Shown here in pieces: positions 1 through 48,802 of a DNA stretch of 48,802 nucleotides. The notes under the pieces were generated by a model. That model saw only the letters and a list, made by a program, of their open reading frames with translations. It was not told where the DNA came from and did no database searches. Each line of letters begins with the position of its first letter. Position 1 is the stretch's first letter. Origin of the DNA: Candidatus Sabulitectum sp. (lineage in GTDB: Bacteria; Fermentibacterota; Fermentibacteria; Fermentibacterales; JCC-6); the NCBI GenBank assembly GCA_023139045.1, contig JAGLOJ010000022.1, positions 1 to 48,802 of the forward strand. The letters run 5' to 3'. The translations under genes and the position numbers were made by a program.

Positions 1-1
1 A

Positions 2-7
2 TATAAT
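2..7 (+). promoter_or_regulatory. possible -10 box
   Basis: A perfect TATAAT lies at the left edge of the window, about 90 bases before the chosen start of the first gene. The -35 position is outside the window, so this is only a suggestion. Confidence 0.25.
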
Positions 8-98
8 AGAAGTTGTGTTGTTGTTGGTGGAATGAAAAATGAGGAGTGGTTGTATAGAGGCTGGGAGTTCACAGGTTCAATTGAAAGGGGAATCCAAA

Positions 99-1658
99 GT
101 GTTTAAAAGAATTATTTCGCTATTGGTGATTTTGCTTCTTGGAACGGTCGGTTGTTCTCTTCTGGGGGACGTAGGTCTCAGAGCAGGAGACAGCGCTGAG
201 GGTGATCTTAATAATGGAGTGGAAATTGAGGAGCTTCTACCAAACTCTGAAGAGGTTCTTCTTGTTGCGGGTATTGCAATTGAAGATGATTGGCCCGCTC
301 TGGAATTTCCTCTTATAGCCGGAGACGGTATTTCACTGTTTGTTGAAGCCGACGATATAGATCCTGTGATGGTTGTTGTTGATGCTGAAGGTGATGTTGT
401 TGTCGTGGGCGATGACTGGGACGAAGAACTGGACGCCTTCATTTCTATGGATGTTGTGCCTGATGGAGCAAAGGTCATTGTTTTCGACATTTCCGGAGAT
501 GACGGCACATTCCTCCTGGAGCTTGAGGAAACTGACGACTACGTTTGGGTACTTGAGATAGATGAAGAAAATGAAGCTTTCATCCTTGAGAATAAGGAAA
601 ACGATCAGTGGGAAGATATTCTCTTTGATGTGGATGATCTTCACCGTGACAGCTGGGAGACATGCAGAGTTTTTCCTCTTGAGGTCAGGGGTGAGAAATG
701 GCTCAGGATCGCTGTTGAATCTGATGTCGATTGCGTGATGGCCGTTTTGCTGGTTGATGGAGATGACCTTGAGTATGTGGATTACGACGACGATACCGAT
801 GGCAGCAATCCGGTTTTCTCCGGTATGGTTGAATCAGGTGATTACATTGTTGTTGTGGATACTTACGACGGATCAGAGGATGCGGAGTTTGTGATTGAAG
901 TAACCGAGATTGATACCGACGATATGACCGTTGAAGTGCTCGATGCCGACCAGATGGATACATGGTTCTCCGGAGAGTTCCGGGAGGGTGCCTTTGTTAT
1001 GAATTACTGGCAGGAAGCCGGTGACTACTACGGTATTCATCCTGAAGAATTGGCACTGGTATTCGAATTTGAGATAGAGGAAGAGGGGGAATATGTCTTT
1101 GATGTCTCCTGCATTGATGATACCAAGATGGCCATCATCGACAATCAGGATGTAATGATAGACTACAACGATGACGGCCCCGAGGGCGTGGACCCTCAGC
1201 TTGTTCTTCAGCTTACTCCGGGCTTTTACAGTGCTATCGTGGTTCCTTTTGGTGAGAGTTTTCAGGAGTTTGTTGATTTCCGCTTCTATATGGAAACTTC
1301 CATGGTTCGCGAACAAGGATTCACACCGATGGAAGATACTTTCAGGATGCACTCGAATACCTACTGGAGTCTGCAGTTTGAGGCGGGCAATACCTATGAA
1401 ATATTTGCAGAGAGTGACATTGATCTGACTCTTACAGTTGTAGACAATGCCGGTGAAGAATACTTCAGTGACGATGACGGCGGGGATTTCAACCCGTACC
1501 TGGAGATCGAATGCACTCAGGAAAATGATGGTGCATGGGAAATTGATCTTGAGTTCTACTCAGGTGGATCTGTAAATGAAGAGGTTTACTTTGTTGCAAG
1601 ACCGATTCAGAGGAGCAGAACGGCAGGCACAAGTGCGCCAATTGAGATAGATCTGTAA
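99..1658 (+). CDS. acidic lipoprotein with repeated PPC-like domains
   Basis: Predicted lipoprotein of 519 residues, probably exported and lipid-anchored. The GTG at 99 is preferred because a purine-rich GAAAGGGG precedes it and it gives a clean signal peptide (FKR, then a hydrophobic stretch, then Cys19); an ATG at 39 would add 20 polar residues before the signal. After Cys19 the chain is very rich in Asp and Glu and shows about four diverged repeats of roughly 100 residues. Each has a strand-rich pattern, a D-x-D-rich loop and a G-x-Y/F near its end, as in bacterial pre-peptidase C-terminal (PPC-like) beta-sandwich domains. No catalytic domain is visible, so it may be a surface, calcium-binding or adhesion protein. 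The repeat assignment is by eye. It is convergent with addA across a terminator hairpin. Confidence 0.75.
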   Translation: MFKRIISLLVILLLGTVGCSLLGDVGLRAGDSAEGDLNNGVEIEELLPNSEEVLLVAGIAIEDDWPALEFPLIAGDGISLFVEADDIDPVMVVVDAEGDVVVVGDDWDEELDAFISMDVVPDGAKVIVFDISGDDGTFLLELEETDDYVWVLEIDEENEAFILENKENDQWEDILFDVDDLHRDSWETCRVFPLEVRGEKWLRIAVESDVDCVMAVLLVDGDDLEYVDYDDDTDGSNPVFSGMVESGDYIVVVDTYDGSEDAEFVIEVTEIDTDDMTVEVLDADQMDTWFSGEFREGAFVMNYWQEAGDYYGIHPEELALVFEFEIEEEGEYVFDVSCIDDTKMAIIDNQDVMIDYNDDGPEGVDPQLVLQLTPGFYSAIVVPFGESFQEFVDFRFYMETSMVREQGFTPMEDTFRMHSNTYWSLQFEAGNTYEIFAESDIDLTLTVVDNAGEEYFSDDDGGDFNPYLEIECTQENDGAWEIDLEFYSGGSVNEEVYFVARPIQRSRTAGTSAPIEIDL

Positions 1659-1677
1659 TCTGGTTATTTTGAGGAAA

Positions 1678-1703
1678 GGCCCGGGTTTGTCTCCGGGTCT
1701 TTT
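1678..1703 (+). terminator. intrinsic terminator after the lipoprotein gene
   Basis: A 7-bp GC-rich stem (GGCCCGG with CCGGGTC, one G-U pair) around an 8-base loop is followed by TTTT. It lies between the convergent lipoprotein and addA genes and directly abuts the addA stop codon at 1704-1706. Confidence 0.7.
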
Positions 1704-4532
1704 CTATACATCCTTTATTACCCCATGGTGAAGAAAGACCAGTTTTGCCCTGACTTTTTTTCCAGTAAGCTTTTCCAGCGTATTTGTGTACAGGAGTTGT
1801 TTCTCCCGGTACTCTTCAGTTTTTTTTCCAGGGTCATCCCTGTCAGTTTTGTAGTCGATAACCTCAAGAATTCCATTCCTTCGGATGAGCAGATCAATGT
1901 AGTACTGATTGCCATTCACCAGAAGAGGGTACTCTCTGCCCACTACTTCAGCGTTGTCAAGATTGAATATCTTAAAAAACTTCATAGCCAGCGCAATGGC
2001 TTCATCGGGAAATTCCAGTGAGTGATGAAGCTGTTCTTTGTTGTTGCTGAGCCAGAGGTCAGGCTCGCCAAAGTCAATGAATTCGAGAATGCCATGAACT
2101 TCTGTACCCAGACGCATTTGCTTTTCCCTGCCAACCTGAACAACGGGTAAGGATTCGGGATAGAGCAGTTTGAAACAATCCGGTGTTTTGCGGCGGATAT
2201 GCTTTTTTTCAACCACAGCTGTTTCGATGCAGGCTTCCTGGATGGATACAGCTTCATCTTTGAACAACCCGGTGGCGGCAGTCAGAGCGCTGTTCATTGT
2301 ATATGCCGGTGAACCTTCCCTTATTTTTGCCGGAATGAAGATGTCAAGTTTCGACCGCGGCCTGGTCACTGCCACGTAAAGGAGTCTTCGGTATTCAGCG
2401 CGACTTCTTGCCTTTTCTCTTTCAGAAAGAGTGTGGTAGTGTGCAGTAAGTCCGCCTGCGGTCTTGATTCCAGCAGTTAGATCTCGAGAATTGACTAATA
2501 CCGGTGGAGTTTGATTTCTGAAAGAGCTTCCGGGATTGGTAAGTATTATGTGTTTCCATGCTAATCCTTTTGCCCTGTGAATAGTGGTAAGTGTTACAAC
2601 GCCCGTGTGATTTTCCGGTGGGGCAGAGGGCTCTTCTGCGCTCATTGGCGCCCCTCCGGTAAGGGTTTCCAGCAGGAGAGCATAATCAGCGGTTCTGTGT
2701 GCTGTTTCAAGAATGTATCTAAGGTTACCCAGCCTTCTGGCAACCTGATAGCCACTTTGCTCTACAGTCGTTAGAAGACAGGTATTCCTGAACAGGGTTT
2801 CCATGAATGGTCCGGGAGGAAGGGCGCAGCTGACCAGCCTGAGCTTTCCAAGCAGTTTTTCTGCTGCCTTTATCGAATCGGGTGAGCGATTCAATGCCCA
2901 GAGTGTGATGTCTCTGTCATTTATCCCAAAAAAGATGGATCTGAATGTTTTGGCAAGAGCAAACCTGTCGGAAGGACAGAGGACGGCTCTGATAAGGCTT
3001 GCGGTGTCTTCCACCTCTTTTCTCTTATGAAAATCACGCCGGGCTTCAACTCTGTATGGAATGTCTCTTCTGTCCAGTTCCTGAACCAGTGCATCAAGGT
3101 GTGTTCCTGTTCTGAACAGGACAGCAGTAGATTCCGGGTCTTTAATCAGATCGACAATCCTCTGAGCCTGAACAACTGCCATCTCGCCTGCTGACAGATC
3201 CGGGAGCCGATGAACGGTTACGCCATCTCCCTGAACGGCATCCGATCTTGCTTCGATAGGGCTGTAATTGCAGGAGAATGACTTTTCTTCAGGTGGAACC
3301 CCGGTGAACAGCGCACTTCCAAAGGAGTTAACAAAATCAATAATAGAAATATCACTGCGGAAATTCACCACGATTGTTTCAGAGAGGGCATGGCCCTCTT
3401 CAAGTTTACCAAGAGTGTCCTTGTAGGTCTCAATATCGGCCGAGCGCCAGCCGAAAATTGATTGCTTCGGGTCTCCCACAACGGTGAGTTTCTTTTTCAG
3501 ACCGGACTGCTCCAGAAGAATGCTGAACAGCTTGACCTGAACAAGGCTTGTGTCCTGGAACTCATCGATGAAAATATGACTGAATCGTTCATTCAGTTCG
3601 CGTCTGAGCTCAATTGAACGGGAAACAGCAAGCCATGCGCGGTACAGGAGGTCGTCGAAGGAGAGCCTTGTGGGGTCACTGTCCCAGATTGCACGCATTC
3701 TGTTGGCGAATGGAATAACCAGCTTGTCTACTGCAGGAAGAAGAGGAATCATCCCGGTGTAAGCTGATATGAGTTTGACTCCGGTATCATTGTATTCTTT
3801 GAGAATTGCCTTTACCTCAGCAAGGGATTCCCTGCCTCCCCAGTTCCCGGCGGAACCACCTCTGAGGTTGATTTTTTCAGCAAATCCACCATTGATAGAA
3901 TCCCTGACTTTCTGAATCTTATCCAGAAGTTTGTCTGATCGGTTAGTGCAGAGCGGTATAAGCGATTCAATCCGGTTTTGCCAGAAGGAAGCAGTTTTCT
4001 CAAGTTCTTCTTCTGTATTTCCCAGAGGCGAGGAATCGGCAAACCAGCGGCAGCCTTCAATTTCACTGGCGATTTCCAGCAGTTTTGAACTGCCCGGTTT
4101 TTTCAAAGACTCTGCAGAGTCTCTTAGTACAGCGGGCTGTGCATCTGCCAGAAAAAGGTCCCAGTGAATCTCAAGTTCAGATTTGCTGAAGTGTCCGGCC
4201 TCAATCGAAAATTCCGGAGCACTGTCACACAGGTGAAAGTACTCGCGGAGAATTCTGGAGGCGAATCCGTGAATTGTGGTGATCCAGGCCTGATCCATGG
4301 AGTGTTTATGCCCGGGGGACAGTTTTTCTCTGATCCGCATACGGAGTTCACTGGCAGCAGCCTCTGTGAAAGTAACCACAGCAAGCTTTTCCAGAGGGAT
4401 TCCGCTTTCAACCAGTGCTTTTACCCTGTCTGTGAGAAGGGTGGTTTTGCCGGTTCCGGCACTTGCCTCAACGACCACACTTCTACTTTTTTCATTTCTT
4501 ATTGCTTCACGAACGGACTTGTCGGATATCAT
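1704..4532 (-). CDS. addA: AddA-type helicase-nuclease subunit
   Basis: UvrD/RecB-family ATP-dependent 3'-5' helicase fused to a nuclease, which with AddB processes double-strand breaks for RecA-dependent repair. Visible motifs are Walker A EASAGTGKTT (22-31), motif Ia (TFTEAAASEL), Walker B FIDEFQDTS (321-329), motif III GDPKQSIFGWR (353-363), NFRS (390-393), the motif V region TTIHRAKGLAWK and the motif VI region LLYVAVTRPRSKLD. The C-terminal PD-(D/E)XK nuclease has a GTEVHGILEFID helix, a YYIDLL strand and the D893-Y894-K895 core. At 942 residues it is shorter than Firmicute AddA (about 1,200) but keeps every core motif. Its ATG overlaps the addB stop as ATGA (4529-4532), implying translational coupling. 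The gene could also be called a RecB-like exonuclease subunit. Confidence 0.9.
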   Translation of the reverse strand: MISDKSVREAIRNEKSRSVVVEASAGTGKTTLLTDRVKALVESGIPLEKLAVVTFTEAAASELRMRIREKLSPGHKHSMDQAWITTIHGFASRILREYFHLCDSAPEFSIEAGHFSKSELEIHWDLFLADAQPAVLRDSAESLKKPGSSKLLEIASEIEGCRWFADSSPLGNTEEELEKTASFWQNRIESLIPLCTNRSDKLLDKIQKVRDSINGGFAEKINLRGGSAGNWGGRESLAEVKAILKEYNDTGVKLISAYTGMIPLLPAVDKLVIPFANRMRAIWDSDPTRLSFDDLLYRAWLAVSRSIELRRELNERFSHIFIDEFQDTSLVQVKLFSILLEQSGLKKKLTVVGDPKQSIFGWRSADIETYKDTLGKLEEGHALSETIVVNFRSDISIIDFVNSFGSALFTGVPPEEKSFSCNYSPIEARSDAVQGDGVTVHRLPDLSAGEMAVVQAQRIVDLIKDPESTAVLFRTGTHLDALVQELDRRDIPYRVEARRDFHKRKEVEDTASLIRAVLCPSDRFALAKTFRSIFFGINDRDITLWALNRSPDSIKAAEKLLGKLRLVSCALPPGPFMETLFRNTCLLTTVEQSGYQVARRLGNLRYILETAHRTADYALLLETLTGGAPMSAEEPSAPPENHTGVVTLTTIHRAKGLAWKHIILTNPGSSFRNQTPPVLVNSRDLTAGIKTAGGLTAHYHTLSEREKARSRAEYRRLLYVAVTRPRSKLDIFIPAKIREGSPAYTMNSALTAATGLFKDEAVSIQEACIETAVVEKKHIRRKTPDCFKLLYPESLPVVQVGREKQMRLGTEVHGILEFIDFGEPDLWLSNNKEQLHHSLEFPDEAIALAMKFFKIFNLDNAEVVGREYPLLVNGNQYYIDLLIRRNGILEVIDYKTDRDDPGKKTEEYREKQLLYTNTLEKLTGKKVRAKLVFLHHGVIKDV

Positions 4533-7135
4533 GATTGATATCCGCTGGGACTTTCCCTGGTATTTTCCGGGAATTTACCCTGGGCAAAAGATTCTACTAT
4601 TTCAAGAATTCTCTCTTCAAACTCGCCATTTGTGTTTTCAAGGTCGCGGTCTGTAAGAGATTTAAATGTGATTTTTCCATTACTTTCCATGTATATGTAT
4701 GCAGCCTCAGAGAGTGGAGAATAGTCGTTTTGAATGGCAAGATTTCTGTAGAAGGGAAGCTGGAACAGGTTCTTCCTGATAAGGTTATCTGCAGTAATTG
4801 CTTTGGGTTTTCCGGTTTTCAGATCAGCAAGTATGTATTCACCCTTCCGGTTTTTAAATATCAGATCAATTCTGCCACCGGCAGGCAGACCAGCTATTGT
4901 TCCCTGGAGATTTTTTTCGCTCTCAACAAAATTCCATTGCTTTTCAGCAAGTTCGGCAGACAGGCAGTTAACTCCCTTTACCAGATGCTCCATCCATATC
5001 TCTGCAAGAATTTCTGAACCGAGATGAGCGGTGAGACCCTGCTCTGTACAGATCTTTTGAACGGTGTCTGCCGGGGAACTTCCATCCTTCAGAACCTTTT
5101 CCACGCAACTGTGAACCAGAGACCCCCTGGTGAGGGGGTCGGGTTCAGATCGCACAGGAAATTCTTCTGAATCCCGGACTTTCCAGATTTTTTCAACAAG
5201 AAAAGAGAATGGATCTCGAGCATAGCTTTCCAGCTTTGTAGCACTGAGTCTGCCGGAAGAGCAGAGGCCTTTCCCGATCATTCCGCAGTGTACGGCATCC
5301 GGTGAAGGGTTCTCAGGATCGAATCTCAGTCTTTCCATCTGGCTTACTGCAGAAGATGAAAGGAAGGGAGGATTGACCGGGATGGTAAGAATGTTGACTG
5401 GGGAATCAGAGAGCTGAACCGCTTTGACCGGAGAGTCATCCCGGAGAAGAGGGGAAAGGAACGGTGAAACTGCAACAGGTCTACCGGATAAGTCAGTGTT
5501 TCTGCATACAATGGAAATTCTATCTTCTGCCGCTTCAAATAGCTGCCTCAGCAGAAAAGCCTCTTCGGTTTCCCTGGTATCCGGGGAGGGAAGTTGAAGC
5601 TGTTTTTTCACCTCGACAGGTAGCCTTGGATCATTCACAGCCGGTCTCGGGAATGCTCCTTCTTCAAGCCCTGTGAGAATCAGGGCTTTTTTCTGTATAC
5701 CTCTTGCCTTTTCGGGAGAGAGGATTGCAACACCGTCGCTGAAGGATTCCTGCAACTTAACGGGAACATCCAGTGCAACGGTAATCATTTCCCGGAACAC
5801 GGCAAAAGGTAAAATCTCCTTCAGGGTGAATGCTGCAACTGGAAGGATAGATTCCGTGAACACCGTCGGGATAGAGTTATCTGTAAGGACCGCCAGAAGC
5901 TGCACAGCTCTTCTGAGAAATTCCTCTGGAGTGGCATTGGAGGGAAGCTCCTGGAAAAAGTCTGCCAGGGTTTCCGCAAAGGGGAATCCGGTCTCCCGGA
6001 GTGACCTGAGATCGAATCTGACCCCTGATTTTGCTGCCCGGGCGGCATAAGATGCCGCGTCCGGCGTGCGATCCATGGTTATGGCACCGGTCAGGAGCAG
6101 CTTTTCTATATCACTGTGATGAAAGCGGTTATCTTTCAGGTGAAGCAATTTTAGAAGAAGGTTTCCCACAGGTAATGCTGATGCCTTCATGGTCAGGGAA
6201 ACCGTAGAAGGAATACAGGCTAGATGCATTTGTTCTGCAAGCAGCTTTGCATCATCGCCTGTGGCTATTACTGCAATATCGCGGTCTTCATATAATTTTC
6301 TCAGAGCAGCGACCTTATCAGTCACCGTTTTAGTGAATCCAACGCCGGAACCGCAGAGCAGCAGCTCTATTCCCCGTGCCTCGCCGGGAGCTTTTTCCGT
6401 GAGTAGATTTTCCGCAAACTGTGCAAGGCTGGAAAGCGGCACAGTTCCATCAACACGATAGGTTTCAGCAATACCCAGACCGGAGAGAAAACTCATTGTC
6501 CTCTTCGAAGTTTCCCGCCAGTGATGGGATGGATGCACAGGAGAAAACCAGAGAACATCGGCAGTTGCTGAGAGTGTTTTGACATATTTTCTCTGGGCGG
6601 GGTTGAGATCGTAAAAGCCATAAAACATGTATGTCTGGAATCTGTGTGTCTCCTTCGGACCTGCTGCATAAATCCGGTCAGGGGAGGCGGGGTGGAGGTT
6701 GTTTCGCAGGGTGAAGTAGGCGGTGAACTTGTGGGAAGTTCTGAGGACTTCTTTGTGAAGCCCTTTTGTGGAATGAGCAATAACACTGAAGGTGTCTGCA
6801 GATACACCCATTTCAATCAGTCTTTCAAAGAAGGCTGCGGCCGCTCTGGCACTTTCCGGCATATAACCCGCCAGGCAGGCCAGAGCAATGCGCTGAGATT
6901 CGGGAATAGAGATTCCTGTTACTGAATTGGCCAGGGTCTTTGAAAGTGCCGGAAAGCCCGGCAGAAATCTCACTCCTGCAACTTCATGTGGAATCATTCC
7001 CATGAGCTGCTTCGCAAGGGACTGCCCGGCGGTGACGACTGCAACCTTTTTCAGTTTTCCAGATTTGTTGAACTCAATCAGCCAGCTTTTTTCAAGAGCA
7101 CGCCAGTGCCCCTGGAAAATAGACCTTATGGCCAC
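4529..7135 (-). CDS. addB: AddB-like nuclease subunit
   Basis: Partner subunit of the AddAB break-processing complex, 868 residues. The C-terminal PD-(D/E)XK nuclease domain shows RGSLVHSCVEKVL, then GRIDLIF, then D771-L772-K773, with a QLPFY motif following. The N-terminal half looks like the degenerate helicase fold of AddB. The segment where Bacillus AddB has a P-loop reads AVVTAGQSLAKQ here, without GxGKT, so ATP binding by this subunit is doubtful. No cysteines occur in the last 95 residues, so the Fe-S staple of the Bacillus-type AddB nuclease appears absent. The start is a GTG at 7135 inside the end of the upstream gene (10-bp overlap), and the stop overlaps the addA start. Order eIF2B-like, addB, addA. 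Confidence 0.8.
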   Translation of the reverse strand: MAIRSIFQGHWRALEKSWLIEFNKSGKLKKVAVVTAGQSLAKQLMGMIPHEVAGVRFLPGFPALSKTLANSVTGISIPESQRIALACLAGYMPESARAAAAFFERLIEMGVSADTFSVIAHSTKGLHKEVLRTSHKFTAYFTLRNNLHPASPDRIYAAGPKETHRFQTYMFYGFYDLNPAQRKYVKTLSATADVLWFSPVHPSHHWRETSKRTMSFLSGLGIAETYRVDGTVPLSSLAQFAENLLTEKAPGEARGIELLLCGSGVGFTKTVTDKVAALRKLYEDRDIAVIATGDDAKLLAEQMHLACIPSTVSLTMKASALPVGNLLLKLLHLKDNRFHHSDIEKLLLTGAITMDRTPDAASYAARAAKSGVRFDLRSLRETGFPFAETLADFFQELPSNATPEEFLRRAVQLLAVLTDNSIPTVFTESILPVAAFTLKEILPFAVFREMITVALDVPVKLQESFSDGVAILSPEKARGIQKKALILTGLEEGAFPRPAVNDPRLPVEVKKQLQLPSPDTRETEEAFLLRQLFEAAEDRISIVCRNTDLSGRPVAVSPFLSPLLRDDSPVKAVQLSDSPVNILTIPVNPPFLSSSAVSQMERLRFDPENPSPDAVHCGMIGKGLCSSGRLSATKLESYARDPFSFLVEKIWKVRDSEEFPVRSEPDPLTRGSLVHSCVEKVLKDGSSPADTVQKICTEQGLTAHLGSEILAEIWMEHLVKGVNCLSAELAEKQWNFVESEKNLQGTIAGLPAGGRIDLIFKNRKGEYILADLKTGKPKAITADNLIRKNLFQLPFYRNLAIQNDYSPLSEAAYIYMESNGKITFKSLTDRDLENTNGEFEERILEIVESFAQGKFPENTRESPSGYQS

Positions 7136-7908
7136 TGATGCTTATCCGTCTCTTCCAGGAGCCTCCAGAGCCGTTTTCGGTCTCTTGGCATTCTGTAAGT
7201 GGAACTACCCACGATCAGTCTGATTTTATCCAGCGGTATTCTTTCGAAAAGCTCACTGTTCGGTCTGTCTCCGTAAGCTGCTTCAGTGCATGCTTTCTCA
7301 GAACCGACAACCACAATCGGTGTGATTCCTGCTTCAAGTGATTTCTCAACAATGGAAGCAGAACCAATTTTGTTCACAAAGAATGTCTGGGTAACGCAGT
7401 CGGCTCCAAGAACGGGCACTGCTCCATCTCTGATGGCGGCAGAAATTCTGGAATCAGCAATCAGTTTAACCTGAAACCCCGCACCTCTAAGAAGTTTTGC
7501 GCTTTCGCGGCCTTCCTCTCCTGGTTTGGAATGTGTCTGGCAGATCATCTCTATACGGTTTTTCCGATGCTCCATTGCCCGAAGAACACTGCCGCTGTTG
7601 GAGTGACAGAGGATGGTGTTTTTTGAGTTGGCAAGACCCTTGTAAAGCTGAATGCCCGCGGCGGATGAATCAGCTCTTACCTGTTTCTGAAGTTCCTTGG
7701 CTATTTCCTTTTGTTTGAACACCGGTACACCGCGCAACCGGCCGGCAAGATAATTCAGAGAAACCATATCTCCGGATTTTTCATGAATCAAATTCGCCAG
7801 ATCTTCGCCTTTGAGATACCCCAGTACAATATGGTTCAGCACTTTTATGTATATTCCGGACGCACCGGATGTTGGGTCGTTAGTAAGTTCGTCAAGCAGA
7901 CTACTCAT
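7126..7908 (-). CDS. eIF2B alpha/MtnA-family protein
   Basis: Member of the initiation-factor-2B-related family, which includes methylthioribose-1-phosphate isomerase, ribose-1,5-bisphosphate isomerase and archaeal aIF2B. Visible family motifs are CHSNSG (101-106), SKPGEEGRESAKLL (127-140), LGADCV with Asp170 at the position of the MtnA catalytic Asp, and VNKIGS (178-183). The Cys of the CHSNSG loop is shifted relative to the MtnA T-H-C-N pattern, so methionine salvage is not assured and a sugar-phosphate isomerase or ligand-binding role is equally possible. The ATG at 7908 is chosen because AGGAG stands 11 bases upstream; a TTG at 7932 would add eight residues. The end overlaps addB by 10 bp, so it is the first gene of the addBA transcript. 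Confidence 0.75.
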   Translation of the reverse strand: MSSLLDELTNDPTSGASGIYIKVLNHIVLGYLKGEDLANLIHEKSGDMVSLNYLAGRLRGVPVFKQKEIAKELQKQVRADSSAAGIQLYKGLANSKNTILCHSNSGSVLRAMEHRKNRIEMICQTHSKPGEEGRESAKLLRGAGFQVKLIADSRISAAIRDGAVPVLGADCVTQTFFVNKIGSASIVEKSLEAGITPIVVVGSEKACTEAAYGDRPNSELFERIPLDKIRLIVGSSTYRMPRDRKRLWRLLEETDKHQWP

Positions 7909-7934
7909 AAGAAATGAGACTCCTTTCTCCAATT

Positions 7935-8669
7935 ATGGCTCCTAATACGACAAGAAATGCCGGTCGTCAACTGCTGGTCACAAGGAATCGGTTGAGGATC
8001 GAAAAAAACCTTTCGAATAGAACGTCTCTAAAGCGGATGGAGTCTGGTCTCCTTCTTGAGCTTGGACAAAGGGATGCAGCTGTGGCTGTGGCGACATCAC
8101 TAGTTGAAGAAAACCCGGAAGGAAGCAGAGAGCGGGCCTTTCTTGCGGATGTACTTGCGCGATCCTTTTTATGGCGTGCTGCTGAAGAAGAATTCACAGA
8201 GGCTCACCGCATATGTCTCAGTACAGGGAGAGAGGATAAAGCTCTCTCCCTGGCGGCGGGTCCTCTCTTTCTGCTGGCTGAGGCGCGGGGAGATTACCGG
8301 AGATGCCTTGAGATCGCACCCATGGATGTTCTTCGCAACAGGGCTCTCAGGCTTACAGGCGAAATGCCGATTCCCTGTTCCCTTCCGTCCGTGTCTCCCT
8401 GGCGGGAAATTGCCATTCTGGAAAAGGTGCTGAGTGGTGGAAATCCGCATGTTCTGGCAGGTCTGCTGGCCGATTGGACCTGCGGAGAAGCCGAGTGGCG
8501 ATGGCGGATAGTTTTCGAGGGTGCTGCATCTGCCATTGAAGCCGGCATGAGTGCAAAACCATGGAAGAAATACATGAAGCAGACCGGAACAAAGGTACTT
8601 GATCCTCGCTACTTTATTGAAAGAAGGGATCTGAAGCGGTTGCTCGGCCGGGGTTTTGTCAGCAATTAG
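7935..8669 (+). CDS. hypothetical helical-repeat protein
   Basis: About 244 residues, with no recognised family. The middle (roughly residues 35-110) is alanine- and leucine-rich with paired helices resembling tetratricopeptide repeats (LLELGQRDAAVAVATSLVEE, then RAFLADVLARSFLWRAAEEE). The C-terminal half contains a tryptophan-rich GEAEWRWRIVFEGAASAIEAG segment. There is no signal peptide or membrane segment. The start is uncertain: ATG codons at 7914 and 7935 both lie close to the divergent start at 7908, and an ATG at 8037 is also possible. It reads toward gmd, 42 bases upstream of that gene. Probably a real gene on the basis of its length and lack of a convincing antisense alternative. Confidence 0.55.
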   Translation: MAPNTTRNAGRQLLVTRNRLRIEKNLSNRTSLKRMESGLLLELGQRDAAVAVATSLVEENPEGSRERAFLADVLARSFLWRAAEEEFTEAHRICLSTGREDKALSLAAGPLFLLAEARGDYRRCLEIAPMDVLRNRALRLTGEMPIPCSLPSVSPWREIAILEKVLSGGNPHVLAGLLADWTCGEAEWRWRIVFEGAASAIEAGMSAKPWKKYMKQTGTKVLDPRYFIERRDLKRLLGRGFVSN

Positions 8670-8711
8670 ATATCGTATTATCTTACAGGCAGTTTTCCCC
8701 GTGGTGAAAGG

Positions 8712-9701
8712 ATGAATGGTTTGAAGAAAGCTTTGATAACCGGGATAACCGGTCAAGATGGTTCTTACCTTACTGAGTTGCTCCTGGAGAAGGGGTACAT
8801 GGTTCACGGAATAGTGCGCCGGTCAAGCAGTTTCAACCGCGGCAGGATTGAGCATTTGATCCAGAACAGGGATATCTACGGAGAAACACTGTTTCTTCAC
8901 TATGGCGATCTGGCAGACTCCAGTGCTTTGAACAGAATAATTGAGAAGACTGAACCGGATGAAGTATACAATCTTGCAGCTCAGAGTCATGTTGGTATTT
9001 CATTCAAGGTGCCTGAGTACACCTGTGATGTGGACGCAATTGGCGTTATCAGACTTCTGGATGCCCTGCGGGAAACCGGGATGACAGCAAGCTCGAGATT
9101 TTACCAGGCCTCTACCAGTGAGCAATTCGGCTCAAGTCCCCCTCCTCAGAACCTTAATACACCGTTCAAACCCAGAAGCCCCTATGCCGCAGCGAAACTC
9201 TGTGCCCACTGGATGGTTGTAAACTACAGAGAAGGTTACAATATGCATGCATCCAACGGAATTCTCTTCAACCACGAGTCACCCAGACGGGGAGAGAACT
9301 TCGTAACAAGAAAAATAGTCAGGGAAGCTGCCAGAATTAAAAAAGGTCTCAGTACAGAACTCTGTCTGGGAAACCTTGACGCGAAGCGCGACTGGGGGCA
9401 TGCGCGAGACTTTGTAAGGGCTATGTATCTTATGCTTCAGCAGCCCGCAGCAGATGATTATGTGATTGCCACAGGCGAGATGTATTCAGTGAGAGATTTT
9501 CTGGAGGAGGCATTCACCTATCTTCAGCTTGATTGGCAAGATTTTGTAGTAACCGATCCCCGTTACTTCAGGCCTACCGAGGTTGATGCTCTTTGTGGCG
9601 ATTCCACGAAGGCCAGAAGGGTTCTGGGGTGGAAACCTGAAATAAATTTCGCTTCCCTTGTAAGGGAAATGGTTGATGCCGAGATGGCTCGGCTGAACTG
9701 A
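8712..9701 (+). CDS. gmd: GDP-mannose 4,6-dehydratase
   Basis: Converts GDP-D-mannose to GDP-4-dehydro-6-deoxy-D-mannose, the precursor of GDP-fucose, GDP-rhamnose and related 6-deoxyhexoses for surface glycans; cytoplasmic, NADP-dependent, extended SDR family. The Rossmann motif GITGQDGSY is at residues 11-19, the STSEQFG segment with T135/E137 matches the family's STSELYG, and the catalytic pair is Y158/K162 in SPYAAAKL. The family signature [18 protein letters not shown] and the [17 protein letters not shown] segment are intact. The length of 329 residues is slightly short but complete. GTGAAAGG precedes the ATG. No fucose synthase is adjacent; an Rmd-like reductase lies about 19 kb downstream at 28876. 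The DUF1015 gene follows after 16 bases. Confidence 0.93.
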
Positions 9702-9717
9702 TACCGGAGGAAAAGAA

Positions 9718-10956
9718 ATGTCAGTAGTCAGACCATTCAGGGGCCTCAGGCCCAGCAGAGATTTCGCCGAGAAGATTGCTTCTCCACCTTACGACGTACT
9801 TGATTCGCGGGAGGCCAGAGACCTGGTTAAAGATAACCCTCTCAGTTTTCTCAGAGTTGTGAAGCCTGAAGTTGATCTTGCCCCTGAAGTTAGTCTTTAC
9901 AGCGATGAAGTTTACCAGCAGGGCGCACGGAACCTGCGTCGTCTTATGGAAGATGGACTGATGGTGCAGGACGGCAAGCCCTGTTTTTACTTCTACCGTC
10001 AGATTATGGGTGATCATTCCCAGACTGGTCTTGTGGCCTCTGTTTCAGCAGAAGATTATGACAACAACATTATCAAGAAGCATGAGTTTACAAGGAAAGA
10101 AAAGGAAGAAGATCGTATTCGTCACATTGAAACCCAGAATGCACAGTGCGGTCCTGTGTTTCTCACATACCCTGATCTTGGCGATCTTGACGAAATTCAG
10201 AAGTCTGTTTGCGCAGGAGAACCAGAGTATGACTTCACCGCTGATGATGGCATTCAACATACTTTCTGGGTTGTTTCTGACCGGGAGATCAGCGGCAGGA
10301 TCAGTGGGCTTTTCACAAACGAAGTACCCTTCCTTTACGTTGCTGATGGTCACCACAGAAGTGCTTCCGGTGCAATAATAGCCAAACGAAGAAAAGACGC
10401 TAATTCCGGGCACACGGGCTGTGAAGAGTACAACTATTTCCTTGCAGTGATATTTCCCAAGAGCCAGATGAAAATACTTGCATACAACCGCGCAGTTCAG
10501 GATCTGAAGGACAGGACTCCGCAACAGTTCATTGAAGAGGTTTCAAAGAGGTTCTCCGTTGAGAAGACTGGCACAAAAGAGCCTTCGAAAAGCCAGGAGT
10601 TCAGTATGTATTTAGACTCTGACTGGTACACCATCATGCCACTTGCAGGTACATTCCAGGGCAATGATCCGGTTAAGAGTCTTGACGCCAGCATTCTTCA
10701 GGAGAATCTTCTTAATCCCGTTCTCGGCGTGGAGAACCCCAGAACCGCAGCTCACATCAAATTTGTAGGTGGCATACGCGGAACCGCCGAACTGGAGAAA
10801 CTTGTTGATTCCGGTAAGTACGCAGTGGCTTTCTCCATGTACCCCACATCGGTGGATCAGCTTATTGCAGTTGCAGACAGCGGAAATGTTATGCCGCCAA
10901 AATCAACATGGTTTGAACCGAAACTTCGAAGCGGGCTGGTGGTGCATGCTCTCTAG
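9718..10956 (+). CDS. DUF1015 family protein
   Basis: A 412-residue cytoplasmic protein of the DUF1015 family (function unknown; sometimes called a SpoU-adjacent or HTH-related family without strong proof). It starts with the typical VRPFRGLRPSRDFAEKIASPPYDV and has the conserved HEFTRKEKEEDRIRHIE segment (122-138) and VADGHHRSASGA (208-219). These His, Glu and Arg clusters suggest an enzyme with a phosphate- or metal-binding site, which is inference. A GGAGGAAAAG ribosome site stands before the ATG. The following lipoprotein gene starts inside its last codons, so the two are coupled. Confidence 0.88.
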   Translation: MSVVRPFRGLRPSRDFAEKIASPPYDVLDSREARDLVKDNPLSFLRVVKPEVDLAPEVSLYSDEVYQQGARNLRRLMEDGLMVQDGKPCFYFYRQIMGDHSQTGLVASVSAEDYDNNIIKKHEFTRKEKEEDRIRHIETQNAQCGPVFLTYPDLGDLDEIQKSVCAGEPEYDFTADDGIQHTFWVVSDREISGRISGLFTNEVPFLYVADGHHRSASGAIIAKRRKDANSGHTGCEEYNYFLAVIFPKSQMKILAYNRAVQDLKDRTPQQFIEEVSKRFSVEKTGTKEPSKSQEFSMYLDSDWYTIMPLAGTFQGNDPVKSLDASILQENLLNPVLGVENPRTAAHIKFVGGIRGTAELEKLVDSGKYAVAFSMYPTSVDQLIAVADSGNVMPPKSTWFEPKLRSGLVVHAL

Positions 10957-11440
10957 AACTCTGCTTTTCCCCCTTGTACTTCCTGCTGTATTTCTTGCAG
11001 GAGCCGGATGCGGAAACCACCCTGCATCCGATTCCGTAAAGGCGTTCACCGTTGCTCTGGCTGATTCCTCGTGGTCTGATGCATGGCAGATGGTTACACC
11101 TGCAACGCAGGCAATCTGGGATTCCACTGCAGTTGTGTTCCTGCATTTCGGCTACACAGAGGGTGCTGAATTTCTTTCCACTCTTTCTGTTCCAGTCACC
11201 GAAGAAGAGTTTATTTCTCTTGACGGTGAAATGCTCTTCACAAGAATGGTTCAGAGCGCTCCTGAAACAGCTGAGCTTTCCAGCTCTGTTCGCGGTGTTG
11301 AACTTGCAGATTCCACAACCGCTCTTGTGACCGTTGCCACTTCCGAAGGAGAACAGATTATTCCGGTAAAACTGGTGGGAGGCCACTGGCTGCTTGATCT
11401 TACAATGCTTACCCCCCCGCCCGAAACACCGGCTGAATGA
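10946..11440 (+). CDS. small lipoprotein, NTF2/DUF4878-like
   Basis: A 164-residue predicted lipoprotein. The ATG at 10946 overlaps the DUF1015 stop by 11 bases and gives a signal peptide (MLSRTLLFPLVLPAVFLAGA) ending in a lipobox-like AGAGC. The mature part begins SVKAFTVALADSSWSDAWQMVTP, which recalls the opening helices of NTF2-like/DUF4878 lipoproteins, and ends with strands (TTALVTVATSEG, IIPVKLVGGHWLLDL) and a Pro-rich tail. No catalytic motif was seen. The next gene begins 25 bases downstream, so it probably sits in an operon running from gmd to the sulfurylase. Confidence 0.7.
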   Translation: MLSRTLLFPLVLPAVFLAGAGCGNHPASDSVKAFTVALADSSWSDAWQMVTPATQAIWDSTAVVFLHFGYTEGAEFLSTLSVPVTEEEFISLDGEMLFTRMVQSAPETAELSSSVRGVELADSTTALVTVATSEGEQIIPVKLVGGHWLLDLTMLTPPPETPAE

Positions 11441-11465
11441 GGAAAATGATGGGAGTCCAAGGTAT

Positions 11466-12089
11466 TTGATTAAGCAATTCAGGAAGGAACTGAAAGACTC
11501 GGATTACAAAAAGCATCAGTTTAAGAGTTTTATTCTCTTTGCTGCTGGGGTAGTAGTCTTTACTCTCATAGCGGGTTTTCTTTTCAGACAAAGCCCGGAT
11601 CTGCGTCCAACCGGTCGTGCTGACATCGCCAGCGATTTTCCGGAAGGCGCCTGGTTTAACACAGTTGAACCTCTCAGTTTGTATGACCAGATCAAGGGGC
11701 ACGTAGTTGTTGTTCTTTTTAATGACTTCAACACTCTCTCCGACCTTGAGGATCTCAATGATTTTGGTCAGCTGAACAGCATTTTCCATGATCAGTCAGT
11801 AATCTGCCTGGTGGTTTCAGCAGGAAGAGAACCAGCAACCACTGATTCTCTTGTCAGCCAGTGGCAGATTGACTTTCCGGTACTTGCTGACCCTGACAGT
11901 CTGGCCATGAGAGCTTTTGGAATCCGGGCGCTGCCGGGGGTTCTGGTGATTGATGCGAAAGGCAGAGTTGCTGCTCGTTACTATGAGGACTGGCAGAATA
12001 TTTCCCTTGAAGCAGTTATACAGGATCTTCTCAATCAGGGAGTCGACACCCGGTCGCTTGCAACTGAAAAATATATACCACAGCCCTGA
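11466..12089 (+). CDS. membrane-anchored thioredoxin-fold protein without CxxC
   Basis: A 207-residue protein with one N-terminal membrane helix (about residues 20-40) followed by a domain resembling the thioredoxin-like AhpC/TSA or NHLRC2 type. It shows HVVVVLFNDFNTLSDLEDLNDF, then VICLVVSAGREPATTDSL, DFPVLADPDSLAMRAFGIRALPGVLVIDAKGRV with the cis-Pro loop (ALPG), and a C-terminal helix. Where an active thioredoxin has CxxC this protein reads F-N-T-L, so it cannot work as a classical disulfide reductase. The TTG at 11466 is chosen because GGGAG lies 10 bases upstream; the open frame further upstream overlaps the lipoprotein gene. It sits 37 bases before the ATP sulfurylase gene. Confidence 0.72.
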   Translation: MIKQFRKELKDSDYKKHQFKSFILFAAGVVVFTLIAGFLFRQSPDLRPTGRADIASDFPEGAWFNTVEPLSLYDQIKGHVVVVLFNDFNTLSDLEDLNDFGQLNSIFHDQSVICLVVSAGREPATTDSLVSQWQIDFPVLADPDSLAMRAFGIRALPGVLVIDAKGRVAARYYEDWQNISLEAVIQDLLNQGVDTRSLATEKYIPQP

Positions 12090-12126
12090 AGAATTAATTA
12101 AAAAAGCAAACAAACGGGAGGAAATA

Positions 12127-13251
12127 ATGATAAAGCCCCATGGCGGAAAACTGGTCAGCAGAATAATCACAGAAGACCAGCTTCCTGGAAACGCAGCAGT
12201 TCTAACCTTGAATGAACGCGAAAAGAATGATCTTGAGATGATAAGCTGCGGAGCAATGAGTCCGCTTGAGGGTTTCATGACAAGCGCCGACTACAATTCT
12301 GTAGTTGATAGAATGCGTTTTGAGAATGGTATTGTCTGGACTCTTCCCGTCGTTTTTTCCTTAAAGGAAGATGATCCGCAGGTTTCAGTCGGAGACACAG
12401 TTGTTCTCAAGTATGACGGTGAGATTCGTGGTATGATGGAAGTAGAGGACATCTTTTCCGCTGACCTTATGCATGAGGCAAGAGAGACTCTTCTTACAGA
12501 TGATGATGATCATCCCGGAGTTCAGTACCTGAAGACACTTTCGGGTAAATACATCGGTGGCAGGATCAATGCCGTGGATCACCGTGATAAAGAACCGTTC
12601 AGAGACCACAGACTGATACCAGAGGAAACTAGAGCTCTCTTCGAGGAAAAGGGCTGGAAGAGCATTGTTGCATTCCAGACAAGAAATCCAATTCACAGAG
12701 CCCACGAATACCTCCAGAAGGTTTCACTTGAAATGGTTGATGGTCTGCTTATTCATCCTCTGGTGGGTGCCACCAAAGCAGATGATATCCCTGCAGATGT
12801 AAGAATGAGATGTTACGAAACCATTCTTGAGAAGTACTACCCCTCAGACCGCACTGCTCTCAGTGTTTTTCCGGCAGCCATGCGCTATGCCGGTCCCCGT
12901 GAGGCCATTTTTCATGCTCTTCTCAGGAAGAACTACGGATGTACTCACTTCATCGTTGGAAGAGATCACGCAGGAGTGGGTGATTACTACGGAACATTTG
13001 ACGCCCAGGAGATATTCGACAATTTTTCAGCTGAAGAGATAGACATTATTCCTTTGAAGTTTGAGCATGCTTTCTACTGCAGGGCCTGCAATGGTATGGC
13101 TACAGCAAGAACCTGCCCCCATAGCGGTGCCGACAGAGTCTTCCTTTCCGGTAAAAAGGTAAGGGCAATGCTGAATGACGGAATACTTCCTCCTCCCGAG
13201 TTCACCCGCCCTGAGATTGCTCAGATTCTTTTGGAAGCAGCCACCACGTAA
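12127..13251 (+). CDS. sat: sulfate adenylyltransferase (ATP sulfurylase)
   Basis: Makes adenosine 5'-phosphosulfate and pyrophosphate from ATP and sulfate, or runs in reverse. The 374-residue monofunctional form lacks an APS-kinase domain. Motifs are SPLEGFM (45-51), the QTRNPIHRAHE nucleotide-binding HxxH signature (184-194), GRDHAG (279-284) and a C-terminal Cys-rich patch (C318, C321, C330, H332) matching the zinc site of the Thermus/sulfate-reducer type Sat. The ATG at 12127 has a strong GGGAGGA five bases upstream. No APS reductase, APS kinase or CysND genes are in the window, so whether it serves assimilation, dissimilation or sulfation of the nearby polysaccharide cannot be settled here. 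Confidence 0.93.
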   Translation: MIKPHGGKLVSRIITEDQLPGNAAVLTLNEREKNDLEMISCGAMSPLEGFMTSADYNSVVDRMRFENGIVWTLPVVFSLKEDDPQVSVGDTVVLKYDGEIRGMMEVEDIFSADLMHEARETLLTDDDDHPGVQYLKTLSGKYIGGRINAVDHRDKEPFRDHRLIPEETRALFEEKGWKSIVAFQTRNPIHRAHEYLQKVSLEMVDGLLIHPLVGATKADDIPADVRMRCYETILEKYYPSDRTALSVFPAAMRYAGPREAIFHALLRKNYGCTHFIVGRDHAGVGDYYGTFDAQEIFDNFSAEEIDIIPLKFEHAFYCRACNGMATARTCPHSGADRVFLSGKKVRAMLNDGILPPPEFTRPEIAQILLEAATT

Positions 13252-13263
13252 CTTCAGAAGAAT

Positions 13264-13313
13264 GATACTGCAACGGTCGGCGGGAGAGGTTAAAAGCTTT
13301 TCCCGCTTCTGTA
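13264..13313 (+). terminator. possible stem-loop after sat
   Basis: Near 13280-13306, GCGGGAGAGG can pair with CTTTTCCCGC (10 bp with two G-U pairs). No clear T-run follows, so termination is uncertain. The rest of 13314-13465 shows no gene that I can support. Confidence 0.3.
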
Positions 13314-13465
13314 TACAATGTATTGGTTGACAGTCGGGAAGATGCCTGCTGGTTGGAATGGGTGAGAACGACAATTGCAATTGCTTTGAAACGCAGTGAG
13401 GCAGGAGAGTAATACGGCCTGAATAAGTCAACTGAAAAGAATTCCTGAGAGGAGTGAACCGAACC

Positions 13466-13933
13466 ATGGTTGAACTGCGAAGAATGAATGAGACGGAATT
13501 CACGATATTCAAAGATTTAACAGTGAAGAGTTTTGCTGCTGGAAATATCAGTGCCGGGAACTGGAGCGAGGAAGAGGCCGAAGCAAGAGCCGGAGGAATG
13601 CTGGGGCAGTTACTTCCTGAAGGTGCAACCACTGCCGGTCACCGGTTTTATACAATAACCGGGCAGCAGGGAGATATAGGTGCCGTATGGATATTCGTGA
13701 ACGGAGATACAGCATTCCTCTTCGACATAATGCTTGATGAGGAATTCAGGGGTATGGGGTATGGTTGTCAAACCATGTACCTGCTGGAGAAGAAACTGGT
13801 CGAAGAAGGAATTCGTGAAATTGAACTTCATGTATTTGGGCACAACACACCTGCCAGGGCCCTTTATTTGAAGACCGGTTACCGGGAAACCGATGTGACC
13901 ATGAAAAAAAGGATAACAGAGAGGGAACAGTAA
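13466..13933 (+). CDS. GNAT-family N-acetyltransferase
   Basis: Predicted acetyl-CoA-dependent N-acetyltransferase of 155 residues, substrate unknown. It has the GNAT core: AFLFDIMLDEEFRGMGYGCQTM, where R/Q-x-x-G-x-G/A (the RGMGYG segment) binds the acetyl-CoA pyrophosphate, followed by ELHVFGHNTPARALYLKTGYRET, the usual motif B with N and Y. The ATG at 13466 is preferred, with GAGAGGAG 11 bases upstream; a GTG at 13454 lies within that ribosome site. It is preceded by about 210 bases without a gene and ends in a terminator hairpin, so it is probably monocistronic. Confidence 0.85.
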   Translation: MVELRRMNETEFTIFKDLTVKSFAAGNISAGNWSEEEAEARAGGMLGQLLPEGATTAGHRFYTITGQQGDIGAVWIFVNGDTAFLFDIMLDEEFRGMGYGCQTMYLLEKKLVEEGIREIELHVFGHNTPARALYLKTGYRETDVTMKKRITEREQ

Positions 13934-13962
13934 CAGCCTGCTGATTTCACGGCAGGCTGTTA
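13931..13962. terminator. bidirectional terminator hairpin
   Basis: A perfect 11-bp inverted repeat (TAACAGCCTGC / GCAGGCTGTTA, 10-base loop) begins at the GNAT stop codon and is followed by CCGTATTTT. It lies between two convergent genes, so it may stop transcription from both sides. Confidence 0.7.
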
Positions 13963-13986
13963 CCGTATTTTCAGTTCGTCACATGA

Positions 13987-15495
13987 TCAGCCGTTGTAGA
14001 GACGGTTGCTGCTGAATCTGGGGTCGCTGGTGACGTTGATACCCAGACTGCGGAGACCGCTTGCATCGCTGGATGATGGCATGTGTGTAAGATGTGCCTC
14101 GCAGTTCTTCAGTTCCGTGAGTTTTTCCATTCCCAGTGCAGCAGGTTCAGAGGTGGCAGCACTGACACTGAGTGCGATGAGCACCTCTTCCAGGTCCAGG
14201 CGCAGGGGAAGTGAATTTGTGGCCTTTTTGAGTTTGCGGATGGATTGAATTATGGCGGGTGAAAGAAGATGTACCTGATCTTTTATGCCGGCCAGCTTCT
14301 TTATGGCATTAAGAACCATTGCTGAAGATGTATGCATCAGTCTGGTGCTCTTTCCTGTGACAATGGAGCCGTCAGGCAACTGGAGTGCAGAGGTTCTAAT
14401 TTCGTGGAGATCAGGATTGGCCTCTTCAAGTTCAGCCCGTTTCTCTGCTGCCTCAACCACTGACCGGTCGTACCTTGTAAGATTCAAGTTGCTCATGAGC
14501 AGTTCAATCTTCTGCACTGTCTGTTTATCGGTAAGACCCATGGCGTACTCACACCTGTAGCGGAAGTACCTTCTTACAATTTCCTGTTTTGCTGCGAATC
14601 TGACAACTTCGTCATCGATAATACCGAATCCTACTCTGTTCACTCCCATGTCAGTTGGCGAAGCGTACGGTGATTCGCTGCCTGTAATTCTCTCCAGTAT
14701 TCGCTTTACCACAGGAAAAGCCTCTACATCACGGTTGTAGTTAATAGCAATTTTCCCGTATGCATCAAGGTGAAAGGGGTCAACCAGATTCACATCCTGC
14801 AGATCTGCTGTGGCTGCTTCATAAGCATCGTTAACCGGGTGATTAAGCGGCATGTTCCAAACAGGGAAAGTTTCGAATTTGGCATACCCCGCCTTTATTC
14901 CTCTCTGCTGGTCATGATAGAGCTGTGAAAGGCAGGTGGCAAGTTTGCCGCTTCCCGGACCGGGTCCGGTTATTACTACAAGCGGTTTTGTCGGCTTGAT
15001 GTAATCGTTTTTTCCATATCCCTGTTCACTTACTATGAGGTCTACATCGATCGGGTAACCCTTTGTGTAGTAGTGTCTGAAAACATCAACGCCCCTCCTT
15101 TTCAGACCGTTCTCAAAGGAGATGGCAGAAGGCTGATCCTCAAATCTGGTGATTACCACTCCCCGCAGCTCAATACCTCTGGAGCGGAATCCGTCGATGA
15201 GCATGAGAGCATCGGCATCGTAGGTAATTCCAAAGTCGCCTCTTATCCTTCTTCTCTCAATATCTCCTGCATAAATACAAAGGATGATTTCCGCACGGTC
15301 CTTGAGTTTCTCCAGAAGTCTGATCTTTACATTAGGGTCGTAACCGGGAAGCACCCGTGCGGCATGATGGTCATACATGAGTTTCCCGCCGAACTCAAGA
15401 TATAGCCTGCCTTCGTCGTTCTCGACCCTTCTGAGTATCTCGGCAGACTGCTCTTCAAGGTATTTCTCGTTGTCAAAACCTTTCTTCCCGATCAA
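13987..15495 (-). CDS. DUF1846 family protein
   Basis: A 502-residue protein of the DUF1846 family, full length. The start IGKKGFDNEKYLEEQSAEI and the YLEFGGKLMYDHHAARVLPGYDP segment are typical. A glycine-rich phosphate-binding-like loop TGPGPGSGK lies at 176-184, followed by LATCLSQLYHD. Structures of this family show a nucleotide-binding-like domain, but no established reaction is known to me. The start is a TTG at 15495 with AGAGGGG about six bases upstream. It is 262 bases downstream of the SppA gene on the same strand, so it may have its own promoter. Confidence 0.88.
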   Translation of the reverse strand: MIGKKGFDNEKYLEEQSAEILRRVENDEGRLYLEFGGKLMYDHHAARVLPGYDPNVKIRLLEKLKDRAEIILCIYAGDIERRRIRGDFGITYDADALMLIDGFRSRGIELRGVVITRFEDQPSAISFENGLKRRGVDVFRHYYTKGYPIDVDLIVSEQGYGKNDYIKPTKPLVVITGPGPGSGKLATCLSQLYHDQQRGIKAGYAKFETFPVWNMPLNHPVNDAYEAATADLQDVNLVDPFHLDAYGKIAINYNRDVEAFPVVKRILERITGSESPYASPTDMGVNRVGFGIIDDEVVRFAAKQEIVRRYFRYRCEYAMGLTDKQTVQKIELLMSNLNLTRYDRSVVEAAEKRAELEEANPDLHEIRTSALQLPDGSIVTGKSTRLMHTSSAMVLNAIKKLAGIKDQVHLLSPAIIQSIRKLKKATNSLPLRLDLEEVLIALSVSAATSEPAALGMEKLTELKNCEAHLTHMPSSSDASGLRSLGINVTSDPRFSSNRLYNG

Positions 15496-15757
15496 AATAT
15501 CCCCTCTCCGAATTACAGGTGAATGTCTCCTTTGAAGTGGGAAACATTATGCCGGTTCTTTCATTCTGCCAGGGAAACAATTCAGATATCCGGATCAATA
15601 CCAATTTTCAGTTCGTTTATCATTTTTTTCCCTTCTCTCGAAGGATCTGCTGCCGAACCTCACTCCCGGATTGCAGGCATCCGGGAAATTGGCTCAAGAG
15701 ATTCATTGTTCTTAGAGCCGAGTCTCTGAATTCCTGTGTTCTCACCAGTTGTCCGAC
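15496..15757. other. 262-base intergenic region
   Basis: It lies between sppA and the DUF1846 gene, both on the minus strand. It holds a short inverted repeat (CCCGGA / TCCGGG, 15664-15684) and, on the minus strand, a possible 13-codon leader ORF after GAGAGAAGGGAAAAAA. No longer gene is convincing. Confidence 0.3.
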
Positions 15758-18094
15758 TTATTCAATAACAACTGTTGGAGCCAGATACAGAGGTCCTTCG
15801 CTGTTGATGAAGGGATGTTCGGATATTTCTTTCGCTGCTTCGAAGACAGAAAGACCTGGCAGGAGGCTGATCGTACCCAATCCGCTGAGTCTGGGAAAAA
15901 TGACGATTTCGGGATTCCGATTGTCCATATCTGCAAGCATTGCAGCATGGGCGATGGCATCAACAACGCCGCCGGTGTAATCAATCAGACCTATTTCAAG
16001 TGCGTCGATACCTGACCAGACCCGTCCTTGTGCAATGGCATCCACTTCATCAAAAGTCATCTCTCTGCCCTTTGCCACAGTGGTGACAAACAGATTGTAG
16101 CCCTCGCGCATTGCGTCAAAACGGTGTTCATACTGTTCTTCAGTGTATGGTTCAAAAGGGTTTCCAGCGTTTCCGGAAGGCCGGATTTCCACTTTTTCCA
16201 CGTTGATGCCAACCATATCCAGAAGGTCACCGAAGACGAATTTTCCACTGATTATTCCGATGGAACCGGTTACCGTCATTTTGTCTGCGAAAATAGCGTC
16301 AGCTCCACAGGCCATGTAGTAACCGCCGCTTGCAGCCACGCTGCCCATACTGACCACTACAGGCATTTGTTCTCTGATGTTTTCTACTGCATGGTGCATG
16401 TCATCGCTGGCCATTGCTTCACCGCCACCGGAGTTGATTCTAAGAACTATTGCCCTGACTCCTTCGGTATTCGCAGCCCGTTCAAGCATTTCAATGACAG
16501 TCTCGCTGCCCATTGTGCGACCCAGAAGCGAACTGCCGCTGTGACCTCCTGTGATGTTGCCGTCAGCAACAACAACGGCAACTCTCGGGTCGAAACCCCA
16601 GTTGGATGACACTGCCGGGAGGTTCGAGTAGAAGACAGGGCTCATCGTTTTAACCGAGTGCCCAAGCTCGTTTTCAACGAACTCCTCGAACTGATCCCTG
16701 TAAAGCAGTGTGTCTGCAAGACCCATGCGGACCATGGACTCACCGGCAAATGGAGACTGGGAAAAAAGAATGCTCATCTGGGCGGGCTCAAGACCTCTGC
16801 CTTCACTTATCCCACGGATCAGCTCTGTTTTATATGTTTCAAGGAGGGCTGTTGTGGCTTCAATCTGAGCTTCCGAGATGTCATATTCTGTAAGCATGTC
16901 ACTGGCGCTTTTAAAAGCTCCTATGTGCATAAGGTCAGGGTATATACCAATCTTGTCCAGAAACCCTCTCACAAAAAAGGTGTAGCCGCTGAACCCGCTG
17001 ATAGATATCTGACCAGCCTTGTGCATGCAGATTGCTCTTGCTGCTGTGGCAGTGTAGTAGGAACCGTTTCCGGCGTATTCCATGTAGGCAAATACAGGTT
17101 TACCGGTGGCTCTGTAGTCTATCATTATCTCTCTGAGTTCCTCTGCCTGAGCAGCACTCAGTGAGTAGTCTGAAAAATCCACCAGAAGACCTTTAACATC
17201 GGAATCATGTGTACCTCTCGCAAGGGCTGCCATCTCAGTTGTGAAGGACGGAACCCTCGGCCCGAGAAAAGATTTTGAAGGAAGTTCATCTCCGTTGGCG
17301 GCGCTGTAGCTGAGGAAATCAGGAAGGGGCTGTATGATGCCTGGCTGCGGATATTCATTGAGAATAAGTTCCGTGGTGGCTCCCAGGTAGTTGCCATCGC
17401 TGATATCCGAGCCGGCGGTAATACCTGCTTTGCCGAAATCAAACTGGATACCGGCGCTGAACATGTCATTCTCTCCGCAGGAACCTCTGAATGTCAAACC
17501 GTCAATTGCCCTGACCTCTACTCCGGTGGCCCAGCGGCTGTCAATTATTCCTGACTCGAACCTGTAGTCTCCGGTGAGTGTGATCGTCTCATCACCAAGG
17601 GGGCGAAGAGCAATACCTGCGATGTAGCAGCCATCAATATCTCCTGTGGATGTGCGGGCTGTGGCTCCGAGGCCGATATGATCGTCCGGCCTCAAGTTCA
17701 GGCCAAAGGTGAAAAACTTTTCGCCTTCCTGGGGATGATTTTTGATGGTGGGATCGTACCATGTGAATCCAAGCCCTGCCGATAAAGAACTTCCGAACAT
17801 GTATGATCCTGAGGTTGTAAACCTTCTGAGACTCTGATTGTCTTCCCACCAGCCGGCCAGGCCGCCTGATTTGTCTTCCAGTGTAAATCTGTCAAAGTGT
17901 TCGAAAGTACTGTCACTGAATATGGCTCCCACGCGCAGTCTGGAGCCGATCAGCCAGCTTGAACCGGCCGGGTTGACGAGCAGTGTGTTGTCAGCTTCTG
18001 GATATGCCGTCCACCAGAATGGCACACTGGGGCCGGGAGCAGGGTCCATAGCCCAGGAAAAAAGGGCCATCGCAATAAGTAAAGAACTACTCAA
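15758..18094 (-). CDS. sppA: SppA-like protease with N-terminal barrel-like domain
   Basis: Signal-peptide-peptidase (S49, Clp-fold serine/lysine protease) of 778 residues. The TTG at 18094 is chosen since AGGTGGTGA stands directly upstream; it yields a signal peptide (SSSLLIAMALFSWA). Residues about 20-255 form a glycine- and aromatic-rich alternating-strand region resembling an outer-membrane barrel (for example AGIALRPLGDETITLTGDYR, then GIQFDFGKAGITAG). Two tandem S49 repeats follow, as in E. coli SppA: the general base is Lys395 (IGAFKSAS) and the nucleophile is Ser589 (GSVAASGGYYMACGADAIF), with RINSGGGEA preceding. Known SppA is an inner-membrane enzyme, so the extra domain suggests a different location. 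It lies downstream of the Omp85-like gene with an 82-base gap. Confidence 0.88.
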   Translation of the reverse strand: MSSSLLIAMALFSWAMDPAPGPSVPFWWTAYPEADNTLLVNPAGSSWLIGSRLRVGAIFSDSTFEHFDRFTLEDKSGGLAGWWEDNQSLRRFTTSGSYMFGSSLSAGLGFTWYDPTIKNHPQEGEKFFTFGLNLRPDDHIGLGATARTSTGDIDGCYIAGIALRPLGDETITLTGDYRFESGIIDSRWATGVEVRAIDGLTFRGSCGENDMFSAGIQFDFGKAGITAGSDISDGNYLGATTELILNEYPQPGIIQPLPDFLSYSAANGDELPSKSFLGPRVPSFTTEMAALARGTHDSDVKGLLVDFSDYSLSAAQAEELREIMIDYRATGKPVFAYMEYAGNGSYYTATAARAICMHKAGQISISGFSGYTFFVRGFLDKIGIYPDLMHIGAFKSASDMLTEYDISEAQIEATTALLETYKTELIRGISEGRGLEPAQMSILFSQSPFAGESMVRMGLADTLLYRDQFEEFVENELGHSVKTMSPVFYSNLPAVSSNWGFDPRVAVVVADGNITGGHSGSSLLGRTMGSETVIEMLERAANTEGVRAIVLRINSGGGEAMASDDMHHAVENIREQMPVVVSMGSVAASGGYYMACGADAIFADKMTVTGSIGIISGKFVFGDLLDMVGINVEKVEIRPSGNAGNPFEPYTEEQYEHRFDAMREGYNLFVTTVAKGREMTFDEVDAIAQGRVWSGIDALEIGLIDYTGGVVDAIAHAAMLADMDNRNPEIVIFPRLSGLGTISLLPGLSVFEAAKEISEHPFINSEGPLYLAPTVVIE

Positions 18095-18176
18095 AACTTC
18101 ACCACCTTTTAGTTGAGGATACATAAGAATTTGTACGCAACCTACTGAATCAGTGGTGAATAATGCAAAAAACGGT

Positions 18177-19202
18177 TTAGAATGCCTGATCGAATCCGCT
18201 CTGTATCAACATTCCTTCGTCACCCCAGGCGGCGTCTATACGCATTTCTGCTGCAGGATTTATCCTGAACCTCAAGCCGCAACCAACGTCTGTATGCAGG
18301 CCGTTGACTGAAAGTTCTTTGAATTCCTCTGCAACTTCTCCAGCTTCGGCAAAAACTGTCACAGCAACGGTCAGCGACTTGTTCCCCTCTACATCCCTAA
18401 GGGAGAACAGCTCTTCTTTAATTTCAAACTGATAGAGTGTCCATACAGGACCCGTAAACCGGCAGTCGCTGTAGCCCCTGAAATTCTTGTTCTGCCCTAT
18501 ACCTGAAGCGTAGGGAACCGGAGTGTCCGCAACATTGAATTGCCTGTGTGCTCTGGCACCCAGTGCGATCTCCCCGCCTGTCCAGGGTCTGAAAGTGCTT
18601 TTGATCTTTCCCGTCACACCGCTGTAAGAGACATCTCCCGCTTGAAAGAAGCCCAGGGTACTTACAAGCATTTCACCACAGAGCGGGATCGGCATCACAT
18701 AACCGATTCTTCCGTTGAGCCCTGCTGTCCAGGTTGAAGCAAATGCATCTCCAGGAAGCCTGTCCCAGAGAATGCTTTCCTCACGGTTGAAAACAGTTGA
18801 ATGTCTCACATCCAATCCGCCTGTAACAAAGAAACCGTTGTCTGCAGGGATGGTAAAATCAACAAGAAGGTTTCTCTTTTCAAAATCCATTCTGGCGGAA
18901 GAGTCGGCGTTTGTGGCATTGCCCCAGCCATACCACTTCTTTTCAAGAACTTTCCGGTACTCCAGACTGGATGAAAGCAATCCATTGTCTAATTTTCTGA
19001 CCATGCCAGGTTGGAACTTTATTACGCCTGCTGTACCATAGTAGGTGTCGATGGTGAACTGCCCGACAGGAGAGGTCAGGGGGAAAACAAGGAAACCGCC
19101 GAGAATGAAGCCGGAAGAGGCGGAATAACCCAGAGCGGGCAGGGCTGTGAATGCACTTGCTGCTGCCGTGATGAGAATAAGAGTGAGTATTGTCTGTCTC
19201 AT
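18177..19202 (-). CDS. Omp85/surface-antigen-like outer-membrane protein
   Basis: A 341-residue exported beta-barrel protein. The ATG at 19202 has an excellent AGGAGGAAAC ribosome site and gives a signal peptide (MRQTILTLILITAAASAFTALPA). The C-terminal part has NFRGYSDCRFTGPVWTLYQFEIKEELF, recalling the (V/L)RGY and E-x-R motifs of the Omp85/BamA barrel domain (the surface-antigen family), and DVGCGLRFRINPAAEMRIDAAWG, typical of the last strands. No POTRA domains are present, so it is a stand-alone barrel, not BamA. It is followed by sppA and divergent from the polysaccharide operon. Confidence 0.7.
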   Translation of the reverse strand: MRQTILTLILITAAASAFTALPALGYSASSGFILGGFLVFPLTSPVGQFTIDTYYGTAGVIKFQPGMVRKLDNGLLSSSLEYRKVLEKKWYGWGNATNADSSARMDFEKRNLLVDFTIPADNGFFVTGGLDVRHSTVFNREESILWDRLPGDAFASTWTAGLNGRIGYVMPIPLCGEMLVSTLGFFQAGDVSYSGVTGKIKSTFRPWTGGEIALGARAHRQFNVADTPVPYASGIGQNKNFRGYSDCRFTGPVWTLYQFEIKEELFSLRDVEGNKSLTVAVTVFAEAGEVAEEFKELSVNGLHTDVGCGLRFRINPAAEMRIDAAWGDEGMLIQSGFDQAF

Positions 19203-19310
19203 GTTTCCTCCTGGTATGTTGGTGTTTGTGTCTTCCGGGAACATACTTCCTCGTGTTTGTTTCAGGGAGGAGTTCGAGTGGAAGCGTAGTACTCCGGCAA
19301 TAAGCAATGG

Positions 19311-19316
19311 ATTATA
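19311..19316 (-). promoter_or_regulatory. possible -10 box for the Omp85-like gene
   Basis: On the minus strand a perfect TATAAT stands about 108 bases before the ATG at 19202. No good -35 match was found. The same 153-base divergent region must also hold the promoter of the polysaccharide operon, where a TATATT occurs on the plus strand at 19313-19318. Confidence 0.3.
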
Positions 19317-19355
19317 TTGCCACAAACTGTGAAACCGGGAGGGTGGAGGCGGAGA

Positions 19356-20063
19356 TTGAGTAAACCACTTATTATCATACCTACCTACAATGAGCTTGAA
19401 AATATCAGGAGCATGATTCCCCGATTGCTTGAGCTTCCCATTGAGGCCAGTATTCTAGTGGTCGATGATTCCAGTCCCGACGGAACCGGCGATGCGGTAC
19501 TCTCATTCAAAGACACGGGCAGGGTTCATCTGCTCAGCAGACCGGAAAAGAAAGGTCTGGGGCAGGCTTATGTGGCGGGTTTTACCTGGGCACTTGAAAG
19601 AGCTGAATTTGATCCAATCATACAGATGGATGCGGATTTTTCCCATGATCCTGACTCTGTTCCCGTTCTGGTGAAGGAACTGGAAACTCATGACTTTGTC
19701 ATTGGCTCCAGGTATGTGAGCGGGGTGAATGTGGTGAACTGGCCTCTCCACCGTCTTATGCTTTCCTGGTTCGCCAACAAGTATTCAAAGATTGTTACAG
19801 GTCTCCCCATCGAAGATGCCACCGGCGGTTTTAAAGCTTTCAGGAGATCTGCCCTGAGTAAACTTGACCTTTCCACTATCAGATCAGATGGATACTCATT
19901 CCAGATAGAGGTCACGTACAAGTTGTACAAGGCAAAATGCTCGGTAACTGAGGTACCAATTGTCTTTATTGACAGACATTCCGGGACATCGAAGATGTCT
20001 CGCTCCATTGTCTGGGAAGCTGCCTGGATGGTCTGGCATATTCGTTTCCCATGGCTTTTCTGA
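19356..20063 (+). CDS. polyprenol-phosphate glycosyltransferase (GT2, DPM1-like)
   Basis: GT2-family enzyme resembling polyprenol-phosphate mannosyl- or glucosyltransferases, which charge a lipid carrier with a single sugar. It is 235 residues long with the core motifs IIIPTYNELENI, VVDDSSPDGTGD, QMDADFSHDP (DXD type) and ATGGFKAFRRSAL. It lacks the C-terminal membrane domain found in some relatives. The TTG at 19356 is chosen because GGAGG lies six bases upstream; an ATG at 19317 would precede it. It is the first gene of the 16-gene polysaccharide operon, with the propeller gene nine bases downstream. Confidence 0.88.
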   Translation: MSKPLIIIPTYNELENIRSMIPRLLELPIEASILVVDDSSPDGTGDAVLSFKDTGRVHLLSRPEKKGLGQAYVAGFTWALERAEFDPIIQMDADFSHDPDSVPVLVKELETHDFVIGSRYVSGVNVVNWPLHRLMLSWFANKYSKIVTGLPIEDATGGFKAFRRSALSKLDLSTIRSDGYSFQIEVTYKLYKAKCSVTEVPIVFIDRHSGTSKMSRSIVWEAAWMVWHIRFPWLF

Positions 20064-20072
20064 GAGGATAGT

Positions 20073-22322
20073 ATGCAAATCCTATTTTACATCCTGCTGG
20101 CGGCAACCCCTCAATGGGAACTGAATACCTCCATTTCTTATGTATACAATATTCAGTCTGACGGAAGTGACGGAGTATGGTGTGCATCTTCTGGAGGCGT
20201 GTTTCATTACTCGGAAGAATCCGGTATTGGAACGATTTTCTCATGCCCCGGAGATCTCCCCATTCCTGATTGTCGTGACATTCTTCTTGATTCCGGTAAT
20301 CGTCTGTGGGTCGCAACTGAGGGTAAATATCTTGTAATGAAAGACGGGGATGTCTGGACGAATTACAGCAGCTTTAACGGTGTTCCCGGTCAGGGCAGAG
20401 TAAATGCCCTGGCAGAGTCAGGCGGGTATATATGGATAGGCTGTGACGGAGGGTTTGCTCGCGGGGATGAAAATGGATTTGTTCCCATACCCGGCAGTGT
20501 TTTCAGCCCTGATGATGTGTATTCCATTTCAGAAAGGAATGATACACTCTGGTTGTGTACCAGCAGAGGAATATACTCTCTTCCTTCTACTTACACACCA
20601 TTTTCTCCCGCTTCATGGACCCACTGGCCGGAGACGCAGGGTCTTCAGCTTACTCGCGTGAGAGTTGGTGAACATTCCATCTACGCCTGTGGAGGCAGTG
20701 GTGCTGTTGAGCTTTCACCCGGCGGTGGTTCTTTCCAGTTCATCATTGATTACACCTCAGTTTCAGACAGTGCAATTGTGGATGTGATGGAAACTTCACA
20801 CGGTCTGCTTGCTGCAGGGCATGGAGTGGTTTACAGTCGTAACGGTTCAAACTGGAGTGAATTTGGCAGCGGTCTTCCTTCTGCTCGCTGGCCAACCGTT
20901 CTTTTTGAACTGAACAGTGGAATATTCAGTGGTTTCTCCTATGTAGATAACATTATCGATCTTAATAATTCTCAGACAGGTCTCGGCTTTTACCATTTAC
21001 AGGAAGGTTCCTGGGAGCACATTCCAATTCCCGGTATACAGTGTAAAAAAACTCACCAGATGGTTTCCTGTGAGGATGGGCGGGTGTACGTTGGTACCTA
21101 TGCCCGTGGAGTTCAGGCCTACTTCCCCGGATATGGCTGGCGAAGTTATGTGGAGGAGGATGGGATGCCTAACAGCTCGCAGACCTTTACCGTTGCTGCA
21201 GATCCAACCGGCAATGTATGGGCTTCTTCATATCACCACGGTCTTTCCTGTATTATGGACAATGGTACATACGAAAGTCAGGGTGATACAATTCTTACTT
21301 TTGTGAAAGACACGCTGGAATGGCACAGCCAGGAAGCTACAATAATCTACGAGGATCATATTCCTAACAATCAACCAGTGATGATGTCTTCGCAGGGTAG
21401 CGGTATGTGGGCCGCTTTCTGTCAGTATGATCCAGCGGGGCATCCGGAAGAGTCAAGTGGCATTCTGGGGTTCAACGGAGATCCGCTCGGTACAATGAAC
21501 TGGGCACCAAGAATCAGCCATGACGGTATTGCCTCTGTGAATGTCAGGGCAGTCTATCCCGCATCTGAGGACAGCCTGTGGATCGCCTTTAAAACAGGTG
21601 CCGGCTGTCAGCTTCTTGTTCATTCTGGAAACCCTGCTGATCCTTCGCGTGATTTCTGGTATCCCGCTTCCGGACAGGCATATACAACATCTTCCGGTCT
21701 TCCCTCAAGTGAAGTATTCTGCTTCCTGAATGTACAGGGTATCGGGCTTCTCGCCGGCACCGGCGAGGGACTTGCCCTCTGGACAGGCAGTGGATTTGCT
21801 CCATACATGAGTATTACCGGGCAGATAAAGAGCATGTCCATGGACTTGCGGGGAAGAATCTGGTGTCTGGGTGCATCGGGTATTTACAGGATTGCCGACG
21901 GAGAGGTTGATATGTTCACCGGGTATAACAGTGATTATGTCCCGTCTGATCTTTACAGCTGGGAGTATTCCACAAGAGATGAGGTGAACGGTGGAGTGTT
22001 TTTATCTTCAGAGAAAGGTCTCTGGCTTGTTACCCAGGATGGTGGCGTAAGCCCCGCTGGAAGTGGAGTATCCTTTTATCCTCAACCGTTTATCTCCGGC
22101 GAGGATCAGTTGCGACTGTGCGGTCCCGATGATGACATTCCCGTCGCAGTTGATTTTTTCAGGCTTGATGGCTCCCATGCTGGAACAGTGGAGGCGTTGT
22201 CAGTTTCCAGCTGGATATGGGATGGATTTCTGGATGGAGATATCGTTGCCGGAGGAGTATACATGGTGCTTGTTACCGTTAATAACACGGTTTATCAGGG
22301 CAGAATATCGGTGGTGCGATGA
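20073..22322 (+). CDS. secreted beta-propeller with FlgD/T9SS-like C-terminus
   Basis: A 749-residue exported protein. A short signal peptide (MQILFYILLAATPQ) is followed by two-component-regulator-propeller-type repeats, each with a pattern like D-x-G-x-x-W-x-G-T-x-x-G-(L/I/V): YIWIGCDGGFARGD, DTLWLCTSRGIYSL, GNVWASSYHHGL, DSLWIAFKTGAG and GRIWCLGASGIYRI. The last 90 residues form a Y-P-Q-P-F start, a WDGFLDGDIVAGGVYM core and a final GRISVVR, resembling the FlgD Ig-like or type 9 secretion sorting domain. No kinase or DNA-binding part is present. It sits inside the polysaccharide operon; the next gene overlaps its stop (ATGA). A structural or enzyme-docking role is possible, but no catalytic site was recognised. 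Confidence 0.82.
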   Translation: MQILFYILLAATPQWELNTSISYVYNIQSDGSDGVWCASSGGVFHYSEESGIGTIFSCPGDLPIPDCRDILLDSGNRLWVATEGKYLVMKDGDVWTNYSSFNGVPGQGRVNALAESGGYIWIGCDGGFARGDENGFVPIPGSVFSPDDVYSISERNDTLWLCTSRGIYSLPSTYTPFSPASWTHWPETQGLQLTRVRVGEHSIYACGGSGAVELSPGGGSFQFIIDYTSVSDSAIVDVMETSHGLLAAGHGVVYSRNGSNWSEFGSGLPSARWPTVLFELNSGIFSGFSYVDNIIDLNNSQTGLGFYHLQEGSWEHIPIPGIQCKKTHQMVSCEDGRVYVGTYARGVQAYFPGYGWRSYVEEDGMPNSSQTFTVAADPTGNVWASSYHHGLSCIMDNGTYESQGDTILTFVKDTLEWHSQEATIIYEDHIPNNQPVMMSSQGSGMWAAFCQYDPAGHPEESSGILGFNGDPLGTMNWAPRISHDGIASVNVRAVYPASEDSLWIAFKTGAGCQLLVHSGNPADPSRDFWYPASGQAYTTSSGLPSSEVFCFLNVQGIGLLAGTGEGLALWTGSGFAPYMSITGQIKSMSMDLRGRIWCLGASGIYRIADGEVDMFTGYNSDYVPSDLYSWEYSTRDEVNGGVFLSSEKGLWLVTQDGGVSPAGSGVSFYPQPFISGEDQLRLCGPDDDIPVAVDFFRLDGSHAGTVEALSVSSWIWDGFLDGDIVAGGVYMVLVTVNNTVYQGRISVVR

Positions 22323-23296
22323 GTATCAAGGTTCGAAGAGTATCGAGCGAAGACAGAGCAGTCTGGGCTGCATTTGTGGAAAGATCAAACAACGGGACGG
22401 TTTTTCATACGCCGACCTTTCTTGATTACCATCCAGAGGGTAGATTTGATAACCATCATCTTGTGATTGAAAGCAGTTCCGGTAAACCAATGGCCTTTAT
22501 TCCCGGTGCGATTACCCAGTGGGATGACGGTGCCTGGTTCAGAAGCTATCCCGGAGCCTCCTACGGTGGCCCTGTTCTGGATGACAGCCTGGGTCTTGAC
22601 AAGGTGGAAAGGCTGACGGATGCACTTATCCGCTACTGCAGACAGCGCGGATTTGTGGGAATAGAAATGACCCCACCTCCGATTTCCTACTACAGGCGAC
22701 CGCACAACTACATTGATTTTTCTCTGATCAAGAACGGATTTGAATACAAAAAGCGTGAACTGACCGCAGTGATCGATCTTCAGAGACTGGGTGAAGAAAT
22801 TGATCTTGGATTCAGCCAGTCAGCAAGAAGAGGCGTTCGCAAGGCAATCAAGTCCGGTCTTCGTGTTGTTGAGGATAATGATTATTCTAAATTTTACCCT
22901 GTTCTTGCAGACAATCTGAAGGACAGGCACGGGGTAGACCCTACCCATTCCCTTGAAGAGTTGAACATGCTCAGGGATCTTCTCGGCCCAAACAGCATCA
23001 GGCAGTTCATTTCGGTTGATGATTCCGGTGAGGTGTATGCCGGGATGATAATGTTCCACTGCAATCCCAGGGTGACTCTGGCTTTTTACATTTCCCACAA
23101 TGAGGAACACCAGGCTATGCGTCCGGTAAACATTGTTTACCGGGAGGTTATCAGCTGGGCAAGGAAGATGGGCTATCATTATCTTGATCTTGGAACCTAT
23201 ACACTTAATATGGAAGTCAACTACGGTCTGTGCCGGTTCAAAGAATCATTTTCTGCCAGGGGACAATTCCGAAACACTTTCACAGGCAAGATATAA
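22319..23296 (+). CDS. FemAB/GNAT-like ligase
   Basis: A 325-residue protein of the GNAT-like FemAB superfamily (PF13480-like), which in other bacteria transfers amino acids to peptidoglycan precursors or occurs in exopolysaccharide clusters. Features are HTPTFLDYHP near residue 30, FIPGAITQWDDGAWFRSYPGASYGGPV, the SQSARRGVRKAIKSGLRVVE segment typical of the second GNAT half, and FYISHNEEHQAMRPVNIVYREVISWA with YHYLDLGTY near the end. No signal peptide. Its ATG overlaps the propeller stop by four bases (22319-22322), and the next gene starts two bases after its stop, so coupling is likely. The acceptor could be a sugar or a muropeptide; this cannot be told from sequence alone. Confidence 0.8.
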   Translation: MSIKVRRVSSEDRAVWAAFVERSNNGTVFHTPTFLDYHPEGRFDNHHLVIESSSGKPMAFIPGAITQWDDGAWFRSYPGASYGGPVLDDSLGLDKVERLTDALIRYCRQRGFVGIEMTPPPISYYRRPHNYIDFSLIKNGFEYKKRELTAVIDLQRLGEEIDLGFSQSARRGVRKAIKSGLRVVEDNDYSKFYPVLADNLKDRHGVDPTHSLEELNMLRDLLGPNSIRQFISVDDSGEVYAGMIMFHCNPRVTLAFYISHNEEHQAMRPVNIVYREVISWARKMGYHYLDLGTYTLNMEVNYGLCRFKESFSARGQFRNTFTGKI

Positions 23297-23298
23297 AC

Positions 23299-24540
23299 TT
23301 GACGGATCTGCGTACCATTCTGGCCTGGAGCGGTCTTCTCATCATGCTTTTCGGTGGAAGACTTATGACAACGGATGTTGCCGCCCAGTATCAGGTTGCC
23401 GAGTCGGTTTACGGTGTTCGTGATCTCTTTACCTCCGAGGACGGGTGGCATGTTTCCGGTGTAAGATCCGACAATTATGTGCCGCATGCTCCCGGGTATT
23501 CAGCGATTCTTCTTCCCGCTGCAGGTACAGGTCTGCTCCTCGGTCTTGCCGCCGGGAAAGTGGCTGCTGCATTAACAAGTGCTGTAGCCAGCGTATTGCT
23601 TGTTCTGGCTGTGAAAAAACTGGCAGAGGGCTTCATGGGCAGGATGGAATTCGGCAGATTTCTTCTTGTGATGGTCGGTGCCATGGCGTTGATCTACGGG
23701 CGAATGCCGTACGATGTCACCTCTGCTGCCGCACTTGTTCTGTGGGGAGCCTGGTTCATGCAGACAGACAAACCTTTTATTGCGGGAGTTCTTCTCGGTG
23801 CCGCTCTTCTGGTCCGCCCTGATTCAGTGGTTCTTCTGCCTATGTACTGGACGGAGGAGAAACATCTGGAGAAATTCGCTCTTGCCGCAGCCGGGGCCTT
23901 TCCATTTGTTCTTGGAATACTGGGGTACAATTATTACCGGTTCGGTTCGATCTTATCGGATGGACATTCTCAGGATCCGGCTATCGTTGTAGACATGTTC
24001 AGCAGGGGGATTCCCGGTCTTCTGTTCAGTCCGGGGAAGGGATTGTTCTGGTATGCTCCTCTGACCATTATTGCAATTTTTCACTGCGGTGACTGGCGGT
24101 TCTGGAGCCCTTTTGCATTCTCACTGGTTCTTCACGGATTTCTCCATGACTGGACCGGTGGTACCGGATGGGGCCCCCGTTTTCTCTTCATGATTCTTCC
24201 TGTTCTGTTCATGCCGCTGATGAGGCCGGGTACCGGGGGAAAACTGTTCAGGATACTGGCGGTAATTTCTGTGCTTATAACTGCTGCTGCCGGCATTACC
24301 GATACCAATGCTCTTGAACAACGGCTTGGCGCAGATGAATTCGACTCTCAGTCACGGCAGACGGTTGTCTGGTCTCCGAGCCGTTCGCCACTGCTTCAAA
24401 CACTGCTTCATCCTGATGTTACCCGCCCCGACCTGCTTGGTTACCATGCTGCCGGTATTCCAGGGGCTCTGGCGCAGCTTGCTGCCGGAGCCGCTCTGTT
24501 TCTATATGCATTAAAGGGGAAGAGGTGGAAAAAGGCGTGA
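23299..24540 (+). CDS. multi-pass membrane protein, GT-C-like
   Basis: A 413-residue integral membrane protein with about 10 hydrophobic segments (for example ILAWSGLLIMLFGG, SAILLPAAGTGLLLGLAAGKVAAAL, FLLVMVGAMALIYG, AALVLWGAWFM and FLFMILPVLFMPLM). An early acidic pair (TTDVAAQYQVAESVY) and charged loops resemble lipid-linked-sugar GT-C glycosyltransferases or Wzy-type polymerases, but no signature proves this. The TTG at 23299 is chosen: an in-frame ATG at 23230 would overlap the previous gene by 67 bases. It would fit a polymerase or lipid-linked sugar transferase, since no other Wzy candidate is visible in the operon. Confidence 0.68.
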   Translation: MTDLRTILAWSGLLIMLFGGRLMTTDVAAQYQVAESVYGVRDLFTSEDGWHVSGVRSDNYVPHAPGYSAILLPAAGTGLLLGLAAGKVAAALTSAVASVLLVLAVKKLAEGFMGRMEFGRFLLVMVGAMALIYGRMPYDVTSAAALVLWGAWFMQTDKPFIAGVLLGAALLVRPDSVVLLPMYWTEEKHLEKFALAAAGAFPFVLGILGYNYYRFGSILSDGHSQDPAIVVDMFSRGIPGLLFSPGKGLFWYAPLTIIAIFHCGDWRFWSPFAFSLVLHGFLHDWTGGTGWGPRFLFMILPVLFMPLMRPGTGGKLFRILAVISVLITAAAGITDTNALEQRLGADEFDSQSRQTVVWSPSRSPLLQTLLHPDVTRPDLLGYHAAGIPGALAQLAAGAALFLYALKGKRWKKA

Positions 24541-25610
24541 AAATTCTCCACCTTTCTCCTCAGAACTACACAGGGATACTTACCCTTTTCGTAAAGGGTC
24601 ATCAGGCTCTTGGACATGAAAGCAGACTGGTGACTTTTTACAGAGCCAGGAACCTGTACCCGGAAGACATCTGCCTGAATCTTCCATTCGTGGGACACAT
24701 GGAATGGCTCTGGAAGGTAAAAAGACTCATCCGGAGCGGAAGCCTGAATGTGCCGTTCACAGGAACCACGGAAAGAATATTCTGGACGCCTTCCAGGCTG
24801 GAACGGTTACTTATGCCTCTCAGAGACCTGACATGGACGCCCAGGGTGAACCGGGCAGCCAGGAAGTATGGTCTGTGGGATTTTGACATTCATGTTCTTG
24901 AGGGAGGCATGAGCTTCTTCCGGGATGGCAGAGATGTGAAAAAACTCAGAGCTGCCGGTAAACACATCGTTTCCAACTATCATGGTCTTGATCTGCGGAT
25001 GCGAGGCGCCATCAGGCCTGTATGGGATGCTACGGAACTTCACACAACCTGCGAATTTGATCTTTACCAGAGATATCCGGAACTGGAGTACCTTTTTCTT
25101 CCTTTCGACACTTCCATGGTTCCGTCTGCAAATCCCACCGGTTCAACGGTGAAAATCTGCCACGCTCCAAGAATAAGATCGGTAAAGGGTACAGATAAGA
25201 TTGTTGAAGTTGTGGAAAAATTATCAAAAACTCTTCCGGTGGAAATGGTTCTTATCGAGAACATGTCCCACTTTGAAGCTATTCGACTCAAATCGGAATG
25301 TCATATTGCCATAGATCAGATCGCCAGCGGAGACATGGGTTACGGTGTTAATTCCCTGGAGAGCCTTGCTATGGGTGTCTGTACAGTAACAAACCTGTCT
25401 GAGGCTTATCAGAATTTCATCCCGGATCATCCTTTTGCCCTGGCTGAGCCACACAACCTTGAAAAGGTTCTCAGTGAGTTGATTCTTGATGAACAGCTCA
25501 GAAACCGATACGCTGCAGCAGGGCCGGGCTGGATAAGAAAAACCCACCACTGGAAGTCGGTAGCAGAGCAGATGCACAAAAGGTACACGGAACTTGGATG
25601 GTCAAGGTAA
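24537..25610 (+). CDS. glycosyltransferase, GT4-like
   Basis: A 357-residue cytoplasmic protein resembling GT-B glycosyltransferases. It starts KILHLSPQNYTG and has HIVSNYHGLDLRMRG, a nucleotide-sugar-site-like VKICHAPRIRSVKGTDKIVE (the C-terminal Rossmann half), and DQIASGDMGYGVNSLESLAMG, the GT4-type E-x7-E region that binds the donor diphosphate. The GTG at 24537 overlaps the previous stop as GTGA; a GTG at 24525 is the alternative. Sugar specificity is unknown. The flippase gene follows with a TAATG junction. Confidence 0.78.
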   Translation: MKILHLSPQNYTGILTLFVKGHQALGHESRLVTFYRARNLYPEDICLNLPFVGHMEWLWKVKRLIRSGSLNVPFTGTTERIFWTPSRLERLLMPLRDLTWTPRVNRAARKYGLWDFDIHVLEGGMSFFRDGRDVKKLRAAGKHIVSNYHGLDLRMRGAIRPVWDATELHTTCEFDLYQRYPELEYLFLPFDTSMVPSANPTGSTVKICHAPRIRSVKGTDKIVEVVEKLSKTLPVEMVLIENMSHFEAIRLKSECHIAIDQIASGDMGYGVNSLESLAMGVCTVTNLSEAYQNFIPDHPFALAEPHNLEKVLSELILDEQLRNRYAAAGPGWIRKTHHWKSVAEQMHKRYTELGWSR

Positions 25611-27049
25611 TGGCTGAATCCGGGCAGAGAGATCTGGCAAGAGAGACCCTTCTTTATGCACTTGCAATGGTGGTCAGCGGCCTCGTACAGTTTGCCTTCC
25701 TGCCGTTCATGAGTTCGTTCCTTACCCCGGAGCAGGCTGGTGAACTGGGTGTAGTAAGAATAATAAGTGAGATCATTGCCGGAATAGTGGTTCTCGGTCT
25801 TCCTGCCTCAATCATAAGAGCCTGGCACCACACTGATGCCCACAGGGCCGTTCTTGTTCGTTCCATTGTGCTTCCTCTTGCACCTCTGCTGGTAGCAGCA
25901 GTGCTTGTTCTAACCATTGGCGGGAAGGTTTCCGCGCTTCTTCATGTAACGAATTCATCCCTGCTTCTTCATGCTCTTGCCCTGGGAGGCTCTGTGGCTC
26001 TGCTGCAGGTTGCTCTTTCCATGCCCCGGGCAAACGGAATGGCCGGTACCTACTTCACCATTCAGTTCATCAGAGGGATGCTTTCCCTGGGATTGCTTTT
26101 CTTTTTGCTTCGATCGGTTGACGCAGCAGGTGCAATAGAGGCTTTTCTTGAGGCCAGATGGATACCTACTGCTATCGCCGTCGTATTTTCTTTTTTCTTC
26201 ATCTGGAAGGTAACACGAAGTTCTTCATCTGTTCCTCCGCCCGGGAAGCTTACAGGAAGCATGCTGGCATTCAGCCTGCCTCTTGTACCTGCAAGTCTTG
26301 CTCTGCTGGTTCTGTCCAGTGCAGACATGTTCATGCTTCGAACCATCTGTACGGATCTGACCCAGAGTGGCTGGTACGAATGGGCCGGAAGGGCTGTTCT
26401 TATTCTCACTCCTCTTACGCTTGGATTCAGTATGGCCTGGCACAGGTACATTTTCAGGAAGAAGAAAGAAGGCGGAAGAATGGATGAGCTGGGCAGAACC
26501 GCCCTTCTCTTTATGGTCACAGTGAACTGGGCTGCTATGGTTCTTGCTCTTCTCTCAAATGAGATTGTTTCCGTGTTCGGAGGAGGGGCATGGCTTCCTG
26601 CGGTAAAAGTTCTTCCATGGATGGCAGGATCTGCCGCAATGTATGCACTGTTTACCATTTCACAAACCGCCCCGCTTCTTACCGGGCAGACAAAGTATAT
26701 AGGATGGATGACGGCTTTCGGTGCTGTGATCAATATCGGATTCAACCTGAGGCTGATTCCCATTGCGGGTGCGGTAGGTGCCGCTTTTGCCACTCTGGCC
26801 ACAAACATGTTCATGGCTCTGTCACTTTTCTGGATCGGCAGAAAAGTATTCCCGGTGAGTTTCCTGGCAGTGGTTGTCATGGTAATCATCCCTGTTTTCT
26901 CCGGGCCCTTGTCCGGGATGAACCCCGGGCACAGAATGATTGCCATTCTTGCCGGAACCGCTGTGACTGTGATGATCATGCAGGTGCTCAGGTCACTGGG
27001 AACAGGTGATGCATTGAAGTCATCAGCAGGAGGCGGCAATGATTCCTGA
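25610..27049 (+). CDS. Wzx-type polysaccharide flippase, first copy
   Basis: A 479-residue multi-pass protein of the MVF/MOP flippase superfamily (RfbX/Wzx type), expected to move undecaprenyl-linked oligosaccharides across the inner membrane. About 14 hydrophobic segments run through its length, with LARETLLYALAMVVSGLVQFAFLP at the start, IYR/W-type loops such as RAWHHTD, and the late LLTGQTKYIGWMTAFGAVINIGFNLRLIPI loop typical of Wzx. Start choices are the ATG at 25610 (TAATG with the previous stop) or at 25598. A second flippase gene lies at 37056, which is unusual within one operon. Confidence 0.83.
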   Translation: MAESGQRDLARETLLYALAMVVSGLVQFAFLPFMSSFLTPEQAGELGVVRIISEIIAGIVVLGLPASIIRAWHHTDAHRAVLVRSIVLPLAPLLVAAVLVLTIGGKVSALLHVTNSSLLLHALALGGSVALLQVALSMPRANGMAGTYFTIQFIRGMLSLGLLFFLLRSVDAAGAIEAFLEARWIPTAIAVVFSFFFIWKVTRSSSSVPPPGKLTGSMLAFSLPLVPASLALLVLSSADMFMLRTICTDLTQSGWYEWAGRAVLILTPLTLGFSMAWHRYIFRKKKEGGRMDELGRTALLFMVTVNWAAMVLALLSNEIVSVFGGGAWLPAVKVLPWMAGSAAMYALFTISQTAPLLTGQTKYIGWMTAFGAVINIGFNLRLIPIAGAVGAAFATLATNMFMALSLFWIGRKVFPVSFLAVVVMVIIPVFSGPLSGMNPGHRMIAILAGTAVTVMIMQVLRSLGTGDALKSSAGGGNDS

Positions 27050-27977
27050 CATTTCGGTTCAGGTTCCTGTGAAAAATGGTGGTGATGTATTCAAAAGGTT
27101 TCTTAAAAGTCTTGCTGCTCAGGACATTCAGAGTTCCTGGGAGCTTGTTATTGTTGATGACGGAAGTGATATCCCCGTCAGGGAGGAGTTTCTTCAACAG
27201 TTGGGTGAACTCCCGGATTTTTGCACTTTAAAACTGATTCGAAGAGATCCCGGCGGGAACAGACCTGCCGCCAGAAATGCAGCATTTGAGGCCTCGGATG
27301 CCCCGGTAGGACTTCTCATGGATGCCGATCTGGAATTTGAGCCCTCTCTTCTGAGAAGGCACCTCGAAGCAAGAGAAAAAACCGGAGCGGATGTTGTCAT
27401 GGGCAGAAGGATAAATGCATGGAGTCAAAATGCCACCCCCTGGCAGAAATGGTTTGACAGCAGAGCCATGGGAAATGCTCCCGCCGGAGAATTCCCATGG
27501 AATTATTTCATCACCGGAAATCTTTCAATTAGCTGCAGTCTTCTTGAAAAGGCTGGAGGGTTTGATACTGCCATAGACAGCTACGGTGGTGAGGACACTG
27601 AAATGGGCTGCAGACTGAATGGAATGGGAGTCTCTTTCCACTGGGATCCGGAGCTTACGGTTAATCACCTGGACGATGTTTCAGTGAGAAGGCATTCTGA
27701 AAAGATGCTGGAATATGGAAGAACCGGTCTCAGGTATACTCTGGAGAAACATCCCGGAGCCAGGGGACTTCTTGGCAGCAGGTGGATTGAACCGATCTTT
27801 TCCAGACCGATCCATCTCTGTGTAATGCGGTTTCTCACCCGTGCCGCACTTCTTGGCTCTGTGTACAGAACTCTCCTCAGGTATGCAGAAAAGCACGGCA
27901 GTTCCTCTGTTTTGTTCACATATCTCGCTGTTGGCGCCATTCTTATCGGGCTTCGCGGGGGAGATTATCGAAAATGA
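27039..27977 (+). CDS. GT2 glycosyltransferase
   Basis: A 312-residue family-2 glycosyltransferase. Visible motifs are VQVPVKNGGDVFKRFL at the start, LVIVDDGSD, LLMDADLEFEPSL (DXD site) and the ED-type motif YGGEDTEMGCRLNGMG, which usually holds the catalytic base. The C-terminal part has a hydrophobic segment around LFTYLAVGAILIGLRGG, perhaps a membrane anchor. It overlaps the flippase gene by 11 bases at its start and murB by four at its end. Donor and acceptor are unknown. Confidence 0.88.
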   Translation: MIPDISVQVPVKNGGDVFKRFLKSLAAQDIQSSWELVIVDDGSDIPVREEFLQQLGELPDFCTLKLIRRDPGGNRPAARNAAFEASDAPVGLLMDADLEFEPSLLRRHLEAREKTGADVVMGRRINAWSQNATPWQKWFDSRAMGNAPAGEFPWNYFITGNLSISCSLLEKAGGFDTAIDSYGGEDTEMGCRLNGMGVSFHWDPELTVNHLDDVSVRRHSEKMLEYGRTGLRYTLEKHPGARGLLGSRWIEPIFSRPIHLCVMRFLTRAALLGSVYRTLLRYAEKHGSSSVLFTYLAVGAILIGLRGGDYRK

Positions 27978-28879
27978 TCTTTGATAAAGCAATCAAGGCC
28001 GCCCCCGATAGATTTCATGTTATAGAACTTTCAGAATACACAACATGGGAAATCGGTGGCCCATCTGCGGCTGTTATGGTGAATACAGCCAGAGAACTCA
28101 CAGACACCGTAAAATTTATTTCGGAAAATTCGCTCCCATGGGTAATTCTTGGAAAGGGTTCAAATACTCTTGCTCCTACAGAGGGGTGGCATGGTGTTGT
28201 TGTGCTTTTAAGGGGAGAGCTGTCAGACTTCTCGTTTAAAGGAAGCCTGCTCACTGCCGGAGGCGGTGCTCATCTGCCGTCTATATCGGGAGCTGCGTGT
28301 TCAAAGGGGCTTGCCGGTCTGGTTTTTGCAGTTGGTATTCCCGGGACAGTCGGCGGTGCCATTTTTATGAATGCAGGTGCATACGGCCGTTCTATTTCGG
28401 AACTGGTGGAGGAAGTAAGTGTGCTGCATCCCTGCGGTTCAATTGAGTATCTTACTGCGGAGGATTGTGGTTTCGGATACAGATCAAGTCGATTCCAGAA
28501 AGACGATTCAATAGTTCTCAATGTGGTTTTAAGGCTTTCTGAAAAAGCCGGGAGCAGTGGCGAGCTTCGGAGAGAAGCAAGGGGAGTTCTTCAGCTTAGA
28601 AGGCAGAAATTTCCACTTCATGCCCCCAATGCCGGAAGCGTATTTCGTCGTCCGGATAATGGACCGCCTCCGGGGAAATTGATAGAGGATTGCGGTTTGA
28701 AGGGGTACAGACTGGGTGGAGCAATGGTTTCTGCAGTTCATGCCAATTTTATCGAGAACACTGGTGGAGCCACAAGCTCGGATGTAATGCAACTGATAGA
28801 GTTTGTAGTTGAAAGAGTAAGGAAAATCAGTGGTATCACCCTGAAAAGGGAAATAAGAAAACTTGGAGAGCGAATTTGA
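27974..28879 (+). CDS. murB: UDP-N-acetylenolpyruvoylglucosamine reductase (MurB)
   Basis: FAD- and NADPH-dependent enzyme that completes UDP-N-acetylmuramate in peptidoglycan precursor synthesis. The 301-residue length and motifs fit the type II MurB: TTWEIGGPS (23-31), the FAD-binding GKGSN (60-64), GIPGTVGGAIFMNAGAYGR (121-139), catalytic Arg170 (GYRSS), Ser222 (NAGSVFRRP) and Glu293 (REIRKLG). Every expected catalytic residue is present. Its place amid polysaccharide genes, without murC, ddl or ftsQ next to it, is unusual. Overlaps of four bases occur on both sides. Confidence 0.92.
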   Translation: MIFDKAIKAAPDRFHVIELSEYTTWEIGGPSAAVMVNTARELTDTVKFISENSLPWVILGKGSNTLAPTEGWHGVVVLLRGELSDFSFKGSLLTAGGGAHLPSISGAACSKGLAGLVFAVGIPGTVGGAIFMNAGAYGRSISELVEEVSVLHPCGSIEYLTAEDCGFGYRSSRFQKDDSIVLNVVLRLSEKAGSSGELRREARGVLQLRRQKFPLHAPNAGSVFRRPDNGPPPGKLIEDCGLKGYRLGGAMVSAVHANFIENTGGATSSDVMQLIEFVVERVRKISGITLKREIRKLGERI

Positions 28880-29805
28880 GCAGAAAAATAGGAGAATTTA
28901 CCCTGAATGACGGTCCAGTTCTGGTCACAGGTGCAAGTGGTTTTGTGGGCCAGAGACTCATGGAGTTGTTTCAACTGGGCCGGGGTGATATAGCGGCAGA
29001 TTGCACAACAGAATTTTCTGCTCCAGCGGGCGTGAGGAAAATTGCCTGGGAACTTCCAGGTCCACCGCCTGCCTCTCTGGGGCAGGTGCGGTATGTGGTT
29101 CATCTTGCCGGGCTCAGCTCAGTTGCTCACTCACGTTCCAGTGAAGAAAAGGTTATGAGTGTAAACGCGGAGGGAACGCGGAGCGTTGTCAGATGGATTG
29201 AAGAGCGAACCCCCGGTGCCCTGCTTCTTTTTGCCAGTTCGGCAGAGGTGTACAAGGCCTCCACAGGCAAACTGGTTGAAATGTCACCTCTCGTTCCCAT
29301 AAGTCCCTATGGAGAGAGCAAACTCAAGGCAGAAGAACTTTTAACTGATTCCGGCCTTCAATATGTAATTGCGCGTTCCTTTCCACATTTTGGACCCGGG
29401 CAGGCAGGGCACTTTGTACTGCCCTCCTTCTGTCGCAGGGTAATCCGGTCTTTCACCGGAGGGGATGGAGTAATCAGTACAGGAAACCTTACCGCAGTAA
29501 GAGACTATCTGTACATTGACGATGTGGTTATGGCTTATGCCTGTCTCCTTGCCAATGGTCAAACAGGCAGGATATACAATGTGTGTTCCGGCACAGGATA
29601 TTCCATAGGGGATCTTTTGTCTCTTATTGTGAAAATTTCGGGAGCAAGGCTTCGTACTGCGACGGAGCCGCGTCTTCTTCGGGAGGAAGATCAGTTATGT
29701 CAGATTGGCAACCCGGAAAAGTTGAAGATTCTTGGCTGGACCGTGAAGGTTCCCCTTGAGGAAGGTCTCAGAATGCTTTACCAATGGTGGGAGGAGAGAC
29801 TGTGA
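28876..29805 (+). CDS. NAD(P)-dependent sugar epimerase/reductase, Rmd-like
   Basis: Extended SDR enzyme of 309 residues. GASGFVG (19-25) binds NAD(P); the SSAEVYK segment and the YGESK catalytic pair Y145/K149 are intact. RDYLYIDDVVMAYACLLANGQTGRIYNVCSGTGYSIGDLL resembles GDP-4-dehydro-6-deoxy-D-mannose reductase (Rmd), so it may act after the Gmd encoded at 8712. Other NDP-sugar 4-reductases remain possible. The start is a TTG at 28876 that overlaps the murB stop. The last codons contain the GGGAGG ribosome site of the next gene. Confidence 0.8.
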   Translation: MSRKIGEFTLNDGPVLVTGASGFVGQRLMELFQLGRGDIAADCTTEFSAPAGVRKIAWELPGPPPASLGQVRYVVHLAGLSSVAHSRSSEEKVMSVNAEGTRSVVRWIEERTPGALLLFASSAEVYKASTGKLVEMSPLVPISPYGESKLKAEELLTDSGLQYVIARSFPHFGPGQAGHFVLPSFCRRVIRSFTGGDGVISTGNLTAVRDYLYIDDVVMAYACLLANGQTGRIYNVCSGTGYSIGDLLSLIVKISGARLRTATEPRLLREEDQLCQIGNPEKLKILGWTVKVPLEEGLRMLYQWWEERL

Positions 29806-31955
29806 GCGTTTTCTTTATTATTGCCGCTCTTTTCGGAAGAATTACCGAATGGGAGCACTTCCCTCATTACGGAGGGGGTAGTGGAATCATTGCCAGAGGA
29901 GATGTGATTCTGGCTGCAACTTCAGGCGGGCTTCTCTTTTCTCATTTTTCGGAGGCTGAGGATCAGCTGGTTGCTGATTCCGGGTGGACCTCTCCGGGAA
30001 AACTCTCCTACGACCGGGTCTCCCACGTGACTTATGACGATTCAGGTAATTTGTGGGTGTCAATGAACGGCGGTGGAATCGACATGTTCACCCCTGATGG
30101 TCGGAAGACTCACTTCAATCAGATTGATGGTCTTCCACTGAATCTTGGCATCATACAGACTCTCTCTGATTCCGTTATTTATGCAGCAACGACACAGGGT
30201 TTGTGTATCAGGGAATTCGGCTTTTTCGAAACATTCAACACTCTCTCTTCCGGTGGTGGTCTTCCGTCTGATAACATTACTTGTCTTTCTCCTTCTGACT
30301 CGGGTCTTTATGTTGGTACTACAGCGGGTCTTGTGTTTCTTTGCAAGTCGGCAGACCCCGGGCAGGAAAGTTCATGGATTCCTCAAAGTATTGATCCCGT
30401 TTCCGTTATCGCTATGGAGTGGCAAAATGATACCCTGTGGGCTGCTACAGCTGCGGGACTGTCTCTTAAACCGCCTGGCCAGCCGTGGGAGAAGGAGGTC
30501 CTTTTTCCCGGCGGGAACATTTCTTCCCTCGCCTGGGGGTCCGGAGGGCTTGCAGTAGGGTGCACAAACCAGAGCTTTATTCTCTATCAGGGAGAATGGC
30601 ACGACTACCATTCAAATCTGCATGGAAACGCTCTTACCGGTCTTGTGTGGTATGACGGCAGATTGTGCGGTGTTCTTGCCAACACATATGCAGACAACAG
30701 GCTTTCAGGAGCCGGTCTGGCACTGCTTCTGGAAAGCGGTGGCTGGCGGAGAACTTTTCCGGAATCCGGTCCGGTATCAAACGATCTCAGAGATTGCACC
30801 ATTCTTCCTGACGGCAGTGTCTGGGTTTCCAGTAACCGGGCTGCCGGTTCGGTATTTGCCGGCGGACAGTGGCAGTCTCTGAATCAGTTCATGACAAGCA
30901 CAAGTCAGTGCTTTGCTATCTGCCCCTCGGGGAATGGCATATTCATTTCTGCTATTGGTTTTGGCCTGGACTGGCTTTCATGGCAGAATGAAACTGTTGA
31001 AACCACAATTCATCTTGACAGCAATGACGGTCTCTTGAGCGACAGAATTTTTTGTGCTGAAGAGGGGAATGCAAATACCGTCTGGTTCGGTCACAGAACA
31101 CTGCTTGAAACGGATGCCAGCGGAGTCAGCCGGTTGAACTGGACTCCAGGTGATGTGACCTCCGTTTCATTTGTGGGCATTACAGGAGCCGATGGGCTGC
31201 CCAGCAAAGAAGTTAATGCAGTACTGCCAACCGGCGGGAGGTATTCATGGGTGGGGACAGACGGTGGCCTTGCCAGTGTTGACGGTAATCTTCAAAGGGT
31301 TCTGGAAACCTATACTTCGCTGGACGGGCTTCCATCTTCCCTTGTAACTTCACTGTCAATGGATCGGTCCGGCATCCTCTACATCGGAACAGCGTCGGGG
31401 CTTGCCTATCTTGACAATGGAATTATTTCTGAAGTTGATGAAATTGATGCAGGTATAATGGCCTTGGAATGTGATAATTTCGGAAGTGTGTGGGTGTCAA
31501 CCATCGACGGTCTGAAAAGGTTTTTCAGAGCAACCGGAATTGTTGAGGAATACACTTCATTCAACAGCCCGTTGATTGAGTGTACTATCTATGCCATGAC
31601 AGTGGACAGTGATAATGGTTATCTCTGGATGGCTACCGATCACGGATTCTGGCGGGGACAACTTGAATCGAGTCTTTCGGGTGACGGCTCAGCTGCTGTG
31701 GTTTATCCTGATCCATTCATGCCTGGTCGTGGCGATATACTCGGGATTGCAGGAATTCCGAATACGCCGGCTGCAATTCACATTTATGATCTCAGGGGTT
31801 CTCTTGTTTTCAAGTTATCCTCCAGTGGACGTGATGATATTGCCTGGGACGGATTGAATAGGGATGGTAATCCTGTGGCTTCCGGAGTTTACTTCCTGCA
31901 ACTTGACCAGGCCGGTTCAGAGGCGGGGTTACTGAAGTTTGCACTGGTCAGATAA
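29802..31955 (+). CDS. second secreted beta-propeller with sorting-like C-terminus
   Basis: A 717-residue relative of the propeller protein at 20073. The GTG at 29802 has GGGAGG seven bases upstream, inside the preceding gene, and yields a short signal peptide (MSVFFIIAALFG). Propeller repeats include GNLWVSMNGGGIDMF, DSVIYAATTQGLCI, GLYVGTTAGLVF, DTLWAATAAGLSL, LYIGTASGLAYL and GYLWMATDHGFW. The end shows VYPDPFMPG, an IYDLRGSLV strand, WDGLNRDGNPVASGVYFLQL and a terminal FALVR, an almost textbook FlgD/type 9 sorting-like domain. Two paralogues inside one polysaccharide operon suggest a secreted partner of the glycan or its export machinery. No catalytic residues were identified. Confidence 0.83.
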   Translation: MSVFFIIAALFGRITEWEHFPHYGGGSGIIARGDVILAATSGGLLFSHFSEAEDQLVADSGWTSPGKLSYDRVSHVTYDDSGNLWVSMNGGGIDMFTPDGRKTHFNQIDGLPLNLGIIQTLSDSVIYAATTQGLCIREFGFFETFNTLSSGGGLPSDNITCLSPSDSGLYVGTTAGLVFLCKSADPGQESSWIPQSIDPVSVIAMEWQNDTLWAATAAGLSLKPPGQPWEKEVLFPGGNISSLAWGSGGLAVGCTNQSFILYQGEWHDYHSNLHGNALTGLVWYDGRLCGVLANTYADNRLSGAGLALLLESGGWRRTFPESGPVSNDLRDCTILPDGSVWVSSNRAAGSVFAGGQWQSLNQFMTSTSQCFAICPSGNGIFISAIGFGLDWLSWQNETVETTIHLDSNDGLLSDRIFCAEEGNANTVWFGHRTLLETDASGVSRLNWTPGDVTSVSFVGITGADGLPSKEVNAVLPTGGRYSWVGTDGGLASVDGNLQRVLETYTSLDGLPSSLVTSLSMDRSGILYIGTASGLAYLDNGIISEVDEIDAGIMALECDNFGSVWVSTIDGLKRFFRATGIVEEYTSFNSPLIECTIYAMTVDSDNGYLWMATDHGFWRGQLESSLSGDGSAAVVYPDPFMPGRGDILGIAGIPNTPAAIHIYDLRGSLVFKLSSSGRDDIAWDGLNRDGNPVASGVYFLQLDQAGSEAGLLKFALVR

Positions 31956-31965
31956 GGAGATTGAT

Positions 31966-32694
31966 ATGAAAGGCGTTGTGCTGGCAGGAGGTCTGGGGAC
32001 CAGATTGAGACCGCTCACAAGTATTACAAACAAGCACCTTCTTCCTGTTTACGACAGACCTATGATTTACTATCCCCTTCAAACTCTGGCCGATGCAGGT
32101 ATAAAGGATGTTATGGTGGTTACCGGAGGGAACAGCGCAGGAAGTTTTATGCAATTACTGGGGGACGGCAGAGAATTCGGCTTCAACAGCCTCAACTATA
32201 CGTATCAGACAGGTGAAGGTGGAATTGCACAGGCGATAGGACTGGCCAGAGCCTTTATCGGCGGGGAGAGATTCGTTGTAATTCTGGGGGATAACATTCT
32301 CGAGAATTCTATTGCAGAGCACGTGGAGTCTTTTAAACAGCAAACCTCCGGTGCAAGAATCCTGTACAAAAGGGTCGATGACCCCAGGGATTACGGAGTA
32401 GCCGAAATTGCGGACGGGAAAGTCATCTCCATTATTGAAAAACCGGAAAATCCCGTGAGCGACTTTGCCGTTATCGGAGTGTATATGTATGACAACGAGG
32501 CGTTTGACATCATTGACGAGTTGAAACCATCCGGCAGGGGCGAGCTTGAGGTAACCGATCTCAATAATGCCTATATTCAGCGGGGTGAGATGCAGGCAAA
32601 CGAGATAAGCGGATGGTGGTCTGACTGTGGAGCCAGTATTGAGAATCTTCTTGAGGCCAACAACAGGGCAGCGGAGATAAGGAAGGGAATCTGA
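31966..32694 (+). CDS. rmlA: glucose-1-phosphate thymidylyltransferase
   Basis: Nucleotidyltransferase that activates glucose-1-phosphate as dTDP-glucose. The signature GGLGTRLRPLT is at 8-18, followed by NKHLLPVYDRPMIYYPLQTL, GDNI (substrate-metal site), a YGVAEI motif and IIEKPENPVSDFAVIGVYMYD. At 242 residues it is the short RmlA form, lacking the C-terminal extension of the roughly 290-residue E. coli enzyme. The ATG at 31966 has AAGGAGA upstream, and its TGA overlaps the rmlB start (TGATG). The neighbour rmlB supports the function. Confidence 0.9.
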   Translation: MKGVVLAGGLGTRLRPLTSITNKHLLPVYDRPMIYYPLQTLADAGIKDVMVVTGGNSAGSFMQLLGDGREFGFNSLNYTYQTGEGGIAQAIGLARAFIGGERFVVILGDNILENSIAEHVESFKQQTSGARILYKRVDDPRDYGVAEIADGKVISIIEKPENPVSDFAVIGVYMYDNEAFDIIDELKPSGRGELEVTDLNNAYIQRGEMQANEISGWWSDCGASIENLLEANNRAAEIRKGI

Positions 32695-33731
32695 TGAATC
32701 TTCTCGTTACAGGGGGAGCAGGTTTTATAGGAACTAATTTTGTGAAGTATGTAATGGGCCATCTTCCCGGGTGGTCGGTGACGGTACTTGATAAACTTAC
32801 CTATGCCGGCAGGAGAGAAAATCTTGATGAATATGAAAGTTCAAGCAGATACAAATTTATAAAGGGTGATATTTGTGATCCGAAGGCTGTTCAGAAGGCC
32901 ATGGCAGGTTGTGATGGTGTTGTGAATTTCGCCGCGGAAACACATGTTGATCGTTCCATTGATGATCCGGCCTCGTTTGTAAGAACAGATGTTGAGGGAG
33001 TAAGGGTTCTTCTTGAGGAGTTCAGGAAGGATGATTCAAGAAAATTATTCCTTCAGATTTCCACGGATGAAGTGTATGGAAGCGTTGAGGTCGGCAGATC
33101 CGGCGAGGGCGACCCTCTCGACCCGAGAAGCCCTTATTCAGCATCAAAAGCCGGAGGTGAGCTTCTGGCAATGAGCTACTTCACCACTTTTGGTGTGCCG
33201 GTAGTTATTACTCGTGCTTCCAACAATTATGGACCTCATCAGTACCCCGAGAAACTCATTCCCTTATTCATTACCAATGCATTTGAGAGGGAAAGGCTTC
33301 CGTTGTACGGTGATGGTGGTAATATGAGAGACTGGTTGTTTGTAACTGACCACTGCAGTGCTCTGGTTGCCGCGATTGAGAAGGGAACCCCCGGTCGTAT
33401 CTACAACATAGGAGCCGGGCAGGAGATGACAAACAAAGAGGTTACTTTTGCAATTCTTGAGGCCACAGGTGCGGATCCTGCACTTGTAAGGTTTGTGGAA
33501 GACAGGCTGGGACATGATCGCCGGTATGCGGTTGATATCTCTCGCGCAAGTGAGGAACTTGGCTGGAAGCCTGAGACAGATTTTGCAGCAGGTATTGCTC
33601 TTACAGTGGACTGGTACCGGGATAATTCGCAATGGTGGCAATCCATCAAATCCGGGGAGTTCCGTGATTATTACAAAAGAATGTATTCAACAAGGCTTGA
33701 GAACTCGGAACGGAAAGGATCCAGTAAATGA
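32694..33731 (+). CDS. rmlB: dTDP-glucose 4,6-dehydratase
   Basis: Converts dTDP-glucose to dTDP-4-dehydro-6-deoxy-glucose with bound NAD. Motifs are GGAGFIG (7-13), the ETHVDRSID segment (82-90), the catalytic T124-D125-E126 of STDEVYG, and Y148/K152 in SPYSASKAG, followed by [21 protein letters not shown], which is characteristic of RmlB. The 345-residue length is normal. rmlC and rmlD are not in the window, so dTDP-rhamnose may not be the end product here, or those genes lie elsewhere. Confidence 0.94.
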
Positions 33732-34660
33732 GAATTCTAGTAACTGGAGGAGCTGGATTTATTGGAAGTCATCTGTGCGACAGGCTTCTTGAAAAGGGTC
33801 ATTCCGTAACAGCTCTTGATAACCTGATCACGGGAAGTACTGACAACATAGCTCATCTTGCGGGTCGAAGCGATTTCAAGTTTATCAACCACGATGTGAC
33901 AGAGTATATCTACATTCCGGGAACTGTTGATTTCATTTTTCATCTTGCATCGCCCGCCAGCCCCATAGACTACCTCATGTACCCTATTCAAACACTGAAG
34001 GTGGGAGCACTTGGAACACACAAGGCTCTCGGTCTTGCAAAGGAGAAGAACGCAGGTCTTCTTCTTGCCTCCACCAGTGAGGTTTATGGAGATCCTCTGG
34101 TGCATCCACAACCGGAAAGCTACTGGGGCAATGTAAATCCTGTTGGACCAAGGGGTGTTTACGATGAGGCTAAAAGATTCGCTGAAGCAATGGTTTTCGC
34201 GTATCACAGAACTCATGGCGTAGATACAAGAATTGCAAGAATTTTCAACACTTATGGTCCCCGAAACAGAGCTGATGACGGTCGAGTAGTACCGTCCTTC
34301 GTCTGTCAAGCCATCAAGGGTGAGGATCTCACTGTTTTTGGAGACGGTGACCAGACCAGAAGTTTCTGTTTCGTTTCTGATACTGTAAATGGTCTCATAG
34401 CTCTGATGGAAAGTGGATATCACGAACCTGTAAACATTGGCAATCCCAACGAAATGACAGTGAAGGAATTCGCCCTTGAGGTTATCAGACTTGCTGAGAG
34501 CAGTAGTTCTCTTACCCACAGAGATCTGCCTGTGGATGATCCCAAGGTACGGAAACCCGACATCTCCACTGCAAAAAGGGTTCTCAACTGGGAACCCCGG
34601 ATATTGCTTGAGGACGGTTTGAAAAAAACAATTGAATACTTTAGAAGAACGGTAAAATAA
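33728..34660 (+). CDS. UDP-glucuronate decarboxylase (UXS-like)
   Basis: Extended SDR enzyme of 310 residues, expected to convert UDP-glucuronate to UDP-xylose. GGAGFIG (7-13), HLASPASP (72-79), [19 protein letters not shown] (86-104), [24 protein letters not shown] with Ser117/Glu118, and YDEAKR (Y145, K149, R150) are the UXS signature. Downstream, [17 protein letters not shown] fits the sugar-nucleotide site. No UDP-glucose dehydrogenase gene to make its substrate is in the window. It overlaps rmlB by four bases and its last base is shared with the next start. Confidence 0.92.
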
Positions 34661-35841
34661 TGTTGTTTTTCCTTATTTTCTCTCTTGCAGCTGTAGGAGA
34701 TGTTTCTGAAGATCTACCGGCTCAGCCTGAAGTCAGGATTCAGGACTTCTCCATTTTTGAGCCCGTTGACAGAGATGAGTACATACTTGGAGCAGGTGAT
34801 GTTCTTCAGCTGGTTGTAGAGGGTGGACTCAGTGAAGTTATGCTTATATCCGGCCTCAGCCCTATTAGCCCGTGCCAGGTTTCCGGTGATGGTAGAATTC
34901 AGATTCAGGGTGTGGGCCAACTGGATGTGATGGGCATGACAATCACTCAGGCAGAGGCTGCCCTTCAGCAACTTGCACGACTTTACTACCGTCGGGTCAC
35001 CATAGGGCTCAGCCTTCTGCAGCCCCGGACAGTAAAGGTCTGGATTACAGGCATGGTTGCCCGCCCTGGACAGTATACCCTGTATGTGATCAACAGGGTC
35101 AGTGACCTGGTAAGTGCTGCCGGAGGAATGTCATCCTACTCATCAAGAACCGGATGGATGGTCACTGCCTCAGGTGATTCTGTGTTTGTTGATCTTCACT
35201 TTGACCCGAACACCGGTCGACCTGTATCAGATCCATTTGTTGACGGAGGCGCCGGTGTGGTATTCGAGCTTGTGAGATCTCCGGTGTATGTTGTCAGACC
35301 GGGCATTCGAAATTACAACGATGCCTATGCTGTTCCGGAAGTTGAGATATGGGATGCATCTCCGGGTGAGACAATCGAAGAGCTTATGTACAGAATCGGC
35401 GGGATAACGGGAGATGTTGATCTTGCCCGAAGTACTCTGATAACATCACGTGGCCCGGCACCTGTGTGGCTTCCGAATCAGGGCTTTGCAGATCAACTTG
35501 TGCAGGCAGGAGACACTCTGCGTCTGGTTGTTCACGGGAACGATATTTATGTGGCTGGAGCGGTGCATCAGAGAGGAATTATTTCCTATACTCCCGGTGC
35601 TTCAGTAAGGGTGTATGTTGAACGGGCCGGGGGGAAAGTGTACAATGCAAGTCTGGGGGGAACCACTGTAACCCGTGACGGAGTACAAATTGCTTCAGGG
35701 GAGGAAGCTCTGAACACTGAGGCTCTTCCCGGTGATGTGATCGAAGTACCATACAACTGGGTTGCTCAACACGCACAGGAAATTGGTATCCTGGCCACTG
35801 TGGTTGGTATCACTTCCGTTATCATAAACTTGTCGAGGTAG
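34660..35841 (+). CDS. Wza-like polysaccharide export protein
   Basis: Outer-membrane polysaccharide exporter family of 393 residues. A short signal-like start ([14 protein letters not shown]) precedes a poly-export domain with YILGAGDVLQLVVEGG and VSGDGRIQIQGVGQLDVMGMTITQAEAAL. SLBB-type repeats follow (KVWITGMVARPGQYTL, then DIYVAGAVHQRGIISY). The C-terminal EIGILATVVGITSVIINLS could be the pore-forming helix known from Wza. Unlike Wza, no lipobox cysteine occurs near the N-terminus, so it is not an obvious lipoprotein. It is followed by wzz after four bases. The operon contains no visible Wzb/Wzc tyrosine kinase-phosphatase pair. Confidence 0.87.
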   Translation: MLFFLIFSLAAVGDVSEDLPAQPEVRIQDFSIFEPVDRDEYILGAGDVLQLVVEGGLSEVMLISGLSPISPCQVSGDGRIQIQGVGQLDVMGMTITQAEAALQQLARLYYRRVTIGLSLLQPRTVKVWITGMVARPGQYTLYVINRVSDLVSAAGGMSSYSSRTGWMVTASGDSVFVDLHFDPNTGRPVSDPFVDGGAGVVFELVRSPVYVVRPGIRNYNDAYAVPEVEIWDASPGETIEELMYRIGGITGDVDLARSTLITSRGPAPVWLPNQGFADQLVQAGDTLRLVVHGNDIYVAGAVHQRGIISYTPGASVRVYVERAGGKVYNASLGGTTVTRDGVQIASGEEALNTEALPGDVIEVPYNWVAQHAQEIGILATVVGITSVIINLSR

Positions 35842-35845
35842 GTTC

Positions 35846-37075
35846 ATGGCAGATAAGGTTCTTTCAGAGAGATTCACAGGCAAAGTGATCAGACAGGTTG
35901 CACAGAATGCCAGAAGGATCACAGTTCTCTGTTTCATTGTTGCAGTGTTGTCGTCCGCATGGGCTTTAACCAGAACTCCCCGGTGGAGTGCATGGACTGC
36001 TGTAATTGTTCCAGGGTCTACAACATCATCAATCTCTGCTTCCATGGGAGCTCTGGGCCTGGGAGATGCCATGGGCGGGCTGGCAGGATTAGGTGCCGGA
36101 ATGCTCCCGCAGCCGGCTGGAATCGACATTACTCTGGCGACTCAGATACTGGGTTCCCGCAGGGTACAGGAGAGGATTATCCTCAAATACGATCTTATCA
36201 ACCGCCACAAAGCTATCAGCATGGAGAGAGCCATCAAGAAATTCGGTGAACGCTTTTCTGTCTCGCTTACTCCTGAAGGTGTCATTTTTATTACTGTTGA
36301 GGGTAGTTCAAGAACAGAGGCTACTGCAATGGCCAATGACGTCATTCGGTTCGCCAATGAAGAGCTTTCAACGCTGGTTACCAGCAGGTCCAGAAGAAGC
36401 CGTATTCATACCGAGTATGCCACAGCCCTGGCATATGATTCTCTTAATGCTTCCAGGGATGCAATGGAGGAATTCAGAACGAGAACCGGTCTCATCCTCC
36501 CGGAGCAGCAGGCTTCCAGCATGATGGATGTTTTGTCTACCATTGAAGGTGAGATGGTCTCAGCCGGGGCAGTACTGTCGGGACTCTCCGGTAATCTTTC
36601 TGCCAGAAGTGCGATTTATGCTCAGGCAAGTGCCCAGTACAGATATCTTGAGGATGCTCTCAGGGTGAGATCCACAGTGGGAGATTCCCTCAGCCTTTTT
36701 CCGGTGATGGACAGTATGCCGGGATATCTGAGAGAGTATGAGGCTCTTGCAGCGAACATTGAAACCAGAACTGCTGTGTATCTTCTTCTCAGGCAGGAAC
36801 TGGAAAGTCTGCGTATTGAAGAGTCCAGGGAGAGTCCCACAATAGAGATCATTGTTCCTCCTACTCCTGAATTCCTCAGAGCGTATCCCAAGAGGTCTGT
36901 CATGGTTCTGACACATGTATTCATTGCATTTATTCTCTGCATTGTCTGGCTGTTTTTTCTTACGTGGTTCAGGTCTGTGCTTGATTCTCCGGAATCAGGA
37001 TCTTTTGTAAGGAGCGTGTTGACAGATTTCAGAAACCAGTTCCACAGAAAGAAGAATGGTTCTGAAAAGAAGTAA
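35846..37075 (+). CDS. Wzz/GumC-like chain-length regulator
   Basis: Polysaccharide co-polymerase of 409 residues, with two membrane helices (about residues 25-42 and 352-374) framing a periplasmic domain. The Wzz-type features are the N-terminal helix, ATQILGSRRVQERIILKYDL, the long helical middle with alanine and glutamate, and a Pro-rich segment just before TM2 (IEIIVPPTPEFLRAYPKRS). A glycine-rich loop around residues 67-93 is unusual. The C-terminus is short and basic, with no Wzc-type kinase domain. It overlaps the second flippase gene by 20 bases. Confidence 0.85.
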   Translation: MADKVLSERFTGKVIRQVAQNARRITVLCFIVAVLSSAWALTRTPRWSAWTAVIVPGSTTSSISASMGALGLGDAMGGLAGLGAGMLPQPAGIDITLATQILGSRRVQERIILKYDLINRHKAISMERAIKKFGERFSVSLTPEGVIFITVEGSSRTEATAMANDVIRFANEELSTLVTSRSRRSRIHTEYATALAYDSLNASRDAMEEFRTRTGLILPEQQASSMMDVLSTIEGEMVSAGAVLSGLSGNLSARSAIYAQASAQYRYLEDALRVRSTVGDSLSLFPVMDSMPGYLREYEALAANIETRTAVYLLLRQELESLRIEESRESPTIEIIVPPTPEFLRAYPKRSVMVLTHVFIAFILCIVWLFFLTWFRSVLDSPESGSFVRSVLTDFRNQFHRKKNGSEKK

Positions 37076-38330
37076 AGTCTTGAATCTGGGGCTTCCGGCT
37101 CTTGTAAGTCAGGGGTCACTGGCTCTCTGGGGTATTATTTCCATTCTGATTGCCAGGCAGCTTCCTGATGATGCTTATGCGGCGTATGCCCTTGCCCGGT
37201 CAATTGAAATGTTTGCAGGGTTACTGGGTGGCGGGTTTGTACTGCAGGCTCTACTGAAACTGGGCAGTGAAAAACAGAGCATGGAGACATCTGCCACTGC
37301 CAACACTGCCATGCTCGTCTCTCTGGTTTTCTGTATTCTCATTTCAGTTGCTCTTCTGCTTTCCGGTGACTGCCTTGATTCATTTTACCCGGATATTCCT
37401 CTTCAGGGAATCATCCCGCTGATTGCTCTGGTGGTAATTACCGGTTCGCTGGCTCACATCCCCAGAAATCTTCTTCTAACCAGATTGAGTACTGTCCGGG
37501 TCATGCGGGCAGATATTCTCTCTTTCCTTATCCGTGGCGGAATTGTGGGCTGGCTTATTTATACAGGGGCTCTCACCGGTGCAGTGCAGGTATTGAAGGC
37601 TACAGCTCTTGCCAATCTGGGAGCATTTCTTTTAAACTCCTGGAATGCCAGGGACATGTTCGAACCGGCAGCAGGGGTTAACAGAATCGCGCTCAGCCGT
37701 GTTCTCAAGTTCGCAGCATATTCTCTCGGAACAAGCTTTGCAGGTTTCATTTACACAAGAACAGATATTCTCATGCTGGGGAAACTGGCTCCACCCGGGG
37801 ATGTGGCAGCTTACAGTGCTTCCAGGGCACTTACATCCATGGTGGTGATGGTTTCAGCAGCGGCAAACATGGTTCTTTTGCCCGCTGTATCAAGAGACTG
37901 GACAAGCGGACTTAGAAAAACAGTCATGAAAAGATCAATGAAGGCGGTCGGGCTTGTTCAATTGATTCAGCTGCCTGTTGTTATAGCACTCTTAGTCTTT
38001 CCGAAGCAGATAATTGATCTTGTATATCACGGCAGGTACACCGGGAACTGGCCCATACTTGCAATTCTGGGTGGTCTTGCTCTTGTAAGACCCTTCGGAA
38101 GCATCTTCTCAACTGTAAGTGCTGCGATGAACAAGCCACAGTATTCTTTCTGGTGCATTCTGCTCTCGGCAGGGATCAATGTTACACTGAATATCATTCT
38201 TATTCCCGCAATGGGCGGAATTGGTGCCGCCTGGGCCACTGTTGCCGCTGTTGTATCCGGTGCTGCTGCGGTAATGTTCCTCTCCATTGTACACTGGAAA
38301 AGGGAGATGGCAGCGGAATGCAGGCCCTGA
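37056..38330 (+). CDS. Wzx-type polysaccharide flippase, second copy
   Basis: A 424-residue multi-pass protein of the MOP flippase superfamily, last gene of the polysaccharide operon. It starts LKRSKVLNLGLPALVSQGSLALWGIISILIARQLPD and has about 12 hydrophobic segments, the GGGFVLQALLKLG region, LKFAAYSLGTSFAGFIYTRTDILMLGKL typical of MVF/RfbX proteins, and LSAGINVTLNIILIPAMGGIGAAWATVAA. It differs strongly from the copy at 25610. Start is an ATG at 37056 overlapping wzz; a TTG at 37080 is an alternative. Its 3' end is convergent with the permease cluster, with a 111-base gap. Confidence 0.85.
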   Translation: MVLKRSKVLNLGLPALVSQGSLALWGIISILIARQLPDDAYAAYALARSIEMFAGLLGGGFVLQALLKLGSEKQSMETSATANTAMLVSLVFCILISVALLLSGDCLDSFYPDIPLQGIIPLIALVVITGSLAHIPRNLLLTRLSTVRVMRADILSFLIRGGIVGWLIYTGALTGAVQVLKATALANLGAFLLNSWNARDMFEPAAGVNRIALSRVLKFAAYSLGTSFAGFIYTRTDILMLGKLAPPGDVAAYSASRALTSMVVMVSAAANMVLLPAVSRDWTSGLRKTVMKRSMKAVGLVQLIQLPVVIALLVFPKQIIDLVYHGRYTGNWPILAILGGLALVRPFGSIFSTVSAAMNKPQYSFWCILLSAGINVTLNIILIPAMGGIGAAWATVAAVVSGAAAVMFLSIVHWKREMAAECRP

Positions 38331-38441
38331 AGCCGGTAACGGGTGTGTCGCGTGCGATAGCGTGCATTCTGACTCACCTCCGGGGCTCGTCTTTTCAGGA
38401 GGGATCTCGACAAGGTCTTGATTGCTGCTCGAAGTTCTTTG

Positions 38442-38744
38442 TCAGACAACCTCCTGCGTCTTTTTGTTCTTTTTCCCATTGATTATGAATGCAAAAAGCC
38501 GCTTCCAGTCTTGAAAGCAGAGAGCGAGGAAGCCTCCAATAACTCCAGATGCAGCAAGCCCTGCCGGACAACCTTGCTGACCGCAGAAGGGGCACACTGA
38601 AAAGGCGGCGTACAGGCCCGCAAAGCCCAGCCATGACCCGATGAACTTGAATAAATAGCCGAATGGAGACATTTTTAAGGCAGGTTTGTTTTCTTTCAAT
38701 GTATTTTCCTTCAAAGAGTTGGTATTCTGTTCGTAATCAATCAT
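38442..38744 (-). CDS. small membrane protein with CPFCGxxGCP motif
   Basis: A 100-residue predicted inner-membrane protein with two hydrophobic segments (FGYLFKFIGSWLGFAGLYAAFSV and ASGVIGGFLALCFQDW) joined by CPFCGQQGCPAG, a possible metal-binding or redox loop with three cysteines. No family is recognised. The start is an ATG at 38744, seven bases from the YcgQ-like stop, and the gene ends next to the polysaccharide operon. It is probably the last member of the permease cluster. Confidence 0.6.
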   Translation of the reverse strand: MIDYEQNTNSLKENTLKENKPALKMSPFGYLFKFIGSWLGFAGLYAAFSVCPFCGQQGCPAGLAASGVIGGFLALCFQDWKRLFAFIINGKKNKKTQEVV

Positions 38745-38750
38745 GATACA

Positions 38751-39440
38751 TTATGGGTACATGTATGGAGAACCCGGCTTTGGCAGCACAGTCACAGCCG
38801 TATTTCTGATGAAAGGGTAGACGATACCGTTGATGTGCAGTGAATCTACTGTGCCTTCCAGGCGCAGCCATACATCGTTTTCAAGGGTATCAATGCAGTT
38901 TGACTCAAAGAAAATCGCCTTCGGAATTGCGTCATTCAGGCAGCAGACAATAAGAAATCTGTAGAGAACCGGTTGTGAGGATGATGTGTTCAACGCGCCC
39001 TCAAGAACCACTTGTCTGCCGAAAACAGATGGATAGTTGTTAAGAAGAATATAAATATCTGTCTGCAGAGTATCTCCGGCAGAAGATGCCAAGTCGGAGC
39101 ATTCTATTGATTCAACCATGGAAACAACTCTTCTTTCAAGAGCGAATGACCCCAGTGTATCTCCCTGATAGAGGAGGAAATAAAGAATAGGGATAAGCAT
39201 AATGGCGGCATTCAGAAGATCTTCTCTGCTCTCATTTTCTTTTGTGGCTATTTTGTTTGAAGAGAGAATTCCAATCACCAGAGTTGCGCATGAAATACAT
39301 CCCAGAAGAAGCAGCGGCCAGAGTCTCCTGGAAAGATACATCATGTATCTGCCATCGCAGAGCAGCCAGAGAAAGGCAGCAAACCAGCACAGGTATACCG
39401 TTGCGGCCAGCATCATGGGAACAGAACGAAACCGCTTCAT
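38751..39440 (-). CDS. TIGR03943/YcgQ-like membrane protein
   Basis: A 229-residue protein with two or three N-terminal membrane helices (VPMMLAATVYLCWFAAFLWLL, WPLLLLGCISCATLVIGIL and AAIMLIPILYFLLYQG), then a soluble domain with YRFLIVCCLNDAIPKAIFF and VWLRLEGTVDSLHINGIVYPF. This is the pattern of the TIGR03943/DUF1980 family (Bacillus YcgQ), whose members pair with a PF03773-type permease. The ATG at 39440 overlaps the permease stop as ATGA; an in-frame ATG at 39530 would extend into the permease gene. The CC motif and acidic residues suggest metal contact, which is inference. Confidence 0.78.
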   Translation of the reverse strand: MKRFRSVPMMLAATVYLCWFAAFLWLLCDGRYMMYLSRRLWPLLLLGCISCATLVIGILSSNKIATKENESREDLLNAAIMLIPILYFLLYQGDTLGSFALERRVVSMVESIECSDLASSAGDTLQTDIYILLNNYPSVFGRQVVLEGALNTSSSQPVLYRFLIVCCLNDAIPKAIFFESNCIDTLENDVWLRLEGTVDSLHINGIVYPFIRNTAVTVLPKPGSPYMYP

Positions 39441-40408
39441 AGAACAGCTCCAATCAGAAGATGCAGCAGAAGAGATGCCAGGAATACTGTCACTGTAATG
39501 CATGGAATCAGAACAAGTATTGTTTTCCATGGGAATACAATTTTGTACATCAGAAGAAGTTTTATATCCAGCATTGGTCCGAAAAGCATGAACGCCAACT
39601 GGGAAGAGAGAGGAAAAAAGGCCTTGCCGAAGGATGCAGCTACAAAAGCGTCACCATCGGCACATATACTGAGAAGGAAAGCCAGAACCATCATTCCAGC
39701 AATGGCCAGTACTGGATTTGAGGCGATGCTGAGTAATGCATTCCTCCCGAAGGCAGATTGCAGCAGTCCTGCAAACAGTGCTCCCATTACGAAGTACTTT
39801 CCCGCTTTCAGTATGTCTTCAGCCGCATGTCTTGATGCACGAATAATTCTTGGTTCCTTTTTATTTCCTTTAATTTCGCATGGGGATGGATTGGAAATGT
39901 CATCTCTGACGATTTTTCCTTTCAGAATTCTGCTTACGATAATGGCAACGGAGACGGCAATAACGTAACCGGCAATCACTCTCAGAACGGGGACCACAGG
40001 GTTGAATTGATAGGCAACTAGAGTTGAAGTGAACACAACAGGGTTTACTACCGGCCCCGCCAGCATATAAGCAAGAGCGGCCTCCGGGGGAATACCTTTG
40101 CGAAGCAATCGGTAAAGAACCGGAATCACAGCACATTCACAGACAGGAAGAACAAGACCGGCAAGTGCGGCGATCATTATGGCCTTCGTCTTTGCATAGC
40201 GCAGCTTTGTAACTGCTGATTCAGGCAGGTATTCTTCAATCAGCCCCCCTGCGATAGCTCCAATGAGCATGAAGGGCAGGGCCTCAAGAACAATACCGGA
40301 AAGACTCAGGAAAGCTGTTCTGATTACCGGCGAGTCTCCAGCGAGAAAAAGCATAGCCAGTGCAACGCACAGGAACAGAATATCCAGTTTAGGCGAGGAG
40401 GATTTCAT
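39437..40408 (-). CDS. permease, PF03773/YcgR-like
   Basis: A 323-residue membrane protein of the predicted permease family PF03773 (COG0701, which includes ArsP and YcgR). About eight to ten helices are seen, with the signature LPVCECAVIPVLYRLLRKGIP (C90, E91, C92) and GPVVNPVV (118-125), and a second copy-like region around ICADGDAFVAASF. The substrate is unknown; relatives move organoarsenicals or metals. The ATG at 40408 overlaps the preceding gene's TGA, and it overlaps the YcgQ-like gene at the other end, so the three genes are tightly coupled. Confidence 0.85.
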   Translation of the reverse strand: MKSSSPKLDILFLCVALAMLFLAGDSPVIRTAFLSLSGIVLEALPFMLIGAIAGGLIEEYLPESAVTKLRYAKTKAIMIAALAGLVLPVCECAVIPVLYRLLRKGIPPEAALAYMLAGPVVNPVVFTSTLVAYQFNPVVPVLRVIAGYVIAVSVAIIVSRILKGKIVRDDISNPSPCEIKGNKKEPRIIRASRHAAEDILKAGKYFVMGALFAGLLQSAFGRNALLSIASNPVLAIAGMMVLAFLLSICADGDAFVAASFGKAFFPLSSQLAFMLFGPMLDIKLLLMYKIVFPWKTILVLIPCITVTVFLASLLLHLLIGAVL

Positions 40409-40749
40409 TTCCCATCCTTCTTCCTGGTAAGAAAAAGGATAAGAGCAGAAAGAGCAAGGAATATCAAAGAATCACGCACCAGCTTACCCCAATAGGCTTT
40501 TGCTGCCCACGGTTGATAAAAGAACCAGGTGGTTCCTGCATTTCTTTGTCCCCGAGCATGCATAGGTGAGTCATTTCTGACTGACATAGTATCGGCCAGT
40601 CTGTCACTGGCTCTGCTGTCACACATGACTGTTTGAACAGTATCACGCATGAATGTGTAATCATCTGAAACCATTTCGGAAATATCTGCATCTCTGCATC
40701 CTGACTGCATTATCAGAGCAAGGATCAGAATAGAGGTTCTCCTCTCCAT
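40405..40749 (-). CDS. small lipoprotein-like protein with C-terminal helix
   Basis: A 114-residue unrecognised protein. A signal-like N-terminus (MERRTSILILALIMQSGC) has Cys18 in a weak lipobox (Q-S-G-C). A polar region with DYTFMRDTVQTVMCDSR follows, then a C-terminal membrane helix (LVRDSLIFLALSALILFLT) and a basic tail. It overlaps the permease start by four bases, so it is in the same transcript and probably works with the permease. Confidence 0.55.
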   Translation of the reverse strand: MERRTSILILALIMQSGCRDADISEMVSDDYTFMRDTVQTVMCDSRASDRLADTMSVRNDSPMHARGQRNAGTTWFFYQPWAAKAYWGKLVRDSLIFLALSALILFLTRKKDGK

Positions 40750-40779
40750 ATCATCTCCTTCAGCATGAGGTTGTAGTGT

Positions 40780-41169
40780 CTATGCGCTGAACAGAGTGTG
40801 CGGGGGAGCTCTTGCCGTTTTTGTCAGGGTGATAGTCAGGTGTGAAACTACTGGAACGCCTGGTGTTGCAGGAGTAACCCGGATTTCAGAAGTCCATGAA
40901 CAGAGGGAATAACTGGTGAATGGCTGGAAGTTCTTGAGCCCTGCGCAGAAAGCGCAGTTGTGGTGATCATGATCATTATGCCGGGTTGCCGGGAAGCTGA
41001 AAAACGACGGGTCTGGAGGGTCTTCGCACTCATGGGAAGAGCAATTCGGACATACCTTTTCATGCTCCTGCTGCGAGTGCAGGTTCTGCATGAACGGCTG
41101 CATTGTCGGGCCCAGGAAAAGCAGCCCCAGAGATGCAGCAAGAGAAAGTAGTCCGGCTATACTCTTCAA
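40780..41169 (-). CDS. Cys/His-rich exported protein, DUF2946-like
   Basis: A 129-residue protein with a signal peptide (LLSLAASLGLLFLG) and two metal-ligand-rich clusters: VCPNCSSHEC and RHNDHDHHNCAFCAGLKNF. A C-terminal TITLTKTARAPPHTLFSA recalls the end of DUF2946-like periplasmic proteins. The start is a TTG at 41169 with GGAG upstream. It lies 30 bases before the small lipoprotein gene of the permease cluster and may deliver or sense a metal ion in the periplasm; this is inference. Confidence 0.6.
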   Translation of the reverse strand: MKSIAGLLSLAASLGLLFLGPTMQPFMQNLHSQQEHEKVCPNCSSHECEDPPDPSFFSFPATRHNDHDHHNCAFCAGLKNFQPFTSYSLCSWTSEIRVTPATPGVPVVSHLTITLTKTARAPPHTLFSA

Positions 41170-41302
41170 AGAAAGTCTCCAGCAGGTGAAAAGTCTTTCG
41201 TTTTTCGATCAGTCAAGTGAGCTGTGAATCCGGCAGACTGGCAATATACAGAACTGACGAGTTTGGAAAAAGGATGTCTTTCCGTAAACAAAGCAACGAC
41301 AC

Positions 41303-43402
41303 TCACTCTTTCCCTGCCACACCTGCTTCATCAAAAGATGCCATCTCTCTCATAATTCTGCATGCGGCAGCGGTAATATCTATGGTAAGAGCTGCGCCGG
41401 TCCCTTCTCCCAGTCTCATGTTCAGGTCAAGTACAGCGGTAAGTCCCATGTGGTTCAGAGCGGCTTCATGACCGACCTCTACGGATTTATGGCCGGCAAT
41501 GAAATAGTGAATGACATCAGGATCAAGGGTAAACGCTATCAATCCCGCAGCCGTGGAAATTAATCCATCAAGAACTATTGCACAGCCTTTTTCGGCAGCG
41601 GCAAGAGCAGCCCCTGCCATTCCGGCAATCTCAAAGCCCCCAACACAGGAGAGAATATCCAATGCGTTATCCTTGTCGGGGTTATGAAACGTGAGAGCCT
41701 TCTCCAGAACTTTTATTTTGTGATCCAGTCCCTGATCATCAATCCCGGTTCCCCTCCCTGTGCATTCTGCGGGAGAGACACCGGTAATGGTGCTGATAAT
41801 TGCAGTTGCAGTTGTTGTATTTGCAATTCCCATTTCGCCAAGTCCCAGAATATCGATTTTTCCCGACTCATATTGAGATCTGAATACCTCAGCCCCTGCT
41901 TCGATTGCCCGGAGGGCTTCAGCCTTTGTCATTGCCCGTTCGAGAGCAAAATTTCTTGTACCCTCTGCTATACGTTTGTGGATCAAATCGTGATTAGAGT
42001 TGACAGTGATGGGACCTTTGACCCCGATATCTATGATAGAGAGGTTTATGTTGTTGTGTCTGCTTAATGCATTAATGGCAGCACCGCCATTCAGGAAGTT
42101 CTGAACCATCTGCCGGGTTACCTCTTGAGGGAAGGCTGAGACTCCTTCTTCGGCAATACCGTGATCAGCTGCAAAGACGAAAAGAGATTTAGAAGATATT
42201 TCAGGATTAAGGCTGTTTTGAATAAGACTCATTTTTACAGCCAGCTCTTCCAGAATACCCAGAGCACCAAGTGGTTTTGTTTTGTTATCGATCTTCTCCT
42301 GAGCCTCTGCACGCAAATCTTCTGACGGCTTTGCAATGCTGCAGTTGTCTGTTATTCCCGATTGTACACATGCGCTCTGTTCTAAAGGTGTGGAATCTCT
42401 GTGGTGCAGCAGATTTTTCACCCTGGCTTTTGTCTCTTCACTGAAGTCGATGATATACTTATACCGCTCGCCTGCAAGAATGGAAGGGAGAAGAATTTCC
42501 ACCTCGGCAGGAGAGATGGTACTTTCGATAAGTGATTCCAGTGATGCATGGATTCTGCCAATGAGAGCCAGCCCGTTTATCATATCGATTTTTGTCAGAC
42601 CGTATGAGCCATTGATAGAGAGTTCTTTGTAGTGAACAAGATTGAGCAGATTGGATTCGATCTGTTCATTTTTATCCAATCCACTGAAGAAGACGATTCT
42701 TGCCCCTTTTGCTGTTTTCGGGATTCCGGCCATAAAGGCAGTGGGATCAGAACAGGCATTCAGTATGCAGTTAAAACGGCTGTCTTCAGTGGTTTTGACG
42801 ATGTCAAAACTGCCTTTTTCACTGAAGACGAGTGCCTTGCGAATCTTTGTCTCATTTTTCTCGATAATGGTGGGCCTTGCACCATACTGCAGTGCAAGCA
42901 TCGCGGTAAGAATTCCTACGGTACCGGCACCGTAGATAAGCAGACGATCATCTTTTGCCAGATCTATCTTTCTGAAGGCATTTACAATGCATCCTGCAGG
43001 TTCCGCGAAAGTTGCCACCGGCGAGGAAAGCTCTTCCGGCACGGGAATCAGGCAACTGAAGGGAACGGTAATTACATCTGAAAATCCCCCGTCTCTGTGG
43101 AAGCCGATTATCTCCATATCATCACAGAGATTCTCATTGCCCTCTTTGCAGAAGGAACATTCTCCGCAGGCAATGCCCGGCCAGATGACATAGCGTACGT
43201 TCTCTTTCAATGCGACGATCTCATGACCCGGCACTCTTGGCAGGTGAAGATCGCGGTGGCCTTCACTCCACATCTTCGCATCGCTTCTGCAGATCGCACA
43301 GTGTGAGACCTTAAGTTCAACCCATCCTTCGGGAGCAGCCTTCACTGCATTCCGCTCCGGGGAGAGATGCAGTTTTTTCAATCCGTTGAGGCTGATTTTC
43401 AC
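41303..43402 (-). CDS. cobT: alcohol dehydrogenase-CobT fusion
   Basis: A 699-residue two-domain protein. Residues 1 to about 330 are a zinc-dependent medium-chain dehydrogenase: catalytic-zinc ligands near C38 (CAICRSD) and H60-E61, structural zinc C79-C82-C85-C93, and a GAGTVG NAD-binding loop (158-163). Residues about 350-699 are a complete CobT (nicotinate-nucleotide:dimethylbenzimidazole phosphoribosyltransferase): KTKPLGALGILEELA (374-388), AADHGIAEEGVSAFP (411-425), GEMGIANTTTATA (522-534), DGLISTAAG (612-620) and LGEGTGAAL with Glu666 at the catalytic position. CobT activates the cobamide lower ligand as an alpha-ribotide. The linker (roughly 330-370) is polar. The gene ends the riboswitch-controlled operon and overlaps the small gene upstream by four bases. 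A fused dehydrogenase suggests redox processing of a ligand precursor. Confidence 0.9.
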   Translation of the reverse strand: MKISLNGLKKLHLSPERNAVKAAPEGWVELKVSHCAICRSDAKMWSEGHRDLHLPRVPGHEIVALKENVRYVIWPGIACGECSFCKEGNENLCDDMEIIGFHRDGGFSDVITVPFSCLIPVPEELSSPVATFAEPAGCIVNAFRKIDLAKDDRLLIYGAGTVGILTAMLALQYGARPTIIEKNETKIRKALVFSEKGSFDIVKTTEDSRFNCILNACSDPTAFMAGIPKTAKGARIVFFSGLDKNEQIESNLLNLVHYKELSINGSYGLTKIDMINGLALIGRIHASLESLIESTISPAEVEILLPSILAGERYKYIIDFSEETKARVKNLLHHRDSTPLEQSACVQSGITDNCSIAKPSEDLRAEAQEKIDNKTKPLGALGILEELAVKMSLIQNSLNPEISSKSLFVFAADHGIAEEGVSAFPQEVTRQMVQNFLNGGAAINALSRHNNINLSIIDIGVKGPITVNSNHDLIHKRIAEGTRNFALERAMTKAEALRAIEAGAEVFRSQYESGKIDILGLGEMGIANTTTATAIISTITGVSPAECTGRGTGIDDQGLDHKIKVLEKALTFHNPDKDNALDILSCVGGFEIAGMAGAALAAAEKGCAIVLDGLISTAAGLIAFTLDPDVIHYFIAGHKSVEVGHEAALNHMGLTAVLDLNMRLGEGTGAALTIDITAAACRIMREMASFDEAGVAGKE

Positions 43403-43602
43403 TGTTCAAAATCCTCCTCTAAAATGGTAAGCTTCACGATCTTCAGGGTGTCAAGTTCTTTTCCGAGTGTGCGAAAAGAGGTTCTCACCTTTTCCACTTC
43501 AGAGAGAGGATAGACAGAAGCTCTGTTCATATCGGTGAGCTGGTAGCCTTCTTCCAACAGTCGGATATAGTTATGCCTGTGTTTTATGCAGAGCAGTTCC
43601 AT
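43399..43602 (-). CDS. 67-residue protein of unknown function
   Basis: A small protein between the TrpD-like gene and the ADH-CobT fusion gene, overlapping the latter's start by four bases and one base away from the former's stop. It begins MELLCIKHRHNYIRLLEEGY and ends in an acidic DFEQ tail; no signal peptide, membrane segment or known motif. Its position between coupled genes makes it likely to be real. A role in substrate handling is inference only. Confidence 0.6.
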   Translation of the reverse strand: MELLCIKHRHNYIRLLEEGYQLTDMNRASVYPLSEVEKVRTSFRTLGKELDTLKIVKLTILEEDFEQ

Positions 43603-43603
43603 T

Positions 43604-44710
43604 TTAGTTTGCCCTCAATCGGTTGAGTTTTTCCATTCCTGAAGATCCATCCCTGTTCTGGGCAGTTACCCACCGGCAGAGCGTTTCAGTTGCGCCGCTG
43701 GATTCAAGTATTGCGAGAGCTTTTTCTGTACCTGCTTTAATTGAATCACTCCTCTGTGTTATGTAGAAGATAAGTGCTGCATTAAGTGCAGCAGCATCCA
43801 GACGCACCTTCTCTCCACGCCCTTCCAGCAGTTCAACAAACCGCTTTCCCTCCAGAGAGATATCACCGGAAGAGAGGAGAGCCTCCGGTGCATGGGTAAC
43901 AAGCCCCGCATCTTCCGGTCTGAAAGAGAATTCTGATATGGTTCCATCTTCATGGAGCTCGGCACAGAAGGTAACCCCGGAGACAGAAGCCTCATCCATA
44001 CCGGCTGTCATGTTGTCTATGGTGCCATGCATGACCAGGGCTTTCTTATACCCGATTTCTTTCATTACCTCAACAACAGGTCGAATCATCTCTCTGGAGT
44101 AAACACCTCTTACGCCTATATCCACCTTCACCGGACTGGCCAGAGAAGCGGCAATATTCAGCGTGGAACCAAATGAAATTTGTGACAGTATCCGCCCCAG
44201 GGCCACAGGGTGTATTTTCGGACTCATTCCATTAAAAAGAGCCATGCATGATGTTTTAAGACTTGCTGCGGCAAGTTCTGCATCACACTCCACATCAACA
44301 CCAAGGGCTTCTGCCATATCGACTGTGCCGATTTTACTGGTCAGTGCCCGCGCGCCATGACGTGCCATGAAGATTCCGTCAGAAGCAGCAATAAGTGATG
44401 CACCGGTACTGATGTTGAACGTCTTGAATGTATCCATGCCGGTGCCGCAGTTTTCTACTATCGGGCCATCAATATCAGTTGAGACCTTCACTGTGTCATT
44501 CTCGTAAATAGCCTCCCAGGAACCGGCAATTTCCTCTTTTGTTTCACCCTTTGCGGTAAGTGCCGCAAGAAATGCTCCCTGCTGCATCTCTGAGGTCTCA
44601 TTGTTCAGAAGTACTGAGAAAGCATCGCAGGCCTCTTGCCGTGTCAGATCCTCTTTGTTTATGAGCCGTGTAATGCAGATGCCAAAGTCACTGATATTGT
44701 TTTCAGACAT
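43604..44710 (-). CDS. TrpD-like phosphoribosyltransferase
   Basis: A 368-residue member of the anthranilate phosphoribosyltransferase (TrpD) fold, which uses PRPP. NCGTGMDTFKTFNIST (87-102) matches the PRPP-binding loop, and GMDEASVSG (237-245) keeps the two metal-binding acidic residues. RHGARALTSK (117-126) stands for TrpD's KHGNRSVSSK, so the Asn that contacts anthranilate is Ala, and the segment where TrpD has its PAHHPA motif reads LFNGMSPKIHP. It is therefore unlikely to be a genuine tryptophan enzyme. The ATG at 44710 follows an AGGAGGA site; longer frames upstream run into the riboswitch. First gene after the cobalamin riboswitch, upstream of the CobT fusion. Confidence 0.85.
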   Translation of the reverse strand: MSENNISDFGICITRLINKEDLTRQEACDAFSVLLNNETSEMQQGAFLAALTAKGETKEEIAGSWEAIYENDTVKVSTDIDGPIVENCGTGMDTFKTFNISTGASLIAASDGIFMARHGARALTSKIGTVDMAEALGVDVECDAELAAASLKTSCMALFNGMSPKIHPVALGRILSQISFGSTLNIAASLASPVKVDIGVRGVYSREMIRPVVEVMKEIGYKKALVMHGTIDNMTAGMDEASVSGVTFCAELHEDGTISEFSFRPEDAGLVTHAPEALLSSGDISLEGKRFVELLEGRGEKVRLDAAALNAALIFYITQRSDSIKAGTEKALAILESSGATETLCRWVTAQNRDGSSGMEKLNRLRAN

Positions 44711-44766
44711 GTGTCCTCCTGAATTTTGTGTGTCTTCAGAGCCGCAGAGAGGTTTGTAAGGGTATG

Positions 44767-44829
44767 AAAAAAACGCCCTTGGATTGTATCTCTGGCTCGG
44801 CCGACACGGCCAAGTTAAGATACAGGCGT
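44767..44829 (-). terminator. riboswitch-associated intrinsic terminator
   Basis: Read on the minus strand, ACGCC and TGTATCT pair with AGATACA and GGCGT, with an inner GGCCG/CGGCC hairpin, and seven T's follow. The structure lies between the cobalamin aptamer and the trpD-like start, as expected of a transcription-terminating expression platform. CTTGG and CCAAG inside it could form an alternative fold. Confidence 0.75.
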
Positions 44830-44861
44830 CATCCAGCGGGTGGCCCATATACAAAAACAAC

Positions 44862-45024
44862 AACAAGGCAGGCTTTCTGACTTACGGATCATCCTACTCA
44901 CCGCGCCTTCCCGGTTCCCCAGTGGCATAATGCAATGCGGCTTTCGTCTTCGAATACAGCAATGGCTGGATTGTGACGGATTCACACCGTCTTTCCTTTT
45001 TTGGCAGTACCAACTGCCACACCT
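44862..45024 (-). promoter_or_regulatory. cobalamin riboswitch
   Basis: The minus-strand transcript contains the conserved B12 box AAGTCAGAAAGCCTGCCTT (44865-44883). The aptamer core CCACTGGGGAACCGGGAAGG lies 5' of it, and GACGGTGTGAATCCGTC represents the 5' GGTG-AAUC segment. It binds adenosylcobalamin or a related cobamide and should repress the downstream genes when cobamide is plentiful. It sits directly upstream of the terminator and the trpD-like/ADH-CobT operon. The exact 5' end is estimated from the putative promoter. Confidence 0.9.
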
Positions 45025-45029
45025 CGCGA

Positions 45030-45060
45030 ATTAGATAACAAACCTGGATGAAAGACGCAA
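45030..45060 (-). promoter_or_regulatory. possible promoter of the riboswitch operon
   Basis: On the minus strand TTGCGT (45055-45060) and TCTAAT (45030-45035) are separated by 19 bases, immediately upstream of the aptamer. The -35 match is weak. Confidence 0.4.
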
Positions 45061-45080
45061 GGGGCTGTTGTGGTACGAAA

Positions 45081-45344
45081 TCAGGGAGGGGCGGTATTTG
45101 CTCCCTCCCTGACCTGATAGCTGCCTGCGATTCCATATCTGACCTCAGGCTGCTCGGGGAAATCACTGCATCCCTCGTACCGGACAGCAACACCGCAGTT
45201 GTTTTCAAAGGCACAGGCAATTTCCCTATTCCACGATGAGGGCCTGATTGGATCGGTGCTTCCGTGATGATTCTGCCATTCATCCAGAGCTGTGACATAT
45301 TCAAGCTCAACTGTAAAAAGACCCAGTTCCGAAGTCATTGACAA
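45081..45344 (-). CDS. possible small protein of 85-87 residues
   Basis: An open frame with ATG at 45338 (or TTG at 45344) and stop at 45081-45083, ending exactly at a hairpin. It contains WNREIACAFENNCGVAVRYEGCSDFPEQPEV with three cysteines and several aromatics. No family is recognised and no ribosome site is obvious, so coding status is uncertain. It is codirectional with, and upstream of, the riboswitch operon. Confidence 0.35.
   Translation of the reverse strand: MSMTSELGLFTVELEYVTALDEWQNHHGSTDPIRPSSWNREIACAFENNCGVAVRYEGCSDFPEQPEVRYGIAGSYQVREGANTAPP
45082..45111 (-). terminator. hairpin between small ORF and riboswitch promoter
   Basis: CAGGGAGGG pairs with CCCTCCCTG (9 bp, 12-base loop). 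On the minus strand ATTTCG follows, so it is a weak intrinsic terminator and may isolate the riboswitch operon from upstream transcription. Confidence 0.5.
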
Positions 45345-45380
45345 ATAAGTTAGGCGGCGCTAAGTTAGATAGATCTAACT
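45338..45380 (+). promoter_or_regulatory. putative promoter and palindromic operator of the porin gene
   Basis: TTGACA (45338-45343) is a perfect -35 box. Downstream, AGTTAGAT-AG-ATCTAACT (45363-45380) is a perfect 8-bp inverted repeat with a two-base spacer, in the place where a -10 box would lie; a half-site-like ATCTAAC recurs at 45443. TAAGTTAG also occurs twice in direct orientation. This resembles the binding site of a dimeric repressor. No regulator gene is nearby. Confidence 0.5.
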
Positions 45381-45466
45381 ATGAATGAGAGAAACGAAAG
45401 GAGGAACTGAGTTTCGGAGGAGTGATGACAAAAGTTATAGTAATCTAACAAGGAAGGTATTCGTTA

Positions 45467-46522
45467 ATGAGGTCAGTACTTGTAATTGCGGTTTTTGTGG
45501 TTTTAGCCGCACAGGCTGTAGAGTTTGAGCAACCGCTTATCAGTGGCAGTGTCATTATGGACTTCATGAGTTATTCAGAGGATTCAGCATACAGTTCCAA
45601 CGGACAGTATGTTGCGGTCTGTAACCGTCTTCAGGCGAGAAAGTTTTCTCTGGGAATCAGCGGAAGCATTAACACTTTTGTGGAATACGAAGCTGAACTG
45701 GGAATATCCGGCTGCTCGGGCCCCAGTCTTCGAGTATCTGTAAAGGAAGCAGGCGTGTACTTTACTCCAGGCGAGACAAGATTTGGTGTGGGGATGACCC
45801 ATGTGAAGAGGGGTTTTGAGCTGGGCTCAGATTGCGGACATACCTTGACGGCGGAGAAGCCCGTGTTCAGAAAGGCAGTTTCGCCGAACTGCCATCCTCT
45901 GGGATTTATCGCAGAGACAGAATTTTCTCTGGGCACTGCCGGTTTCATTGAAGCCGAACTGTTTTACGGCAACGGGGGAACAGGTACTTTGAAAGATGAG
46001 CATGATATTAACGCTGCTCTGTTTTACCACACTCCGTTTCAGGGGCTGGCCGCAGGGGGGTTTTACAACTCTATTGAAATGGAAGTGAATCCTGAAAATG
46101 ATGGTTCCGAAAGCGGAACAAGGTACGGATTTGGACTGGATTATTCCTCTTCAGGCTTACTGGTTCGCTGTGAGTATTTTATGATCGACGGATTACTTCC
46201 CGGGATGAGACCTGTGGGATGCTCCATGGCTGCGGAGGAAGTGGAAAACACTGGAGTGATAGCGGAAACTGGATACCTGTTTCCACTCTCTTCAGAATCA
46301 ATTTCTTCTGTAACTCCGTATTTTCAGTACCAGAGGTGGGATAGATTCAGTAACTCTGAAAGTGGTGATTACAAATTCTCCTGGATTGTGGCTGGAGTGA
46401 AGGCCAATATGGGTTCTTCCAACTGCTATGTGACTGCCGAGTATCAAACTCCTTCAGCCACTCCCGAGGAGCAGCGGAAGGATTCATCGGTTTTCAGATT
46501 GAGACTGGGTGTAAATTACTGA
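45467..46522 (+). CDS. porin-like outer-membrane protein
   Basis: A 351-residue exported protein with a signal peptide (MRSVLVIAVFVVLAAQAVEF) and an alternating hydrophobic/polar pattern typical of transmembrane beta strands to the end (FRLRLGVNY, with a C-terminal aromatic residue). AGFIEAELFYGNGGTGTL and TRYGFGLDYSSSGLLVRCEYFM look like phosphate-selective-porin or OprO/P-type strands. The ATG at 45467 has AAGGAAGG nine bases upstream. Substrate unknown. A TTGACA box and a palindrome upstream suggest regulated expression. Confidence 0.72.
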   Translation: MRSVLVIAVFVVLAAQAVEFEQPLISGSVIMDFMSYSEDSAYSSNGQYVAVCNRLQARKFSLGISGSINTFVEYEAELGISGCSGPSLRVSVKEAGVYFTPGETRFGVGMTHVKRGFELGSDCGHTLTAEKPVFRKAVSPNCHPLGFIAETEFSLGTAGFIEAELFYGNGGTGTLKDEHDINAALFYHTPFQGLAAGGFYNSIEMEVNPENDGSESGTRYGFGLDYSSSGLLVRCEYFMIDGLLPGMRPVGCSMAAEEVENTGVIAETGYLFPLSSESISSVTPYFQYQRWDRFSNSESGDYKFSWIVAGVKANMGSSNCYVTAEYQTPSATPEEQRKDSSVFRLRLGVNY

Positions 46523-46818
46523 CCGCATGTGGCGTAAGTGGGAAAGAGCACTTAATCCCCCCTCTCTCTCTCTCTGGTTTTCAGATGAATATGATTGATA
46601 TGACTGGTGCTTTTGTCACAAAAATTTCTGCACCAGCGGTCAGGTGAGTTTCGTCGAAGGCTGGGCTATACCCGGGTCTTCCGGTGATTCTGGAAGGGAA
46701 CTTGAGTATGTCTGGAAAACGGCGTGTAAGATCGCTATATTCTGCGACTGGATTCTGTTTGTTCTGTGGTCGAAACACGTGTATGATACATCGTTTTACA
46801 GAAGGGGAAGGGAATTTA
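46523..46818. other. 296-base intergenic region
   Basis: It lies between the porin-like gene and the epimerase gene. It holds a (CT)n tract at 46562-46575, an inverted repeat CTGGTGC/GCACCAG (46604-46636, 19-base loop) and a frame upstream of the epimerase ATG that includes CLFCGRNTC. No separate gene is convincing. Terminator or regulatory functions are possible. Confidence 0.35.
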
Positions 46819-47730
46819 ATGAGGTGTCTTGTTACCGGAGGAACGGGCTTTATCGGATCGAATCTTGCACTTCACCTTCAGGGCGAGGGACATGAAGTAA
46901 TAATTACCGGAAATGAATCTGAGCAGCAGATTCCGGAATTAAAAGTGAAATGTCTGTATCCCGGATTCATAGGGATAGACTGGGATGCTATATGTGACAT
47001 AGATGTGCTATTTCACCAGGCAGCGATTAACAATACACGTCTTACTGATAGAAGCGAAATGTTCCGTGCGAATCTGGAATCTTCCAGAGCACTTTTTCAG
47101 CATGTAATCAGTCACGGATGCAGGCGTATAGTGTATGCCTCTTCCACTGCGGTTTACGGACGGAACCCGGCTCCGTACAGTGAAAAAGGACCATTTGACC
47201 TGAATACACCGTATGCCGAGTCGAAGAAGTATGTGGAAGAACTGGCATGGGAAATGAACAGGGATCATCCTGAACTGGTCATTGTTGGTCTTCGGTATTG
47301 CAATGTATACGGCCCGCGCGAACATCACAAAGGGCGAAGATCCACCATGATTCATCAACTTGCACGTCAAATGTTGAAAGGAAATCCTCGTCTGTTTAAA
47401 TACGGGGAACAGCGGCGGGATTACATTTATGTGAAAGATGTGGTGCGAGCGAATGTGCTTGCGGCATCAGCACCTGAAAGTTGTGTGGTGAATTGCGGAT
47501 CCGGGCACGCAACCACATTCAACAAGCTTGTAGATATTCTGAATGAAGTTATGGGATTGAGCAGAACACCTGAGTACATCGATAATCCCTATGGTGAAAA
47601 CTACCAGAATGACACCACCTGCCATATGACTTATGCCTGTGAAGCCATAGGTTTTGCACCTGAGTACCACATACAGGATGGTATAAGGGATTACCACAAA
47701 GGGGGCTGGCTCACAGCCGGGGATCGGTGA
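46819..47730 (+). CDS. NDP-sugar epimerase, HldD-like
   Basis: Extended SDR enzyme of 303 residues. GGTGFIG (7-13), the FHQAAINNT segment, catalytic S109-T110 and Y132/K136 in TPYAESKKY are present. YCNVYGPREHHKGR resembles the N-V-Y-G-P-N-E-x-H-K-G signature of ADP-L-glycero-D-manno-heptose 6-epimerase (HldD/RfaD), so heptose or another NDP-sugar epimerisation for LPS or surface glycan is likely. The ATG at 46819 is chosen for its GGGGAAGGGA site and the fit to family N-termini. The isolated location gives little further context. Confidence 0.82.
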   Translation: MRCLVTGGTGFIGSNLALHLQGEGHEVIITGNESEQQIPELKVKCLYPGFIGIDWDAICDIDVLFHQAAINNTRLTDRSEMFRANLESSRALFQHVISHGCRRIVYASSTAVYGRNPAPYSEKGPFDLNTPYAESKKYVEELAWEMNRDHPELVIVGLRYCNVYGPREHHKGRRSTMIHQLARQMLKGNPRLFKYGEQRRDYIYVKDVVRANVLAASAPESCVVNCGSGHATTFNKLVDILNEVMGLSRTPEYIDNPYGENYQNDTTCHMTYACEAIGFAPEYHIQDGIRDYHKGGWLTAGDR

Positions 47731-47769
47731 AACTGATACCAGATACTGGATAGTATTCAAGCAGATTCG

Positions 47770-48588
47770 TCAGAAACCGAAGAATTTGCTCATGAGCTTT
47801 AGAGCAAGATCTCGTCCCAGAAGCTTTTTCGCCCAGTTGGCCTTTTTTGCATTTATCCCGACCACATAACAGAATCGTGGGTTTTTCATTGATATGACCT
47901 TGACTATTATCCCTGCTACCCTGCGAGGATCAATGCCGTATTTGCTGTCTATCCGGGAGACAACATTCTTGTAGCGATTGTCCACAAAGGCGTTTCCAGT
48001 AGGCTCGTAACTGTTGCCAGTTTCATTGAAACCGGTGTCGACATTCCCGGGATGAATTACGGAGACATTGATTCCCCTGTAAGCTACTTCTGCATGAAGT
48101 GATTCGTAGAATCCCTCCAGCCCGGATTTAGAAGCTGAATAGAGTGACGACATCGGTACACCTACGCAGGCTGCTATGGAGCTTACCCCAACTATGGATC
48201 CGCCATTGTTTATCAGGGGCAGCAAGTCTCTGATAAGCTTTATGTGTGAAATCAGGTTTGCATCCAGTACTGTCTCAATAAGATTGTCAGTGAGGTATTC
48301 AACTGGATGGGTGTTGTGAATTCCCGCTGTGACCACAAGGCTTTTGAAGCTGTAGCCTGCCTCTATGAAGCACGTTACCATGTTCAGAACACCGTTTCTA
48401 TCGGAGATGTCCAGTTCCACTGTTGTCAGGTGCTTCAGCCCGGACTCTTTCAGGCTGTGGAGTTTTACAGCATTTTTGTCAGCAGCAATAACAGAGAATC
48501 CTTTTTCGCAGAGTATTTCTGCGGTGGCCCTTCCTATTCCTCCAGCGGCTCCGATAATCAGTACATTCGGTTTTCTGCAATGCATCAT
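47770..48588 (-). CDS. short-chain dehydrogenase/reductase
   Basis: Classical SDR of 272 residues, NAD(P)-dependent, substrate unknown. It has GAAGGIG (13-19) for the cofactor, DANLISHIK with the structural Asn111, catalytic Ser136, Tyr150 and Lys154 (SLYSASKSGLEGF), and HPGNVDTGF after the active site. The C-terminal half is basic, possibly for membrane association. Two adjacent ATG codons (48588 and 48585) can start it; GGAG lies four and seven bases upstream. The converging epimerase gene ends 40 bases away. Confidence 0.88.
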   Translation of the reverse strand: MMHCRKPNVLIIGAAGGIGRATAEILCEKGFSVIAADKNAVKLHSLKESGLKHLTTVELDISDRNGVLNMVTCFIEAGYSFKSLVVTAGIHNTHPVEYLTDNLIETVLDANLISHIKLIRDLLPLINNGGSIVGVSSIAACVGVPMSSLYSASKSGLEGFYESLHAEVAYRGINVSVIHPGNVDTGFNETGNSYEPTGNAFVDNRYKNVVSRIDSKYGIDPRRVAGIIVKVISMKNPRFCYVVGINAKKANWAKKLLGRDLALKLMSKFFGF

Positions 48589-48802
48589 TTTTCTCCAACA
48601 AAAAGTTGAGTATTTATCTTATGCCGCAACTCGATTCCCAGATGGGAAACTGGATTTGCTGCAACTTCTGCCTAAGAACGCGACCGAGAACACTGCATCG
48701 GCATCAGCAACCACACGAACGACTATAATTCACGCTAATTTTCTTTAAATCCAGAGGGGGGTTCTACTAGTACTCTGTCAAGCAATAGCTGTCGTATTCT
48801 GC
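48589..48802. other. terminal 214-base region
   Basis: It lies upstream of the SDR gene at the right edge. A 14-base palindrome TTCCCA-GA-TGGGAA (48635-48648) could be an operator. No gene is recognised. Confidence 0.3.

Follow-up and report, generated by a model that had tools for sequence, protein, structure and literature searches.

What do three coupled genes behind a cobalamin riboswitch contribute to their host, when the first resembles the tryptophan enzyme TrpD and the last carries CobT (NaMN:base phosphoribosyltransferase)? The question is raised by the minus strand of a 48,802-nt window (the whole stretch of DNA analysed here), on which an aptamer, a hairpin, a TrpD-like gene, a gene for 67 amino acids and a dehydrogenase (ADH)–CobT fusion follow one another. 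The BluB and Bza pathways supply the lower ligand to CobT, yet across 11,000 bacterial species surveyed, 42% of predicted cobamide producers lack every known gene for benzimidazole synthesis or phenolic attachment (PMC6461909). The comparisons presented below support well that the module is tied to cobamides, and they allow us to infer a chemistry, comprising substrate, reaction order, intermediate and product, that is worded conditionally throughout.

Riboswitch and gene layout

The cobalamin (corrinoid) riboswitch aptamer is located at 44850..45041 on the minus strand, where the covariance model RF00174 aligns over its full length (1–189 of 189) and scores 83.2 bits (gathering score 31.5; E = 4e-19). 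It is the sole Rfam match above the gathering score in the window. Folding of nucleotides 44762–44849, between the aptamer and the TrpD-like gene, yields a terminator-like hairpin with a U tract at 44765..44830 on the same strand (limits approximate, from the dot-bracket structure). This putative expression platform has an MFE of −32.7 kcal/mol and a z score of −3.1, and 1 of 200 shuffled sequences was equally stable. The hairpin is not among the sites listed by a consensus terminator scan; the single listed site lies on the opposite strand within the aptamer region, and one site is close to the 0.6 that chance alone would give. Covariance score and hairpin stability bear out the original prediction of a cobalamin aptamer with a terminator ahead of the gene set, and the aptamer is predicted to bind a corrinoid and to control expression.

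The TrpD-like gene (43604..44707, minus strand) encodes 367 amino acids from an ATG start with AGGAGG ahead of it; an alternative TTG start is possible at 44866. After a 1-nt gap it is followed by the 67-amino-acid gene (43399..43602, minus strand), which shares 4 nt with the ADH–CobT gene (41303..43402, minus strand; GTG start, 699 amino acids). The overlaps of 1–4 bases claimed previously are therefore found at the second junction and not at the first. Similarly, the gene set named in the original prediction is real, but the interval 43399–45024 given for it leaves out the ADH–CobT gene of its own title. Acquisition of the module as recent foreign DNA was considered and rejected, the GC content of 0.480 showing no contrast to the 0.486 of the window, although the TrpD-like family is rare in the host order (see below).

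Changed acceptor site of the TrpD-like protein

The TrpD-like protein matches PF00591 and PF02885 and reaches 225 bits with TIGR01245 (TrpD, cut-off 199), so that the NCBI rule names it TrpD. Its AF2 model matches TrpD structures (Foldseek TM 0.79/0.87, E = 4e-20 to 1khd). PDB titles among these structure matches name N138A and R193L variants, which may correspond to the HGN and TxFN positions discussed below. Profile score and fold are what would be expected if an ordinary tryptophan enzyme had landed behind a riboswitch, a reading that the remaining evidence makes extremely improbable. In the phylogenetic tree, the split between the TrpD-like family and canonical TrpD has a support of 99–100. 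In all 22 family members, M replaces G within GTGGD, the N of HGN is A or S, the R/K preceding TxFN is G and the P of LLGP is S; the G of LLGP is A in 21 of 22. At the same positions, 11 canonical proteins (profile-picked ORFs, a set that does not include L040, L044, L045 and L046) have G (11), N (10), R (10) or K (1), P (11) and G (11), respectively. We take the Asn of HGN, the Arg before TxFN and the GP of LLGP to be anthranilate contacts in TrpD, so that anthranilate-site positions would be replaced family-wide. The PRPP and Mg positions are kept in 22/22 members (D92, N98, S100, D238 and E239), as expected from the claim that the protein is a PRPP-using enzyme. From this pattern we infer that its acceptor is not anthranilate.

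The gene content of the host genome (G000) points in the same direction. TrpC, the one further pathway enzyme looked for, is absent from the host and from G066, although it is encoded in 7 of the 9 module genomes examined, and the search for another TrpD homologue in the host found none; tryptophan synthesis is therefore very unlikely. The lack of TrpC, together with the altered acceptor site, led us to set this function aside. Passing the TrpD profile is thus no guarantee of function: some such proteins are probably not tryptophan enzymes. In a plasmid collection, 97 records match the TrpD-like protein, all at <60% identity, and six of the ten matches listed (31–33% identity) bear a trpD annotation; a PHROGs search gave weak matches only.

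Dehydrogenase, CobT and small protein

The fusion protein comprises a zinc medium-chain dehydrogenase (approximately amino acids 1–345; PF08240 above and PF00107 slightly below the curated cut-off) and CobT (approximately amino acids 356–697; PF02277, 4e-129). Zinc ligands of the dehydrogenase are conserved across the family (E61 and E134 in 24/24, H60 in 23/24), as are the structural cysteines (23–24 of 24), and the NAD motif is present. C38 is invariant in the 9 sequences compared at this position, K43 and R56 in all 24. The CobT part scores 434.2 bits with TIGR03160 (cut-off 319.3) and, aligned to 1wx1 and 1j33, contains the motifs GVSAFPQEVT and LGEGTGAA; since these motifs are ordinary, they give no sign of an unusual base. 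An alignment comparison of plainly CobT lines (rows M_L106, M_L127, M_L056fus, C_L111, C_L115 and C_L123 were not used) revealed no clear CobT position that separates module from non-module genomes.

The 67-amino-acid protein belongs to a conserved family and was aligned with 14 relatives. It has no Pfam match itself, and PF24370 matches 2 of the 15 family members weakly (best E = 0.0055); AF2 models it with a pLDDT of 93.7 as beta-beta-beta-alpha-beta. The small protein is intact in 19 of the 25 loci described below, interrupted in one and not found in five.

Recurrence with cobamide genes

The search for the gene order across genomes, proposed originally as a check, recovered the module repeatedly, mostly with the same partners and riboswitch: the TrpD-like family occupies 25 loci in 25 genomes (the window and 24 further), with the dehydrogenase adjacent in 24 and, in 22, RF00174 immediately ahead of the module in the same orientation. 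Alkalibacter mobilis is a cultured carrier. The three exceptions are L056 and L060, which lie within longer cobamide gene runs, and L096, where the contig end cuts the upstream region. Within the order of the host, the TrpD-like family was seen in the host only, among 42 genomes searched; G015 and G036, of the same order, have TrpD matches at canonical level only.

Four genomes carry CobT fused to the dehydrogenase, and three have it as a neighbour. Co-occurrence with cobamide genes, likewise proposed as a check, was evident for CobT, which is encoded in 18 of 21 module genomes versus 11 of 32 genomes without the module (Fisher p = 2.7e-4, uncorrected for kinship). This count and that of ThiC-type and BzaA/B proteins cover 21 of the 25 module genomes (G718, G929, G963 and G1017 are not in the set). 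No CobT turned up in three module genomes (G061, G062 and G280), assemblies for which completeness is not stated.

Three loci place the module among cobamide genes. In L056, the order is cbi genes, btuR, TrpD-like, small protein, ADH–CobT, a second CobT, cobQ and a cobD-type gene; CbiA/CobB, CbiD, CbiL and CobQ exceed their NCBIfam cut-offs, BtuR and the CobD-type protein fall slightly below, and the remaining cbi names are our presumed assignments, read by eye. L060 has the order cobD, cbiB, ADH, TrpD-like and CobT, and L095 ADH, TrpD-like, two BzaB/ThiC-like genes and CobT. A GHMP-kinase-like ORF in L060 was considered as PduX, a name dropped in the absence of an NCBIfam match at 1e-15. In Firmicutes, the loci are mostly units of two or three genes with no adjoining match to the cobamide reference set, as might be expected if the module were a cobalamin-independent backup of another metabolism, switched on like metE when cobalamin is scarce. 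Fusion or adjacency to CobT in 7 of 25 loci and the three cobamide gene runs argue against such a backup, which we consider quite unlikely.

The host carries a further riboswitch on contig C173, before cobC-cobU-cobS-cobD::cobQ-cbiB-btuFCD. In this operon, the CobC-type phosphatase, CobD::CobQ and CbiB are confirmed by Pfam, and the others (cobU, cobS and btuFCD) presumably bear the names we gave them from their translations. The union of late and uptake genes in one operon would suit salvage or remodelling, in which the nucleotide loop of foreign cobamides is broken down or recycled and CobT installs another base, and riboswitch control fits this equally; the position of the L056 module behind de novo corrin genes does not, and we regard salvage as unlikely. 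The gene runs of L060 and of the host also bear on whether the dehydrogenase, whose relatives include threonine 3-dehydrogenase structures, might produce the aminopropanol linker (from aminoacetone, for instance) in place of threonine phosphate decarboxylation. L060 encodes a CobD above cut-off (TIGR01140, 323/291), CobQ of the host is joined to an aminotransferase domain, and the PRPP enzyme would be left without a role; this function is very improbable.

Proposed function

We tentatively favour, with slightly less than even confidence, the view that the module is an accessory to cobamide nucleotide-loop assembly, regulated by corrinoids and acting together with CobT, and that it makes or activates the lower ligand upstream of CobT. 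When corrinoid is scarce, the module genes would presumably be expressed. The TrpD-like enzyme would use PRPP to phosphoribosylate an aromatic or heteroaromatic acceptor other than anthranilate, and the NAD-type zinc dehydrogenase would oxidise or reduce that intermediate or its ribosyl part, with the small protein acting as a possible accessory subunit or regulator. CobT would then convert the resulting lower ligand to its alpha-ribotide, and the late enzymes on C173 (CobU, CobS, CobC, CobD::CobQ and CbiB) could incorporate this into a cobamide. Several findings count against this nucleotide-loop module: the TIGR01245 pass, tandem BzaA/B-like genes in 4 of 21 genomes, the three genomes missing CobT, the small protein missing or interrupted in six loci, the ordinary CobT motifs, the majority of Firmicutes loci without an adjoining cobamide gene and the isolated position of G000 in its order.

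The products of TrpD-type enzymes are beta-ribotides, a class to which a CobT substrate also belongs. The TrpD-like enzyme could accordingly use PRPP to turn the nicotinate that CobT releases back into NaMN (or another beta-ribotide), a supply function in keeping with the match of product and substrate class, with the linkage to CobT and with the occurrence of the module with and without BzaA/B-like genes, as for a general CobT helper. However, 21 of the 25 module genomes, the host among them, have a NadC-type QRPTase match (PF01729) of >100 bits (weak only in G280, G382, G718 and G963), so NaMN should be on hand in most, and the dehydrogenase would be left without a role. NaMN supply thus appears unlikely.

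A more specific form of the favoured nucleotide-loop function is possible, though we give it less credence: a further lower-ligand route besides BluB, Bza and phenol/ArsAB, in which the TrpD-like enzyme would ribosylate an aromatic precursor with PRPP and the zinc dehydrogenase would reshape the product before CobT acts, much as ribose carbons go into a ring in tryptophan synthesis. If true, such a route could explain part of the cobamide producers with lower-ligand genes unaccounted for. Conserved, linked to a riboswitch and tied to CobT, and comprising a phosphoribosyltransferase with a changed acceptor site and a small protein outside known families, the module offers a specific candidate, open to testing, for a missing step.

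Comparison with known systems

Literature searches brought up no description of the module, although a mention in Choudhary 2013 (D. hafniense riboswitches) is possible. The host has no BluB match, one CobT and one ThiC-type protein, consistent with the original view that the gene set has no counterpart among the bza, bluB and ars pathways. The ThiC-type protein falls outside the BzaA/B-like clade and matches ThiC better than BzaB models; with no separate BzaF model among its matches, it might conceivably be BzaF. BluB is above cut-off in 0 of 25 module genomes (24 have weaker nitroreductase matches, the host none), compared to 3 of 14 controls. Of the 21 module genomes tested, 4 have tandem BzaA/B-like genes, once in the same run (L095), so the module is not simply a bza replacement.

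ArsAB, which activates phenol and p-cresol, likewise consists of CobT homologues, and two CobT domains stand in tandem in L056. Among solved structures, ArsA (4hdk_A, 228 bits) ranks third for the window CobT, above 1d0s, but the CobT structures 1wx1 and 1j33 (249 bits) outscore both ArsA and ArsB, and the single CobT of the host implies that no ArsAB-type tandem exists there. By profile and motifs the domain resembles CobT itself, differing in its place behind a zinc dehydrogenase in four genomes. The dehydrogenase shares zinc ligands and NAD motif with zinc medium-chain dehydrogenases (4ej6, threonine 3-dehydrogenase and sorbitol dehydrogenase), yet forms its own subfamily marked by K43 and R56 and tied to CobT and TrpD-like genes. 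The TrpD-like protein has the fold and the PRPP and Mg positions of TrpD, with 30–34% identity to the better matches of the search in genomes of the host order; it differs from TrpD in its separate clade, its changed anthranilate-site positions and its context of a cobalamin riboswitch and cobamide genes.

Architecture of the module in the window

All elements of the module lie on the minus strand. A full-length cobalamin aptamer (RF00174; 44850-45041, 83.2 bits against a gathering score of 31.5) comes first, then a terminator-like hairpin and U tract (MFE -32.7 kcal/mol, z -3.1). The genes behind it are the TrpD-like gene (43604-44707), one of 67 codons (43399-43602) and a single ORF (41303-43402) in which a Zn-dependent dehydrogenase (ADH) is fused to CobT. 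The original prediction of an aptamer with terminator ahead of the genes is thereby borne out. The 67-codon gene is separated from the TrpD-like gene by 1 nt and overlaps ADH-CobT by 4 nt, so that the three genes very probably form one operon. Overlaps had been predicted at both junctions, but only the second is one; likewise, ADH-CobT had been named as the third gene of the operon, but the interval given for the operon, 43399-45024, omits that gene. Downstream of ADH-CobT, 38751-40408 of the same strand encodes an ArsP_1-type permease and a TIGR03943-like partner (under its cut-off). No terminator was found in a search of 41100-41400, and read-through into the permease genes is therefore possible.

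Properties of the encoded proteins

A TrpD-like family profile, built from eight of the 22 full-length members that it scores, gives these members 425-691 bits compared with 151-242 bits for 11 canonical proteins, and the split between TrpD-like and canonical TrpD proteins has a support of 99-100. Relative to canonical TrpD, the PRPP/Mg-site positions are retained across the family, whereas the anthranilate-site positions are changed, and the loop that is FAPxxH in most canonical enzymes reads FNGxS in the family. Since the AF2 model (pLDDT 84.6) also matches TrpD structures, the enzyme very probably still uses PRPP, with an acceptor other than anthranilate. In the host genome (3.7 Mb, 93.5% complete), we found neither a TrpC match nor a second TrpD homologue beyond the window copy; that the module serves tryptophan synthesis in the host is very unlikely.

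In the dehydrogenase, the Zn ligands are retained, as is an acidic residue characteristic of NAD-using enzymes; K43 and R56, invariant in its subfamily, could bind a charged substrate. CobT retains its ordinary motifs. The small protein is confidently predicted as beta-beta-beta-alpha-beta (pLDDT 93.7); it has no match in the PDB under E 0.5, and among predicted viral structures it comes closest to uncharacterised phage proteins (best E 2.7e-3).

Recurrence of the module

A single species-genome scan with the TrpD-like protein returned eight loci with identities of 47-65%. Several of the records are Firmicutes, the others being a Salinivirgaceae, a Spirochaetes and one further bacterium, and the same partner genes surround the TrpD-like gene. 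Profile searches at E <= 1e-85, with the centre genome counted, matched 11 of 348 genomes in the phylum of G061, 3 of 247 in the phylum of G067, 5 of 391 in the class of G065 and 1 of 345 in the phylum of G060. Together with the window and four genomes from the eight-locus scan, 25 genomes carry the family, mostly with the same partners and riboswitch. ADH-CobT and TrpD-like matches are both absent from the 12 other genomes of the host genus searched; in the wider host order, unfused CobT matches occur in G030, G033 and G038, and canonical-level TrpD matches in G015 and G036.

A dehydrogenase of one subfamily adjoins the TrpD-like gene in 24 of the 25 loci, and RF00174 directly precedes the first module gene on the same strand in 22, at distances of -188 to 325 nt, the negative values arising from open frames extended too far upstream. 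The remaining loci are L056 and L060, both embedded in longer runs of cobamide genes, and L096, truncated by a contig end. A lax RF00174 search of L056, L060 and L063 gave no match; in the L063 genome, the aptamer lies on L100, and the two loci are probably the ends of the same gene, divided between contigs. An intact small protein is encoded at 19 of the 25 loci; none was found in L057, L060, L089, L095 and L097. Its frame is interrupted in L059 (11100-11300), as is the TrpD-like frame in L097 (2342-3388), each being a degraded copy or an assembly error. In four genomes (window, L056, L063, L098) the dehydrogenase and CobT share one reading frame, and at L060, L062 and L095 CobT is a separate, adjacent gene. 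The TrpD-like gene comes first in the window, L056 and the Spirochaetes-phylum loci, which read TrpD-small-ADH(-CobT); all others begin with the dehydrogenase, as ADH-TrpD(-small)(-CobT).

Association with cobamide genes

The linkage to CobT and the association with the riboswitch point to a role of the module in the cobamide nucleotide loop. At L056, the module follows cbi genes and btuR and precedes cobQ and a cobD-type gene; at L060, it follows cobD and cbiB. Synthesis of the linker by the module is less likely, because cobD stands in the same run at L060 and the host has a CobD-type domain. Supply of NaMN to CobT is less likely as well, given strong NadC-type matches in 21 of the 25 module genomes.

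Of 21 module genomes, 18 have CobT, compared with 11 of 32 that lack the module (Fisher p 2.7e-4); for the module genomes that we assign to Firmicutes, the figures are 12 of 15 against 8 of 20 (p 0.037). These p values are only a guide because the genomes are interrelated and the groups unmatched. The 32 comparison genomes are the 20 and 12 first-listed non-matches of two profile searches; the 21 leave out the later-found G718, G929, G963 and G1017.

BzaA/B-like pairs occur in four of the 21 module genomes (G063, G253, G366, G374), partial or fragmentary copies in G061 and G062 not being classed as pairs. Because the two coexist, the module must either provide an additional ligand or work at a step that several ligands share. 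At L095 (3550-11069), a cobalamin aptamer, ADH and the TrpD-like gene precede two BzaB/ThiC-like genes and CobT, accompanied by ECF-transporter S-component-like and AIR-synthase-related genes. The L098 module locus, which has ADH::CobT, lies near a further CobT gene (L098:13631-15136) that carries a cobalamin aptamer of its own (49.5 bits).

Cobamide genes of the host

Four cobalamin aptamers of the host genome score over threshold and one under. That of L053 precedes cobC-cobU-cobS-cobD::cobQ-cbiB-btuFCD (gene names partly confirmed by Pfam), late cobamide steps that require a lower-ligand ribotide. The window ADH-CobT is the sole CobT match in this genome, which gave no BluB match; its single ThiC-type protein scores higher with ThiC models than with the BzaB model and falls outside the BzaA/B-like clade.

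Within the riboswitch-controlled L053 operon, 3964-6561 (C173) encodes an 865-aa protein in which a class I/II aminotransferase, judged CobD-type from its context, is joined to CobQ/CbiP domains. At L052:4730-6774 (C158), an aptamer of 97 bits is followed by a secreted protein with DUF5074 and SGL matches under cut-off and a Por sorting tail, and by a 267-aa protein without Pfam match, a pair that we take to be possibly surface corrinoid-binding and BtuG-like. At L055:3893-6776 (C124), an aptamer of 28.1 bits, under the gathering score, stands before a TonB-dependent receptor and a 337-aa protein without Pfam match.

Probable role and comparison with known systems

With NaMN supply, linker synthesis and tryptophan synthesis all lowered, we favour a module that makes or activates a lower ligand, in which the TrpD-like enzyme would act first, followed by the dehydrogenase and then CobT. 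In line with the original prediction that the combination has no counterpart among the known bza, bluB or ars cobamide pathways, we found no description of such a gene set in the open literature. At L056:11254-14362, ADH::CobT is followed by a second CobT, a tandem that might be called ArsAB by a tandem-cobT rule like that described in a genomic survey of cobamide producers (PMC6461909). Besides this survey, the texts nearest in subject deal with the corrinoid operons of D. restrictus and the purinyl cobamide of D. hafniense.
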